Assembly (NCBI RefSeq): GCF_014201195.1
Contig: NZ_JACHDS010000001.1
Location: 1,364,001 to 1,428,000 of the forward strand
Reading direction: 5' to 3'
Source: Nocardiopsis mwathae
Lineage (GTDB): Bacteria; Actinomycetota; Actinomycetes; Streptosporangiales; Streptosporangiaceae
DNA: 64,000 nt
Part shown: positions 1 through 64,000 of the stretch, piece after piece
Position numbering within the stretch: position 1 is the stretch's first letter
Layout of the letters: every line of letters begins with the position of its first letter
Made by a program: the position numbers and the translations under genes
The notes under the pieces: model-generated
Told to the model about the DNA's origin: nothing
The model's database searches: none
The model's input: the letters and a program-made list of their open reading frames with translations, nothing else

Positions 1-1
1 C

Positions 2-154
2 AGCCCCGAGATCCCGATCGTCCAGGTGGACGCGCGCGACCGCACGTCCACCAAGTCGACGCTCATCACGCTGGTCGAGCACGCGATCACCGTGGGCGAC
101 CCGGGCGGCGCCGGCCAGCCGACCTCCACCGGAGGCCAGGGCACCTGGCGCTGA
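2..154 (+). CDS. C-terminal end of a conservon-type GTPase (CvnD-like), truncated by the window edge
   Basis: The last 50 codons of a gene whose start lies outside the window. The peptide ends PIVQVDARDRTSTKSTLI followed by TLVEHAI and a Gly/Pro/Thr tail. The VDARDR-S-K-x-LI-LVEHA pattern is typical of the C-terminus of CvnD-family P-loop GTPases, the last gene of Streptomyces conservons. A complete relative lies at 62329-62925, ending TDARDRESSKRVLLTLVDHV. The stop is TGA at 152-154. It presumably ends another cvn operon to the left; this cannot be confirmed from 50 residues. Confidence 0.7.
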   Translation, partial: SPEIPIVQVDARDRTSTKSTLITLVEHAITVGDPGGAGQPTSTGGQGTWR

Positions 155-253
155 CGCCGTGCTCCTGGGGGTAGGCACCCGGCAGTGGTGAGCCCGGGAG
201 CATGGCCGGAAGGCGCCGACCGCGCGGGAGCGGGGCGACCGCGCTCCGCGGCG

Positions 254-925
254 TCAGTCGGCCGTGCGCATCGCCACCGCGCGCACGGGCGCGCCGTCGC
301 CGGCGGAGAGCCGGATCGGGAACGCGCTGAACACGGGGTCGGGGAAGTCGACCTCGTCCAGGGCGCACAGGTTCTCGACGATGGTGCCGCCCGCGCCCAG
401 GAACGCGTGGTGCGCGTCCCAACCGCCGCCCGGGTGGCGGCCGTAGGGTGTCTCGTCCGGGCTCAGCGTGTCCACCCCGAGCGTGCGCACCCCCAGCTCC
501 ACCAGCCACCGCGCCGCCGCGCCGTCCAGGTACGGGTGGTCGAAGTACCGCTCGGTCCGGTAGTACGCCGACCAGCCGGTGTGCAGCAGCACGATCATCC
601 CCGGGCCGAACTCCGCCTCCCAGGGCTCCAGGTCGGCCCGCGTGACGGGGGAGCGGTCGGGTTTCCCGGTCGCGTCCACGACCACGGCCCGGCCGAAGAA
701 CAGCTCCAGCGGCAGCTCCTCCAACCGGGGCCCCTCGTCGAGGAAGTGGTACGGGGCATCGGCGTGCGTCCCGGTGTGCGAGGTCAGGTGCACCTCGGTG
801 GAGTTGAACCCCTCGACCGCAGTGGTCGCCGCCACCTCCAGCCGGGGCTCCCGGTCACCGGGGAACACCTGCGTCCCGGCGCCCACGGGACGGCTCAGAT
901 CGACGATTCGCGTCGCGCGCATCAC
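254..925 (-). CDS. Cyclase family protein (kynurenine formamidase-like metal hydrolase)
   Basis: About 223 residues. The metal-binding signature HTGTHADAPYHF is at residues 50-61, as in the cyclase/formamidase superfamily (PF04199), where the His and Asp residues bind divalent metal. A second His-rich stretch (GGGWDAHHAFLG) lies in the C-terminal half. These enzymes open or close amide/lactone rings, for example N-formylkynurenine hydrolysis; the substrate here is unknown because no tryptophan-catabolism genes are adjacent. The start is GTG at 925 or ATG at 922; a GGAAGGT ribosome site lies just upstream. It is divergent from the DUF885 gene with about 97 bp between them. Confidence 0.8.
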   Translation of the reverse strand: MMRATRIVDLSRPVGAGTQVFPGDREPRLEVAATTAVEGFNSTEVHLTSHTGTHADAPYHFLDEGPRLEELPLELFFGRAVVVDATGKPDRSPVTRADLEPWEAEFGPGMIVLLHTGWSAYYRTERYFDHPYLDGAAARWLVELGVRTLGVDTLSPDETPYGRHPGGGWDAHHAFLGAGGTIVENLCALDEVDFPDPVFSAFPIRLSAGDGAPVRAVAMRTAD

Positions 926-1022
926 GGCACACCTTCCACTCGGCTCACTCGGCCTTCCTCACGCTAACCGGCCCCACCTGGGGATGTGCGACGCGGCCCC
1001 GGACAGGGCAGGATGAACGGCG

Positions 1023-2750
1023 ATGACTGAGAACGATCCACAGGGACGGCACGAACCCGGCGCCGACGGCGGTACCGATGCCGGCGCCGACGCCATGACC
1101 GACCGCTTTCACGACGTCGCGGAGCGCGTCTGCGACGCCCTGCTCGCCGAGTCCCCCGAATGGGCCAGCGACTTGGGCGACCACCGCCACGACGACCGGC
1201 TCACCGACCACTCCGCCGACGCCGACACGCGCCGCGCCGGGATGCTCGGCGACGCACTGGGTGCCCTCGACGAGATCGACGACCTGCTGCTTTCCGCCGC
1301 CGACCGGGTCGACCTGGAGATGCTGCGGGACCGTGTCTCCGCCGACCTGTGGCGGCTCACCGAACTGCGGCCGCACACCTGGGACCCCCTCCTCCACCTG
1401 CCGGGGGACGCCCTCTACGGCCTGATCACCCGTGCCACCCACCCCGCGGAGGAGCGGGTGGCGTCGCTCTGCGCGCGCCTGGACGCCGTGCCCGACTTCC
1501 TCGCGACCGCGCGCACCCGCCTGGCGGGCGGCCCCGGCATGCCGCGCGTCCACGTGGAGACCGCCATCGCCCAGGCCGAAGGGATCGTGACCCTGCTCGG
1601 CGGGGAGGTCGACACGCTGCTGGAGCACGCCCCCGCGCTCCGGCCGCGGGTCGATGCCGCGCGCGGCGGGGCCGTGGCCGCGCTCCGCGACCACCTCGAC
1701 TGGCTCCGCTCCCGGCTCGACGGCGCCACCGCCGACCCCCGGTTGGGCGAGCGCACCTTCGCCGCCCAGCTCTGGTACACCCTCGACTCCGAGATCTCCC
1801 AGGACGCGCTGCTGACCCGGGCCGAGAGCGACCTTCTCGCCACCGAGGAGGCCATCGCGGAGGCCGCCGCCGAGTACGACGGCACACCGCGCTACCCCGG
1901 CCAGGTGCGCGACGTCCTCGACCGGATCGCCACCGCGACCGCCACCACCGCCGACACCATCCGGCCGCTCGCCGAGGAGGCCTTCGAGCACCTGCTCGGC
2001 CGGATGCGGGAGATCGACCTCGCCTCGGTCCCCGACCACCCCGTCAAGGTCATCACGATGCCCGAGGCGCGGCGCGGTGTGGCCGTCGCCTACTGCGACC
2101 CGCCCGGGCCGCTGTCCCCGGCCGAGGGCGAGCCCACCCTCATCGCCGTCGCGCCCCCGCCCGCCGACTGGTCGGCCGGGCGGCAGGCGTCCTTCTACCG
2201 CGAGTACAACGCCACGCTGCTGCGCAACCTCATGGTGCACGAGGGCATCCCCGGCCACGCCCTGCAGCTCGCTCACGCCGCCGGCTATACCGGCGGCACC
2301 CGGGTGCGCCGCGCCCTGTGGAGCGGCACGTTCATCGAGGGGTGGGCCGTCTACTGCGAGGACGTGCTGGCCCACCACGGCTGGGCCGAGGGGGCCGAGC
2401 GCGACAACCTCGCGCTGCGCCTGGTCCAGCTCAAGATGCGGCTGCGGATGATCATCAACGCCATCCTCGACGTGCGCACCCACGCCTTCGGCCTCACCGA
2501 GACCGAGGCCATGGCGCTGCTCACCGAGCGCGGCCACCAGGAGGAGGGCGAGGCCGCGGGCAAGTGGCGCCGCGCGCAGCTCACCAGCGCCCAGCTGTCC
2601 ACCTACTACGTCGGCTACCGCGAGGTCGCCGACCTCGCCCGCGACCTCCGCAAGGCGCGGCCCGGCGCCGGGATGCGGGAGATCCACGACGCCATGCTGG
2701 CCCACGGTTCGCCCGCCCCGCGCCACCTGCGCACCCTCCTGGGCGTGTGA
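1023..2750 (+). CDS. DUF885 family protein, probable zinc metallopeptidase-like
   Basis: 575 residues, the usual DUF885 length. HEGIPGH at residues 406-412 is an HExxPGH-type metal site, followed about 30 residues later by GWAVYCEDVL, whose Glu is a plausible third ligand. No signal peptide is visible; the N-terminus is acidic and Ala-rich, so it is probably cytoplasmic. Family members are annotated as putative peptidases from this motif, and activity is generally unproven. It is monocistronic, divergent from the cyclase gene and followed by a 138-bp gap. Confidence 0.85.
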   Translation: MTENDPQGRHEPGADGGTDAGADAMTDRFHDVAERVCDALLAESPEWASDLGDHRHDDRLTDHSADADTRRAGMLGDALGALDEIDDLLLSAADRVDLEMLRDRVSADLWRLTELRPHTWDPLLHLPGDALYGLITRATHPAEERVASLCARLDAVPDFLATARTRLAGGPGMPRVHVETAIAQAEGIVTLLGGEVDTLLEHAPALRPRVDAARGGAVAALRDHLDWLRSRLDGATADPRLGERTFAAQLWYTLDSEISQDALLTRAESDLLATEEAIAEAAAEYDGTPRYPGQVRDVLDRIATATATTADTIRPLAEEAFEHLLGRMREIDLASVPDHPVKVITMPEARRGVAVAYCDPPGPLSPAEGEPTLIAVAPPPADWSAGRQASFYREYNATLLRNLMVHEGIPGHALQLAHAAGYTGGTRVRRALWSGTFIEGWAVYCEDVLAHHGWAEGAERDNLALRLVQLKMRLRMIINAILDVRTHAFGLTETEAMALLTERGHQEEGEAAGKWRRAQLTSAQLSTYYVGYREVADLARDLRKARPGAGMREIHDAMLAHGSPAPRHLRTLLGV

Positions 2751-2888
2751 CCCCGGCCGCACCGGCCGCGGATGTGGTGCGACAGTGGTCTCCTGCGGCG
2801 CCCGGAGCAGCGGACGCCTCCTATGCTGGAAACCGCCGAGCAGCGGGAGAATGGCTTCCATGACCGAAATCGATGAGGTGAGCGGGCG

Positions 2889-3443
2889 ATGAGCGGTACG
2901 GAGCGGGCAGAGTCCGCGGGGAACGCCAAGGACCCCGATGGCTTCGAGCGCCTGTGGACACCGCACCGCATGGCCTACATCAAGGGTGAGAACAAGCCCA
3001 AGGGGCCGGCCGCCGGCGACGGCTGCCCGTTCTGCCGCGCCCCGGGCCTGCCCGATGAGGAAGGACTCGTCGTCGCCCGCGGCAAGACCACCTTCGCGGT
3101 GCTCAACCTCTACCCGTACAACAGCGGGCACCTGCTGGTCTGCCCCTACCGCCACGTCGCCGACTACACCGAGCTGGACGAGGCCGAGACCGCCGAGCTG
3201 GCCGCGATGACCCAGGACGGCATCGCCGCGCTGCGCCGGTCGGCCGGACCGCAGGGGTTCAACGTCGGCATGAACCTCGGCACGCCCGCGGGCGCCGGCA
3301 TCGCCGCCCACCTGCACCAGCACATCGTGCCCCGCTGGGGCGGCGACACCAACTTCATGCCGGTGATCGGCCAGACCAAGGTGCTCCCGGAGATGCTCCG
3401 GGAAACCCGCGCGATCCTCGCCGAGAACTGGCCGGAACGCTAG
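2889..3443 (+). CDS. HIT domain protein, diadenosine polyphosphate phosphorylase/hydrolase type
   Basis: 184 residues. The catalytic HIT triad HLHQHIV is at residues 141-147 and CPFC at 46-49 is a likely zinc or structural pair. In mycobacteria the homologue next to pgsA (Rv2613c) is an Ap4A phosphorylase, so a nucleotide-phosphate role is likely. The ATG is preceded by GAGGTG at 7 nt and overlaps the stop of a 10-codon mini-ORF (2860-2892) as ATGA. The TAG stop is remarkable: its G is the first base of the repeat element at 3443. The neighbouring PIM genes follow the mycobacterial order. Confidence 0.88.
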   Translation: MSGTERAESAGNAKDPDGFERLWTPHRMAYIKGENKPKGPAAGDGCPFCRAPGLPDEEGLVVARGKTTFAVLNLYPYNSGHLLVCPYRHVADYTELDEAETAELAAMTQDGIAALRRSAGPQGFNVGMNLGTPAGAGIAAHLHQHIVPRWGGDTNFMPVIGQTKVLPEMLRETRAILAENWPER

Positions 3444-3504
3444 GACGTGTTCGACGGATCATTCCCGGCTCGCGGCCACCGGAAAGCATCCGCCGAACAC
3501 GCCC
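3443..3504. repeat. 62-bp MITE-like inverted-repeat element, short form (copy A)
   Basis: Ends are GGACGTGTTCGACGGAT (3443-3459) and ATCCGCCGAACACGCCC (3488-3504), inverted repeats matching at 15 of 17 positions. It is flanked by TA on both sides (3441-3442 and 3505-3506). Bases 3444-3493 match the ends of the 160-bp copy at 56082-56241 closely, with the 98-bp interior missing at the CACCGGAA repeat. The first G completes the TAG stop of the HIT gene. Confidence 0.85.
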
Positions 3505-3506
3505 TA

Positions 3507-3530
3507 GGGCGTGATCCACAGAACACGGTC
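3507..3530. repeat. 24-nt solo hairpin related to the MITE ends
   Basis: GGGCGTGATCCACAGAAC followed by ACGGTC, abutting the TA that ends copy A. Relatives lie at 20447, 36223 and 58121. The reverse complement starts like the MITE terminus (GGGCGTGTTC in intact copies). The right arm is degraded here. Confidence 0.7.
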
Positions 3531-3549
3531 GAGGGACCACGGAGGCATC

Positions 3550-3924
3550 ATGTCGACACCGGTGCTGGTTTACGACGGGGACTGCGCTTTCTGCAGCTCG
3601 TGCGTCGACTTCGCGCTGCGGCGCGTGGCGCCCGGGATCGCGGCGGTGCCCTTCCAGGACGGCGGCGTCACCGACGAGCAGCGCGCCCGCGCCGAGAACG
3701 AGGTGCTGGTGCTGCACCCCGACGGGCGCCGTGTCTGGGGCGGCGTCGACGCCGTGGCCGTGCTGCTGCTGGCATCGCCCCATAGCGCCTGGTGGCCGCT
3801 GGGAGCGCTGCTGCGCACGGGCCCGGTACGCCCCGTGGCCATGGCCGCCTACCGGTGGGTCGCGGCCAACCGGCACCGGATGCCGGGCGGGACCGCCGCC
3901 TGCCGGATCCGTCCGCCCGAGTGA
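3550..3924 (+). CDS. DCC-family thiol-disulfide oxidoreductase-like protein (DUF393)
   Basis: 124 residues. The N-terminus VLVYDGDCAFCSSC carries the family DGxCxxC signature (D9, D11, C12, C15), with a third Cys at 18. DUF393 proteins are small, thioredoxin-like and named for the DxxCxxC motif; substrates are unknown. The start ATG at 3550 has a strong GGAGG at 3541. It lies between two repeat copies and a hairpin terminator, so it is probably its own transcription unit inserted between the HIT gene and pgsA. Confidence 0.85.
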   Translation: MSTPVLVYDGDCAFCSSCVDFALRRVAPGIAAVPFQDGGVTDEQRARAENEVLVLHPDGRRVWGGVDAVAVLLLASPHSAWWPLGALLRTGPVRPVAMAAYRWVAANRHRMPGGTAACRIRPPE

Positions 3925-3930
3925 GTCCGA

Positions 3931-3956
3931 CCACGCGCACCGCATCGTGCGCGTGG
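3931..3956 (+). terminator. Hairpin after the DCC gene
   Basis: Perfect 10-bp stem CCACGCGCAC/GTGCGCGTGG with a 6-nt loop, 7 nt after the stop. No T-tract, as is usual in this window. Confidence 0.6.
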
Positions 3957-4003
3957 CGCACCACAGGTGCCACGGACCATCCGCTCTAGGATCTAGAGAA
4001 GTC

Positions 4004-4636
4004 ATGCTGCGAATCCTGCGTCCCACCGTCGCCCGGTTGACCCGCCCCGTAGGCCAGGGGCTGGCCCGGATCGGCGTCACCCCCAACATGGTCACCGTCA
4101 TCGGGGCCGTGGGTGTCGTCGCGAGCTCGATGTACTTCTACCCGCGCGGCGAGCTCTACATCGGCACGATCGTCGTCACGGTGTTCGTGCTGTTCGACAT
4201 GTTGGACGGCGCGGTGGCGCGCTCCACGGGCAACGACAGCAAGTGGGGGGCGTTCCTCGACTCCACTCTGGACCGTCTCTCCGATGCCGCGATCTTCGCG
4301 GGACTGCTGCTGTGGTTCACCGGCGGCGGCAAGGACCCGGTGCTCGCCGGGCTCACCCTGTTCTGCATGATCGCCGGGTTCGGCGTCTCCTACATCAAGG
4401 CCCGCGCCGAGGGGCTCGGCGCCAACTGCGACGTGGGCATCGCCGAGCGCACCGAGCGCCTCATCCTCGTCCTGCTCGCCGCCGGCCTGGGCGGCCTGGG
4501 CGTCCCCTACGCGCTGGCCGGCGGACTGTGGCTGCTCGGTGTGCTCAGCGCGGTGACCATCGCCCAGCGCCTGGTCGAGACGCGGGCACGGCTCACCGGC
4601 CCGCGTCGGCGCGCCAACGACTCCAACAACGTCTGA
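4004..4636 (+). CDS. pgsA: Phosphatidylinositol phosphate synthase (CDP-alcohol phosphatidyltransferase)
   Basis: 210 residues, membrane protein. The complete CDP-alcohol phosphotransferase motif is present: D65, D68-G69, A72-R73, G82, D86, D90. Hydrophobic segments follow. In actinobacteria the pgsA next to patA and pimA joins CDP-diacylglycerol to inositol 1-phosphate, the first step to phosphatidylinositol and PIMs. ATG at 4004 is chosen because homologues begin at this Leu-rich segment. A CTCTAG-N3-CTAGAG inverted repeat (3984-3998) lies directly upstream and may hold the promoter -10. Confidence 0.9.
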   Translation: MLRILRPTVARLTRPVGQGLARIGVTPNMVTVIGAVGVVASSMYFYPRGELYIGTIVVTVFVLFDMLDGAVARSTGNDSKWGAFLDSTLDRLSDAAIFAGLLLWFTGGGKDPVLAGLTLFCMIAGFGVSYIKARAEGLGANCDVGIAERTERLILVLLAAGLGGLGVPYALAGGLWLLGVLSAVTIAQRLVETRARLTGPRRRANDSNNV

Positions 4637-4763
4637 CCCGCTGACCGGCGGACACCTCCGTTCACCCGATCAGCCGACCACCGGGCCCCACGGCCCCGCC
4701 CAGAGGCGCGGCCGTGTACCCGCGCCATCACACACGACCACGGAAGACGAGGCGAGAACGGGC

Positions 4764-5819
4764 ATGGACGAACGGACCGCCGCTGCGGCCTTCACCGCGG
4801 GTTGGGCGCTGCTCCGCACAGTGCCCGAGGCGCCGGGCCGCCGCGTGTTCGACCGCATCGCCGACCACTCCTGGCGCCGCAGGATCGGCGGTGTCCGGCA
4901 GTTGGAGGCCAACCTGCGCCGGGTCGCCGGGCCCGACGCCACCCTGGCCCAGCTGCGCGCTCTCTCCCGGGCCACCATGCGCTCCTACATGCGCTACTAC
5001 TACGAGATGTTCCGTCTCCCGGCGATGTCGGCGGAGACGGTCCTGGGGCGGGTCCGCGCCACCGGCATCGAGAGGGTCGAGGAGAACATCCGCGCCGGCC
5101 GCGGCGTCGTCGCCGCGCTGCCGCACATGGCCAACTACGACCTCGCCGGGGCGTGGATCGCGATGCGCGGAATTCCGCCCACGACCGTCGCGCAGCGTGT
5201 CCGCCCGGAGAGCGTCTACCGGCGCTTCGTCGCCTTCCGCGAGAGCATCGGAATCGAGGTGCTGCCGCTCACCGAGGGAGACGGCGACAACTTCGCCACC
5301 CTGGCCCGGCGGCTGGGCGACGGCGGCCTGGTGTGCCTGCTCGCCGACCGCGACCTCACCCGCAGCGGCGTCGAGGTCGAGTTCTTCGGCGAGACCGCCC
5401 GGATGCCGGCGGGCCCCGCCGCCCTGGCCGAGCGCACCGGCGCCGCGCTGCTGCCGGTGTCCCTCTGGTACGAGGGAGAGGATATGCGCGTGCGCGTGCA
5501 CGACGAGATCCCGGTCCCCGGCGAGGGCGGGCGCTCGGCCCGGGTGCACGACATGACCCAGCGGCTGGCCGCGGAGTTCGAGGGGGCGATCGCCGAGCAC
5601 CCGGAGAACTGGCACATGCTGCAGCGCGTCTTCACCGCCGACCTCGGTGCCGACCGCACCGCCCCCGCCCCGGCGCGCCCGGTCGGCGATCCCGGTCCCG
5701 GCGACACCCGCCGCGGCAGCGCGCGCGGCGGGACCCTCGCCACTACCGTGGAGGGAGCCCCCGACGCGCCGGCGGATCCGGTCCCGCCGCGCGACGACGA
5801 CGTCGGCCGGAGGCGGTGA
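4764..5819 (+). CDS. patA: Phosphatidylinositol mannoside acyltransferase (PatA type)
   Basis: 351 residues, lauroyl/myristoyl acyltransferase (HtrB/LpxL) superfamily. The HX4D catalytic motif is HMANYD, H121 to D126. It transfers a fatty acyl chain to the mannose of PIM at the cytoplasmic face of the membrane. The last ~50 residues are a Pro/Ala/Arg/Asp-rich tail outside the usual domain. It lies two bases from pimA, matching the mycobacterial order Rv2611c-pimA. The 127-bp gap before it suggests a separate start of transcription or a leader. Confidence 0.88.
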   Translation: MDERTAAAAFTAGWALLRTVPEAPGRRVFDRIADHSWRRRIGGVRQLEANLRRVAGPDATLAQLRALSRATMRSYMRYYYEMFRLPAMSAETVLGRVRATGIERVEENIRAGRGVVAALPHMANYDLAGAWIAMRGIPPTTVAQRVRPESVYRRFVAFRESIGIEVLPLTEGDGDNFATLARRLGDGGLVCLLADRDLTRSGVEVEFFGETARMPAGPAALAERTGAALLPVSLWYEGEDMRVRVHDEIPVPGEGGRSARVHDMTQRLAAEFEGAIAEHPENWHMLQRVFTADLGADRTAPAPARPVGDPGPGDTRRGSARGGTLATTVEGAPDAPADPVPPRDDDVGRRR

Positions 5820-5821
5820 GG

Positions 5822-6967
5822 ATGCGCGTAGGCCTGGTCTGCCCCTACACGTGGGATGTCCCCGGGGGCGTTCAGCAGCACGTGGGCGACCTCGCCGAAA
5901 CGCTCATGGAGTTCGGCCACGAGGTCTCGGTCCTGACCCCCTGCGAGTCCGACACGGACCTACCCGACCACATCGTGCCCGCCGGGCGCGCCGTGCCCGT
6001 CCCCTACAACGGGTCGGTGGCGCGACTGGCGTTCGGCTTCCGGGTCGCGGCCCGGGTGCGGCGCTGGATCCGCGAGGGCGGGTTCGACCTGCTGCACGTC
6101 CACGAACCCGCTGCCCCGAGCCTGTCCCTGCTGGCCTGCTGGGTCGCCGACGGGCCGATCGTCGCCACCTTCCACACCTCCAACCCCCGGTCGCGGGCGA
6201 TGTCGGTGTCGGCCGCCGCACTGCGCACCGCGCTGGAGAAGATCAGCGGCCGGATCGCGGTGTCGGAGGCCGCCCGCACGACCCTCGTCGCCCACCTCGG
6301 CGGCGACGCCGTCCTCATCCCCAACGGGGTCGCGGTCCGGCGGTTCGAGAAGGCCGAGCCGCTGGACGGCTGGCCCGGCGCGGGCGGCGCGATCGGCTTC
6401 GTGGGCCGCCTGGACGAACCCCGCAAGGGGCTGGGGGTACTGCTGGACGCGTTCACCGCCCTGGGCCGCGAGCGCGGTGGGCTGCGCCTTCTCGTGGCAG
6501 GCCCCGGCGACACCGCCGAGGCGCTCGGGCGCGTCCCCGCCGACCTGCGCGACCGGGTGGCGATGCTGGGGCGCGTCGACGAGCAGGCCAAGATCCGCGC
6601 CTACCACTCCGTCGACCTGTTCTGCGCCCCCAACCTGGGCGGGGAGAGCTTCGGCATCGTGCTGACCGAGGCGATGTCGGCCGGGGCCGCCATCCTGGCC
6701 AGCGACATCCCGGCGTTCCGCCACGTGCTGCGCGGCGGCGAGGCCGGCCACCTGTTCGCCGCGGGCGACCCCGGCGCCCTGGCCGGGGGTGCCGCCGAAC
6801 TGCTCGACTCGCCGACCCGCCGCCGCGCCCTGTCGGCCTCGGCGCGGGCCGCGGTGCGCGGCTACGACTGGCGCACCGTCACCGAGGACGTGGTCCGGGT
6901 GTACGAGACCGTATTGGCCGGGGCCGCGGCCGGGCCGGTGACCGCCGGACGGCGCGAGGAGGAATGA
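5822..6967 (+). CDS. pimA: Phosphatidylinositol alpha-mannosyltransferase, GT4 family
   Basis: 381 residues. The N-terminal Rossmann domain begins MRVGLVCPYTWDVPGGVQQH; its Gly-rich loop binds GDP-mannose and acceptor. The C-terminal GT-B domain has the EX7E motif at E275 and E283. It adds the first mannose to phosphatidylinositol on the cytoplasmic side. Context (pgsA, patA) supports PimA over other GT4 enzymes. It is translationally close to both neighbours (2 and 3 nt). Confidence 0.9.
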   Translation: MRVGLVCPYTWDVPGGVQQHVGDLAETLMEFGHEVSVLTPCESDTDLPDHIVPAGRAVPVPYNGSVARLAFGFRVAARVRRWIREGGFDLLHVHEPAAPSLSLLACWVADGPIVATFHTSNPRSRAMSVSAAALRTALEKISGRIAVSEAARTTLVAHLGGDAVLIPNGVAVRRFEKAEPLDGWPGAGGAIGFVGRLDEPRKGLGVLLDAFTALGRERGGLRLLVAGPGDTAEALGRVPADLRDRVAMLGRVDEQAKIRAYHSVDLFCAPNLGGESFGIVLTEAMSAGAAILASDIPAFRHVLRGGEAGHLFAAGDPGALAGGAAELLDSPTRRRALSASARAAVRGYDWRTVTEDVVRVYETVLAGAAAGPVTAGRREEE

Positions 6968-6970
6968 GCC

Positions 6971-7525
6971 GTGGCCGAACTGCTCGCCGTCGTCTTCGCG
7001 GTCCTCGCGCTGCTGGTGCTGTCGGGCTTCTACGTCTCCTGGCGGGCCGGTCGGCTGGACCGGCTGCACACCAGGGTGGAGACCGCGCAGGCGTCCCTGG
7101 ACGCCGCCCTGGAGCGCCGCGGTGCCGTCGTCCTGGAGCTCGCCTCGGCGCCCGAGCTGGAGCCGGCCTCGGCGGTGCTGCTGGCCGACGCCGCGGGCAA
7201 GGCGCGCCGCGCCGGCGACCGCGCCGCGCGCGAGCTCGCCGAGAGCAACCTGTCGCGCGCGCTGCGCGCGGTGGTGGAGGAGCCCGGCTTCGCCGACGCT
7301 ATGGCCGCGACCCGCGACCCGGTCGGGGACGACCTGCTGGCCGAGGTCGAGGCCGCGGCCAAGCGCGTCCACCTGGCCCGGCGCTTCTACAACGACGGCG
7401 TCGCCAGTGTCCGCGAGGCGCGCTCCAGCCGCCTGGTCACCCTGTTCCGGCTGGCCGGGCATGCACGTATGCCGGAGTTCTTCGAGATGGACGACGAGCC
7501 CCCGGCGTGGAGCGCCCCCGCCTGA
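6971..7525 (+). CDS. LemA-like membrane-anchored helical protein
   Basis: 184 residues. An N-terminal membrane helix (about residues 4-23) is followed by long charged Ala/Arg/Glu-rich helices. The segment LARRFYNDGVASVREARSS, then LAG and FFEMDD, resembles the C-terminal part of LemA proteins (NxAVRxFN, LAG). Function is unknown. GTG start at 6971, three bases after the pimA stop, so it is part of the PIM operon. The LemA assignment is by pattern only. Confidence 0.65.
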   Translation: MAELLAVVFAVLALLVLSGFYVSWRAGRLDRLHTRVETAQASLDAALERRGAVVLELASAPELEPASAVLLADAAGKARRAGDRAARELAESNLSRALRAVVEEPGFADAMAATRDPVGDDLLAEVEAAAKRVHLARRFYNDGVASVREARSSRLVTLFRLAGHARMPEFFEMDDEPPAWSAPA

Positions 7526-7720
7526 GCCGGCCGTCGTCCGAGACCGGCCGCGGGACGGACAGAGTGTCGAGAGCCCGCGGCGAAAGGCACCGAAATGTCC
7601 TGAGAAAGGTGGGGAGGAGAGGATCTAGTATGGGGGGTGAAGCAGCCCGGATGCGGACCGATCGCGGCGCATCGCGGGCGGGTAATCCCCTCTCCGCTGA
7701 CGAACTGGGAGTCCGGCACC

Positions 7721-8632
7721 GTGGCCAACACCGTTGAGAACCCGACCGAGAGCACCGTGGGTACCACCCGCGTCAAGCGAGGCATGGCAGAGCAGCTCAA
7801 GAACGGCGTGATCATGGACGTGGTCACCCCGGAGCAGGCCAAGATCGCCGAGGATGCCGGTGCCGTCGCGGTCATGGCCCTGGAGCGCGTCCCCGCCGAC
7901 ATCCGCAAGGACGGTGGCGTGGCCCGGATGTCCGACCCGGACATGATCGACGGCATCATCGAGGCCGTCTCCATCCCGGTCATGGCCAAGGCCCGCATCG
8001 GCCACTTCGTGGAGGCACAGGTCCTGCAGTCCCTCGGTGTCGACTTCATCGACGAGTCGGAGGTCCTCACCCCGGCCGACGAGGCCTACCACATCGACAA
8101 GTGGGCCTTCACCGTCCCCTTCGTCTGCGGCGCCACCAACATCGGCGAGGCGCTGCGCCGCATCGCCGAGGGCGCGGCCATGATCCGCTCCAAGGGCGAG
8201 GCGGGCACCGGCAACGTCGTCGAGGCGACCCGGCACATGCGCTCCATCCGCTCCGAGATCAAGCGCCTGGGCACCCTTGACGAGGCCGAGCTGTTCGGCG
8301 CGGCCAAGGAGATGCGCGCGCCCTACGACATCGTCAAGGAGGTCGCGCGCCTCGGCAAGCTCCCGGTCCCGCTGTTCTCCGCCGGCGGTGTCGCCACCCC
8401 CGCCGACGCCGCCCTGATGCGCCAGCTCGGCGCCGAGAGCGTCTTCGTCGGCTCCGGCATCTTCAAGTCGGGCGACCCGGCCAAGCGCGCCGACGCCATC
8501 GTGCAGGCCACCCTGCACTACACCGACCCCGAGGTCATCGCCAAGGTCTCCCGCGGCCTGGGCGAGGCCATGGTCGGCATCAACCTCGACGAGCTCGACG
8601 ACACCCAGCGCTACGCCGGCCGCGGCTGGTAG
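7721..8632 (+). CDS. pdxS: Pyridoxal 5'-phosphate synthase, lyase/synthase subunit
   Basis: 303 residues, a (beta/alpha)8 barrel. Highly conserved blocks: [58 protein letters not shown]. It condenses ribose 5-phosphate, glyceraldehyde 3-phosphate and ammonia from PdxT to make PLP. GTG at 7721 is preferred, with GGGA about 10 nt upstream; in-frame upstream sequence shows no conservation. A -10-like TAGTAT at 7626 probably starts the transcript. pdxT lies 174 bp downstream, past a terminator hairpin. Confidence 0.95.
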
Positions 8633-8645
8633 CCCCGCCCGGCCT

Positions 8646-8691
8646 CACGGCTCCGCCGGGCCCCTGAGACGCAGGGGCCGGCGGAGCCGTG
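8646..8691 (+). terminator. Terminator hairpin after pdxS
   Basis: 20 bp of pairing with one bulged G and a 7-nt loop, starting 14 nt after the stop. Its position between pdxS and pdxT implies partial termination or a separate pdxT promoter. Confidence 0.75.
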
Positions 8692-8806
8692 CCGCCGTGT
8701 GTCGTGGCCGGAGCACCACAGCGTCTAGGCTGGATGTCCGGGTGGCCGGACGAGCGCGCCCCGGCCACAAGCCCCGGCACCGTGAACCAGCGAGCGAGGG
8801 AGTCCG

Positions 8807-9415
8807 TTGTCCGCCACACCCACCATCGGGGTCCTCGCCCTCCAGGGAGACACCGCCGAACACCTGCATGTCCTCGACGGGCTCGGCGTGCCCGCACGCC
8901 CCGTTCTGCGCCCCGAGGACCTCGACGGGATCGACGGCCTGATCCTCCCCGGTGGCGAGTCGACCACGATGTCCAAGCTCGCGGTGCGCTACGAGCTGAT
9001 GGACCCGATGCGCGAGCGCGTCCACGAAGGGCTCCCGGCCTACGGCACGTGCGCGGGCATGATCCTGCTCGCCGACCGGATCCTGGACGGCACCGCCGAC
9101 CAGCGGACCGTCGGGGGGATCGACATGACGGTGCGGCGCAACGCGTTCGGGCGGCAGACCGAGTCCTTCGAGTCGAAGGTCGACATCGAGGGGGTCGACG
9201 GAGGGCCGCTGGTGGCGGTGTTCATCCGCGCACCCTGGGTCGAGTCGGTGGGCCCGGACGTCGAGGTGATCGGCCAGGTCACCCACGGAGACCGGGCCGG
9301 TAGGATCGTCGCGGTACGTCAGGGGGCCCTGCTGGCCACCTCATTCCATCCCGAACTCACCGGGGACGCGCGTATCCACCGGCTCTTCGTCGACATGGTG
9401 AAAGGAAACGCATGA
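8807..9415 (+). CDS. pdxT: Pyridoxal 5'-phosphate synthase, glutaminase subunit
   Basis: 202 residues, class I glutamine amidotransferase. [14 protein letters not shown] at the N-terminus, the oxyanion region LPGGESTTM, nucleophile Cys in [11 protein letters not shown] and the catalytic His in SFHPELTGD. It supplies ammonia to PdxS. The start is a TTG at 8807 with GAGGGA upstream; no ATG is available near the conserved N-terminus. The stop overlaps the yebC ATG, indicating translational coupling. Confidence 0.93.
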
Positions 9416-10161
9416 GCGGCCACTCCAAGTGGGCCACCACGAAGCACAAGAAAGCCGTCATCGACGCCAAGCGAGGCAAGCTCTTCGCCAAGCTGATCAA
9501 GAACGTCGAGGTGGCCGCGCGTACTGGTGGTGGCGACCCGGATGGCAACCCGACGCTGTTCGACGCCATCCAGAAGGCGAAGAAGAACTCGGTCCCGCTG
9601 GACAACATCGAGCGCGCCCGCAAGCGCGGGTCCGGTGAGGAGGCCGGCGGGTCCAACTGGGAGACCATCATGTACGAGGGCTACGCCCCTGGCGGCGTGG
9701 CCCTGCTCGTCGAGTGCCTCACGGACAACCGCAACCGCGCGGCGTCGGAGGTGCGCGTGGCGGTCACCCGCAACGGCGGCTCCATGGCCGACGCCGGATC
9801 GGTGTCCTACCTGTTCACCCGCAAGGGCGTGGTGATCGTACCGAAGGAGGGCACCTCCGAGGACGACGTCACGCTCGCGGTCCTGGACGCCGGCGCCGAG
9901 GACGTCAACGACCTCGGCGCGGCCTTCGAGGTCGTCTGCGAGGCCACCGACCTGGTACCCGTCCGCACGGCGCTGCAGGGGGCCGGCATCGACTACGAGT
10001 CGGCCGAGACCTCCTTCCTGCCCAGCATGGAGGTGCCCCTCGGTGAGGAGGACGCCAAGAAGGTGATGCGCGTCGTCGACGCCCTGGAGGACTCCGACGA
10101 CGTCCAGAACGTGTTCACCAACGCCGACATCCCCGACGAGGTCATGGAGAAGATCGGCTGA
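9412..10161 (+). CDS. yebC: YebC/PmpR family DNA-binding regulatory / translation factor
   Basis: 249 residues, full length. N-terminus [20 protein letters not shown] and [16 protein letters not shown] are family signatures. Members are described as transcription regulators and, for some, as factors relieving ribosome stalling. Overlap with pdxT (ATGA) and the usual placement just before ruvC fit the conserved actinobacterial order. Confidence 0.93.
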
Positions 10162-10184
10162 CGGCGCGGCACACCCGCACTCTG

Positions 10185-10224
10185 CGCCTCGGGCCCCGCT
10201 GCACCGCAGCCGGGGCCCGAGGCG
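10185..10224 (+). terminator. Terminator hairpin after yebC
   Basis: Perfect 14-bp stem (10185-10198 with 10211-10224); the 12-nt loop can itself pair as CTGC-ACC-GCAG. Lies 24 nt after the stop. Confidence 0.8.
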
Positions 10225-10331
10225 TTCGCCGTGAAGGCCCCATCGCCCGATATGGTGGGCGACGCCCAGCCGCGGCCCGGCTCCACGGGCCGCGCCGTCC
10301 CCCGATCGAGCAACGGTGAGGAACCAGGCCG

Positions 10332-10787
10332 ATGAACGCGCCCGGAGAGTACCCCTACGACCCCTCCCAGCCCTACGGCTACCACCAGCCGCCGCCCGGC
10401 GGCCCGGGTACGCCGCCGCCCGGCGGCCCCTACGGCCCCGGCACCCCGCCTCCACCGCCGGGCGGGGCCGTGCCGCAGGCGCCGGTGCCCAAGGGCTTCT
10501 TCGGATCGCTGTTCGATCTCTCCTTCCGGGACTTCGTCACATCCAAGATCATCAAGCTGCTCTACATCCTGTGGCTCGTGATGATCGGCCTGTTCACCCT
10601 GAGCGGCATCATCACCGCCTTCACGATCATGGCGATCGAGCCCGTCAGCGGGTTCCTCACCCTGGTCGGCGCCGTCCTCGGCGGTGCCATCGCGGTACTC
10701 ATCACCCGCGTCGGGCTCGAACTGCTGATCGTGGTCTTCCGCATCAGCGAGGACCTGTCCGCCATCCGCCAGCGCGGCGGCTTCTGA
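10332..10787 (+). CDS. DUF4282 domain membrane protein
   Basis: 151 residues. The first ~55 are Pro/Gly/Tyr-rich with repeated PPGGP units. The rest holds [20 protein letters not shown] and two predicted membrane helices, characteristic of DUF4282. The C-terminus ([15 protein letters not shown]) is amphipathic and cytoplasmic. Function unknown. It is isolated between two strong terminators, so it is its own transcription unit. Confidence 0.8.
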
Positions 10788-10793
10788 GCCACC

Positions 10794-10828
10794 CCGCGGG
10801 GAGGCCCGCGCCGCGGGCCTCCCCGCGG
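10794..10828 (+). terminator. Terminator hairpin after the DUF4282 gene
   Basis: Perfect 16-bp stem with a 3-nt loop, 6 nt after the stop. Very GC-rich, no T-tract. Confidence 0.8.
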
Positions 10829-11011
10829 TTCCCCTGCCGCGGCCTCCGCCCCGGGCATGTCGATGATCCACCGCTGTCCCCACCTGCCGGTAGGCTCGGA
10901 CCCCGCGAACGGGCGTTCGACGCCCGGCGCGCCCCGAGCCGAGGCGGTACCGCGACCAGCGCCCCACGCCGCGGCGACCACCCCTCGACGGACGACACGG
11001 AGGAAGCGCGC

Positions 11012-11557
11012 GTGCGGGTATTGGGAGTCGACCCGGGTCTCACCCGGTGCGGCATCGGCGTCGTCGACGGCGCCATCGGGCGGCCGCTCGGCCTCGTCGC
11101 CGCCGGCGTGGTGCGCACCGCCGCCGACACCGAACTGCCCGCCCGGCTCCTGGGAATCGAACAGGGCATGGAGGCGTGGCTCGACGAGCACCGCCCCGAC
11201 GCCGTCGCGGTCGAGCGCGTCTTCGCGCAGCACAACGTCAGTACCGTCATGGGCACCGCACAGGCCAGCGCCATCGCCATCACCTGCGCGGCCCGCCGCG
11301 GCCTGCCGGTCGCCCTGCACACCCCCAGCGAGATCAAGGCCGCCGTCACCGGCAGCGGCCGAGCGGAGAAATCCCAGGTCCAGCACATGGTCGCGCGGCT
11401 GCTCAACCTCGATGCCGCGCCCAGGCCCGCCGACGCCGCCGATGCCGTCGCCCTGGCCATCTGCCACATCTGGCGGGGCGGCGCCCAGGACCGGGTGGCC
11501 CGCGCCCAGCAGGAGTTCGCCCGCAAGGTGGAGATGGCGCGGCGTGCCCGCGGATGA
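11012..11557 (+). CDS. ruvC: Crossover junction endodeoxyribonuclease RuvC
   Basis: 181 residues. N-terminus [20 protein letters not shown] with catalytic D7, the acidic VERVF block near residue 70 and the C-terminal [12 protein letters not shown]. It cuts Holliday junctions at symmetric sites. GTG start with AGGAA at 11001. First gene of the ruvCAB cluster; the 76-bp gap to ruvA has its own ribosome site. Confidence 0.95.
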
Positions 11558-11633
11558 CGCGGGACCGCGCTCCGCACCCGCCCCACCGCACACCCACCGA
11601 CCAGGATCCACGAGAGGAAAGTAGGAGAATGCC

Positions 11634-12251
11634 GTGATCGCGTTCCTCAGCGGCCGCGTGGCGGCCCGGGGCATCGGCACCGCCGTCATCGAGGTGGGCG
11701 GCGTCGGCATGACCGCGCAGTGCACCCCCGCCACGCTGGCCGCACTGCGGGTGGGGGAGCCCGCCACGCTGGCCACCTCCCTCGTCGTCCGGGAGGACTC
11801 CCTGACCCTCTACGGCTTCGCCGACGACGACGAGCGCGACGTCTTCGAGCGCGTCCAGACCGCCGGCGGGGTCGGGCCGCGCCTGGCCCTGGCCATGCTC
11901 GCCGTGCACACGCCCGACGCGCTCCGCCAGGCCGTCGCAGCGGAGGACACCGCCGCGCTCACCCGCGTCCCGGGCATCGGCAAGAAGGGCGCCCAGCGGA
12001 TCGTCCTGGAACTGCGGGACAAGCTCGGCGCCCCCACCGGCGCACCGGGTACAGCCGACGGCACGGCCGACACCGCGGCACCCGCGGCCGCCGCGCCTTG
12101 GCGCCCCCAGGTCGTCTCCGGTCTCGTCAACCTGGGCTGGTCCGCCCGGGACGCCGAGGCAGCCGCCGACGCCGTCGCTCCCCAAGCCGACGAGCGGCCC
12201 GATGTCGCCGTGCTGCTCCGCAGCGCCCTGCGCTCCCTCAGCCGCGCCTGA
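11634..12251 (+). CDS. ruvA: Holliday junction DNA helicase subunit RuvA
   Basis: 205 residues. OB-fold N-terminus MIAFLSGRVAARG, helix-hairpin-helix motif in LTRVPGIGKKGAQRIVLEL and a small C-terminal domain (VNLGWSARDAEAA) that contacts RuvB. The linker is Ala/Thr-rich. GTG start after GTAGGAG. It tetramerises on the four-way junction and recruits RuvB. Confidence 0.95.
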   Translation: MIAFLSGRVAARGIGTAVIEVGGVGMTAQCTPATLAALRVGEPATLATSLVVREDSLTLYGFADDDERDVFERVQTAGGVGPRLALAMLAVHTPDALRQAVAAEDTAALTRVPGIGKKGAQRIVLELRDKLGAPTGAPGTADGTADTAAPAAAAPWRPQVVSGLVNLGWSARDAEAAADAVAPQADERPDVAVLLRSALRSLSRA

Positions 12252-12357
12252 CCCCCACCATCCCTTCCGCCGGTTCCGGCAGGATCGACCCGATACGCGG
12301 TGACCGCGGTCGGTACCCCCGGGACCGGCGGGAGGAGGAAAGGAAACCGCCGACGCC

Positions 12358-13425
12358 ATGACCGAGCACGAACGCGACATGGTCTCACCCGACGCCGACG
12401 CAGACGACCGGGCGCTCGAAGGCGCCCTGCGCCCCCGGAGGCTGGAGGACTTCGTCGGCCAGGAGCGGGTCCGCGAGCAGCTGTCGCTGGTGCTGCGCGG
12501 CGCCCAGCGGCGCGGCCGCGCCCCCGACCACATCCTCATGTCGGGCGGACCGGGCCTGGGCAAGACCACGCTGGCCATGATCATCGCCGCGGAGCTCGGC
12601 GCACCGCTGCGGATCACCTCCGGCCCGGCCATCGAACGCTCCGGCGACCTCGCGGCGGTGCTGTCCACCCTGCAGGAGGGCGAGGTGCTCTTCCTCGACG
12701 AGATCCACCGCATGGCGCGGCCCGCCGAGGAGATGCTGTACGTCGCCATGGAGGACTTCCGGGTCGACGTCGTCGTCGGCAAGGGGCCCGGCGCGACCGC
12801 GATCCCCCTCGACATCGCGCCGTTCACCCTGGTCGGGGCCACCACCCGGGCCGGGCTGCTGCCGGCCCCGCTGCGCGACCGGTTCGGGTTCACCGCGCAG
12901 ATGGACTTCTACCGGCCCGACGAGCTCGAACTCATCCTGCGCCGCTCGGCCGGGCTGCTCGGCGTCGCCCTCGACGACGACGCCGCCGTCGAGATCGCCG
13001 GACGCTCCCGGGGCACGCCGCGTATCGCCAACCGGCTGCTCCGGCGCGTGCGGGACTACGCGGAGGTGAACGGCGACGGCCGACTCACGCTCGGCACCGC
13101 GCGCGCCGCACTCACCCTCTACGAGGTCGACGGTCAGGGGCTGGACCGGCTCGACCGCGCAGTGCTGGACGCCCTGCTGCGGCGGTTCCGCGGCGGCCCG
13201 GTCGGGCTGTCCACCCTCGCGGTGTCGGTGGGGGAGGAGCCCGAGACCGTGGAGGTCGTCGCCGAACCGTTCCTGGTGCGGTCGGGGCTGATCGCCCGCA
13301 CACCCCGCGGCCGCGTGGCCACCCCCGAGGCGTGGGAGCACATGGGCGTCACCCCGCCCCCGGGCGCCGCCTTCGGCGCCGGGATCTGCGACGGCGCGTC
13401 CGCCGACCCGCCGGAACCGTCCTGA
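12358..13425 (+). CDS. ruvB: Holliday junction branch-migration ATPase RuvB
   Basis: 355 residues. Walker A GGPGLGKT at 63-70, Walker B LFLDEIHR around 111-118, sensor 1 [10 protein letters not shown] and arginine finger region PLRDRFG, then a C-terminal winged helix. It is the AAA+ motor for branch migration with RuvA. ATG at 12358 with an AGGAGGAAAGGA region upstream. The 222-bp gap before yajC holds a -10-like TAAGCT near 13457. Confidence 0.96.
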
Positions 13426-13648
13426 CCTCGTGATCCGGCCGACACCGGGAGCACGTAAGCTGAGTGGCGGAACTCACCGGCGCGCGGTCTCGCCCGTGCC
13501 GCGCGGCCCTCGCCGCCGGACCGGAACGGCCCGAGCATGAGCCGTCGGGAACATGTGGCCCGCGCCGCCCGTTGACCAGGGCGCGACGTTTCGTTTTCCA
13601 TGCCCGCGTGGCGGTGGCCACGAGCAGACACACAAGGAAGGACACCCC

Positions 13649-14029
13649 GTGGAGGGCCAAGACATACTCCTAGCGGCCGCCCAGCAGGACGGCGGCGGCA
13701 TCCTTGGGATGATCCTCCCGTTCTTGCTGATCGCGGTCGTGTTCTGGCTGCTCATCCTGCGCCCGCAGCAGAAGCGGCGGCAGCAGGAGGTCCAGATGCA
13801 GAGCACGCTGCAGCCGGGCGTGGAGGTGCTGACCAAGGCCGGCTTCTACGGCACCGTGGTCGAGGTCCGGGAGAACGAGGTCGAACTGGAGATCTCTCCC
13901 GGCTCCCGGATCCGGATGCTGAAGATCGGCATCGGTGACGTCGTCACCCCCGGCCAGGGGACTCCGGATGACACCCCCGTCGAGGACCGCCCCGACTTCC
14001 CCGGCGGCTCGGGCGGCCCCAAGAACTGA
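13649..14029 (+). CDS. yajC: Preprotein translocase subunit YajC
   Basis: 126 residues. A short periplasmic start, one membrane helix (ILGMILPFLLIAVVFWLLIL), the family hallmark RPQQKRRQ, then a soluble domain (LQPGVEVLTKAGFYGTVVEV). YajC associates with SecDF in the Sec translocon. GTG start with AAGGAAGG upstream. In most actinobacteria secD and secF follow; here a terminator and then apt follow directly. Confidence 0.92.
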   Translation: MEGQDILLAAAQQDGGGILGMILPFLLIAVVFWLLILRPQQKRRQQEVQMQSTLQPGVEVLTKAGFYGTVVEVRENEVELEISPGSRIRMLKIGIGDVVTPGQGTPDDTPVEDRPDFPGGSGGPKN

Positions 14030-14066
14030 CCGCCGCGCCGCCGAGGCGGCGACCGGCGAGGCACTG

Positions 14067-14099
14067 GCGCACCGGCCCCGCACCGCGGGGCCGGTGCGC
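14067..14099 (+). terminator. Terminator hairpin after yajC
   Basis: Perfect 15-bp stem with a 3-nt loop, 37 nt after the yajC stop, separating it from apt. Confidence 0.8.
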
Positions 14100-14184
14100 G
14101 TTGTTCGCCGTCGTTCCCGCCGCGGCCCCTGATCCCCCACCCCTGGACCCCGAACCTCCGACGAAGGCGAGACGACCCCACACC

Positions 14185-14733
14185 ATGGCCGAACAACTCA
14201 CCCGCCGCGACGACCTGAGCGACCTGATCGCGGCGGGCATCCGCGACGTTCCCGACTTCCCCAAGCCGGGCATCACGTTCAAGGACATCACCCCGCTGCT
14301 GGCGACCCCGGCCTCGCTGCGCGCCGTGGTGACCGCCGTCGCCGACCGGTACGCGGGCGCGGGCGTCGACACGGTCGTCGGCTTGGAGGCCCGAGGGTTC
14401 ATCCTGGGCGCGCCCGTCGCCCTGGAACTCGACGCGGGTTTCGTTCCGATCCGCAAAGCCGGGAAACTGCCCTCGCGGACACTGCGGGAATCCTATGATC
14501 TGGAGTACGGCACCGCGACGGTCGAGATGCACGCCGACGCGATCACTCCTGGTAGCCGCGTGCTCATCGTCGATGACGTGCTGGCCACCGGCGGCACAAG
14601 CAGGGCCGCGGTGGAGCTGGTCCGCAAAGCGGGTGGTACCGTCGTGGGACTCTCGGTCCTGATGGAGCTCGCCTCCCTCCAGGGCCGCGATCAGCTGTCC
14701 GACGTGAACGTCCACGCTCTCACCGTGGTCTGA
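14185..14733 (+). CDS. apt: Adenine phosphoribosyltransferase
   Basis: 182 residues. IRDVPDFPKPGITFKDITPL and the PRPP-binding loop VLIVDDVLATGGTS are diagnostic; VGLEARGFILGAP is the other conserved block. It salvages adenine to AMP. ATG at 14185; no strong ribosome site is seen. Placement between yajC and rel is the conserved actinobacterial order. The downstream gap carries a probable rel promoter: inverted repeat ATGCCC-N7-GGGCAT at 14786-14804, then TAGACT. Confidence 0.94.
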   Translation: MAEQLTRRDDLSDLIAAGIRDVPDFPKPGITFKDITPLLATPASLRAVVTAVADRYAGAGVDTVVGLEARGFILGAPVALELDAGFVPIRKAGKLPSRTLRESYDLEYGTATVEMHADAITPGSRVLIVDDVLATGGTSRAAVELVRKAGGTVVGLSVLMELASLQGRDQLSDVNVHALTVV

Positions 14734-14942
14734 GCCCGTCCCCTCCGGTTCCGGTGCTCCCGGCCGTCCCCTCCGACGTGCGGAGATGCCCACAAATCGG
14801 GCATTAGACTTACGGGCATAGCCGAGCTACGACGGCGCGTCGGTACTGGTGAGCCGATCGTTCACGACGCAGACGTCAACCCGGCGGGCCGCGAGGGCGA
14901 CGACCGTTCCCTTCTCGGGCACCGGGCCGAGCCGCGGGAGGG

Positions 14943-17477
<2,535 letters not shown>

Positions 17478-17525
17478 GCGGCGTGTCGGCCCTGCCCTCG
17501 TCGCAGGGCGGCCATACTGCCGAGT

Positions 17526-17885
17526 ATGTTGAAGCTCTCACTGGACGCACTCGCCCGCAAACACCTCGACACGGCGGCCAGGTCGTCGGCCGGACGCAGC
17601 GCTGAGACGTTCTACGGCGGACACGAGCACGTCCTGCGGCAGACCCTGATCGCGCTGATGCGCGGCAACTCCCTGTCGGGGCACGAAACCCCGGGCGAGT
17701 CCACCCTGTACGTCCTCAACGGTCGGGTGCGGCTGACCTCGGACACCGACATGTGGGAGGCGCGGACGGGCGACGTGCTGATCCTGCCCTCCGCCGAGCA
17801 CGCCATCGAGGCGCTGGAGGAGTCGGTCGTGGTCCTGACCGTGGCGATGCCCAAGACGGACGAGGGCACCTGGGCCCAGGAGTGA
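17526..17885 (+). CDS. Cupin domain protein
   Basis: 119 residues, a single small beta-barrel. The pattern LSGHETPGESTLYVLNGRVRL followed by TGDVLILPSAEHAIEALEES fits cupin motifs 1 and 2; the histidines at H-x5-E are plausible metal ligands. It probably binds or senses a small ligand; substrate unknown. It follows rel by 48 bp and is convergent with the DUF349 gene. Confidence 0.8.
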   Translation: MLKLSLDALARKHLDTAARSSAGRSAETFYGGHEHVLRQTLIALMRGNSLSGHETPGESTLYVLNGRVRLTSDTDMWEARTGDVLILPSAEHAIEALEESVVVLTVAMPKTDEGTWAQE

Positions 17886-17888
17886 ACC

Positions 17889-17914
17889 CCGCGGCACACC
17901 ACGACCTGCCGCGG
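17889..17914. terminator. Bidirectional hairpin between convergent genes
   Basis: CCGCGGCA and TGCCGCGG form an 8-bp stem around 10 nt, in the 46-bp gap between the cupin and DUF349 stops. Confidence 0.55.
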
Positions 17915-17931
17915 AGCTCCACCTCAGCGCA

Positions 17932-19164
17932 TCAGCTCATCTCGTCGAGCGTCTTCTCGGCCTCGGTCAGCCAGGAGCGGCGGGCCTCCAGCGCGTCGGT
18001 GACCTCGCGGACCTTGCGGTCGCTGCCGCCGACACGGGCCTTCTCCAGCTTCGCCTCCAACTCGGCGATGGAGTCGCGCAGCTGGGCGACCGTGGCCTCG
18101 GCACGGGCGCGCGCCTCGGGATTGGTGCGCTCCCACTCCTTCTCCTCGGCCTTGCGGACGCCCTCCTCGATCTTGCGGAAGGCACCCTCCAACCGGTCCC
18201 GGGCGTCGCGCGGCAGCGGGCCGGCCTCCTCCCAGGCCTCCTGGAAGGCGCGCAGCCTCGCGCGGGCCTCGCGCGGGTCGGCGATCGCGGAGATCTCCTG
18301 GCGGGCCTCCTCCAGGATCTTCTCCTTGGCCTCCGCGTTGACCTGCAGTTCGGCATCGCGCTCGGCGAAGACCGCGTTGCGGGCCTGGAAGAAGCGGTCC
18401 TGGGCGGCCTTGAACCGGGCCCACAGCTTGTCCTCGCTGGTCCGGTCGGCCCGGCCGGTGGCCTTCCACTGCTGCATCAGGTCCCGGTAGCGCCCGGCCG
18501 TGGGACCCCACTCGGTGGAGTCGGCCAGGGCCTCGGCCTCGGCGACGATCTGCTCCTTGTCCTTGCGGATCTGCTCGCGCTGCTGGTCCAGCCCGGCGAA
18601 GTAGGCCTTGCGGCGCTTGGAGAACGCGTTGCGGGCGGCGGACATGCGCTTCCACAGCGCCTGCTCGGTGGGGCGGTCGGCGCGCGGCGCGGCCTTCCAC
18701 TCGTCGATCAACTGACGCATCCGCTCGCCGCCGGTCTTCCAGTGCGTGGTCTCCTCGGCCACGCGCTCCGCCTCGGCGACGATGCGCTCCTTGATGTCGC
18801 GCGCCTCGGTGCGAGCCGCCTCCTGGGCGTGCTTCTGCTCGACCTTGCGCTGCTCCGCCCGCTCGGTGAGGGCGTCCAGCCGACGCTCCAACCCGTCGAG
18901 GTCGCCGACCGCGTTGGCGTCCCGCACGGCGGTGCGCAGCTTCTCAACGCTGGACAGCGCCTGGCCCGCCGACAGGTCGGTGGTGCGGAGTCGGTTCTCC
19001 AGCAGGTCGACCTCGGTCACCAGGGCGTCGTACTTGCGGCGGAAGAACGCGAGGGCCTCCTCGGGCGCGCCGGCCTGCCACGAACCGACGACACGTTCGC
19101 CCTCGCTCGTGCGCACGTAGACCGTGCCGTCGTCGTCTACGCGGCCCCAGGGGTCCGTGGTCAC
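17932..19164 (-). CDS. DUF349 domain coiled-coil protein
   Basis: 410 residues from GTG at 19164, which has GGAGG 5 nt upstream. After a short beta region (WGRVDDDGTVYVRTSEGERV) the protein is nearly all charged helix, with repeated DUF349 units carrying W-K and LW-RF patterns such as LWKRMSAARNAFSKRRKAYF and LWARFKAAQDRFFQARNAVF. Cytoplasmic, function unknown; located beside rel and the MBL hydrolase in many actinobacteria. An upstream in-frame extension to 19311 is unlikely because it overlaps the regulatory palindromes. Confidence 0.88.
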   Translation of the reverse strand: MTTDPWGRVDDDGTVYVRTSEGERVVGSWQAGAPEEALAFFRRKYDALVTEVDLLENRLRTTDLSAGQALSSVEKLRTAVRDANAVGDLDGLERRLDALTERAEQRKVEQKHAQEAARTEARDIKERIVAEAERVAEETTHWKTGGERMRQLIDEWKAAPRADRPTEQALWKRMSAARNAFSKRRKAYFAGLDQQREQIRKDKEQIVAEAEALADSTEWGPTAGRYRDLMQQWKATGRADRTSEDKLWARFKAAQDRFFQARNAVFAERDAELQVNAEAKEKILEEARQEISAIADPREARARLRAFQEAWEEAGPLPRDARDRLEGAFRKIEEGVRKAEEKEWERTNPEARARAEATVAQLRDSIAELEAKLEKARVGGSDRKVREVTDALEARRSWLTEAEKTLDEMS

Positions 19165-19763
19165 CGTGTCCTCCAGCTGTGATGTGCCTGACGCCGCGGC
19201 GTCGGGTCGTGTGTGTCGCGGCAGCCTACAACCTGATGTGCCGGGTCCGGTTGCGCACTCCGGCAGGCAGGGACTGACACGACGATGCATATGCACAATA
19301 TCCGTACACAATGTCGGATATCGAGCTTGTCCGACTACTGTTATCGCATCTCAGCGGGGTGGACCAGCGGGTGTCGAACGCGTTGGCCGCAGCGCCGGGA
19401 TGTCGGCCCGCCCCGGACTCCGGGTCCCGGAAGACCGGCCGAGATATGACGACGACCAATATGGCATCGACGGGCCGTCTGGCAAAGGGCCAAGTGGCGC
19501 GCGGTGATCGAATGGTGATGAAGCGGTACCGCCGCGACCCGCCGCGGAGGCCCCCGCAGGCCCGGGGGAACCACGAGGGTCACCGTCCCCGCCCACCGGA
19601 GGCCCGGACGGTGCGCGAATACCCGGTCGCCCCCCACCCCCTGTCCTCGGTACCCTCGGGGATAGGGACAGGGCCGCCCGCGCGGACGCCGCCGGACCGT
19701 CTCCACGCCCGGCCCCGCGAACACCCCGTGATCCACCGACAACGAATCGAGGACGACCCCGCC
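19165..19763. promoter_or_regulatory. 600-bp divergent intergenic region with palindromes
   Basis: No convincing gene. It contains a TGCATATGCA palindrome (19286-19295) and the inverted repeat ATATCCG-N10-CGGATAT (19298-19321), close to the start of the divergent DUF349 gene. The sequence is locally AT-richer than its surroundings, consistent with promoters and an operator. The right part up to 19763 is the leader of the MBL hydrolase. Confidence 0.5.
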
Positions 19764-20447
19764 GTGCTCATCGCCGCCTTTCCCGCCGGTCCGCTCGCCG
19801 CGAACTGCTACGTGGCCGCACCGGCCAAGGGCGCGGGGTGCGTCGTCATCGATCCCGGCCAGGACGCCTCCGCCGGACTGCGCAAGCTGCTGGACGAACA
19901 CGACCTCCGCCCCGAGGCGGTCCTGCTCACCCACGGCCACTTCGACCACGTCTGGTCGGCCGCCCAGGTGGGCGCGGCCCACGGTGTCCCCGTCCACATC
20001 CACTCCGCCGACCGCGCGCTGCTCACCGACCCGGCCAAGGGCCTCGACCCCGGCCTGGCCGCGCAACTGTCCGGCCTGCTGGGCGACGCCACCCCGGGAG
20101 AACCCGACGACCTGGTGGAACTGTCCGGCGGCGAGGAGCTGGACCACGCCGGACTGCGCATCACCGTCGAGCACGTCCCCGGCCACACCCCCGGCTCGGT
20201 CACCTTCGCCCTGCCGGGCGGCGACGAGCACCCCGGCATCCTGTTCACCGGCGACCTGCTGTTCGCGGGCTCCATCGGCCGCACCGACTTCCCCGGCGGC
20301 GACCACGCCGAGATCCTGCGCAGCCTGGACCGCGTCTGCCGCGATCACCCCGACGACACCGCGGTGCTCCCCGGTCACGGCCCCCAGACCACCATCGGCC
20401 GCGAGCGCGCCACCAACCCGTTCCTGCGAGATATCGCCGGCCGCTAG
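19764..20447 (+). CDS. Metallo-beta-lactamase fold hydrolase (glyoxalase II-like)
   Basis: 227 residues. The dinuclear zinc motif THGHFDHV, then HVPGHTPGSV, FTGDLLFAGSIGRTD and the final LPGHGPQT are complete, so the enzyme should be active. The family hydrolyses thioesters such as S-lactoyl conjugates; substrate here unknown. GTG at 19764 with GAGGA upstream is preferred; GTG at 19728 would add 12 residues. In relatives hisS follows; here aspS does. Its TAG stop uses the first G of a repeat element. Confidence 0.85.
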   Translation: MLIAAFPAGPLAANCYVAAPAKGAGCVVIDPGQDASAGLRKLLDEHDLRPEAVLLTHGHFDHVWSAAQVGAAHGVPVHIHSADRALLTDPAKGLDPGLAAQLSGLLGDATPGEPDDLVELSGGEELDHAGLRITVEHVPGHTPGSVTFALPGGDEHPGILFTGDLLFAGSIGRTDFPGGDHAEILRSLDRVCRDHPDDTAVLPGHGPQTTIGRERATNPFLRDIAGR

Positions 20448-20470
20448 GGCATGATCCACAGAACTCGCCC
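20447..20470. repeat. 24-nt solo hairpin repeat at a stop codon
   Basis: GGGCATGATCCACAGAAC then TCGCCC, preceded by TA. The first G is the third base of the MBL hydrolase stop TAG (20445-20447). Same family as 3507, 36223 and 58121. Confidence 0.75.
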
Positions 20471-20709
20471 CGGCCCGGTGCCCCGCATCGTCCGGGTCGG
20501 CCGCGCCGTCCACCGGCGCCACCACCGTGATCACCCCGGCCGCACCGTCCGAGGAACGGCCTGAGCCGGTCGGACACCGCCGTCATCGGGGGCGACCGAG
20601 GCCCGAGGCCGACCCGCGTGTGTGATCGAGGCGGTGGCCGAGATGGGTCGGGACTTCGCGCGCGTCAGGCAAGATGAGTTGTACTTGAGAACGTTGAAGG
20701 AGAACTCCG

Positions 20710-22473
20710 TTGATCCGCACGCACGACGCCGGTGCCCTGCGCGCCGAACATGCCGACGAGACCGTCGTCTTGGCCGGGTGGGTGGCACGCCGCCGGGACC
20801 ACGGCGGCGTCGTCTTCCTCGACCTGCGCGAAGCTTCCGGCGTGGTCCAGGTGGTGGTACGCGAGGACGACCTCGCCCATGACCTGCGTGCCGAGTACTG
20901 CCTCAAGGTGACCGGCAAGGTCCGCATCCGGCCTGAGGGCAACGAGAACCCCGAGATCGCCACGGGTGCGGTCGAGGTCGTCGCCGACGAGATCGAGGTG
21001 CTGAGCGAGGCGGCTCCGCTGCCGTTCCCGCTGGACGGCTCCCAGGAGATCTCGGAGGAGGCTCGGCTCCGCTATCGCTACCTCGACATCCGGCGTCCCG
21101 AGCGCGCCGGCGCGCTGCGCACGCGCTCTACCGCCACCTATGCGGTGCACGACGTGATGCGCGAGCATGGTTTCGTCAACATCGAGACACCGAACCTCAC
21201 GCGTTCGACGCCCGAGGGTGCGCGCGACTTCCTGGTACCGGTGCGGTTGCAGCCGGGCCATTGGTACGCGCTGCCGCAGTCGCCCCAGCTGTTCAAGCAA
21301 CTGCTGATGGTCGGCGGCATGGAGCGCTACTACCAGATCGCTCGTTGCTTCCGGGACGAGGACTTCCGTGCCGACCGGCAGCCGGAGTTCACCCAGATCG
21401 ACATCGAGATGAGCTTCGTCGACCAGGACGACGTCATCCAGGTGGGCGAGGAGCTCGTCGCGCGCCTGTGGAGCGAGGTACTGGGATACGAGGTCCCGCT
21501 GCCGCTGCCGCGCATGCCGTACTTCGAGGCCATGGACCGCTTCGGTTCGGACAAGCCCGACCTGCGCTTCGGTCAGGAGCTTACCGAGCTCACCGAGTAC
21601 TTCGCCGAAACCCCGTTCCGTGTCTTCCAGGCACCCTACGTCGGCGGCGTCGTCATGCCCGGCGGTGCGACCCAGACCCGCAAGGAGCTCGACGGCTGGC
21701 AGGACTGGGCGAAGGCACGCGGCGCCAAGGGCCTCGCCTACGTGCTGGTTCAGGAGGACGGCACGCTCGGCGGGCCGGTGGCCAAGAACCTGGCGGAAGA
21801 GGAGCGTGCCGGACTCGTCGGCGTCGTCGGCGCGAAGCCGGGCGACGCCGTGTTCTTCGCGGCCGGTGAGCGCAAAGCCTCGCAGGAGTTGCTCGGTGCC
21901 GCCCGCCTGGAGATCGGCCGTCGGCTCGGCCTCATCGACGAGTCTCAGTGGTCGTTCCTGTGGATCGTCGACGCCCCGATGTTCGAAGAGGACGGCGAAG
22001 GCGGCTGGACTTCGGTGCATCATCCCTTCACCGGGCCCAAGCCGGAGTGGGCGGACACCTTCCACACCGACCCGGGCAACGCCCTGGCCTATGCCTACGA
22101 CATGGTGTGCAACGGTTCGGAGATCGGTGGCGGCTCGATCCGTATCCACCGGGGCGAGGTCCAGCAGCGAGTCTTCGACGTTCTGGGCATCAGCAAGGCC
22201 GAAGCGGAATCGAAGTTCGGCTTCCTCCTGGAAGCTTTCAAGTTCGGGCCGCCCCCGCACGGCGGGATCGCCTTCGGGTGGGACCGGATCATCGCCCTGC
22301 TGACAGAGAGCGAGTCCATCCGCGACGTCATCGCATTCCCGAAGACCGCGTCGGGTGGCGACCCGCTCACCGGTGCTCCGACTCCGATCACCGTCTTCCA
22401 GCGCCGTGAGGCCGGAATCGACGCCGACCCGGAGACGGGTAAGGAGAAAGCGGAGGCGGAGCCGGCCGAGTAG
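20710..22473 (+). CDS. aspS: Aspartyl-tRNA synthetase
   Basis: 587 residues, bacterial type with OB-fold anticodon domain ([20 protein letters not shown]), class II core and GAD insertion. Motif 2 is [20 protein letters not shown] and motif 3 [13 protein letters not shown] start with GAAGGAG at about 8 nt. Visual inspection suggests more T/A third bases (GGT, CGT, TCT codons) than neighbouring genes; this is not quantified. It occupies the place where hisS commonly follows the MBL hydrolase. Confidence 0.95.
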
Positions 22474-22517
22474 GCGGCCGGTTCGTCGCCTTAGCCGAAC
22501 CGTGGCGGAGCGGAGGA

Positions 22518-22549
22518 GTGGGGTGGAGGCACGGGTGCCTCCACCCCAC
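22518..22549 (+). terminator. Terminator hairpin after aspS
   Basis: Perfect 14-bp stem (22518-22531 with 22536-22549) around a CGGG tetraloop, 45 nt after the aspS stop. Confidence 0.8.
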
Positions 22550-22568
22550 AGATGTCGTACCCCCGCCT

Positions 22569-22634
22569 CCGTGGATCTCGGGAGAACGGTTCGAATTCTC
22601 GCCGGAATTCGAACCGTTCTCCCGAGATCCACGG
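22569..22634. repeat. Long perfect hairpin, 30-bp arms with 6-nt loop
   Basis: Left arm 22569-22598 starts CCGTGGATCTCGGG; right arm 22605-22634 is its exact reverse complement; the loop is TCGCCG. It is the second of three hairpins between convergent aspS and the zinc-finger gene. Much longer than an ordinary terminator here. It could be a bidirectional terminator or the remnant of an inverted-repeat mobile element. Confidence 0.85.
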
Positions 22635-22707
22635 GCGAGGGCCCGGCGGGGGTTTCCGGTGAGATCTGGACGATGCCCTGTGAGCCGCGCGGGTGGACGC
22701 GTACTGT

Positions 22708-22728
22708 GGGGGCGGGGTTCCCGCCCCC
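22708..22728 (-). terminator. Hairpin after the minus-strand zinc-finger gene
   Basis: GGGGGCGGG-GTT-CCCGCCCCC, a 9-bp perfect stem located 37 bp beyond the stop of the gene at 22765-22905. Confidence 0.6.
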
Positions 22729-22764
22729 TGGGGTGGCTGATGTGCTGAGGGGTGGTGCGAAGGT

Positions 22765-22905
22765 CTACCTCTTCGCTGCGCCGCATTGCAGGCAGCAGAT
22801 GGTCTCACTGTCGGGGTTGCTGTGGCTGCACAGGCGGCAGGTCCAGTTGCGGATGATCAGGTGCGGTCGACTGATTCCCCTGGTGCGGGCTGTTGATTCG
22901 CACAT
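22765..22905 (-). CDS. 46-residue RanBP2-type zinc-finger protein
   Basis: The C-terminal half reads NWTCRLCSHSN, then PDSETICCLQCG, giving W-x-C-x2-C-x3-N-x7-C-x2-C. This is one residue longer than the classical RanBP2/NZF pattern W-x-C-x2-C-x3-N-x6-C-x2-C. Four Cys would bind one zinc; in eukaryotes such fingers bind RNA or ubiquitin, and the role in bacteria is unknown. The basic N-terminus could contact nucleic acid. ATG at 22905; the ribosome site is weak (AGGGA about 14 nt upstream). It is followed by a hairpin terminator. Confidence 0.65.
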   Translation of the reverse strand: MCESTARTRGISRPHLIIRNWTCRLCSHSNPDSETICCLQCGAAKR

Positions 22906-23382
22906 GAATGAATTGTAGATCCCTGAACCTTCGTAAAGATCGGTGCAATTTGGCCGGTTTCGGCATGTTTCGGTCGGCTGTGTTGTGGTGCGGGAGGGGC
23001 GCCCGCCGATCCGTGGTGATCACGGATCGCTCGTCGGGACCCGCGGGGGAGTGGAGGCTGAATGGCGGTCCTGTGCCGTAGCCTTGGTCGTGAGCAATGC
23101 GGGGCCATCGGGGGCCTGGTCACGTCGCAGTAACGATTGCGGAAAGATGCCCCCTCCTCCGCGGGTCGATTCGATGGGGTTTTTCCCTTATGACTGATTT
23201 TTGTGCAGTCGTTATGAAATGTCGTACAAGGTCGGAGGCGGGATCGGCGTACCGCGGGCGCATTGTGGGACGCGTCCGCCATCTGCCCTGACAGGCGGTC
23301 CTGTCGGTAAACTAAGCCGAATCGGAGGTCTCTGGGGAGAGCGTGCACTGGCGCGGGTGGAGACGTCCGGGACGACACAGGG
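22906..23382. promoter_or_regulatory. AT-richer divergent region upstream of the zinc-finger and phosphatase genes
   Basis: No credible coding frame. Inverted repeats: CGATCCGTG-N5-CACGGATCG at 23007-23029 and GACAGG-N4-CCTGTC at 23290-23305. The second lies immediately before TAAACT, a likely -10 of the phosphatase gene about 70 bp upstream of its start. Both look like operators. GC is visibly lower than in coding neighbours. Confidence 0.5.
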
Positions 23383-25632
23383 ATGATCGATTACGTGAAC
23401 GGCACAACCGGCTCAACCGGTGGCTTCGCCGGTTCCTCCGCAGTGCCCGGCGCCGACCCGGCCCGGTCGGGAGATCACGTCGGCGCGGCGTTCCGGCACG
23501 CCCCGATCGCCATGCTCGTCGCCGACAGCGGGGGACACATCCTGGAGGCGAACGGAGCGTTCGGCGCGGTCGCGGACCGGGCGCCGGCCTCGCTCCGCGG
23601 CCGGTGCTGGCCCGAACTGCTGGCGGAAGGGGACAGGGCGACCGCCTGGGACCTGCATCGCGACGCACTGTCCTCTGCGGGAAGCGGCGGGTCGCGCGTC
23701 CTGCGCCTGGACATCCCAGGAGGCGCGCCCCTGCGGATGGTCGTCGAACTCCGCGGACTCGCCTCACCGCACAGCTCGCAGCGCAGCCCGGGCGACACCG
23801 CGAACGGATCGGGTGACGGGGACGGGGACGGAAGCGCGCACGGCAGCGGCAACGGGAACGCGGCCGCATCCGGTGGATCCGCCGACCCCGCCCACTCCGT
23901 TCCCTCGGCACGGTCCGGTGACGGTGGCGGTGACACCCCCGCCGGTGCCGACATCGGCGGAGACGGCGATCCCACCGCCGTTGCCGTGCTGTTCCGCGAG
24001 CCGCTGCCCGACGAAGAGACCCTGCGCGTCATCACCGAGCTGCGCACCGAGAACTCCGGCGCCGTGCTGTGGACACTCGACCTGCGCACCGGGCGGCTCG
24101 GCGAGCTGTTCGGCCCCTCACCGCTGGGCCGCATGCTCAGCGACGACGCCCGCGATCTGGAGGACTGCCTGGCGCGCGTCCACCGCGACGACATCGCCCG
24201 CGTGCGCGACGCGCTGGAAGCATCCCACCAGGGCCGCGACTACGAGCAGCGGTTCCGCATGTTCGACCGGACCGGTGAGGAGCGCTCGCTGCACGCCCGC
24301 GCCCGCTTCGTCGACGGCGAGCGTCCCCGGCTGATCGGCATCATCGACGACGTCACCGAGCACGTGCAGCTGGTCCGCCGCCTCGCCGACCGGCGCAGAA
24401 TCGAGGCCGCGCAAGGGCGCCAGGTCACCGAACTGGCAGCGAAACTTGTCTCGGCCACCACCATCGACGAGGTCACCGGCCTCCTCACCGACGAGTTCGT
24501 GCCGATCTTCGGAGGCACCAGCGCGCACGTCATGCTCGTCGTCGACGGCGCCCTGCGGGCGTCCCCCGCCTCCAGTCGCAAGAGCGAAGCGATCGCGATG
24601 ATCGACGGCCGCGACGCCGCAGACACCGCCTACCCGATGGGCGCCGTCGTCCAGGACCGCCAGCCCCGCTTCTTCGAGAGCCGCGCCGAAGCGGTGGAAC
24701 GCTTCCCCGCGGCCGCGGAGATCCTGCACCACACGAGCGCGCAGTCCTGGGCCACGGTTCCGATCTTCGGCGACCGCCGGGTCGCCCTCGGCGTCTGGCA
24801 GGTCGCCTGGAACCAGCCCCACCACGCCACACCCGACGAGCGCGCGCTCATGCTCACCCTCGCCGGGCTGGCCGGGCAGGCGTTGCAGCGGGTCAGCCGC
24901 CAGCAGGCCGAGCTGGAGCTCGCCGACGCCATGCAGCGGCGCATGCTGCCGCCGCTGATCCCCGGGTTCGCCGCCCTCGACATCGCCGTCCGCTACCTGC
25001 CCGCCCGCGCCGGGTGGCGGGTCTGCGGCGACTTCTACGACGTCATCAAGCTCCCCGACGACAAGGTCGGCCTGGTCGTGGGGGATGTCCAGGGCCACGG
25101 TGTGGAGGCGGCGGCCGCGATGGGCCAGATCCGGGTGGCCTTTCGGGCCTACGCCACCAACCAGAGCGACCCCGGAACCGTCCTCGCCGAGACCAACCGC
25201 CTGCTCGGCGAGACCGGCGAGATCGTCTTCGCGACCTGCGGCTACCTCGTGCTCGACCTTGCCAGTGGCGAGATGCAGGCGGCCTGGGCAGGGCAGCCCC
25301 CGGCCGTGATCGGCACGGCCGACGGCTTCGAGCTGTGGGAACCGGAGACCGGCCCGCCCGTGGGCGTCGAGGCCGACGTCAAGTACCCGGTCTCGACACG
25401 GCGGCTGCGGGTCGGCGAGTGCCTGCTGGTGTGTTCCGACGGACTCGTCGAGAGCTCGGAGTGCACCATGGACGACGGTCTGGAGCAGGTGGGGGTCGTG
25501 CTGCGCGACCAGGCGGACAGCGTCGGCGTGCAGGGCATCGCGAGCGCTCTGACCGAGCTGGTCCCCGCGGGGCGCGGTGACGACATCGCCATCCTGGTGG
25601 TCCGGATGGCCGGGGCTGGCTCCCGCGACTAG
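23383..25632 (+). CDS. PAS-PAS-GAF-PP2C (SpoIIE/RsbU-type) serine phosphatase
   Basis: 749 residues, soluble. PAS-like domain about 33-128, a Gly/Ser/Asp/Asn-rich linker about 130-200 including GDGDGDGSAHGSGNGN, a second PAS 215-330, GAF 345-503 and PP2C 520-745. Metal-binding motifs are intact: GDFYDV (549-554), GDVQGHG (567-573), CSDGLVE, and GDDIAIL near the end. Such proteins dephosphorylate anti-sigma antagonists in response to a sensed signal. ATG at 23383; no sigma, RsbV or RsbW gene is adjacent, so partners must be elsewhere. Confidence 0.88.
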   Translation: MIDYVNGTTGSTGGFAGSSAVPGADPARSGDHVGAAFRHAPIAMLVADSGGHILEANGAFGAVADRAPASLRGRCWPELLAEGDRATAWDLHRDALSSAGSGGSRVLRLDIPGGAPLRMVVELRGLASPHSSQRSPGDTANGSGDGDGDGSAHGSGNGNAAASGGSADPAHSVPSARSGDGGGDTPAGADIGGDGDPTAVAVLFREPLPDEETLRVITELRTENSGAVLWTLDLRTGRLGELFGPSPLGRMLSDDARDLEDCLARVHRDDIARVRDALEASHQGRDYEQRFRMFDRTGEERSLHARARFVDGERPRLIGIIDDVTEHVQLVRRLADRRRIEAAQGRQVTELAAKLVSATTIDEVTGLLTDEFVPIFGGTSAHVMLVVDGALRASPASSRKSEAIAMIDGRDAADTAYPMGAVVQDRQPRFFESRAEAVERFPAAAEILHHTSAQSWATVPIFGDRRVALGVWQVAWNQPHHATPDERALMLTLAGLAGQALQRVSRQQAELELADAMQRRMLPPLIPGFAALDIAVRYLPARAGWRVCGDFYDVIKLPDDKVGLVVGDVQGHGVEAAAAMGQIRVAFRAYATNQSDPGTVLAETNRLLGETGEIVFATCGYLVLDLASGEMQAAWAGQPPAVIGTADGFELWEPETGPPVGVEADVKYPVSTRRLRVGECLLVCSDGLVESSECTMDDGLEQVGVVLRDQADSVGVQGIASALTELVPAGRGDDIAILVVRMAGAGSRD

Positions 25633-25685
25633 CGCGGGCGGGCGGGAGGACGCGCCCCTAGCTCGCCTCGCCTACGCTGGGAGAC

Positions 25686-27005
25686 GTGTCCGAAACACTG
25701 TTCGATGATGCCGGTGCCGAAGCGCAGCGCAGCCAGGAGCCCCTTGCCGTCCGGATGCGTCCGCGGGCGCTCGACGAGGTCGCGGGGCAGCGGCACCTGC
25801 TGGGGGACGGCAGCCCGCTGCGGCGGCTGGTCGAGGACGACGCCCCCATGTCGCTGTTCCTGTGGGGCCCGCCCGGGACCGGGAAGACGACGCTCGCCAC
25901 CGTCGTCAGCCGGGTGACCCGGCGCCGGTTCGTGGAGCTGTCCGCCGTGACTGCCGGGGTCAAGGACGTCCGCGCCGTCATCGACGACGCCCGCCGCCAG
26001 ATGGGCATGCGCGGCACCCGCACGCTGCTCTTCGTCGACGAGGTGCACCGCTTCAACAAGACGCAGCAGGACGCGCTCCTGCCCGCCGTGGAGAACCGCT
26101 GGGTGAGCTTCATCGGCGCGACCACCGAGAACCCGTTCTTCTCCGTGGTCAGTCCCCTGCTGTCCCGCTCGCTGCTGCTCACGCTTGAGTCGTTGGGGGA
26201 CGACGACGTCCGCCTGCTCCTCGACCGCGCGCTCACCGACGCGCGGGGGCTGGCCGGGAGCCACACCCTGGCCCAGGACGCGGCCGACCACCTGGTGCGG
26301 CTCGCCGGCGGCGACGGGCGCCGGTCGCTGACCTACCTGGAGGCCGCCGCCCTGGTCGCCGGGGAGCGCGCCGAGATCACCGTCGACGACGTGGAGCGCG
26401 CGGTCGACCGGCACGCGGTGCGCTACGACCGGTCCGGTGACCAGCACTACGACGTCATCAGCGCGTTCATCAAGAGCATGCGCGGCAGCGACCCCGACGC
26501 GGCTCTGCACTACCTGGCCCGGATGATCGAGGCGGGGGAGGACCCCCGCTTCATCGCCCGCCGCCTCGTCGTGCACGCCAGCGAGGACGTCGGGATGGCC
26601 GATCCCACCGCGCTGCAGGTCGCGGTCGCCGCGGCCCAGGCCGTGGAGCTCGTCGGCCTGCCCGAGGCCAGGATCAACCTGGCCCAGGCGGTCATCCACA
26701 TCTCGCTGGCGCCCAAGTCCAACGCCGTCATCAGCGCGATCGGCGCGGCAGAGGGCGATGTCCGCAAGGGCCTGGCCGGACCGGTCCCGCCGCACCTGCG
26801 CGACGGGCACTACAAGGGGGCGAAGGAGCTCGGCCACGGCAAGGGGTACAAGTACGCCCACGACTACCCGGGCGGTGTGGCCCCGCAGCAGCACGCCCCC
26901 GACGGCATCGCCGGCCGCGAGTACTACACGCCCACCACGCACGGCGCCGAACGCCGCTTCGGCGAGGTGCTGCAGCGGCTGCGGAACGTCCTGCGCGGGG
27001 AGTGA
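25686..27005 (+). CDS. rarA: Replication-associated recombination protein A (RarA/MgsA)
   Basis: 439 residues, AAA+ ATPase related to RuvB and clamp loaders. Walker [11 protein letters not shown] (61-70), Walker [12 protein letters not shown], sensor GATTENPFF, and the C-terminal tetramerisation domain with [20 protein letters not shown]. It acts at stalled forks with SSB. GTG start with GGGAGA close upstream and a -10-like TACGCT before it. It ends 6 bp from the convergent kinase gene. Confidence 0.93.
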
Positions 27006-27011
27006 ACCGCG

Positions 27012-28568
27012 CTATTCCACCGGCTGCGGGAACAGTTCGGTGATCCTGACGATCGTCCGCTGCCCGTCGTCGTCCCGGGCCTCGGCGAACTCCACCTCGG
27101 CGATGACGATGTCGCCCCACCCGAGGTAGTCGATGAACTCCTGGCCGGTCATCTCGTAGGTGCCGCGGCCGTCCTCGATGTGGCCGGGGCCGGGCCGGCA
27201 GAACCGGGCGCACCGCACCTCGGCCTCCGGGTCGATCACGGCCGTCCGCCGCTCGCTGCGCCCGGTCTCGTCCCACTGCGCCGCCCAGTCCCGCTGGGTG
27301 AGGAACCCCGGGTCGCCCTCCGGGGCGTCGTCCTTGTGCTGCTCGCGTTCGACCTCGACGTAGACCCACGGCCCGTCGACGGGGTTGTCCTGCTGGGTCG
27401 GGTCGAAGCGCACCACCGTGGTGCCCTCCTCCTGGTCCGGGGCGGGTGAGGCCGTCACGGGAGCCGCGGTCTCCTCCGGCCCGCCGCCCAGGGCGCCGTA
27501 GGCCGCCCACGCGCCGCCACCGAGGAGCGCGAGCGCCACCGCCGCGCCGACGGCGGCGAAGGCGGCCTTGCCCGGCCGTACGTCCGGGCCTTCCTGGACG
27601 GTGATCACGCGGGGGAGCCGCGCCGGCTCCACGACGCCCTGCCACTCCCGGGTCAGCACACGGGTGACCGCCGTACCCGGCACCGCCCGGTCCTCTCCCC
27701 GCTGACGCTCGGCCTGCAGGTCGCTCTGCTCCCAGACGGCGATGGCGGCCCCGATGAGCTCGCGGACGGTCGGTCGATCGGCCGGGTCCTTGGCCAGGGC
27801 GCGGGAGACCAGCGGCAGCAGGTCGGCGGGGACACCGGTGAGGTCGGGTTCCCCGTCGGCCACGCGGCCGGCCACGATGTGCGGCTCGGCCAGGCCGAAG
27901 GGGAGCCGTCCGGTCGCGGCGAATGCCATCACCCCGCCCCACGCGAACACGTCCGCGGCCGGGCCGGGCGGAGCGCCGGCGTGCCGCTCGGGGCTCAGCC
28001 AGGTGGCCGCGGCCGAGCGCAGGTGCTCGTCGTCGCCGGGCAGGGCGCAGTCGAGGATGCGCGGCCCCCCGGTGCCGAGCAGCACGTTGCTGGGCTTGAG
28101 GTCGCCGTGCGCGACCTGCTTGGCGTGCAGCGCCAGGATTCCCTCGGCCAGCCCCGCCGCCAGTGCGATGAGTCGGCCCGGCCCCAGCGCGCCCCGCCGC
28201 CGGACGTACTGGGCCAGCGGAATGCCCGACACGTAGCCCATGGCGATCCAGGGCGGTGAGGCGTGGGCGTCGAAGGCGATGGGCGGGACGTAGCAGCGGC
28301 CGTCGACGTGGGACAGGGCCTCCAGGCGCCGGTGCAGCAGGTCGCGGGTGGCGTCGTCGGCGAGGTGCGGGGAGCTCAGCGCTTTGACGGCGACGAGCGG
28401 GTCGTCGGTGACGGTCGGGTTGACCGCCGCGTAGACGCTCCCCGTCCCGCCGGAGCCGACTCTGCCGATCACCAGGTAGGGCCCGAGCCGACGGGGCTCG
28501 GCCCGGCTGAGCGGGAGGAGGTTCGGTGGTACCAGAACGGAGATCTCGCGCTGCGAACGTCGGCTCAT
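27012..28568 (-). CDS. Membrane-anchored Ser/Thr protein kinase with atypical activation motif
   Basis: 518 residues. Kinase domain about 31-280: Gly loop GRVGSGGTGSVY (35-46), lysine K62 in VAVKAL, catalytic loop HGDLKPSNVLL (H154, D156, K158, N161), then LDCALPG where DFG is expected (D173-C174-A175). A juxtamembrane linker, one membrane helix (about 335-357) and an external domain of ~160 residues follow. HGD in place of HRD makes it a non-RD kinase and DCA replaces DFG, so activity may be reduced or regulated differently. Other Pkn-type kinases keep these residues. Confidence 0.85.
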   Translation of the reverse strand: MSRRSQREISVLVPPNLLPLSRAEPRRLGPYLVIGRVGSGGTGSVYAAVNPTVTDDPLVAVKALSSPHLADDATRDLLHRRLEALSHVDGRCYVPPIAFDAHASPPWIAMGYVSGIPLAQYVRRRGALGPGRLIALAAGLAEGILALHAKQVAHGDLKPSNVLLGTGGPRILDCALPGDDEHLRSAAATWLSPERHAGAPPGPAADVFAWGGVMAFAATGRLPFGLAEPHIVAGRVADGEPDLTGVPADLLPLVSRALAKDPADRPTVRELIGAAIAVWEQSDLQAERQRGEDRAVPGTAVTRVLTREWQGVVEPARLPRVITVQEGPDVRPGKAAFAAVGAAVALALLGGGAWAAYGALGGGPEETAAPVTASPAPDQEEGTTVVRFDPTQQDNPVDGPWVYVEVEREQHKDDAPEGDPGFLTQRDWAAQWDETGRSERRTAVIDPEAEVRCARFCRPGPGHIEDGRGTYEMTGQEFIDYLGWGDIVIAEVEFAEARDDDGQRTIVRITELFPQPVE

Positions 28569-29032
28569 GGGGGTCCTGTCGTTCTTTCCGTCGTGCCCCG
28601 GGGGATCGGGGGAGGGGAACTCGGCGGCGCAATCGTAGCCAAATCATGTCCTTCCACTCGGATTCTCCGCCATCCGCCCCGGTTCGTCGATGTCCGGCGG
28701 GTACCCCCCGCCGCGGGGAGCTGCGGCGATTCCGGTCAGGGGCCGTCCCGGAGGCCGCGGACCGCAACCGCCTCCGGCTCGACCGCGGGTGCTCCGGGCC
28801 GCCCGCATCGCGGCCGTGCCGATCCGGTGCCGCGGACATGGCGCGGTGTCGTTCTTGTCTCTCTCCCCAGCAGGCACAGTTCGGTGACGCGCAGCGGGGA
28901 AGCGCCTGACCGCCGCATGGGACGCGATAGGGTCTGCCCTATTCCGATCTTCCGGCCCCCACCCACGCGAGCGTGATCGAGCGAGCCCCTGACCGGAGAT
29001 CGAACGACCCCGATCGTCGATACGGAGCCCTC
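28569..29032. promoter_or_regulatory. Divergent intergenic region, kinase and DUF948 promoters
   Basis: 464 bp without a supported gene. The inverted repeat ATAGGG-N4-CCCTAT at 28927-28942 lies about 90 bp before the DUF948 start. No ribosome site plus conserved frame was found on either strand. Confidence 0.4.
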
Positions 29033-29425
29033 ATGCTGACCGGAGGAGAGCTGGCCGCCCTCATCGCCGCCGTGGTCTGGACGGTTCTGGTCGCGTTCCT
29101 CTGCGTGACCCTCGTCAAGCTCACACGGCTGTTGTCGGAGATGACCAAGGTCGTCTCCGAGTTGGGTGAACGCGCTCGGCCGCTGCTGGACGACGTCGCC
29201 TCCACCGTGGAGCGCACCGGCACGTCCCTCGACCGCGTCGAGGAGATCACCGCCAACGTCGCCAACACCACCGAGGACGTCTCCACGATGACCGCGCTGA
29301 CGCGGTCGGTGTTCACCGGACCACTGGTCAAGATCGCGTCGTTCACCTACGCGGTGCGCCGCGTGATGGGCCAGCGCCGAGCCCTGGCCGTGGTCCGCAG
29401 CCGCCGCAGGAAGGAGCGCCGATGA
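29033..29425 (+). CDS. DUF948 membrane-anchored protein
   Basis: 130 residues from ATG at 29033. N-terminal helix LAALIAAVVWTVLVAFLCVTLV, then a heptad-like region (LTRLLSEMTKVVSELGERAR, TANVANTTEDVSTM) typical of DUF948, and a basic tail RRRKERR. Likely a single-pass protein with a coiled coil. The gene overlaps the next by ATGA and lies before alaS as in Streptomyces. Confidence 0.85.
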   Translation: MLTGGELAALIAAVVWTVLVAFLCVTLVKLTRLLSEMTKVVSELGERARPLLDDVASTVERTGTSLDRVEEITANVANTTEDVSTMTALTRSVFTGPLVKIASFTYAVRRVMGQRRALAVVRSRRRKERR

Positions 29426-29756
29426 TCGGGCGAATCTTCTATCTGGTCGCGGGCGCGGCCATCGGCGGGTATGTTGTGCACAGGCTCAACCGCACGGCAC
29501 GTGCGTGGAGCCCGGGCGGTATCGCCGACCGCGTCGAGGGCCATGTCGCAGATCACCGCGCCGCCCTCCGCGAGTTCAACGAGGACGTCGTGGACGCCAT
29601 GGAACACCGCGAGGCCCAGTTGTGGCGCCTCTATGGTGACGGGAACCCCGGCGGCGCGGGGAGGCAACGGCCGCCCGGCCGATCCGCACTCCCGGCCGGC
29701 AGAGCAAACGAATCGCATGGCGCAATCGACGCCCCCGACCTGAAGGACGGCCGCTG

Positions 29757-29757
<1 letters not shown>
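29422..29757 (+). CDS. DUF6167-like small membrane protein
   Basis: 111 residues. N-terminus [20 protein letters not shown] is a membrane helix, followed by an amphipathic segment ([20 protein letters not shown]) and a disordered Gly/Arg/Pro tail. Streptomyces carries a similar gene directly before alaS. It overlaps DUF948 by 4 nt and alaS by 1 nt, so the three are co-translated. Function unknown; the assignment rests on position and pattern. Confidence 0.75.
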
Positions 29758-32435
<2,678 letters not shown>

Positions 32436-32444
32436 TCTCATGGT

Positions 32445-32477
32445 GGATGTGTCGGCCGCCCGGTGGCCGACACATCC
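32445..32477 (+). terminator. Terminator hairpin after alaS
   Basis: GGATGTGTCGGCC and its exact complement form a 13-bp stem with a 7-nt loop, 9 nt after the alaS stop. It implies that ruvX is transcribed from its own promoter or by read-through. Confidence 0.8.
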
Positions 32478-32585
32478 CGTGGGTTGTCTGGACGAAGACC
32501 GCGCAACGCGGTCGAACATCCCCGTGCGAGCCGACCGGCGCGTCCGTTCGCCCGATACGCCCGCAGTCACGCGGGGGAGGAAGGA

Positions 32586-32675
32586 ATGCGAGAGTTGATC
32601 CCTCATTTCCCGGGCACCCGAACGGTCGCCGCGGCGCCGGCGGCCACCTGCCACCCGGGGGAGCCCGCCCGTTGA
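32586..32675 (+). CDS. Putative 29-residue leader peptide coupled to ruvX
   Basis: ATG at 32586 has one of the strongest ribosome sites in the window (GGGGGAGGAAGG directly upstream). The peptide begins MRELIPHFPGTRTVAAAP. Its TGA (32673-32675) overlaps the ruvX TTG start (32672-32674), a TTGA junction allowing termination-reinitiation. The peptide resembles no known family and is probably a leader or coupling ORF, not a functional protein. It could be chance, but the ribosome site and exact overlap argue otherwise. Confidence 0.45.
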   Translation: MRELIPHFPGTRTVAAAPAATCHPGEPAR

Positions 32676-33151
32676 GGCACGGTGTACGTCTCGCGGTGGA
32701 CCCGGGCAACGCGCGCATCGGGGTCGCGAGCAGCGATCCCAGCGGCCTGCTGGCCACCCCTGTGGAAACCGTTCCGCGCGGCGGCGGCGACACCGACCGC
32801 ATCGCCCGGCTCGTGCTGGAGTACGAGGCGCGTGAGGTCATCGTCGGCTACCCCGCCTCCCTGTCCGGCCAGGAGGGCCCGGCGGCCCGTGACGCCCGCC
32901 GCTTCGCCGAGGCCCTGGCCGCCGAGCTCGCCCCTATCCCGGTGCGCCTCGTCGACGAGCGGCTGACCACCGTGACCGCGGAGAGCCAGCTCAAGTCGGG
33001 TGCCTCCTACGGAAAGCGCGGGGCCAAGGGCGGCCGCGCCCGCCGGTCGGTCGTCGACCAGGCCGCCGCCACCGTACTGCTGCAGACCGCGCTCGACATG
33101 GAACGCCAGACCGGGCGTCCCCCCGGGGAAGTGATCGGTGATTCCGCATGA
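32672..33151 (+). CDS. ruvX: Putative pre-16S rRNA nuclease / Holliday junction resolvase-like YqgF
   Basis: 159 residues, RNase H fold. LAVDPGNARIGVASSDPSG carries the first catalytic Asp, EVIVGYP and VDERLTTVTAE the next blocks, and RRSVVDQAAATVLLQTALD the last Asp. The TTG start at 32672 is the only start near the conserved N-terminus. It overlaps mltG by ATGA. Family members process the 16S rRNA 5' end in E. coli. Confidence 0.88.
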   Translation: MRHGVRLAVDPGNARIGVASSDPSGLLATPVETVPRGGGDTDRIARLVLEYEAREVIVGYPASLSGQEGPAARDARRFAEALAAELAPIPVRLVDERLTTVTAESQLKSGASYGKRGAKGGRARRSVVDQAAATVLLQTALDMERQTGRPPGEVIGDSA

Positions 33152-35379
33152 GCGACAACGACACCTACGGTGATCCGCGGCGGCAGGGGCACGGGCCGGT
33201 CGATCCGGCCTACGGCGATCCCCGCCCCTACCGGGCCCGCCGCGCCCGGCTCGACCGGGAGTTCCCCGAGGATCCGCTGAGCGGCCCTCGCCCGGACACC
33301 ACCGGGGCGTACCGCCCCGCTTCCGACCCCCTCACCGACCCCTGGCGCCGCGAGCCGCCCCGCCGCCCCGCGCCCGGCGGCTACGACACCTCCGGCCACC
33401 GGTTCCCCGCGTCCGGCCCCGCCGGATGGGACGAGACCGCGCCTCCCCCCGACCCCGACCTGGACCGGCCCCGCGGACGCCGCCACCGCCCCACCCCCGA
33501 CACCGGGTACGCGCCCCCCGACGCCGACCCGCTGAGCGCACCGCGCCGCGCGTCGGACCCCGGCGAACCGCCGGCCCCGGGTGGCCGCCGCCGTGTCGCC
33601 GGACCGCCCGCGGAGACCGGCGATCGGGCCGAGGCGTGGGCGCAGCGCGCCCCCCGCGGCGACGACACACGCGGTGGCGACCCTCTCGGCGACGACCGGC
33701 CCCGCGGACGCCGCAGGCGCCCCGCCGCCGACTCCGGTGCGGAGCACACCGGTGCGCAGCGGGCCCTGCGCGACGCCGCCGGTCCCCGTGACGACCGCGA
33801 AGCAGCCGCGGATGCCGGTGCCCCCGGGCCGCGGCGCCGACGCGCCCGCGGCGACGATCCCGGGCGACCGGGCGGCCACGCCGCCGTCCCCAGCGACGAG
33901 AGCTGGCTGGACCAGGTGCGGTCCGACGCGGGAGACGACGACCTCGAACCGGTCGCACCGCGCGTCCTCGATTTCGACTCCGTCCCCGTCCGACGCAAGG
34001 GCGGGCGCGGCCGGAAGGCGGACGGCGCCCCCGCGCGGGAGCGCCGCGGGCGTCCCCGGAGCCGCGGACGCGACGCGGAGGAACCGGCCGGCGCACCCGA
34101 CCCTGACGAGCAGGAGCGCCCGCGGCGCGCACGGCGTGCCGCCTCCGGTGCCGCGGACGCCGCCGAGAGCCCCGACCTCTACGACGAGGCCGACGCGGAG
34201 GACCGCGACGGGGACCGGGCCGAGGCGACGGACGGTGACGAGGGCCGCGGACACCGGCGGGGGCGGCGCGGCCGGGCCGGCCGCGACCGCCGCGGCACGG
34301 GCGGCGACGACGGCTCCGGTGGGCGGCGCGGCGGTGGGAAGAAGAAGATCGCGCTGATGGCCGCCGCGTCCGTGTTCGTCGTGCTCGCGGCCGGTGGCGC
34401 CTGGGGCGCCCGCACCTACGTGTTCCCCCCCGACTACAACGGCGAGGGTGGCGGCGAGGTCGAGATCGTCATCGCCCAGGGCGAGCACGGCGGGCAGGTC
34501 GCGCAGTCCCTGGCGGACGCCGGTGTCGTGGCCAGCCCACGGGCGTTCCTCAACGCGCTCACCGACGACCAGGCCAACCGGCTGTCGCCGGGCACCTACC
34601 GGCTCCGCTCCGAGATGAGCGCGCAGTCCGCGGTGGCCCTCCTGCTGGACCCCTCGGCGCGTGTCGGTGAGCGGATCACGTTCAAGGAGGGGCTGCGGGG
34701 CCAGGAGATCCTGGGTCTGCTGGCGGACAAGACCGATCTGTCCAGGGAGGACCTGGACGCCGCCTTCGCCGACACCGCGGCGCTGGGCCTGCCCTCCTAC
34801 GCCGAGGAGGGAACGGAGGGCTACCTCTTCCCGGACACCTACACCGTCTCGCCGGGGGACACCGCCTCGGAGGTCCTCAAGCGCATGGTCGACCGGTTCA
34901 AGACCGTCTCGGAGTCCCCCGAGGTCGACCTGGAGGAGAGGGCGCGGGAGGTCGGCCACACGCCGAACGAGATCATGGCGATCGCCTCGATCATCCAGGC
35001 CGAGACGGGGACCATCGAGGACATGCCGAAGATCTCGCGGGTCGTCTACAACCGGCTCGACGAGGACATGGAGCTCGGCATGGACAGCACCTGCTTCTAT
35101 GTGATCGGCCAGCACGGCATCGCGCTGACCAACAAGCAGCTCGCCGAGTGCAAGGACGAGGACAGCGACTACGCCACCTACGGGCGCAAGGGGCTGCCGG
35201 CCGGGCCGTTCGTCGCCCCCGGCGAGGACGCCATCCAGGCGGCCCTGAACCCGGCCGACGGCGACTGGCTGTTCTTCGTCGCCACCGACCCGGAGAACGG
35301 GGTCACCGAGTTCGCCGACACCTACGCGGAGTTCGAGCGGCTCAAGCAGAAGTTCAACGAGAGCCAGAGGAACGACTGA
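33148..35379 (+). CDS. mltG: Endolytic murein transglycosylase MltG with long disordered cytoplasmic arm
   Basis: 743 residues, far longer than the ~340 of E. coli MltG. Residues 1-395 are Arg/Pro/Asp/Gly-rich with recurring DPLS, DPLT and DPLG and PRGRR units. A membrane helix at about 400-420 (IALMAAASVFVVLAAGGAWG) is followed by the YceG domain. The catalytic Glu is E619 in IASIIQAETG. It cuts nascent glycan strands to set their length. The low-complexity cytoplasmic arm is a common actinobacterial trait and may bind divisome partners. It overlaps aroE by one base. Confidence 0.9.
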   Translation: MSDNDTYGDPRRQGHGPVDPAYGDPRPYRARRARLDREFPEDPLSGPRPDTTGAYRPASDPLTDPWRREPPRRPAPGGYDTSGHRFPASGPAGWDETAPPPDPDLDRPRGRRHRPTPDTGYAPPDADPLSAPRRASDPGEPPAPGGRRRVAGPPAETGDRAEAWAQRAPRGDDTRGGDPLGDDRPRGRRRRPAADSGAEHTGAQRALRDAAGPRDDREAAADAGAPGPRRRRARGDDPGRPGGHAAVPSDESWLDQVRSDAGDDDLEPVAPRVLDFDSVPVRRKGGRGRKADGAPARERRGRPRSRGRDAEEPAGAPDPDEQERPRRARRAASGAADAAESPDLYDEADAEDRDGDRAEATDGDEGRGHRRGRRGRAGRDRRGTGGDDGSGGRRGGGKKKIALMAAASVFVVLAAGGAWGARTYVFPPDYNGEGGGEVEIVIAQGEHGGQVAQSLADAGVVASPRAFLNALTDDQANRLSPGTYRLRSEMSAQSAVALLLDPSARVGERITFKEGLRGQEILGLLADKTDLSREDLDAAFADTAALGLPSYAEEGTEGYLFPDTYTVSPGDTASEVLKRMVDRFKTVSESPEVDLEERAREVGHTPNEIMAIASIIQAETGTIEDMPKISRVVYNRLDEDMELGMDSTCFYVIGQHGIALTNKQLAECKDEDSDYATYGRKGLPAGPFVAPGEDAIQAALNPADGDWLFFVATDPENGVTEFADTYAEFERLKQKFNESQRND

Positions 35380-36230
35380 TGCGCGCGGCGGTCCTGGGAT
35401 CCCCCATCGAGCACTCGCTCTCGCCGGTCCTGCACACCGCGGCCTACGCGGAGCTGGGCCTGGCGGGGGAGTGGAGCTACGAGCGCTTCGAGTGCGACGA
35501 GGCGGGACTGCCGGCCTTCCTCGCCCGGTGCGACCGCACCTGGGCGGGGCTCTCGCTGACCATGCCGCTGAAGAGGGTGGCGCTGGAGCTCGCCGACGAG
35601 GTCGACGAGCTGGCCGTCCAGGTCGGCGGCGCCAACACGCTGGTGTTCACCGCAGGGCGCGTGCACGCCTGGAACACCGACGTCGCCGGAATCATGGCGG
35701 CGCTGCGTGAGGCGGGCATCGACCGTGTGCGGTCGGCCGCGGTCCTCGGCGGCGGTGCCACCGCGGCCTCCGCCGTTGCCGCGCTGCGCGGACTCGGTGC
35801 CCTGGATCCGGGCGCCGTGACCGTTCTGGCCCGCGACCCGGCCCGCGCGGCCGGGGTGGAGGCGGCGGCGGGGCGGATGGGGCTGGCGATCGGTGTGCGG
35901 CCGCTGGCCGAGATCGAGCGGCACCTCGATGTCGACCTCGTGGTCTCCACGCTCCCGGCCGGTGCCGCCGACCTTCTGGTGCCGGCCGTCGCGGCGAGCC
36001 GTGCCGCCCTGTTCGACGTGGTCTACAGCCCGTGGCCGACCGAGCTGGCGCGGGCCGTGCACGCGGCCGGGGCCGGTGCGGGGCAGCGGTCCGGGCGGAT
36101 CGCGGTCGGCGGCTTCCCCATGCTCCTGCACCAGGCCGCGGTCCAAGTCGAGCTCATGACGGGGGCCGAGCGCGCCCCGGTCGAGGCCATGCGTGCGGCG
36201 GGTGAGGCGGAGCTGCGCCGCCGGGCATGA
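35379..36230 (+). CDS. aroE: Shikimate dehydrogenase
   Basis: 283 residues. Substrate domain LGSPIEHSLSPVLHTAAY and LTMPLK (catalytic Lys), GGANTLV and NTDVAG (catalytic Asp); NADP domain AVLGGGATAASAVAAL. It reduces 3-dehydroshikimate. ATG at 35379 shares a base with the mltG stop. In many actinobacteria aroC, aroK and aroB follow; here a repeat and the infC leader follow directly. The TGA stop lies inside a repeat element. Confidence 0.9.
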   Translation: MRAAVLGSPIEHSLSPVLHTAAYAELGLAGEWSYERFECDEAGLPAFLARCDRTWAGLSLTMPLKRVALELADEVDELAVQVGGANTLVFTAGRVHAWNTDVAGIMAALREAGIDRVRSAAVLGGGATAASAVAALRGLGALDPGAVTVLARDPARAAGVEAAAGRMGLAIGVRPLAEIERHLDVDLVVSTLPAGAADLLVPAVAASRAALFDVVYSPWPTELARAVHAAGAGAGQRSGRIAVGGFPMLLHQAAVQVELMTGAERAPVEAMRAAGEAELRRRA

Positions 36231-36246
36231 TCCACGGAACTCACCC
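36223..36246. repeat. 24-nt solo hairpin repeat spanning the aroE stop
   Basis: GGGCATGATCCACGGAAC then TCACCC. The element codes the last Ala (GCA) and TGA stop of aroE. Same family as 3507, 20447 and 58121. Confidence 0.7.
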
Positions 36247-36731
36247 TGGGCGCGCCCGCGGTACTTCCGGGGGCGTGGCCGCTCTCGTAGCATGGACAGG
36301 GCGGGGAACGCCCGTCACACGGGTGGGTGTTCTCCACCACGGGGTACACCGTCGTTCCGGTGGTCGGAGGCCGTTGCCGCATCTAGTAGGATGAGTGGCA
36401 ATTGGAAATGACCTGATCCGGCGCGGCGACGCTCCGGACACGTAAGCGGAGGTCGATCCTCCCACCTGCGGGGTTGTGAGCCCGCGCAGGTCCCGGTCGG
36501 CGACGTGCGGCGTTCGCCTGTCGGCTCCACTTGTCGGAGGCGGCGGCAGGTGACCGCTGAGCAGATGCCCGCCCGAAGGACGCATCCTTCGGCGGCGGCC
36601 CTGCGCAGCCGTCGCGCCGTACCGGTGGATCTACCCCGCTTGCGACCGCTGGCGGGGTTTTCGCTTTTCACGGCCTACCGGGCCGGGTGACCCCCGACAC
36701 GAGCCATACGACGAAGCTAGGGAGGGGTCCC
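36231..36731 (+). promoter_or_regulatory. Long infC leader with attenuator-like terminator
   Basis: 500 bp upstream of infC. A -10-like TAGGAT lies near 36387. At 36633-36667 the stem ACCCCGC/GCGGGGT is followed by TTTTCGCTTTT, the only hairpin noted here with a true T-tract. The placement, ending about 65 bp before infC, is that of a transcription attenuator as known for infC-rpmI-rplT leaders. Several GC-rich pairings upstream (for example around 36459-36492) could compete with it. Confidence 0.6.
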
Positions 36732-37331
36732 ATCAGCGCAGAGCCCCGCATCAATGACCGTATCCGGGTTTCCGAGGTCCGTCTTGTCGGGCCCAATGGC
36801 GAGCAGGTCGGAATCGTGCCGGTGCAGGACGCACTGCGCCTGGCACAGGAGGCCGACCTCGATCTTGTCGAGGTCGCCCCGACCGCCCGCCCGCCGGTCG
36901 CCAAGCTGATGGACTACGGCAAGTACAAGTACGAGTCCGCGGTCAAGGCGCGTGAGTCGCGCAAGAACCAGTCGAACACGATCATCAAGGAGATCAAGCT
37001 CCGCCCGAAGATCGACCCGCACGACTACGAGACCAAGAAGGGTCACGTGGTGCGGTTCCTCAAGGGCGGGGACAAGGTCAAGGTGACGATCATGTTCCGC
37101 GGCCGGGAGCAGTCCCGGCCCGAGCTGGGGCGCCGACTGCTCGCCCGGCTGGCGGAGGACGTCCAGGACCTCGGCGCGGTCGAATCGCAGCCGAAGCAGG
37201 ACGGCCGAAACATGGTCATGGTGATCGGCCCGCACAAGCGCCGTTCCGAGCACAAGGCCGAGGCCCGCGCGGCCGCCGGTGGCGGCAAGAGCCGCCGCGA
37301 GCAGCGGCAGCAGGTCGGTCAGGAGGGCTGA
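36732..37331 (+). CDS. infC: Translation initiation factor IF-3
   Basis: 199 residues from an AUC codon. [41 protein letters not shown] and the C-terminal [18 protein letters not shown] are IF-3 signatures. The strong GGGAGGGG is spaced 5-8 nt from ATC at 36732, and no ATG, GTG or TTG fits. Rare AUU/AUC starts on infC are conserved because IF-3 rejects them, giving autoregulation. An upstream GTG (36687) would add 15 residues and overlap the ribosome site, so it is less likely. Confidence 0.9.
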
Positions 37332-37618
37332 CACCCTCCCGGGTGAACCCGGATCGTCCCATCCGCGGTCGGAGTGGTCCCGCCGCGGGCGGGTGAAGGG
37401 CGTGCCGCCGTCGGCCCAAGGTCGGCGGCGGCCGCGGGCCGACCCGCCGGGGTTCCTCGGCGCGGGACACGGTCGGGTACAGGGCGGTCCCTCAGGGACA
37501 CGTGTACCGACCGGAGAATTGCGGAGAGCAGCGCCGGGTTCGCCTGTGCCCAGTGCAAAGCAAGACAGCACCACACCATCGTGTGGCGGTGCCGAGTGAG
37601 TAGGAGACGACGGCGACT

Positions 37619-37810
37619 ATGCCGAAGAACAAATCGCACAGCGGAGCCAGCAAGCGCTTCAGGGTGACCGGCTCCGGCAAGATCATGCGCCGCCGTGCCA
37701 ACAAGAACCACCTGCTTGAGCACAAGCCGTCCAAGCGGACCCGCCGCCTCGACAGCGACGTTCAGCTGGCCAAGGCCGACACCAAGATGATCAAGAAGCT
37801 GCTCGGCTAA
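37619..37810 (+). CDS. rpmI: 50S ribosomal protein L35
   Basis: 63 residues, very basic: [20 protein letters not shown] and [14 protein letters not shown]. Ribosome site AGGAGACG 8 nt before the ATG. The 287-bp gap after infC holds a small hairpin (CACCACACCATCGTGTGG) but no gene. Part of infC-rpmI-rplT. Confidence 0.96.
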
Positions 37811-37912
37811 GAGCCGCTTGCACATTCGTTCGACATCGGCCCTCCGGCGACACCGGGTCGGGCCGGCCGGTGGCGCGGTGAGCGCGCACCGGAAACCTAC
37901 GAGGGAGTCACT

Positions 37913-38293
37913 GTGGCACGCGTGAAGCGGGCTCTCAACGCCAAGAAGAAGCGCCGGGTCGTCCTTGAGCGCGCCAGCGGTTACCGCGGCCAGCGGTCGC
38001 GCCTCTACCGCAAGGCCAAGGAGCAGATGCTCCACTCGATGACCTACTCCTACCGGGACCGCAAGGACCGCAAGGGCCAGTTCCGTCGGCTCTGGATCCA
38101 GCGGATCAACGCCGGTGCCCGCGCCAACGGGCTGACCTACAACCGGTTCATGCAGGGCCTGAAGGCCGCCGGTATCGAGGTCGACCGCCGCATGCTGGCC
38201 GAGCTCGCGGTGAACGACGAGGCGGCCTTCGCCAGCCTGGTCGAGACCGCGAAGAAGGCCGTTCCGGCCCCCTCCTCCACCTCCGCGGCCTGA
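37913..38293 (+). CDS. rplT: 50S ribosomal protein L20
   Basis: 126 residues: [63 protein letters not shown] start with GAGGGAG upstream. It binds 23S rRNA early in 50S assembly and in some bacteria represses this operon. A short Ala/Ser/Pro tail extends the C-terminus. Confidence 0.96.
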
Positions 38294-38322
38294 CGTCGCG
38301 CGCGAGGAGAGCGATAGCAGCG

Positions 38323-39177
38323 ATGGCGAGCCACGAGTTCACGAGTATCCGGTCACCCCGAATCAAGGGGGCTCGTCGGCTCGCCAAGCGCGCCTTCCGG
38401 CAGCGTGAGCGCCGCTTCCTGGCCGAGGGGCCCCAGGCCGTACGCGAGGCCCTGGCAGCCCCCGGCGGGGTCCAGGAGATGTACGCCACCGCCGACGCCG
38501 TCCAGCGGCACAGCGACCTCGTCGACGCCGCCTACGCCGCCGGCATCCCGGTGCACCGGGTGAGCCTGGAGGTCATGTCCGAGCTCGCCCAGACGGTCAC
38601 TCCGCAGGGCGTCATCGCCGTCTGCGACTTCGTCGACGTCCCCCTTCCGGAGGTCGGCGACGCCCGACTGGCGGTGGTCCTGTCCCACGTGCGCGACCCC
38701 GGCAACGCCGGGACGGTCCTGCGCACGGCCGACGCGGCCGGAGCCGACGTCGTGATATTCACCGACGCCTCGGTCGACCCCTACAACGGCAAGTGCGTGC
38801 GGGCGTCGGCCGGAAGTCTCTTCCACCTGCCCGTGGTCGTCGGGGTGCGCGTCGAAGACGCCGTCGCCCACCTGCGCACCCAGGGCGCGCGGATCTTCGC
38901 CGCGGACGGCGGCGGGCCGCGGGACCTGCACGCCGCGGCCGACGAGGGGGCCTTCGCCGACCGGGTCGGCTGGGTTTTCGGCAACGAGGCCTGGGGACTG
39001 CCCGAGCAGACCGTCGCCCTGACCGACGGCGCCGTCAGCGTGCCCATCTTCGGCGCGGCCGAGAGTCTGAACCTGGCCACCGCCGCAGCGGTCTGCCTCT
39101 ACACCACCGCGCGCGAGCAGCGCGCGGCCGCCTCCGCGGTTCCCGCGGCCGCCCCGGCGGTCGGCGAGCGGAACTGA
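38323..39177 (+). CDS. TrmH/SpoU family RNA 2'-O-methyltransferase
   Basis: 284 residues. An N-terminal substrate-binding region (RLAKRAFRQRERRFLAEGPQ) precedes the SPOUT domain with its three motifs: VVLSHVRDPGNAGTVLRTAD, GWVFGNEAWGLPE and ESLNLATAAAVCLY. It methylates a ribose in rRNA or tRNA using SAM with the trefoil knot. Placement after rplT is conserved in actinobacteria. The exact RNA target cannot be assigned. Confidence 0.9.
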   Translation: MASHEFTSIRSPRIKGARRLAKRAFRQRERRFLAEGPQAVREALAAPGGVQEMYATADAVQRHSDLVDAAYAAGIPVHRVSLEVMSELAQTVTPQGVIAVCDFVDVPLPEVGDARLAVVLSHVRDPGNAGTVLRTADAAGADVVIFTDASVDPYNGKCVRASAGSLFHLPVVVGVRVEDAVAHLRTQGARIFAADGGGPRDLHAAADEGAFADRVGWVFGNEAWGLPEQTVALTDGAVSVPIFGAAESLNLATAAAVCLYTTAREQRAAASAVPAAAPAVGERN

Positions 39178-39562
39178 TCCCGCCGAGCTGGCATTCCGGG
39201 AGCACCCGGTGCCGTGCGTCTCCGCGTTCCCATGCGTCAGAGGGGTAACAACCCGTGATCTGGGTAACCTCCCTCGGCCGGTGTTTCCTGCCTGGTAGAA
39301 CGCGTCCATGACTGCAGAGCGTGATGCTTTGCCCCGATACCTCCCTGCGGTCCCGGGTTGCTGCGGCCCCCGCGATTCCCGCTACGCTCGGGGATCTCGA
39401 CTCCGAACCGGGCGGTCGGACGTATCGGGCGCGGAATTCGGCGCGTAGTCACGGTGACCGGCGGGTAATGGTCTTCGATGGAGTCATCGGGCCTGTCACC
39501 GGGGAGGGCCGACTACAGCGCGTCGCGGTCCAGCGGTGCGGATGGCCACATGAGGGCGTCGC
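39178..39562. promoter_or_regulatory. 385-bp intergenic region upstream of the histidine kinase
   Basis: No supported gene. Directly repeated GGGTAAC at 39242 and 39261 and somewhat AT-richer sequence suggest a promoter/operator region. Nothing else was recognised. Confidence 0.3.
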
Positions 39563-40702
39563 ATGAGGGCAATGGGGAGGCCGGTCGTGGATGGCGACCA
39601 TTCGACGGACCGTCGGCACGCGGAACCTCGCGCCGCGCACGCGGCGGCCGACCCCCTGCCACCGTCCGAACCGCTGCTGGCGGCCGAGGACCTTCCCGAC
39701 GGCCTGATCGTCGCGGACCGCTCCGGACGCATCGTGACGTTCAACCGGATGGCCGCCCGGCTCTCCGGGATCGAGGCGGCCGACGCGCTCGGCCGCGACT
39801 TCCGCGACGTGCTGCCGCTGCACGACGCCGACGGCCGCGACTGGTGGAAGTCCACCGACCCCTACGGGGGCCTGCGGACCCGCACCCGCCAACCGGAGCG
39901 GCTGCTGTTCCTCGACGACGGCCGCGAGATCCTCGTGGCCGCGCGCTACGTCCGCGACCGGCCCCGCGGCGGGCTCGTCCGGCTCGTCCTCACCCTGCGC
40001 TCGGCCGCCCACCGCACGCGCAACGAGCGGCGCAGCGCCGACCTCATCTCCACGGTCGCCCACGAACTGCGCTCCCCGCTCACCAGTGTCAAGGGCTTCA
40101 CCGCGACCGTGCTCTCCAAGTGGGACCGGCTCACCGAGAAGCAGAAGATCTTCATGCTGGAGACGGTCAACGCCGACGCCGACCGCGTCACCCGGCTCAT
40201 CACCGAGCTGCTCAGCGTCTCCCGCATCGAGTCCGGGCGCCTGGAGCTGCGCCGCCACGTCGTCGACCTGCCCGACCGCGCCCGCAAGGTCGTGGCCGGA
40301 CGCGTCGCCGCCGGGGAGGCGGAGGAGCGCTTCCGGTTGCAGGTGCGCGGCCCGCTGCCCGAGATGTGGCTGGACGCCGACAAGGTCGAGCAGATCATGT
40401 CGAACCTCGTGGAAAACGCGGTGCGGCACGGCGCTGGTACTGTCAACATAGTGATCGAGCCGTTCGAGGGAGGAGCAGCGGTGTCGGTGCGCGACGAAGG
40501 CAAGGGCATCCCGTCCGGGGCCGCCTCGCGCGTTTTCCGTCGTTTCTGGCGCACCAGGCGCCGGGGCGGCACCGGCCTGGGGCTGTTCATCGTCAAGGGC
40601 CTGATCGAGGCCCACGGCGGCGCGATCACGGTGGGCCGCGCACCCAGCGGCGGGGCGGAGTTCCGATTTACCATGCCCGCCGGCACCCCCGAGTTCGCCT
40701 GA
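39563..40702 (+). CDS. PAS domain sensor histidine kinase (soluble)
   Basis: 379 residues with no membrane helix. PAS domain about 45-150 (LPDGLIVADRSGRIVTFNRM), HisKA H-box STVAHELRSPLTSVKGF, N-box NLVENAVRHG, then DEGKGIP and GGTGLGLFIVKGLIEAHGG. All catalytic boxes are intact. It is an orphan: no response regulator is adjacent. Streptomyces has a similar kinase between the TrmH gene and pheS, so the position is conserved. Confidence 0.88.
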   Translation: MRAMGRPVVDGDHSTDRRHAEPRAAHAAADPLPPSEPLLAAEDLPDGLIVADRSGRIVTFNRMAARLSGIEAADALGRDFRDVLPLHDADGRDWWKSTDPYGGLRTRTRQPERLLFLDDGREILVAARYVRDRPRGGLVRLVLTLRSAAHRTRNERRSADLISTVAHELRSPLTSVKGFTATVLSKWDRLTEKQKIFMLETVNADADRVTRLITELLSVSRIESGRLELRRHVVDLPDRARKVVAGRVAAGEAEERFRLQVRGPLPEMWLDADKVEQIMSNLVENAVRHGAGTVNIVIEPFEGGAAVSVRDEGKGIPSGAASRVFRRFWRTRRRGGTGLGLFIVKGLIEAHGGAITVGRAPSGGAEFRFTMPAGTPEFA

Positions 40703-40787
40703 GCGTTCCCGGGCGGGCCGCGGCGGGCGGTTCTTCCCAGCATTCCTGTCGGCTTTGAGCCCGTCGCGGACGCGGCGGGCCGTGACG

Positions 40788-40819
40788 ACCGCTCCGCCCG
40801 TCCGACGGGCGGGGGCGGT
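40788..40819 (+). terminator. GC-rich hairpin between the histidine kinase and pheS
   Basis: Imperfect stem centred at 40803 with a core CCGCCCGT/ACGGGCGG, 15 nt before the pheS ATG. It could end the kinase transcript or act as a leader structure affecting pheS translation. Confidence 0.4.
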
Positions 40820-40834
40820 GAGGCAATCGAAACC

Positions 40835-41953
40835 ATGTCTGCACCCAACAGTTCCTATGATCCGGTCGAGGTGACCCCCTTGCATCCGGACGAGATCGCC
40901 CGGATGCGCGACGGAGCCCTGGCCGCGATCGCCGCGGCCGACTCCCTCGACGCCCTCAAGGAGGCGCGCATCGCCCACGTCGGCGACCGCTCGCCCCTGG
41001 CACTGGCCAACCGCGAGATCGGCGCGCTGCCCCCGCAGGCCCGCGCCGAGGCCGGCAAGCGCGTCGGCGGTGCGCGCCGCGAGGTCTCCGAGGCGATCAA
41101 GGCGCGCCAGGCCGCTCTGGAGGAGGAGCGCGACGCCCGCGTCCTCGTCGAGGAGGCCGTCGACGTCAGCCTGCCGTGGGACCGCGCCCCGCGCGGGGCG
41201 CGGCACCCGCTGACCACGATCGCCGAGCGCATGACCGACATCTTCGTCGGCATGGGCTTCGAGGTGGCCGAGGGCCCCGAGGTCGAGGCGGAGTGGTTCA
41301 ACTTCGACGCGCTCAACTTCCTGCCCGACCACCCGGCCCGCACCATGCAGGACACGTTCTTCGTCGAGTCCCCCTCGGGCGGGGAGTCCGGTCTGGTGCT
41401 GCGCACGCACACCTCGCCGGTGCAGGTCCGCGCGCTGCTCGAACGCGAGCTCCCGCTCTATGTCGTGGCCCCCGGAAAGACCTTCCGCACCGACGAGCTC
41501 GACGCCACCCACACCCCCGTCTTCCACCAGCTGGAAGGCCTGGTCGTGGACGAGGGCATCACCATGGCGCACCTGCGGGGCGCCATCGACGCCTTCGTCG
41601 GGAGCATGTTCGGGGAGGGCCTGCGCACCCGCTTCCGCCCGTCCTACTTCCCGTTCACCGAGCCCTCCGCCGAGGTCGACATGGAGTGCTTCGTGTGCCG
41701 CGGCGCCTCGGTGGGCAACCCCGACTCCCCCTGCCGCACGTGCGGCTCGGAGGGCTGGATCGAGATCGGCGGCTGCGGTGTCGTCAACCCGCGCGTGCTG
41801 ACCGCGGCCGGGGTCGACACCGAACGCTACAGCGGCTGGGCGTTCGGCCTGGGCGTGGAGCGGACCCTGATGTTCGCCCACGGTGTGGAGGACATGCGCG
41901 ACATGGTCGAGGGTGACGTCCGCTTCACCTCGGCGTTCGGGAGGGAGATCTGA
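40835..41953 (+). CDS. pheS: Phenylalanyl-tRNA synthetase alpha subunit
   Basis: 372 residues. N-terminal coiled coil, then the class II core: [34 protein letters not shown] (motif 2), [27 protein letters not shown] and [11 protein letters not shown] (motif 3). It forms an (alpha-beta)2 enzyme with PheT. The stop shares a base with the pheT start. No T-box leader was seen; the 132-bp gap before it holds only the hairpin noted. Confidence 0.95.
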
Positions 41954-44496
41954 TGCGCGTCCCCGTTTCCTGGCTCCGTGAGTACGTCGAGCTTCCGGCC
42001 GACGTCACCGCGCGCGGGCTGGCCGCCGAGCTGATCGCGGCCGGCCTGGAGGTCGAGACCGTCGACGAGGTCGGCGCCGACATCTCCGGTCCGATCGTCG
42101 TCGGCCGCGTCCTGGAGATCGAGGAGCTCACCGGCTTCAAGAAGCCCATCCGCCACTGCCGCCTGGACGTCGGTTCCGCCAACGGCACCGGCGAGCCGCA
42201 GAACGTCATCTGCGGTGCCCGCAACTTCGCCGAGGGCGACCTCGTCGTCGTGGCGCTGCCCGGCGCCGAGCTGCCCGGCGGGTTCGCGATCGGCGCCCGG
42301 AAGACCTACGGCAGGGTGTCGGAGGGCATGATCTGCTCGGCCGCCGAGCTCGACCTGTGGGAGGACCACGAGGGCATCATCGTGCTCCCCGAGAGCGCAG
42401 GTGAACCCGGCACCGACGCCTACGGCCTGCTCGGGTTGCGCGAGGACGTCCTGGACATCGCCGTCACCCCCGACCGCGGATACGCGCTGTCGATGAGGGG
42501 CGTGGCGCGCGACGCCGCCGCCGTCTACGGGGTGCCCTTCCACGACCCCGCCGAGGGCCTGGACGACCCTGCGGCGGTCGGTACCCCCGGCGCGGGCTAC
42601 CCCGCCTCGGTGACCGGCCCCGAGGGCGCCTCCGGTGCGGCGATCTGCTCCACCTACGTGCTGCGCGGCGCCACCGGCTTCGACGCGGACGCCGCCACGC
42701 CGCTGTGGATGAAGCGGCGCCTGGCGCTGACCGGTGTGCGCTCGATTTCGCTGGCGGTCGACGTGACCAACTACGTGATGATGGAGCTGGGCCAGCCGCT
42801 GCACGCCTGGGACCGCGCCAAGCTGCGCGGCCCCGTCGAGGTGCGGCTCGCCCGTACCGGGGAGCGGCTGGAGACCCTCGACCACGTCAAGCGCGGCCTG
42901 GATCCCGACGACATCCTCATCACCGATGAGTCGGGTCCGATCAACATCGCCGGGGTCATGGGCGGCCTCGACACCGAGATCGGCCTGACCTCCACCGAGG
43001 TGCTCGTGGAGGCCGCGCACTTCGACGACCGGCACATCGCGCGCACATCCCGTCGGCACCAGCTCTCCTCGGAGTCCTCGCGCCGCTTCGAGCGGGGCAT
43101 CGACTCCCGGCTGCAGCTCGCCGCCGCGACCCGGGCGGTCCGGCTCCTGGCCGAGCTGGGCGGCGCGAGCGTCGAGGACGGCTACACCCACATCGACCTG
43201 GGCGCCCCCCGTGAGCCGATCACCATGGCCGCGGACCTCCCGGGCCGGATCGCGGGTGTGGCCTACCCGAGGGACGGCGTCCGGCGCCGCCTCACCGAGG
43301 TCGGCTGCACGGTCGCCGAGAGCCCGGCCGACGCCGACGTCTGGCGGGTCACTCCGCCGTCGTGGCGGCCCGACCTCACCGATCCCAACGACCTCGTCGA
43401 GGAGGTCATGCGGCTGGAGGGCTACGAGAACATCCCGGCCATCCCGCCGCGCGCCCCGGCCGGGCGCGGCCTCACCCCGAGCCAGCGGCTGCGCCGGGCC
43501 GTGGGGCGGGGGCTCGCCGGCGCCGGCTTCACCGAGGTGCTGAGCTACCCGTTCGTGGGCGAGCGCGACCTCGACGGCCTGCAGCTGGACGCCGACGACG
43601 ACCGGCGCCGCGCCGTCAAGCTCGCCAACCCGCTCAACGACGACGAGCCGCTGCTGCGCACCACGCTGCTGCCGGGGCTGTTCAAGACCCTGGTGCGCAA
43701 CGTGGGCCGCGGGCTCGCCGACGTGGCGCTGTTCGAGACGGGCCTGGTGTACGCATCCAAGCCCGGCGCCCCGGAGCGGGCGCCGATGCTGCGGGTCGAC
43801 CGCGGCCCCACCGCCGAGGAGCTGGCCTCCGTCGAGGCCGCCCTGCCCGACCAGCCGCGCCGGGTGGGCGCGGTACTGGCCGGCGACCGCGAGCCCTCCG
43901 GCTGGTGGGGCGAGGGCCGCGCCGCGACGTGGGCCGACGCCGTCCAGGCGGCCCGTGAGGTGGGCCGCGTCGCCGGCGTGGAGCTGACCGTCCGGGCCGC
44001 ACAGCACGCCCCGTGGCACCCCGGCCGCTGTGCCGCGCTGTACGCGGCCGCGCCGGGCGGTGATGCGGCGGAGATCCTCGTCGGGTACGCGGGTGAGCTG
44101 CACCCGCGGGTCATCGCGGCCTACGGCCTGCCGCCCCGCAGCGTCGCCATGGAGGTCGGGCTCGACCGGATCGAGCAGGCCGTCACCCCCGTCCGCGCGC
44201 CCGCGGTGTCCACCTACCCGGTGGCCACCCAGGACGTGGCGCTGGTGGTCGACGCCTCGGTGCCCTCCGGCGACGTCGAGCAGGCGCTGCGCGACGGCGC
44301 CGGGGAGCTGCTGGAGAGCGTCCGGCTGTTCGACGTCTACACCGGCGCGCAGGTCGGCGACGGGCGCAAGTCGCTCGCTTACACGCTGCGACTGCGGGCC
44401 GGCGACCGCACGCTGACCGCGGAGGAGAGTACGGCCGCGCGCGATGCCGCGGTGGCCGCCGCCACCGAGCGCACGGGGGCGGTCCTGCGCGGCTGA
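41953..44496 (+). CDS. pheT: Phenylalanyl-tRNA synthetase beta subunit
   Basis: 847 residues. EMAP-like tRNA-binding domain (about 40-155, [19 protein letters not shown]), B3/B4 editing domain ([22 protein letters not shown]), B5, catalytic-like core ([38 protein letters not shown]) and C-terminal anticodon-binding FDX domain ([16 protein letters not shown]). It completes the PheRS tetramer. Confidence 0.95.
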
Positions 44497-44542
44497 CCGC
44501 TTCCGGCCGCGGCCCCGCCTCCGGGCGGTTGCGCCGACGTGG

Positions 44543-44588
44543 ATACGGCCCCGCGCCCCGGTTCGACGACCGGGGCGCGGGGCCGTAT
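44543..44588 (+). terminator. Terminator hairpin after pheT
   Basis: Perfect 19-bp stem (44543-44561 with 44570-44588), 8-nt loop, 47 nt after the stop. The rest of the 361-bp gap to 44857 holds no gene; TAGCCT near 44746 may be the -10 of the aminotransferase. Confidence 0.85.
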
Positions 44589-44857
44589 TACGTGGGCGAG
44601 ACGTCCGTTTCGGGCGCTTTTTCCGGGTGGTTTCCGCAGGTCGACAGTGGTTTCGGGGAAGCCTTGCGGGGGTAGCGCGCATGATCGGTGTAAATACGGG
44701 GATGGTTTCTTGTTTCGCCTCTTGAACCCGGGCCAGTCGGGCATCTAGCCTGCTGCCATCTGCCGCGTTCGAGGGCTCGCGGGCTTCGCGGAACAGCAGT
44801 TCTCGTTGGTGTTTTCCTCTGGCGTTCGCACGTACAACCAGGCTCGGAGGTCGCTCT

Positions 44858-46207
44858 ATGAGCGCAACAGCGGCTTCGTATGCGCGCACTACGACCAAGC
44901 AGCAGGAGCCAGGCCGCTTCTGGCACACCTTCTGCGACATGCACACCGTCACGCGGAACCAGAAGTTCCTGGTCACGCGGGCCGAGGGCGTGTGGCTGTG
45001 GGATGAGAGCGGAGATCGTTACCTGGACGGGACCGCGAGCCTCTGGTACTGCAACGTCGGACACGGGCGCAGGGAGATCGCCGACGCCGTCCACGCGCAG
45101 ATGACCCGGCTCGACGCCTACACCGTCTACGGGGACTTCGCCAACGGCCCGGCGCTGGAGCTCGGCGAGCGGCTGGCCGCGCACGCCCCCGTGATCGACC
45201 CGCGGGTCATCCTGACCTGCGGGGGCGGGGAGTCCATCGACACCGCGGCCAAGCTGGCCCGCCGCTACTGGGGGGTCAACGGGCAGGCCGAGAAGACCCA
45301 CCTGATCAGCCGGGCCGGCGGCTACCACGGCCTGCACGGGTTCGGCAGCAGCATCATCGGCATGGAGCGGTTCCGCGTCGGCTTCGGCCCGCTGATCGAG
45401 GACGTCTCGGTGGTCCCGCACGACTCGGTGGAGGCCCTGGAGGCGGAGATCCTGCGCGTCGGCCCGGAGCGCGTGGCGGCGTTCTTCGCCGAGCCCGTGA
45501 TCGGCGCAGGGGGCGTCTACCCGCCCCCGGGTCCCGACTACTTCCGCCGGGTGGCCGAGGTGTGCCGCCGCCACGGGGTGCTGTTCATCGTCGACAGCGT
45601 CATCTGCGGCTTCGCCCGCATGGGCAACTGGTTCGGCATCGAGCGCTACGGCGTGCGCCCGGACATGATCGTCTTCGCCAAGGGGGTCAGCAGCGGCTAC
45701 CTCCCGCTGGGGGGCGTGATCGTCAGCGGGGAGATCGCGGAGCCGTTCTGGGACCGGCCGGGCAACCCCTTCCTGCACGGGACCACCTACGCCGGGCACC
45801 CCGCGTGCTGCGCGGCGGCCATGGCCAACCTCGACATCCTGGAGCGGGAGGACCTGTTCACGGTCGCGCTGGAGATCGAGGCACAGCTGGACGCCGCCGT
45901 CCGGCAGCTGGCCGACCACCCGATGGTGGCCGAGGTGCGGGCGGGTACGGGCGTGATGGCGGCCGTGGAGCTGTCGGCGGAGACGCTGGACGAGCGGGGG
46001 ATCACCACCGCCGAGGTGTTCGCCGAGGCGCGGTCGCGCGGGGTGATCCTGCGCGCGGTGCCGCGCGCCCTGCTCATCTCACCACCGCTGATCATCACCT
46101 GGGAGCAGATCGACCACCTGGTGAGCACTCTGCGCTCCGCGCTGGACGCCGTCTCCGCGGCGCACAACGGCGCGCAGCCCGGGACCGCCGGGGTGGCGGG
46201 CGGCTGA
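44858..46207 (+). CDS. Class III PLP-dependent aminotransferase, putative amine/polyamine transaminase
   Basis: 449 residues. WHTFCDMHTVTRNQKFLVTR, GYHGLHGFGSS, FFAEPVIGAGGVYPPPGPDY (omega-aminotransferase pattern), IVDSVICGFARMGNWFG and PLP lysine K275 in FAKGVSSGYLPLGG. Such enzymes transaminate omega-amines (putrescine, GABA, beta-alanine, taurine) to aldehydes. Together with the FAD oxidoreductase at 47163 and the MarR gene it suggests an amine-catabolism locus. ATG at 44858 with GGAGG 12 nt upstream. Substrate not determinable. Confidence 0.85.
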   Translation: MSATAASYARTTTKQQEPGRFWHTFCDMHTVTRNQKFLVTRAEGVWLWDESGDRYLDGTASLWYCNVGHGRREIADAVHAQMTRLDAYTVYGDFANGPALELGERLAAHAPVIDPRVILTCGGGESIDTAAKLARRYWGVNGQAEKTHLISRAGGYHGLHGFGSSIIGMERFRVGFGPLIEDVSVVPHDSVEALEAEILRVGPERVAAFFAEPVIGAGGVYPPPGPDYFRRVAEVCRRHGVLFIVDSVICGFARMGNWFGIERYGVRPDMIVFAKGVSSGYLPLGGVIVSGEIAEPFWDRPGNPFLHGTTYAGHPACCAAAMANLDILEREDLFTVALEIEAQLDAAVRQLADHPMVAEVRAGTGVMAAVELSAETLDERGITTAEVFAEARSRGVILRAVPRALLISPPLIITWEQIDHLVSTLRSALDAVSAAHNGAQPGTAGVAGG

Positions 46208-46225
46208 GGCCGCGGCGAGGAGCAG

Positions 46226-46260
46226 CCGGCCCGGCGTCGTCGGCGACGCCGTCGGGCCGG
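46226..46260 (+). terminator. Terminator hairpin after the aminotransferase
   Basis: Nested stem CCGGCCC plus GGCGTCG-TCGG-CGACGCC with a 3-nt bulge, 19 nt after the stop. Confidence 0.7.
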
Positions 46261-46326
46261 ATCGGTTGCTGTCCGGAATGTCACCCGTTCCCAAGGGGGC
46301 AATTCCTTATCCAGGAAGATGCTTCT

Positions 46327-46334
46327 TGTTAACA
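46327..46334. promoter_or_regulatory. TGTTAACA palindrome upstream of the MarR gene, possible operator
   Basis: Perfect 8-bp AT-rich palindrome in otherwise GC-rich DNA, 46 bp before the MarR ATG and overlapping a -10-like TAACAT. Its position is right for autorepression by the MarR protein. Function is inferred only. Confidence 0.45.
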
Positions 46335-46379
46335 TCGTTAGCGGCAGAGGAACGGGTGACGAACGCGGGGAGTGGCGAC

Positions 46380-46862
46380 ATGAGCACGCAGACCGAGGCG
46401 GCCGCCGGCCGGGACGTCGGCGACGACGAACTCATCACCGCCTGGGGACTGTTCCACGAGGCGCTGCACAACACCGGTGAGCTGCTGCTGCGGGACGTCG
46501 ACCCCAGCGGGGGCGACATGTCCGGCCCCTGGTTCGAGGTGCTGATCCGGCTGCAGCGCTCGCCGGGCAACCGCCAGCCGATGAGCAAGCTCGCCAAGGA
46601 GGTCTGCCTGAGCAGCGGCGGGTTCACCAAGCTCGCCGACCGGTTGGAGCGCAAGGGATACCTCGCGCGCAGGTCGTGTCCCTCCGACCGGCGCGTGGTC
46701 TACGCCGAGCTCACCGAGGCCGGCCGGGAACTGGCCGACGAGGCCCGGGCGCGGCACGTGGCGCTGCTGCGCGAACACGTGCTCGGCCCCCTCGGCCCGG
46801 ACGGGCTGCGCAGGCTCGCCGAGCTCGCCCGCACGCTCCGCGACACCTCCCTGGCCACCTGA
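46380..46862 (+). CDS. MarR family transcriptional regulator
   Basis: 160 residues. Winged-helix region MSKLAKEVCLSSGGFTKLAD, RLERKGYLARRSCPSDRRVV and YAELTEAGREL are the MarR recognition helix and wing. Flanking helices form the dimer. It probably represses the adjacent aminotransferase and oxidoreductase genes and responds to a small-molecule amine or phenolic. ATG 46380 is used; GTG 46356, with AGAGGA upstream, would add 8 residues. Confidence 0.88.
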   Translation: MSTQTEAAAGRDVGDDELITAWGLFHEALHNTGELLLRDVDPSGGDMSGPWFEVLIRLQRSPGNRQPMSKLAKEVCLSSGGFTKLADRLERKGYLARRSCPSDRRVVYAELTEAGRELADEARARHVALLREHVLGPLGPDGLRRLAELARTLRDTSLAT

Positions 46863-47162
46863 CCGCACCGAGTCCGGGGCGACGCGTCGGCTCCGGGCCG
46901 GAGCGTCGCCCGCGCGCCCGGGAATCTTGACGGAACTTCGGCGTCCGCCACATCGAGTTGAGTGCGGACCGATAACCTGATCGGCGTTCAGGCGCGCACG
47001 CCTCGGTCCCCGGAGCAGCCCGGCGGGACGGCGCACCCGGTCGGCCCCGTGCGCGGGGCGACCGGGTCCGGATGGCCGGCGGACGCGAGCACCGTGCGCG
47101 CACTGGCCGACGCCGACCAACCAGCGCTGATCCGTCAGCACCGAGCAGTCCGGGGGCCCGAG
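46863..47162. promoter_or_regulatory. 300-bp gap before the FAD oxidoreductase
   Basis: No gene or clear motif recognised. An in-frame upstream extension of the oxidoreductase runs through it (from 46962) but lacks conserved residues. Confidence 0.25.
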
Positions 47163-48605
47163 ATGAAACTCTTCGCCAGCGCGGCCGAGATGCGCGCCAT
47201 TCCACGGTCGGCGGAGTTCCGCAACGGCGGCGTCTCGTTCTGGTACCGCGAACCCGGTCTGCCCGAGCGCCGCGCCGCGCTGCCCGGAGCGGCCGACTAC
47301 GACGTGTGCATCGTCGGCGGCGGCTACACCGGCCTGTGGTGCGCCTACTACCTGAAGCGGGCCCAGCCCGACCTGCGCGTGGCGGTCCTGGAGCGGGAGT
47401 TCGCCGGCTTCGGCGCCTCGGGCCGCAACGGGGGCTGGCTCTCGGCGGAGTTCGCCGGATCCCGGCGGCGCCTGGCCGAAGCGCACGGCAAGGGCGCCGT
47501 GATCGCCCTGCAGCGCGCCATGATGGCCTCCGTCGACGAGGTCATCGCCACCGCCGAGGCGGAGGGCATCGACGCCGACATCGTCAAGGGCGGCATGCGC
47601 ATGGTCGCCACCAACCCCGCGCAGCGGGCGCGCCTCGAAGAGGAGGTCCGCTACCTGCACGAGTGGGGCTACTGGCCGGAGGACGTGTTCATGATCGAGC
47701 ACGGACACGAACCGCGGCTCCAGGTCGACGGCGCACTGCTCGCCTCCTACAGCCCGCACGCCGCCCGCATCCAGCCGGCCAAGCTCGCCCTCGGGCTGGC
47801 CGCGGCCGTCGAGCGGCTCGGCGTGGACATCTTCGAGGACACCGCCGTGACCGAGATCCGGCCCCGGGTCGGCGAGCGGCGGCCGGTCGCCGTCACCGCC
47901 GGCGGGGAGGTGCGGGCCGACCACGTCATCCGCGCCACCGAGGGCTTCACCTCGACACTGCAGGGTCGGCGGCGCGAGTGGCTGCCGATGAACAGCTCGA
48001 TGATCGTGACCGAGCCGCTCGCCGAGGAGACGTGGAAGCACATCGGTTGGGAGGGCCGCGAGGTCCTGGGCGACGCGGCGCACGCCTACTGCTACGCCCA
48101 GCGCACCGCCGACGACCGCATCGCCATCGGCGGCCGCGGCGTGCCCTACCGATTCGGCTCCCGGCAGGACGCGGGCGGCGGCACGCCGCCCCAGGCCATC
48201 GCGGAGCTGTGGCGGGTCCTGGCACGGCTGTTCCCGGTCGCCTCGGACGTCCCGGTCGCCCACGCCTGGTCCGGCGTCCTGGGCGTGCCCCGCGACTGGT
48301 GCCCCACGGTGCACCTCGACCCCGAGACCGGCCTGGGCTGGGCGGGGGGCTATGTGGGCAGCGGGGTCACCGCCGCCAACCTGGCCGGGCGCACGCTGCG
48401 GGATCTGGTGTTGGGGCACAGGAGCGAGCTGACCCGGCTGCCCTGGGTGGGCCGAAGCGTCCGCGGCTGGGAGCCCGAACCGCTGCGCTGGGTGGGCACC
48501 CAGGTCGTCTACGGCCTGTACCGCACGGCCGACCGCCGCGAATCCGACCGCGTCTGCCACACCTCCCGCTTCGCCGACCTCGCCACCCGCATCTCCGGTC
48601 GCTGA
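47163..48605 (+). CDS. FAD-dependent oxidoreductase, DAO/PuuB-like
   Basis: 480 residues. FAD-binding GxGxxG in DYDVCIVGGGYTGLWCAYYL, FGASGRNGGWLSAE, and a C-terminal SGVLGVPRDWCPTVHLDPE then GYVGSGVTAANLAG. This architecture is shared by gamma-glutamylputrescine oxidase PuuB and related amine oxidoreductases. Paired with a class III aminotransferase it suggests oxidation of a glutamylated or free amine. ATG 47163; the ribosome site is weak. Confidence 0.8.
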   Translation: MKLFASAAEMRAIPRSAEFRNGGVSFWYREPGLPERRAALPGAADYDVCIVGGGYTGLWCAYYLKRAQPDLRVAVLEREFAGFGASGRNGGWLSAEFAGSRRRLAEAHGKGAVIALQRAMMASVDEVIATAEAEGIDADIVKGGMRMVATNPAQRARLEEEVRYLHEWGYWPEDVFMIEHGHEPRLQVDGALLASYSPHAARIQPAKLALGLAAAVERLGVDIFEDTAVTEIRPRVGERRPVAVTAGGEVRADHVIRATEGFTSTLQGRRREWLPMNSSMIVTEPLAEETWKHIGWEGREVLGDAAHAYCYAQRTADDRIAIGGRGVPYRFGSRQDAGGGTPPQAIAELWRVLARLFPVASDVPVAHAWSGVLGVPRDWCPTVHLDPETGLGWAGGYVGSGVTAANLAGRTLRDLVLGHRSELTRLPWVGRSVRGWEPEPLRWVGTQVVYGLYRTADRRESDRVCHTSRFADLATRISGR

Positions 48606-48649
48606 GCGTCCGGGACCGGGGAGACCTGGCTCACCTTCCCCGCAGGCGC

Positions 48650-49752
<1,103 letters not shown>

Positions 49753-49781
49753 CCGGCGCCCCACCCCTGAAAGGTCGCACC

Positions 49782-50933
49782 GTGAGCGTCACAGCACCCA
49801 GCGGCTTCCGGGCCGCCGGTGTCAGCGCCGGCATCAAGGCCGACGGCGAGCGCGACGTCGCCATCGTCATCAACGACGGTCCCTCGCGCTCCGCCGCCGC
49901 CGTCTTCACCCGCAACCGCGTCAAGGCCGCACCCGTCCTCTGGTCCCAGCAGGTCGTCAAGGGCGGCCGGGTGCGCGCCGTCATCCTCAACTCCGGCGGC
50001 GCCAACGCCTGCACCGGCGCCCCCGGGTTCCAGGACACCCACGCCACCGCCGAGCGCGTCGCCGACGCCCTGCAGGACTCCGCCGGCGAGATCGTGGTCG
50101 CCTCCACCGGCCTCATCGGTGAGCGCCTGCCCATGCCGGAACTCCTCTCCGGAGTGGACGCGGCCGTCGCCGCGGCCGCCCGCGACGGCGGGCTGAACGC
50201 CGCCGACGCCATCCGCACCACCGACACCGTCGCCAAGATCGCCTTCCGGCGCGGCCCCGGCTACACCATCGGCGGTATGGCCAAGGGCGCGGGCATGCTC
50301 TCCCCGGCGCTGGCCACCATGCTCTCGGTGATCACCACCGACGCCGAACTCACCTCCGAGCAGTGCGACCGCCTGCTGCGCGCCGCCACCTCCCGCACCT
50401 TCGAGCGGGTCGACGCCGACGGCTGCCTCTCCACCAACGACACCGTCGTCCTCATGGCCGGCGGCGCCTCCGGCACCGCCCCCGACGAGGCCGAGTTCGG
50501 GGCCCTGCTCACCGAGGTCTGCGATGACCTCGCCCGGCAGCTCATCGCCGACGCCGAGGGCGCCAGCAAGTCGATCGCCGTCGAGGTCGTCGGCGCCGCC
50601 AGCGAGGACGACGCGCTCACGGTCGCCCGCGCCGTCGCCCGCAACAACCTCTTCAAGTGCGCCATGTACGGCGAGGACCCCAACTGGGGCCGTGTCCTCG
50701 GAGCCGTCGGCACCACCGACGCGGAGTTCGACCCCGCGCGGCTCAACGTCGCGATCAACGGCGTGTGGGTCTGCCGCCAGGGCGCCGTCGGCGACGACCG
50801 CGCCAAGGTCGACCTGAAGCCCCGCGAGGTCACCGTCACCGTCGACCTGTCGGCCGGAAGCGTCGCCGCCACCGTCTGGACCACCGACCTGACCACCGAA
50901 TACGTCCACGAGAACTCGGCGTACAGCACATGA
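49782..50933 (+). CDS. argJ: Bifunctional ornithine acetyltransferase / N-acetylglutamate synthase
   Basis: 383 residues. Autocleavage occurs before T179 in [18 protein letters not shown] and [12 protein letters not shown]-like residues ([12 protein letters not shown]) are conserved. It recycles the acetyl group from N-acetylornithine to glutamate. GTG start; the stop overlaps argB by ATGA. Its presence explains why no argE is needed here. Confidence 0.94.
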
Positions 50934-51882
50934 TCGCATTCCCCCCCGACCACGGGGCCCAGGACAAGGCCGCCATCCTCATCGAGGCCCTACCGTGGCT
51001 CAGCCGCTTCCACGGCAAGACCGTCGTGATCAAGTACGGCGGCAACGCCATGATCAACGAGGAGCTGCGCACCCGCTTCGCCGAGAGCGTCGTCTTCCTC
51101 TACTACGCCGGGCTGCGGCCCGTCGTCGTGCACGGCGGCGGCCCCCAGATCAGCGCCCACCTCGACCGCCTCGGCCTGCCGAGCACCTTCACCGCCGGGC
51201 TGCGGGTGACCACGCCCGAGACCATGGACGTCGTCCGGATGGTCCTCATGGGGCAGGTCAACCGCGAGATCGTCGGCCTGATCAACCGGCACGGACCGTT
51301 CGCCGTCGGAATGTCCGGCGAGGACGCCCACCTGTTCACCGCCGAACGCAAGCACGCCTACGTCAACGGCGAACAGGTCGACATCGGCCAGGTCGGCGAG
51401 ATCGTCGACGTGCAGCCCGGCGCAGTGCGGTGCCTGCTCGCCGACGGCCGGATCCCCGTCGTCTCCGGCATCGCCCGATCGGACGACGGCGTCTACAACG
51501 TCAACGCCGACACCGCGGCGGCCGCGCTCGCCGTCGGCCTCGACGCCGCCAAGCTCATCATGCTCACCGACGTCGAAGGGCTGTACGCCGACTACCCCGC
51601 CAACACCGAGCTCATCAGCCGACTCACCGTCGGTGAACTGGAGGACCTGCTGCCCGGCCTGTCCTCGGGCATGCTGCCGAAGATGGAGGCGTGCCTGACC
51701 GCGGTGCGCGGCGGCGTGCCCCAAGCGCACATCATCGACGGCCGCGTCCCGCACTCCATGCTCCTGGAGGTCTTCACCAACCAGGGAGTCGGCACGATGG
51801 TCGTCGACGAGATCCGGGAGGCGGCCGAACTCGGCGCGCCCACCGACATCTACGGCGGCACCACCACCCAGGGGGAGAACGC

Positions 51883-51886
<4 letters not shown>
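50930..51886 (+). CDS. argB: Acetylglutamate kinase
   Basis: 318 residues. [17 protein letters not shown] (phosphate loop), [36 protein letters not shown], and [16 protein letters not shown]. Arginine-sensitive kinase family. Overlaps argJ and argD (GTGA), so translation is coupled. Confidence 0.95.
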
Positions 51887-54760
<2,874 letters not shown>

Positions 54761-54882
54761 GCGCCGCGGTGCATCCCGCCACCGAGGTGCGCCACGACCG
54801 GAGGGGACGGACGGGGCGGGCCCCGACGGCAGCCGCAGTACCTGCTGACAAGCCGCACCTGCAACTCAAGGAGAGAAAACCC

Positions 54883-56081
54883 ATGACCGAGCGGGTCGTA
54901 CTCGCATACTCCGGGGGGCTCGACACCTCCGTCGCCATCGGCTGGATCGCCGAGGAGGCCGGTGCCGAGGTCGTGGCCGTGGCCATCGACTGCGGCCAGG
55001 GCGGTGAGGACCTCGACGTCGTCCGGCAGCGCGCGCTCGACTGCGGCGCCGTCGAAGCCGTCGTCGCCGACGCCAAGGACGAGTTCGCCAACGAATACTG
55101 CCTGCCCGCACTGCAGGCCAACGCCCTCTACATGGACCGCTACCCGCTGGTGTCGGCGCTGTCGCGGCCGCTGATCGTCAAGCACCTCGCCGACGCCGCC
55201 CGGTACCACGGCGCGACCATGGTCGCCCACGGCTGTACCGGCAAAGGCAACGACCAGGTGCGCTTCGAGGCCGGGCTGGCCGCCCTCTTCCCCGAGCTCA
55301 AGGTGCTCGCCCCGGTCCGCGACTCCGGCATGACCCGGGACAAGGCCATCGCCTTCGCCGAGGAGAAGGGCCTGCCCATCGACGTCTCCAAGAAGTCGCC
55401 CTACTCCATCGACCAGAACCTCTTCGGCCGCGCCGTGGAGACCGGGTTCCTGGAGGACATCTGGAACGGCCCCATCGAGGACGTCTACTCCTACACCGCC
55501 GACCCCGCCGAACCGCGCGAGGCCGATGAGGTCGTCATCTCCTTCGAGAACGGCGTGCCCACCGCCGTCGACGGCAAGGAGCTCACCGTCCTGCAGGTCA
55601 TCGAGGAGTTGAACCGGAGGGCCGGAGCCCAGGGCGTGGGCCGGATCGACATGGTCGAGGACCGGCTGGTGGGGATCAAGAGCCGCGAGGTCTACGAGGC
55701 ACCGGGCGCGATCGCGCTGATCGCCGCCCACCAGGAGCTGGAGAACGTCACCGTGGAGCGGGAACTGGCCCGGTTCAAGCGGGGCGTGGACCAGCGCTGG
55801 GGTGAACTCGTCTACGACGGCCTGTGGTTCTCCCCGCTCAAGCACGCCCTCGACGGGTTCATCGCGGAGGCCAACAAGCACGTCACCGGCGACATCCGGA
55901 TGGAGCTGCACGGCGGCCGCGCGGTCGTCACCGGGCGGCGTAGCGAGGCCTCCCTGTACGACTACGAGCTCGCCACCTACGACACCGGCGACACCTACGA
56001 CCAGAGCCTGGCCCGCGGCTTCATCGACATCTGGAGCATGCCGGCCAAGATCGCCAGCCTGCGCGACCGCCGGCAGTCCTA

Positions 56082-56082
<1 letters not shown>
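54883..56082 (+). CDS. argG: Argininosuccinate synthase
   Basis: 399 residues. ATP-binding P-loop [29 protein letters not shown] and [16 protein letters not shown] are diagnostic. AGGAGAG-type site 8 nt before ATG 54883. It joins citrulline and aspartate. Its TAG stop (56080-56082) contains the first G of repeat copy B, and two tandem repeats plus two hairpins separate it from argH. Confidence 0.95.
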
Positions 56083-58067
<1,985 letters not shown>

Positions 58068-58120
58068 CCGCGCGTTCGCGGCTCGCGGTTCCCCGCTTGC
58101 CGCCTCCTCTTCCAGCACCA

Positions 58121-58144
58121 GGACATGACCCACGGAACACGCCC
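58121..58144. repeat. 24-nt solo hairpin repeat downstream of argH
   Basis: GGACATGACCCACGGAAC followed by ACGCCC, the most symmetric right end of the family. Here it lies 54 nt after the argH stop; 58070-58095 (CGCGTTCGCGGCTCGCGG) resembles a decayed MITE left end. Confidence 0.6.
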
Positions 58145-58177
58145 TGGGCCTCCGGTACTCCGGCACCGGCCCAGGGC
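58141..58177 (+). terminator. Terminator hairpin after argH
   Basis: GCCCTGGGCC and GGCCCAGGGC form a perfect 10-bp stem; the 17-nt loop contains a second CCGG-N4-CCGG pairing. Confidence 0.7.
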
Positions 58178-58578
58178 CTTTCCGCCGTGGGAGTACGGCG
58201 TCCGCCTCCGCTCTCGGCCGGTGCGGTTCACCGCTGCGGTTCCCCTGCTCCGGCCGCCCGGTGGGCGCGTGGACAACTCGGTACAAGCCCGGCTTTCCCT
58301 CCGAATCCATCGTCCGATCCGGGGTTCTCGCAGGGAAATCAGCAAAAGCCCCTCACTGCGTGTACATGTGCTGTAGCGTCCAGAAGTCGTGGGCACCATG
58401 GGTGCACTCTCCCGCGATCAGCGTCCGGAGTGGCCCGTGCTGCATCGGGGGAGACGGCGGCCCGCGCCGCTTCGCGTGATATCGCCTCCGGCATCGCTGT
58501 GATGCCGTCTCTCCCACGGGCTGGGGCCACCCCCTGATCCGGCCGGGTGCCCGCGCTCACGTCAGCGGGAGGAGCGCA
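58178..58578. promoter_or_regulatory. Upstream region of the conservon
   Basis: About 400 bp with no credible gene. The AT-richer stretch TGTACATGTGCTGTAGCGT near 58360-58378 is a promoter candidate for cvnA. Nothing else recognised. Confidence 0.35.
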
Positions 58579-61476
58579 ATGGGCCAGCCGGGCGGCGCAG
58601 ACCGGAGCATCAAGGCGCAGCTCAACAGGATCGTGCTGATTCCCAGCATCACGTTCCTGGTGCTGTTCGCCGTCCTGAGCACCGCGATGCTGATGCAGGC
58701 CGTGTCGCTGCGCCTCGCCACCGGCGACGGCCGCACCGGCGCCTACCTCTACTACGCCGTCGCCGAGTTGCAGAAGGAGCGCCGCCTGGCGGCCGAGCAC
58801 CTCGCCGACCCCTCCGAGGAGTCGATCAAGGAGCTGCGCGGCCAGATCAGCGGCACCGACGAGGCGGTCCGCCGGGTGGAGGACCGCAGGGAGAGCCTGA
58901 GCGGCCGCGGCGGCACCGAGGTCGCCAAGGTCGCCAGCGGATTCTTCACCGCCGTCGGCCGCCGCGATGAGCTGCGCGGGCACGTCATCGCCGGCGAGCT
59001 CGGGGTCGAGCAGACCGTCGCGGAGTACTCGGCCGTCGTCGACCGGGGCATCCGCCTCTACGACGCCGGCGGTCGCCAGCTCGACGACGGCGGATCGGCC
59101 GCCGCCAGCGCCGACGTCGTCGACCTCATGCGTGCCCAGGACCTGTTCACCCGCGCCGACGCCGTCCTCAGCGCCGCACTCGCCGCCGACCGGCTCACCC
59201 ATGACGAGCAGGTCCGGTTCGCCGCGCTGATGACCGCCTTCCAGCAGCGGATCGTCAACGCCGGCCTCGTGCTGCGCGGCCAGACCGCCGACGCGCACGC
59301 GGCGCTCACCGGCAGCTCCCAGTGGGAGGAGCTCGACGCCATGAGCGAGACGGTCAGCCGCAACGTCCCCGTCATCGAGGTGGACGCCGCCGAGGGCGAG
59401 GAGTCGGGACCCGACGAGGAGCCGCCCGCCGGACTGGACGACTGGCGCACCGTCGCCGACGACGTCAACGCCGACCTGATCGTCCTCACCGACGCCCAGA
59501 CCCAGGCCGTGGTCTCCGCCACGGACGCCGCGAGCACGTGGATGTTCACCATCGCGCTCGGCGGCGGCATCATGGCCCTGTTCGCCGGCACCATCGCCTA
59601 CGGCGTCGCCTCGAAGTCCGCGGCGCGGCTGACCACGCGCCTGGCGCGGCTGCGCGCCGAGACCCTCGGCCTGGCCCGCGAGGAGCTGCCGCGGATCGTG
59701 CGGCGGCTGGAGAACGGCGAGACCGTCGACCTGGACACCGAGCTCAAGCAGCTCGACCACGGTACCGACGAGGTCGGGCAGGTCGCCGACGCGTTCAACA
59801 CCGCCCAGCGCACCGCCGTCAGCGCCGCCGTCAAGCAGGCGGAGATCAGGGAGGGCGTGAACCGGGTCTTCCTCGGCATCGCGCACCGCAACCAGTCGCT
59901 GGTCCAGCGCCAGCTGCAGCTGCTGGACCGGGTGGAGCGCGAGGAGGAGGACCCCGACCTCCTCGAAGACCTCTTCCACCTCGACCACCTGGCCACACGG
60001 GGCCGCCGCAACGCCGAGAACCTGATCATCCTCGGCGGGGCGCAGCCGGGGCGGCGCTGGCGCAACCCGATCCCCCTGGTCGACATCCTGCGGGGGGCGA
60101 TCTCGGAGACCGAGGAGTACGCCCGCGTCAAACTGCGGGTGGTCCCCGACCTCGCGCTGTCGGGGTCGGTGGTCGCCGACGTCATCCACCTGGTGGCCGA
60201 GCTCGTGGAGAACGCCACGTCCTTCTCGCCGCCGCACACCCCGGTGCACATCCACAGCGAGGTCGTGCCCAAGGGCGTCGTGGTGGAGATCGAGGACCGC
60301 GGCCTGGGGATGAGCGAAGCCGGTCTGGCCGAGGCCAACGCCACCCTCAGCCAGGCCCCGGAGTTCGACGTGATGGCGATGAACTCCGACTCCCGGCTCG
60401 GCCTGTTCGTGGTGGCGCGGCTGGCGGTGAAGCACGACATCCACGTCCAGCTCTGCCCGTCCCCCTACGGCGGGACCCGGGCGATCGTGCTGATCCCGTC
60501 GGCGCTCATCTCACCGGGGGAGGCGGCCGGCCGGCGGCGCCCCGCAGGTGACGCCGCGGACGGGGGCAGGCCCCAGGACACCGTCGCCACGCCCCCGCAG
60601 GGCATCACACCCGCCGGCGGCATTCCCCCTGCCGGCGGCCTCACACCGCCCGGTGGGACGACGCCGCCCGGAGGTCTCACCCCGAGCCGCGGCATTCCGG
60701 CACCCGCCCAGACCGTGGAGCGGGGGAAGGGTGACCTGCTGGCCGGGCAGCGGGGTGCGGGCGGGCGCCCGGGCAGCGCGCCCGGGACGGTCTCCGGGGC
60801 ACCGGCGGCGCCCCGGGCGAACGGCCACGGGACGCCACCGGGAGCGGTTCCCGTGGCGCCCGGAACGGCATCGACCACGACCGGTCCCAACGGGCTCCCG
60901 ATCCGCGAGGCCCGGCGCGGCGACCAGCACCCGCCGACGGGTGTTCCACGGCCGCCGGAGGACACCGGCGGCGGTGCCGCGGACCAACCCGCGCTGCCTC
61001 GGCGCCGCAAGCAGGCCAATCTCGCCGCGCAGCTCAGGAATGACCCCGCCACCCCCACACGGCGGGGACCGGAGACGTCGCGTTCCCCGGAGGAGGCGCT
61101 CCGGGCACTGAGCGCGTTCCAGTCCGGAACCAAGCGCGGACGCGAGGACGACCTGGGGTCCGGGGCGGCTCCGCAGCAGAACGCGGCGCCCGCACCGAAC
61201 GGTGCGCGCCCCTCGGCTGCCGCCCCCCGGACACACGGGCGCGGCCCCGGAACCCCGGCTTCGGGGCTCCGCCGGACGAAGAGTGCGCCGGGCCGGATCG
61301 ACCCGACCGCCAGCCCCGACGCCGCCCCCGGCGCGGTCGGCGGCGGCGGTGACGATGACGACGCCATCGTCACCTCCTTCCCCCGAGAGGAGCGGGGCCG
61401 GTCCGCCACGGCGGCAGCTACACGCGAGGGGCACGTCGGCCGTCCGGTCGGCGACCACATGGGAGAAAGCGATTAA
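58579..61476 (+). CDS. cvnA: Conservon sensor kinase-like protein (NIT-HAMP-HATPase)
   Basis: 965 residues. Two membrane helices (about 17-41 and 321-345) flank an external nitrate/sensor (NIT-type) helical domain. Then HAMP, a dimerisation helix with H436 in HRNQSLVQRQLQLLDRV, and an ATPase domain (AELVENATSFSPPHTP, EDRGLGMSE, SRLGLFVVARLA). The last ~320 residues are Pro/Gly/Thr-rich with PPGG repeats and no fold. In Streptomyces CvnA is the membrane sensor that works with the roadblock protein, DUF742 protein and GTPase next to it. Whether it phosphorylates is unproven. Confidence 0.9.
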   Translation: MGQPGGADRSIKAQLNRIVLIPSITFLVLFAVLSTAMLMQAVSLRLATGDGRTGAYLYYAVAELQKERRLAAEHLADPSEESIKELRGQISGTDEAVRRVEDRRESLSGRGGTEVAKVASGFFTAVGRRDELRGHVIAGELGVEQTVAEYSAVVDRGIRLYDAGGRQLDDGGSAAASADVVDLMRAQDLFTRADAVLSAALAADRLTHDEQVRFAALMTAFQQRIVNAGLVLRGQTADAHAALTGSSQWEELDAMSETVSRNVPVIEVDAAEGEESGPDEEPPAGLDDWRTVADDVNADLIVLTDAQTQAVVSATDAASTWMFTIALGGGIMALFAGTIAYGVASKSAARLTTRLARLRAETLGLAREELPRIVRRLENGETVDLDTELKQLDHGTDEVGQVADAFNTAQRTAVSAAVKQAEIREGVNRVFLGIAHRNQSLVQRQLQLLDRVEREEEDPDLLEDLFHLDHLATRGRRNAENLIILGGAQPGRRWRNPIPLVDILRGAISETEEYARVKLRVVPDLALSGSVVADVIHLVAELVENATSFSPPHTPVHIHSEVVPKGVVVEIEDRGLGMSEAGLAEANATLSQAPEFDVMAMNSDSRLGLFVVARLAVKHDIHVQLCPSPYGGTRAIVLIPSALISPGEAAGRRRPAGDAADGGRPQDTVATPPQGITPAGGIPPAGGLTPPGGTTPPGGLTPSRGIPAPAQTVERGKGDLLAGQRGAGGRPGSAPGTVSGAPAAPRANGHGTPPGAVPVAPGTASTTTGPNGLPIREARRGDQHPPTGVPRPPEDTGGGAADQPALPRRRKQANLAAQLRNDPATPTRRGPETSRSPEEALRALSAFQSGTKRGREDDLGSGAAPQQNAAPAPNGARPSAAAPRTHGRGPGTPASGLRRTKSAPGRIDPTASPDAAPGAVGGGGDDDDAIVTSFPREERGRSATAAATREGHVGRPVGDHMGESD

Positions 61477-61914
61477 ATGGTGCACAAGAGCGGCAATTCG
61501 GCAGGCGATCTGAACTGGCTCCTCGACGACCTCGTCGACCGCGTGGTCAGCGTCGAGCATGCCATCCTGCTATCCGCGGACGGCCTCCTCATCGGCCGTT
61601 CGCGGGCGCTGTCGATGGAGGACGGCGAGCACCTGTCCGCCGTCGCCTCGGCGTTCCAGAGTCTCGCCCGCGGTACCGGCCGCCAGTTCGGCGGGGGAGC
61701 GGTCAACCAGACCCTCGTCGAGATGGAGCACGCCTACCTGTTCGTCACCGCAGCCGGCGAGGGCGCCTGCCTCGCGGTGCTCGCCTCGGAGGACGCCGAC
61801 ATCGGCATCGTGGCCTACGAGATGAACATGCGCATCCGCCGCGTCGGGCAGTTCCTCAGCTCCGCGCCCCGCTTTCCCGCGTCGGTCACGGCCACCGGCG
61901 GCGCCGGGTCATGA
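61477..61914 (+). CDS. cvnB: Conservon roadblock/LC7 domain protein
   Basis: 145 residues. NWLLDDLVDRVVSVEHAILL, SADGLLIGRSRAL and LFVTAAGEGACLAVLASEDA follow the roadblock fold, which acts as a GAP-like or scaffold partner for small GTPases. Starts directly after the cvnA stop and overlaps cvnC by ATGA. Confidence 0.92.
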   Translation: MVHKSGNSAGDLNWLLDDLVDRVVSVEHAILLSADGLLIGRSRALSMEDGEHLSAVASAFQSLARGTGRQFGGGAVNQTLVEMEHAYLFVTAAGEGACLAVLASEDADIGIVAYEMNMRIRRVGQFLSSAPRFPASVTATGGAGS

Positions 61915-62348
61915 CCGACGCACCGCCGTCGCACGAGGCGGCCACCGGGCGGACGCTGGAGCATCGGCGCACCATGTGGCCCGTGCCCGGCGTCGCCCAG
62001 GTCGACCGCGCGGCCGGGCCGCTGGTCCGCCCCTACACCATGACCGGCGGGCGGACCCGTCCCGCGGCGAGCGGGCTGGACATGATCAGCATCGTCGTGG
62101 CGGCGCGGGAGCGTGTGGACTGGGCCGCGCTGGAGCCCGAGCACGCCGCGATCCTCCGGCTCTCCCGCAGGCCGATCTCGGTCGCCGAGCTCTCGGCACA
62201 ACTCGACATCCCCATGACCGTGGTCAAGGTGCTCCTCGGCGACCTCATCGCACAGGGCGACGTGTTCACCCGGGCGCCGACACCCGTGGCCGACCTTCCC
62301 GAACTGAACGTACTCCAGGCGGTACTCGATGGCATCCGCAGACTCTGA
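61911..62348 (+). CDS. cvnC: Conservon DUF742 winged-helix protein
   Basis: 145 residues. RPYTMTGGRTRPA near the N-terminus and the helix-turn-helix-like LSRRPISVAELSAQLDIPMT with VVKVLLGDLIAQGDV are DUF742 signatures. Possibly DNA-binding or a protein-binding adapter. Its 3' end overlaps cvnD by 20 nt. Confidence 0.92.
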   Translation: MTDAPPSHEAATGRTLEHRRTMWPVPGVAQVDRAAGPLVRPYTMTGGRTRPAASGLDMISIVVAARERVDWAALEPEHAAILRLSRRPISVAELSAQLDIPMTVVKVLLGDLIAQGDVFTRAPTPVADLPELNVLQAVLDGIRRL

Positions 62349-62925
62349 CAGCGGAACCCGCGCTCCCATTCCGACGGCGGTGAAAATCCTCATCGCCGGG
62401 GGATTCGGTGCGGGAAAGACGACGATGGTGGGCTCGGTCAGCGAGATCACCCCCCTCAGCACCGAGGAGGTCATGACCGAGGCCAGTATGGGCGTGGACG
62501 ATCTGGGCGGCGTGGAGGACAAGACCACGACCACGGTCGCCTTGGACTTCGGCCGGATCACCGTCAACGAGCGGGTCGTCCTCTACCTGTTCGGCACGCC
62601 CGGGCAGGGGCGGTTCTGGTTCATGTGGGACGAGCTCGCCGACGGCGCGCTCGGTGCGGTGGTGCTGGCGGACACCCGCCGTCTCGACACCTGCTTTCCG
62701 TCCGTGGACTTCTTCGAGAACCGGGATGTCCCATTCGTGGTGGCGGTGAACCGGTTCGACGGTGCCTACCCGCACACCCTGGAGGCGGTGCGCGACGCCA
62801 TCGACGTGGGCGAGGAGGTCCCCGTGATGATGACCGACGCGCGGGACCGGGAATCGAGCAAGCGTGTCCTTCTCACCCTGGTCGACCACGTCATGCGGCG
62901 GCGCAGCCCAGCCCTGTCCACATGA
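62329..62925 (+). CDS. cvnD: Conservon small GTPase
   Basis: 198 residues, Ras/Mgl-like P-loop protein. Walker A GGFGAGKTT (24-32), switch region TTTTVALDFGRI, GTPGQ-type motif FGTPGQGRFWFMW, base-recognition VNRFDG and end TDARDRESSKRV. The ATG at 62329 lies inside cvnC. With cvnA-C it forms a complete signalling conservon; a second CvnD tail is at the left edge of the window. Confidence 0.92.
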   Translation: MASADSDSGTRAPIPTAVKILIAGGFGAGKTTMVGSVSEITPLSTEEVMTEASMGVDDLGGVEDKTTTTVALDFGRITVNERVVLYLFGTPGQGRFWFMWDELADGALGAVVLADTRRLDTCFPSVDFFENRDVPFVVAVNRFDGAYPHTLEAVRDAIDVGEEVPVMMTDARDRESSKRVLLTLVDHVMRRRSPALST

Positions 62926-63053
62926 CCGCTACCATGGCCGGGCAGCCTCCACACCATGCCATCCCCCCGACGGTCGATTTCCCGATCCGTTGTTTCACGA
63001 TCGGAATCGGCCTGGGGGCGCGATCCCTACTCCCGAGTCGTTAGCATTTTCCC

Positions 63054-63980
63054 GTGAATCCTGACAATATGCAGAATCCGGATAGACTACCCCCTCGCGA
63101 TCTCCCGCGACGTCGGTCGGGACGGCACCGGAATCCATTGTCGTTCGACAGCTGGATCGGCACGCCCACGCTCGTACTGGCGGTGCCGGGCGATTCCGGC
63201 TCCGACGCCGACACCGGCGGTGTCGGCGCCCAGATGGTCGACCTGCTGCGCTCCTACCGGCCCGAGGTCACCATCCGGATCGGCTGCGTCGAGGGATCCG
63301 ACCACCGCCTCGCCGACGCCCTCGCCGATCTGGAACCCGTGGCCGGGCACCCCCTCAGAGGCGTGGTCGTACCCCTGGTCACCGCCCCCCACCCGGCCAC
63401 GAGCCGGGCCATCGCCGAGGCCGTCGAATCGACCGGAGCCGACGTCCGCGTCACCGACGGGCTGGGCCCCCACCCCATGCTCGCCGAGGTGCTCCATCTG
63501 CGCCTTGCCGAGTCCGGGTTCGTGCGCGCCGACCGGATGCGGCTGATCAGCGTCGTCGCGCCCAACACCACGATGACCGACGGCGTGATCGTGGGTGCCG
63601 TGGGCGGCGACGACGCGGTCAACGCCGCCGGTGTCACCGCGGTGCTGCTCGCCGCGCGGCTGGGAGTCACGGTGCTCCCCGCCGACCTGGAGGATGAGGC
63701 CTCGCTGGAGCAGGTGCGCGGCCAACTCGCCGACGCCGGATGCGTCCGGCCGGTCATCGCTCCCAGCATCGTCGGCCCGGAATTCGACGTGGACCGGCTC
63801 GCGGAGCTGGGCGAGCGCTACTCGGCCCGCTGCAGCGCCCCGCTCGGCGCGAGCAGCACGCTGGCCAAGATCGCCGCCCTGCGCTACGCGGAGATCCTCA
63901 ATTCCGTCGGCCTCGACACCCCGCCCACCGTGGACGACCTCCCCTCGCCGGTGGGCTCCCGGCACCGCCCGGAAAGTTGA
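63054..63980 (+). CDS. CbiX/sirohydrochlorin chelatase-like protein
   Basis: 308 residues. VDLLRSYRPEVTIRIGCVEG, VVVPLVTAPHPATSRAIAEA and GVTAVLLAARLGVTVLPA resemble the two-lobed chelatase (CbiX/SirB) fold, but the usual His-rich metal site is sparse. The enzyme inserts metal into sirohydrochlorin in siroheme or B12 pathways; no such genes are nearby, so the role is uncertain. GTG at 63054 has no ribosome site and sits about 7 nt after TAGCAT, suggesting a leaderless mRNA; ATG 63069 is an alternative start. Confidence 0.65.
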   Translation: MNPDNMQNPDRLPPRDLPRRRSGRHRNPLSFDSWIGTPTLVLAVPGDSGSDADTGGVGAQMVDLLRSYRPEVTIRIGCVEGSDHRLADALADLEPVAGHPLRGVVVPLVTAPHPATSRAIAEAVESTGADVRVTDGLGPHPMLAEVLHLRLAESGFVRADRMRLISVVAPNTTMTDGVIVGAVGGDDAVNAAGVTAVLLAARLGVTVLPADLEDEASLEQVRGQLADAGCVRPVIAPSIVGPEFDVDRLAELGERYSARCSAPLGASSTLAKIAALRYAEILNSVGLDTPPTVDDLPSPVGSRHRPES

Positions 63981-64000
63981 ACCGGAGCCCGGCACACGTC

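Follow-up and report, generated by a model that had tools for sequence, protein, structure and literature searches.

In the genome of Nocardiopsis mwathae, most copies of a short repeat designated A occupy host stop codons without altering the encoded proteins. A and a related family, B, are miniature inverted-repeat transposable elements (MITEs). Insertion of MITEs into CTAG, scarcity of CTAG in coding DNA, and selection very probably explain the placement at stop codons, and no host function is needed. The window referred to below is the whole 64,000-bp stretch of DNA that was analysed (contig NZ_JACHDS010000001.1, positions 1,364,001 to 1,428,000).

The A family comprises ~45 copies of about 60–170 bp, with a long form of 160–170 bp and a short form of 60–102 bp, and starts with GGGCGTGTTCGRCGGAT at either end. 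A elements are short and non-coding, carry 17-bp terminal inverted repeats (TIRs), and are flanked by a TA duplication, which is the structure of a MITE. Mobility is indicated by their multiple copies and by empty sites that could be aligned in a same-genus genome, in which the A family was not found. Long intact copies of A are mostly 93–99% identical to the copy at argG. The B family is a 24-bp palindrome, GGGCRTGATCCRYGGAACACGCCC, with ~18 copies. Read from the sequences, the first 24 bases of A match the reverse complement of B at ~19 positions. Allowing one mismatch, no match to B was found in 60 genomes of the host's family. A pattern scan for further mini-elements returned 5 places, fewer than the 31 returned by a reversed-pattern control; two of the five are B-like, one of them previously known. 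Compared with the same-genus genome, the B copies at window positions 20447–20470 and at positions 9883–9906 of locus L025 are clean insertions. B would thus be a mobile unit of exceptionally small size, or a remnant, constant in length, of a larger one. A different repeat family is represented in the window by a near-perfect 80-bp palindrome at 22562–22641, with at least 8 related copies (75–85% identity) in the fetched loci.

The window contains seven elements, three of A and four of B, the number counted in the original prediction. That prediction also held that the TAG stops of three genes consist of the target TA and the first G of an element, and the sequence bears this out for all three (all features given here are on the forward strand, and gene identities are from Pfam). 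Specifically, the HIT-domain gene (2889..3443), whose best named relatives include Allosalinactinospora and Nocardiopsis, ends with GAACGC TAG followed by GACGTGTTCGACGGAT. Its stop at 3441–3443 shares its last base with a short A element of 62 bp (3443..3504), which has the TIRs GGACGTGTTCGACGGAT and GGGCGTGTTCGGCGGAT and flanking TAs at 3441–3442 and 3505–3506. This A element adjoins a 24-bp B element with an eroded right end (3507..3530), the left TA of which is common to A, and both elements are missing from the same-genus genome. The gene of a metallo-beta-lactamase-fold hydrolase (MBL; 19728..20447, with an uncertain start, the longest ORF beginning at 19311) ends with GGCCGC TAG followed by GGCATGATCC, and its stop at 20445–20447 is shared with a 24-bp B element (20447..20470) inserted in CTAG. 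The argG gene (argininosuccinate synthase; 54883..56082) ends with CAGTCC TAG followed by GGCGTTTTCG, and its stop at 56080–56082 is shared with the first of two long A elements in tandem. The first copy (56082..56241) has 160 bp between its TAs, the second (56244..56404) has 161 bp, and the CTAG at the end of the first is common to both. The remaining B elements lack a flanking TA. One (36223..36246), flanked by CC and TG, contains the TGA stop (36228–36230) of aroE (shikimate dehydrogenase; 35379..36230), as was also predicted. The other (58121..58144) lies ~50 bp past argH, with CA and TG where TA is expected.

The insertion target of A is CTAG. Removal of the element and one TA from the 34 A copies with both ends, a few of which have one TA mutated, restores CTAG in 33 of 34 cases and CTAA in the remaining one. 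Insertion duplicates the central TA, and the result is C-TA-[element]-TA-G in place of C-TA-G. With a G at the start of the element and CTAG as target, a TAG stop is preserved whichever strand it is on. The original prediction was right that the elements are mobile, that they target TA, that the first G completes or restores TAG, and that such sites are tolerated, but not just any TA serves as target. An extended motif was sought around the occupied CTAGs, and none was seen. In five A copies (at 2821712, 3507647, 3611844, 3734043, and 1107562; genome coordinates, contig C1), the stop-distal TA has decayed to TG, GA, or CA and the stop-side TA is intact. This is expected if selection keeps the stop, an argument that is partly circular because an element counts as being at a stop only if that TA is intact.

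The same-genus genome, with ~91% identity in the compared coding ends and an inverted collinear chromosome, defines the state of the stops in a relative without A. In this relative, the stop is a TAG at the identical codon in hisF, purU, moeZ (MoeZ-like), ald, gatA, the MBL gene, and a sortase gene, and a TAA at the identical codon in the HIT orthologue. The MBL orthologue has CGCTAG at the matching codon, and the relative lacks exactly 26 bp at this site, namely the 24-bp B and 2 bases in the position of the expected second TA. The stop of the argG orthologue has the same position but is TGA, while leuA has a different end, also TGA. Since the relative mostly ends at the same codon and mostly with TAG, the stops pre-existed at most comparable sites, argG and leuA aside. 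The idea that an insertion supplies part of the host stop needs correction: the G is shared with the element, but most of the stops that could be compared were TAG (or TAA) beforehand. The aroE gene is a different case from those with which it had been grouped. Its stop is indeed inside B, but its orthologue in the relative is ~4 codons longer and ends with TAG; therefore, B changed the C-terminus of aroE.

Enrichment at stop codons was determined in 60 fetched stretches with the window, which cover 1.26 Mb or ~21% of the 5.94 Mb genome, using gene ends called by a codon-usage script written for this analysis. Once nested copies are excluded, along with those that lie at the end of a resident insertion sequence (IS), 41 independent A insertions remain. 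The TA of 29 of these 41 lies in a stop codon, compared with 21% of unoccupied CTAG sites (69 of 328; Fisher p = 3e-10); among TA dinucleotides, the stop share is 1.9% (p ~5e-41). The genome-wide enrichment on which the original prediction was to stand or fall is present. Most background CTAG loci had been chosen for holding an element; eight stretches picked irrespective of elements have 10 stops among 73 CTAGs, which gives p = 1e-9 for the enrichment and leaves the conclusion unchanged. Counting only genes confirmed by a Pfam match above the cut-off, 25 of 41 insertions are at stops (p = 3e-7), including those of argG, leuA, hisF, gatA, ald, purU, the MoeZ-like gene, and rplS (ribosomal protein L19). 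As to the stop-occupied calls that lack firm Pfam support, no family matched two of them, a third gave a weak match only, and the call at 517986, which hits the 'NucS shadow ORF' family, is perhaps not a gene.

The near-absence of CTAG from coding DNA explains much of the stop pattern. The 328 unoccupied CTAGs comprise 25 in coding DNA, 69 at stops, 220 in non-coding DNA, and 14 at locus edges; the non-coding sites lie between convergent (26), co-directional (133), and divergent (61) genes. Base composition would predict ~2,510 sites in the 1.0 Mb of coding DNA, ~100-fold more than the 25 observed, and because CTAG is nearly absent from genes, stops make up one fifth of all CTAGs. The enrichment beyond CTAG scarcity is a bias to gene 3' ends generally. 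Specifically, 33 of 41 insertions are 3'-proximal (at a stop or within 60 bp after it), compared with 97 of the 303 free CTAGs left after the coding sites are set aside (odds ratio 8.8, p = 4e-9). Within the 3'-proximal set, the share of stops does not differ significantly between elements (29/33) and free CTAGs (69/97; p = 0.06). The simplest cause of this 3' bias is probably purifying selection against insertions in promoters and genes.

These features suggest how the pattern would arise. A transposase, probably of the IS427 group of the IS5 family, would insert the elements into CTAG and duplicate the central TA. As a TAG stop following a codon that ends in C makes CTAG, stops form a large class of available targets. 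Such sites are safe, since the change from C-TA-G to C-TA-[GGGC...GCCC]-TA-G leaves a frame that still ends with TAG and an unchanged protein. Insertions near promoters or in coding DNA would be removed by selection, so that the surviving copies would be concentrated at gene 3' ends.

The A TIR resembles the ends of IS5-family elements that encode DUF4096-type transposases in other actinobacteria and differs from them at ~2 positions, but the similarity is short. A CTAG target with TA duplication fits the IS427 group, although IS630 and certain IS481 elements have this target too. The genome yielded no IS427-type transposase (PF13340), and a search for an autonomous partner with matching TIR gave no TIR pair at IS distance among the pattern matches. 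The autonomous partner may have been lost, and its absence does not exclude MITE status. A resident IS630-type IS was considered as the mobiliser of A and rejected, as the TIRs differ. This IS (PF13358) is present in 8 copies (e.g. L003:8790-9930 and L015:8781-9884). Its transposase frame extends to the final base of the IS and ends in a TAG made of the target TA and the next G, as in IS870, and 7 of its 8 copies adjoin an A element at a common TA. One A copy (L027:19622-19785) lies 35 bp past the gene of a 537-aa protein with a DDE_Tnp_1 domain (PF01609). Three loci with TIRs of this class in other genomes (L153, L159, and L162) likewise terminate at a TAG that closes a long reading frame, which suggests that the stop-codon pattern is not confined to this species.

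Several other explanations of the pattern were weighed. A few coincidences in one window might have been suspected, as the original view held only seven elements, but chance is refuted by the genome-wide count of 29 of 41, significant against CTAG sites and far more so against TA dinucleotides. Truncation of longer genes, with a new stop made at a TAC or TAT codon, is very unlikely. TA followed by G would give TAG from any codon that starts with TA, and aroE is really ~4 codons shorter than in the relative; however, the flanks of A give CTAG empty sites, and the shared end codon of most compared orthologues contradicts truncation for most sites compared. It is unlikely that, in addition to the need for CTAG, transposition is actively directed to the 3' ends of genes, whether by a host factor, by supercoiling, or by transcription. 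The residual 3' bias, with an odds ratio of about 9, could include active targeting, but the same pattern is expected from purifying selection against insertions in coding DNA and on the promoter side, and the occupied CTAGs have no extended motif. The broader notion of transposition directed to the 3' ends of transcribed genes as a built-in safe-harbour strategy, with stop codons as landing pads, is likewise doubtful.

The original prediction also proposed that the elements act as 3' UTR hairpins or terminators. Retention of the elements at stops as transcription terminators or stabilising 3'-UTR hairpins is quite unlikely, although A forms a highly stable hairpin (z -4.7 in one orientation and -10.4 in the other) and lies directly after the stops of core genes, e.g. 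rplS. The strong folding of A RNA is demanded by its inverted repeats. The two orientations fold differently, but their use at stops is random (13 vs 16). An intrinsic terminator would consist of a GC-rich hairpin and a T-run at a constant position and orientation behind the gene, but no T-run follows the A hairpin in the sequence. Folding of the 24-bp B is not better than that of shuffled sequence. In the 110 nt past the element, the strongest hairpin has a median of -24.6, compared with -25.9 behind unoccupied CTAG stops (p = 0.6), and the native hairpins beyond the elements behind leuA, moeZ, and an amino acid permease gene are conserved in the relative. Random orientation and retained native hairpins therefore give no support to a terminator role. 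Replacement of native terminators by the elements was also considered and rejected, since native hairpins persist past the elements.

This case gives a quantitative picture of how a preference for four target bases and the composition of a genome jointly make a safe harbour. Where the genes of a high-GC genome avoid CTAG, stops become the main tolerated landing sites, even those of core genes, e.g. argG, hisF, and rplS. This explains why such repeats resemble part of the gene, and cautions that position alone is no proof of 3'-UTR function. Comparison of a CTAG census with an element map is a simple test applicable to any genome with CTAG-targeting elements.

IS870 belongs to the IS5 family. 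Like A it requires CTAG, and its transposase family is probably that of the mobiliser of A; the stop concerned is that of the transposase in IS870 and that of a host gene in A, where no transposase is present. As cited in PMC6471742, IS870 needs CTAG and uses it to generate the stop of its transposase (Fournier et al. 1993). IS630 inserts at the TA within CTAG, according to work cited in PMC2170065 (Tenzen 1990, 1991); it has the same target as A but belongs to another family, and the A TIR is unlike that of the resident IS630-type element. MITEPsy1 of Pseudomonas syringae is a 100-bp MITE, possibly related to IS5, that inserts at CTAG or YTAA. Compared with A, the passages of PMC3189936 on MITEPsy1 describe few copies and a 4-bp duplication and report no stop-codon preference. 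The literature search, which covered open-licence papers, brought up no MITE family that has most of its copies on host stop codons. TnRErm46 and its IS481-family element ISRe46 of Rhodococcus equi also target CTAG, and the flanking TAG serves as the stop of the transposase and of some host genes, the function of which is uninterrupted (PMC6794481). TnRErm46 is 6.9 kb and has a 6-bp NCTAGN repeat, whereas A is non-autonomous and at most ~170 bp, and for A the stop-codon preference has been counted genome-wide. Thus, the principle of CTAG insertion at stops is already known, and the present case is an unusually strong one.

Follow-up and report, generated by a model that had tools for sequence, protein, structure and literature searches.

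A probable zinc-finger micro-protein gene with a predicted RanBP2/NZF-like fold beside a SpoIIE phosphatase gene in Nocardiopsis and its relatives

A very short open reading frame between aspS and the gene of a signalling phosphatase in Nocardiopsis mwathae raises the question of whether it is a gene and, if so, what its product might do. The frame occupies positions 22765..22905 on the minus strand of the window (the whole stretch of 64,000 nucleotides analysed here). It runs from an ATG to a stop codon, and its 46-aa product contains the motif W-x-C-x2-C-x3-N-x7-C-x2-C, as a sequence-only reading had described. With either x6 or x7 allowed after the Asn, the motif is encoded once when all six frames of the 64 kb window are considered, and none of 150 third-order Markov resamples of the window contains it. 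Because the frame has orthologues, a constant length and start, and purifying selection on its finger, these comparisons make it very probably a real gene, and the proposal of a genuine, easily overlooked mini-gene with a RanBP2-like finger is borne out by the orthologues and by the predicted fold.

Homologues and the synonymous/nonsynonymous ratio were among the checks proposed by the sequence-only reading, and both speak for a protein. In 60 relatives, four matches were strong, one of them being the window itself (E 9.4e-29 to 1.1e-13), and the match after them stood at 0.005. When these four were aligned and used as query, 42 of 341 genomes of the family matched at E <= 0.01, 32 of them at E <= 1e-14. 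An exact degenerate DNA pattern likewise found the gene in 32 of 341 genomes, with no match for the backward control. Together with three divergent copies, orthologues are thus present in 35 of the 341 genomes. Counted by hand, the pattern-positive genera are five of 68: the window's own genus (2/2 genomes), g11 (one), g30 (6/6), g75 (22/40) and g76 (one). The divergent copies lie in the g75 genomes G141, G143 and G168 (E 3e-4 to 1e-3) and adjoin the same SpoIIE phosphatase gene. Names could be attached to eight of the ten loci of one search, namely three Streptomonospora, four Nocardiopsis and one MAG; by identity of sequence, the three Streptomonospora belong to g30, three of the four Nocardiopsis to g75, and N. 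trehalosi to g76. The 38 loci collected reduce to 29 distinct sequences (upstream plus coding), as eight genomes are present twice, from two collections, and G139 equals G150.

Candidates from further afield were set aside. Two matches from beyond the family, one from an uncultured bacterium (L032) and one from an Acidobacteriia MAG (L033), are non-orthologous: they lie in longer frames, and the sequence available around them contains neither of the two neighbouring genes. A third profile (A3), run against 394 genomes of the class with 18 candidates scored per genome, reached E <= 1e-3 in at least six genomes from other families. Three of these matches (L141, L143 and L008 of G055) sit in larger proteins, as reading of their sequences established, and the other three were rejected on frame length alone (open frames of 176-242 aa). 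A viral origin was dismissed as well: 50 IMG/VR stretches matched the DNA patterns and none encodes a relative.

Conservation is concentrated in the C-terminal part of the protein. The orthologues are 44-46 aa long at the 38 loci, the three divergent copies have 45 aa each, and all share one conserved ATG start. In 29 aligned proteins M1, W21, C23, L25, C26, N30, C38, C41 and G42 are invariant. When 27 distinct sequences of 46 codons are pooled (351 pairs), residues 20-46, the finger domain (22768..22848, minus strand), have a pN/pS of 0.254, versus 1.155 for residues 2-19 of the N-terminal segment (residues 1-19; 22849..22905, minus strand). For this finger DNA the ratio rises to 2.086 and 1.368 when codons are taken from the remaining two forward frames, so that purifying selection is confined to the finger frame. 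By this codon comparison, purifying selection acts on the C-terminal 27 residues and leaves the N-terminus free to vary. The basic N-terminus, which had been named as a feature of the protein, therefore does not stand as one, its basic character not being conserved across orthologues.

The spacing of the cysteines bears on which of them may hold a metal. An additional cysteine, C37, is found in 26 of 29 rows; the three divergent orthologues are without it and have the canonical N-x6-C-x2-C spacing. Because C37 is not in every row, C38 is the likely zinc ligand of the two, and we infer from the invariant positions that each finger would hold a single ion through C23, C26, C38 and C41. Could the C37-C38 pair instead make the protein a zinc or redox sensor, switching metal release or disulphide formation? 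Most orthologues keep C37 even though the finger consensus does without it, but the three that lack it retain a canonical finger, and no zinc or redox gene was seen among the frames read beside the finger, whose annotation was unsystematic. We give this explanation a slim chance.

The start codon offers a separate line of evidence. In the window, a −10-like box, TACAAT (22912..22917, minus strand), lies 6 nt 5′ of the ATG. All 15 loci outside g75 (10 distinct sequences) have TAnnnT 5-8 nt 5′ of the ATG and no Shine-Dalgarno match, while all 23 g75 loci (19 distinct sequences) have a Shine-Dalgarno sequence, scored by a pattern of our own definition, and no TAnnnT box; none of these 10 plus 19 upstream sequences has both. 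Two lineages thus appear to use different signals at the same ATG, with a leaderless-type start suggested outside g75. A consensus scan in the window, which also requires a −35 box, reported no sigma-70 site, including at TACAAT. The terminator that had been claimed for the gene was not recovered: no intrinsic terminator turned up on the gene's strand when 22440-23400 was scanned for the consensus, and the strong hairpin downstream proved to be one copy of a dispersed repeat. This palindrome (22562..22641), between aspS and the finger gene, has 37-nt arms that are 92% complementary and a 6-nt loop, and at least 28 further copies of it were counted by hand elsewhere in this genome, with 40 of 56 candidates scored. 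It is not specific to the finger gene and is ruled out as its own terminator; it is perhaps REP- or MITE-like.

These data weigh on the null explanation, that the frame arose by chance or that its DNA is conserved for another reason, such as a regulatory RNA or an overlapping gene. The frame is small, and it is gone from part of Nocardiopsis. Against this, selection acts at the protein level and in the finger frame only, length is constant, two lineages serve the same start with different signals, and no resample produced the motif. We regard this explanation as scarcely credible, and take the frame as a gene in what follows.

What kind of finger does the gene encode? AlphaFold2, run on 29 sequences, gave a mean pLDDT of 68.8, with 80-89 at residues 21-46 and less than 50 at residues 1-10. 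The best 10 solved matches from Foldseek are all RanBP2- or NZF-type fingers (probability 0.85-0.99, with E >= 0.23 and hence not significant), eight of these 10 superposing over 27-28 columns with an rmsd of 0.9-1.2 Angstrom. The best VIA-align Z was 3.9 and rows within 1 Z were tied, so that no single finger is singled out. By sequence profile the best solved matches are two chains of the archaeal protein ArnA (E 3.7e-5 and 6e-5), followed by rubredoxin pieces (from 0.0039), Nup153 (0.018) and Vps36 (0.035). The model thus predicts a zinc ribbon of RanBP2/NZF type.

Strict membership of the RanBP2 type is another matter. In the available text of PMC7154859 the consensus is W-x-C-x(2,4)-C-x3-N-x6-C-x2-C; the window protein has N-x7-C-x2-C and falls outside that spacing, whereas the three divergent orthologues agree with it. 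The window protein scores 8.2 bits and the orthologue L027 14.4 bits against the PF00641 gathering cut-off of 27, and PF00641 returned no row at E <= 1 for the orthologues L056 and L112. In a genome-wide PF00641 scan the window's finger fell short of E 0.1 and that of G001 reached 15.8 bits. A search of NCBIfam with the 46-aa window protein matched no family. Since neither the consensus nor the Pfam cut-off is reached, we call the finger RanBP2/NZF-like and keep it out of PF00641; of the earlier label, the likeness holds through the predicted fold and the strict type does not. With PF00641 fingers such as those of Nup153, RanBP2, TRABID and TAB2 it shares the predicted fold, the Trp, the Asn and the four Cys. 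It differs from them in a loop one residue longer, the extra Cys (26/29), its stand-alone form of 46 aa and its bacterial host, and the members tested are below the Pfam cut-off and without the RNA-contact residues considered below. Nor is the type of finger by itself a novelty in a bacterium. PF00641 matched at E <= 1e-3 in 19 of 338 genomes of the family, two of them above the cut-off and the window's finger not among the 19; of nine of these frames that were read, eight are larger frames. By these matches, RanBP2-like fingers as such already occur in bacterial proteins.

We then consider the ligand. The sequence-only reading had pointed to RNA or ubiquitin, the ligands of the eukaryotic family. 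According to the available portion of PMC6384913, some RanBP2-type fingers read GGU-type RNA, and the RNA binders carry an aromatic residue after the Asn together with a pair of Arg. All 29 rows follow the Asn with Pro or Ser and none with an aromatic residue (RBM5 has Phe), and Arg is found in none of the 29 at the two RNA-contact positions, Asn+3 and Asn+4 by our own mapping of the published numbering. Recognition of RNA is accordingly disfavoured, and an RNA ligand was rejected. A wider form of this explanation is an RNA- or ribosome-binding finger like that of ZRANB2 or eL40. The fold search does also return ZRANB2 and RBM5, along with ribosomal chains, among them 9qf4_Bg (eL40), and readers of RNA do exist in this class of finger, but the missing contact residues lead us to judge it distinctly unlikely. 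As for ubiquitin, NZF-type binders carry a Thr-Phe/Tyr dipeptide after the second Cys, and bacteria are to our knowledge generally without ubiquitin. The dipeptide is S-H in the window and T-Y in only two of 29 rows (L036 and L047), which does not fit the NZF position, and ubiquitin was set aside as a ligand.

A partner might be sought among the neighbours, of which the sequence-only reading had named two. The first, confirmed as a constant feature, is a divergent gene (23383..25632, plus strand) for a PAS-PAS-GAF-SpoIIE (PP2C-type) phosphatase (Pfam PF07228, PF08447, PF13185 and PF08448). At all 38 loci, which represent 29 distinct sequences, a PAS-GAF-SpoIIE Ser/Thr phosphatase gene starts less than 1 kb away, head to head with the finger gene. 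The second is the convergent aspS, for aspartyl-tRNA synthetase (20710..22473, plus strand; PF00152, PF01336 and PF02938). It adjoins the finger gene in the window as described, but it varies among relatives: the window-type AspRS is present at 16 of 38 loci, an AspRS about 45% identical at 15, and none at seven. By eye, two of those seven lie at a contig end (L029 and L042, one genome) and five show transposase-like or ABC-protein frames. With a divergent AspRS or none at 22 of 38 loci (two of the 22 being the contig ends), aspS was rejected as a functional partner. By this comparison the aspS link is weak, and it is the SpoIIE phosphatase gene that stays beside the finger gene throughout. 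As a separate observation, the divergent AspRS of the 15 loci has the same orientation as aspS (about 4170-5924 in L026, plus 14 others) and could possibly be a xenologous replacement; that of L026, the one we read, has what we take to be a proteobacterial look.

Constancy of a neighbour is not dependence on it. Among the 40 g75 genomes, 15 are without pattern or divergent copy; in 13 of these (all but G155 and G165) the 1.5 kb beside the phosphatase gene was inspected by cysteine pattern and tblastn, and no finger was found there. In G132 and G137 the flanks are 90-93% identical to those of G141 and the finger stretch is missing, which amounts to a deletion. A tree of the phosphatase was built from 38 rows and covers 30 of 40 g75 genomes; six changes are needed on it for the label 'none' and four for 'finger', so that the finger gene would be dispensable and either lost repeatedly or moved. 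These comparisons indicate that part of Nocardiopsis has lost it. Because the phosphatase gene is present in 40 of 40 g75 genomes and 15 of them show neither pattern nor divergent copy, the phosphatase does not need the finger, and the pattern of loss, as read from the genomes, weighs against an obligatory subunit. Moreover, the surrounding gene order is conserved anyway, so the adjacency of the two genes may be plain inheritance.

With these limits in mind, the reading that we favour, tentatively, is a zinc-stabilised protein-binding adaptor or docking peptide in the SpoIIE phosphatase pathway, the partner being deduced from gene linkage and precedent alone. The finger would bind one zinc ion, fold as a RanBP2/NZF-type ribbon and act as a small adaptor, its likeliest partner being the phosphatase itself or a pathway protein (its STAS-domain substrate or cognate anti-sigma kinase); it might in this way tune the output of an accessory partner switch. 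Speculatively, the vicinal C37 could add metal or redox sensitivity. The mode of action would resemble that of ArnA, whose finger by itself suffices to bind the phospho-regulated ArnB. In the available text of PMC12852372, that binding is reported and ArnA is placed in a Ser/Thr phosphorylation network, and the accessible part of PMC12143880 describes RsbU, a related phosphatase, as switched by a partner protein, RsbT. ArnA of Sulfolobus acidocaldarius (Saci_1210; PDB 8S05 and 5A8I) has W-x-C-x2-C-x3-N ... C-x2-C-G-A-x-K in common with the window protein. It differs in being archaeal, in its N-x6-C spacing and in its chain of 214-223 residues with an FHA domain, the finger alone being shared. 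We know of no SpoIIE phosphatase alongside ArnA. On the bacterial side, two orthologues touch a 642-position NCBIfam phosphatase model at E 0.55 and 1.1, a lead only. A stronger version, in which the stand-alone finger would be a dedicated regulatory subunit of a SpoIIE-type phosphatase, a eukaryotic-style docking finger supplied in trans to bacterial partner switching and one of several overlooked single-finger micro-proteins of actinomycetes, seems to us rather doubtful.

The divergent layout also admits a local transcription regulator like haloarchaeal Brz, which would control the SpoIIE promoter or other genes through DNA or the transcription machinery. The starts of finger and phosphatase matches are about 370-480 bp apart at 15 of 15 loci outside g75, and Brz controls the adjacent bop, with its finger residues required, according to the available portion of PMC2253796. 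However, E34 in the acidic loop after the Asn (26/29 rows) is poor for nucleic acid, a single 27-residue finger is small for specific DNA binding, and the SpoIIE-side flank is still 90-93% identical in the two finger-deleted genomes. We hold such a regulator to be unlikely. Brz of Halobacterium and the Haloferax micro-proteins (PMC6562870 and PMC11241148) are also very small with a single C4-type finger, but, as far as the available texts describe them, their fingers carry CPxCG-related motifs, and they are compared with the window's finger here by cysteine pattern. Small zinc finger proteins are rarer in bacteria, at 1.5% of annotated proteins under 100 aa, in the same part of PMC2253796.

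For the adaptor, a conserved gene beside a SpoIIE phosphatase gene supplies a small, deletable and testable candidate partner, and lets one ask whether bacterial Ser/Thr signalling proteins, too, are docking sites for RanBP2/NZF fingers. Work on such fingers as docking modules has covered eukaryotes and, with ArnA, archaea. No publication on this finger protein was found in the open-access literature searched by title and opening of the abstract, a scope that mostly excludes subscription papers.

Other small fingers were met in these genomes. L092 (G011) and L146 (G175) encode a second RanBP2-like micro-finger of about 40 aa with the motif WECSRCGYHNEDFRTKCR[IV]CG; L092 scores 26.9 bits with PF00641 against the cut-off of 27, and its neighbours in G011 are presumably sufU/sufT. 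L142 (G007; 1501-1605) and L006 (G019; 1501-1584) lie at unrelated loci and are single-finger frames of about 32-33 aa whose spacing is RanBP2-like. All four are, like the window protein, single RanBP2-like fingers from the same bacterial family (about 32-44 aa, starts set by eye), and differ from it in locus and in the canonical N-x6-C-x2-C; within 1.5 kb of L006, L092 and L142 no significant match to SpoIIE or aspS was seen. In L100, L103 (both from the window's genus), L145, L148 and L151, RanBP2-like fingers stand at the N-terminus of larger predicted proteins, which by eye also have a hydrophobic stretch, and L144 and L145 match above the PF00641 cut-off. L008, L093 and L095, from other actinobacteria, combine a zinc ribbon with a second, FHA-like domain, as we take it to be, so that a small zinc ribbon is again paired with phospho-signalling.
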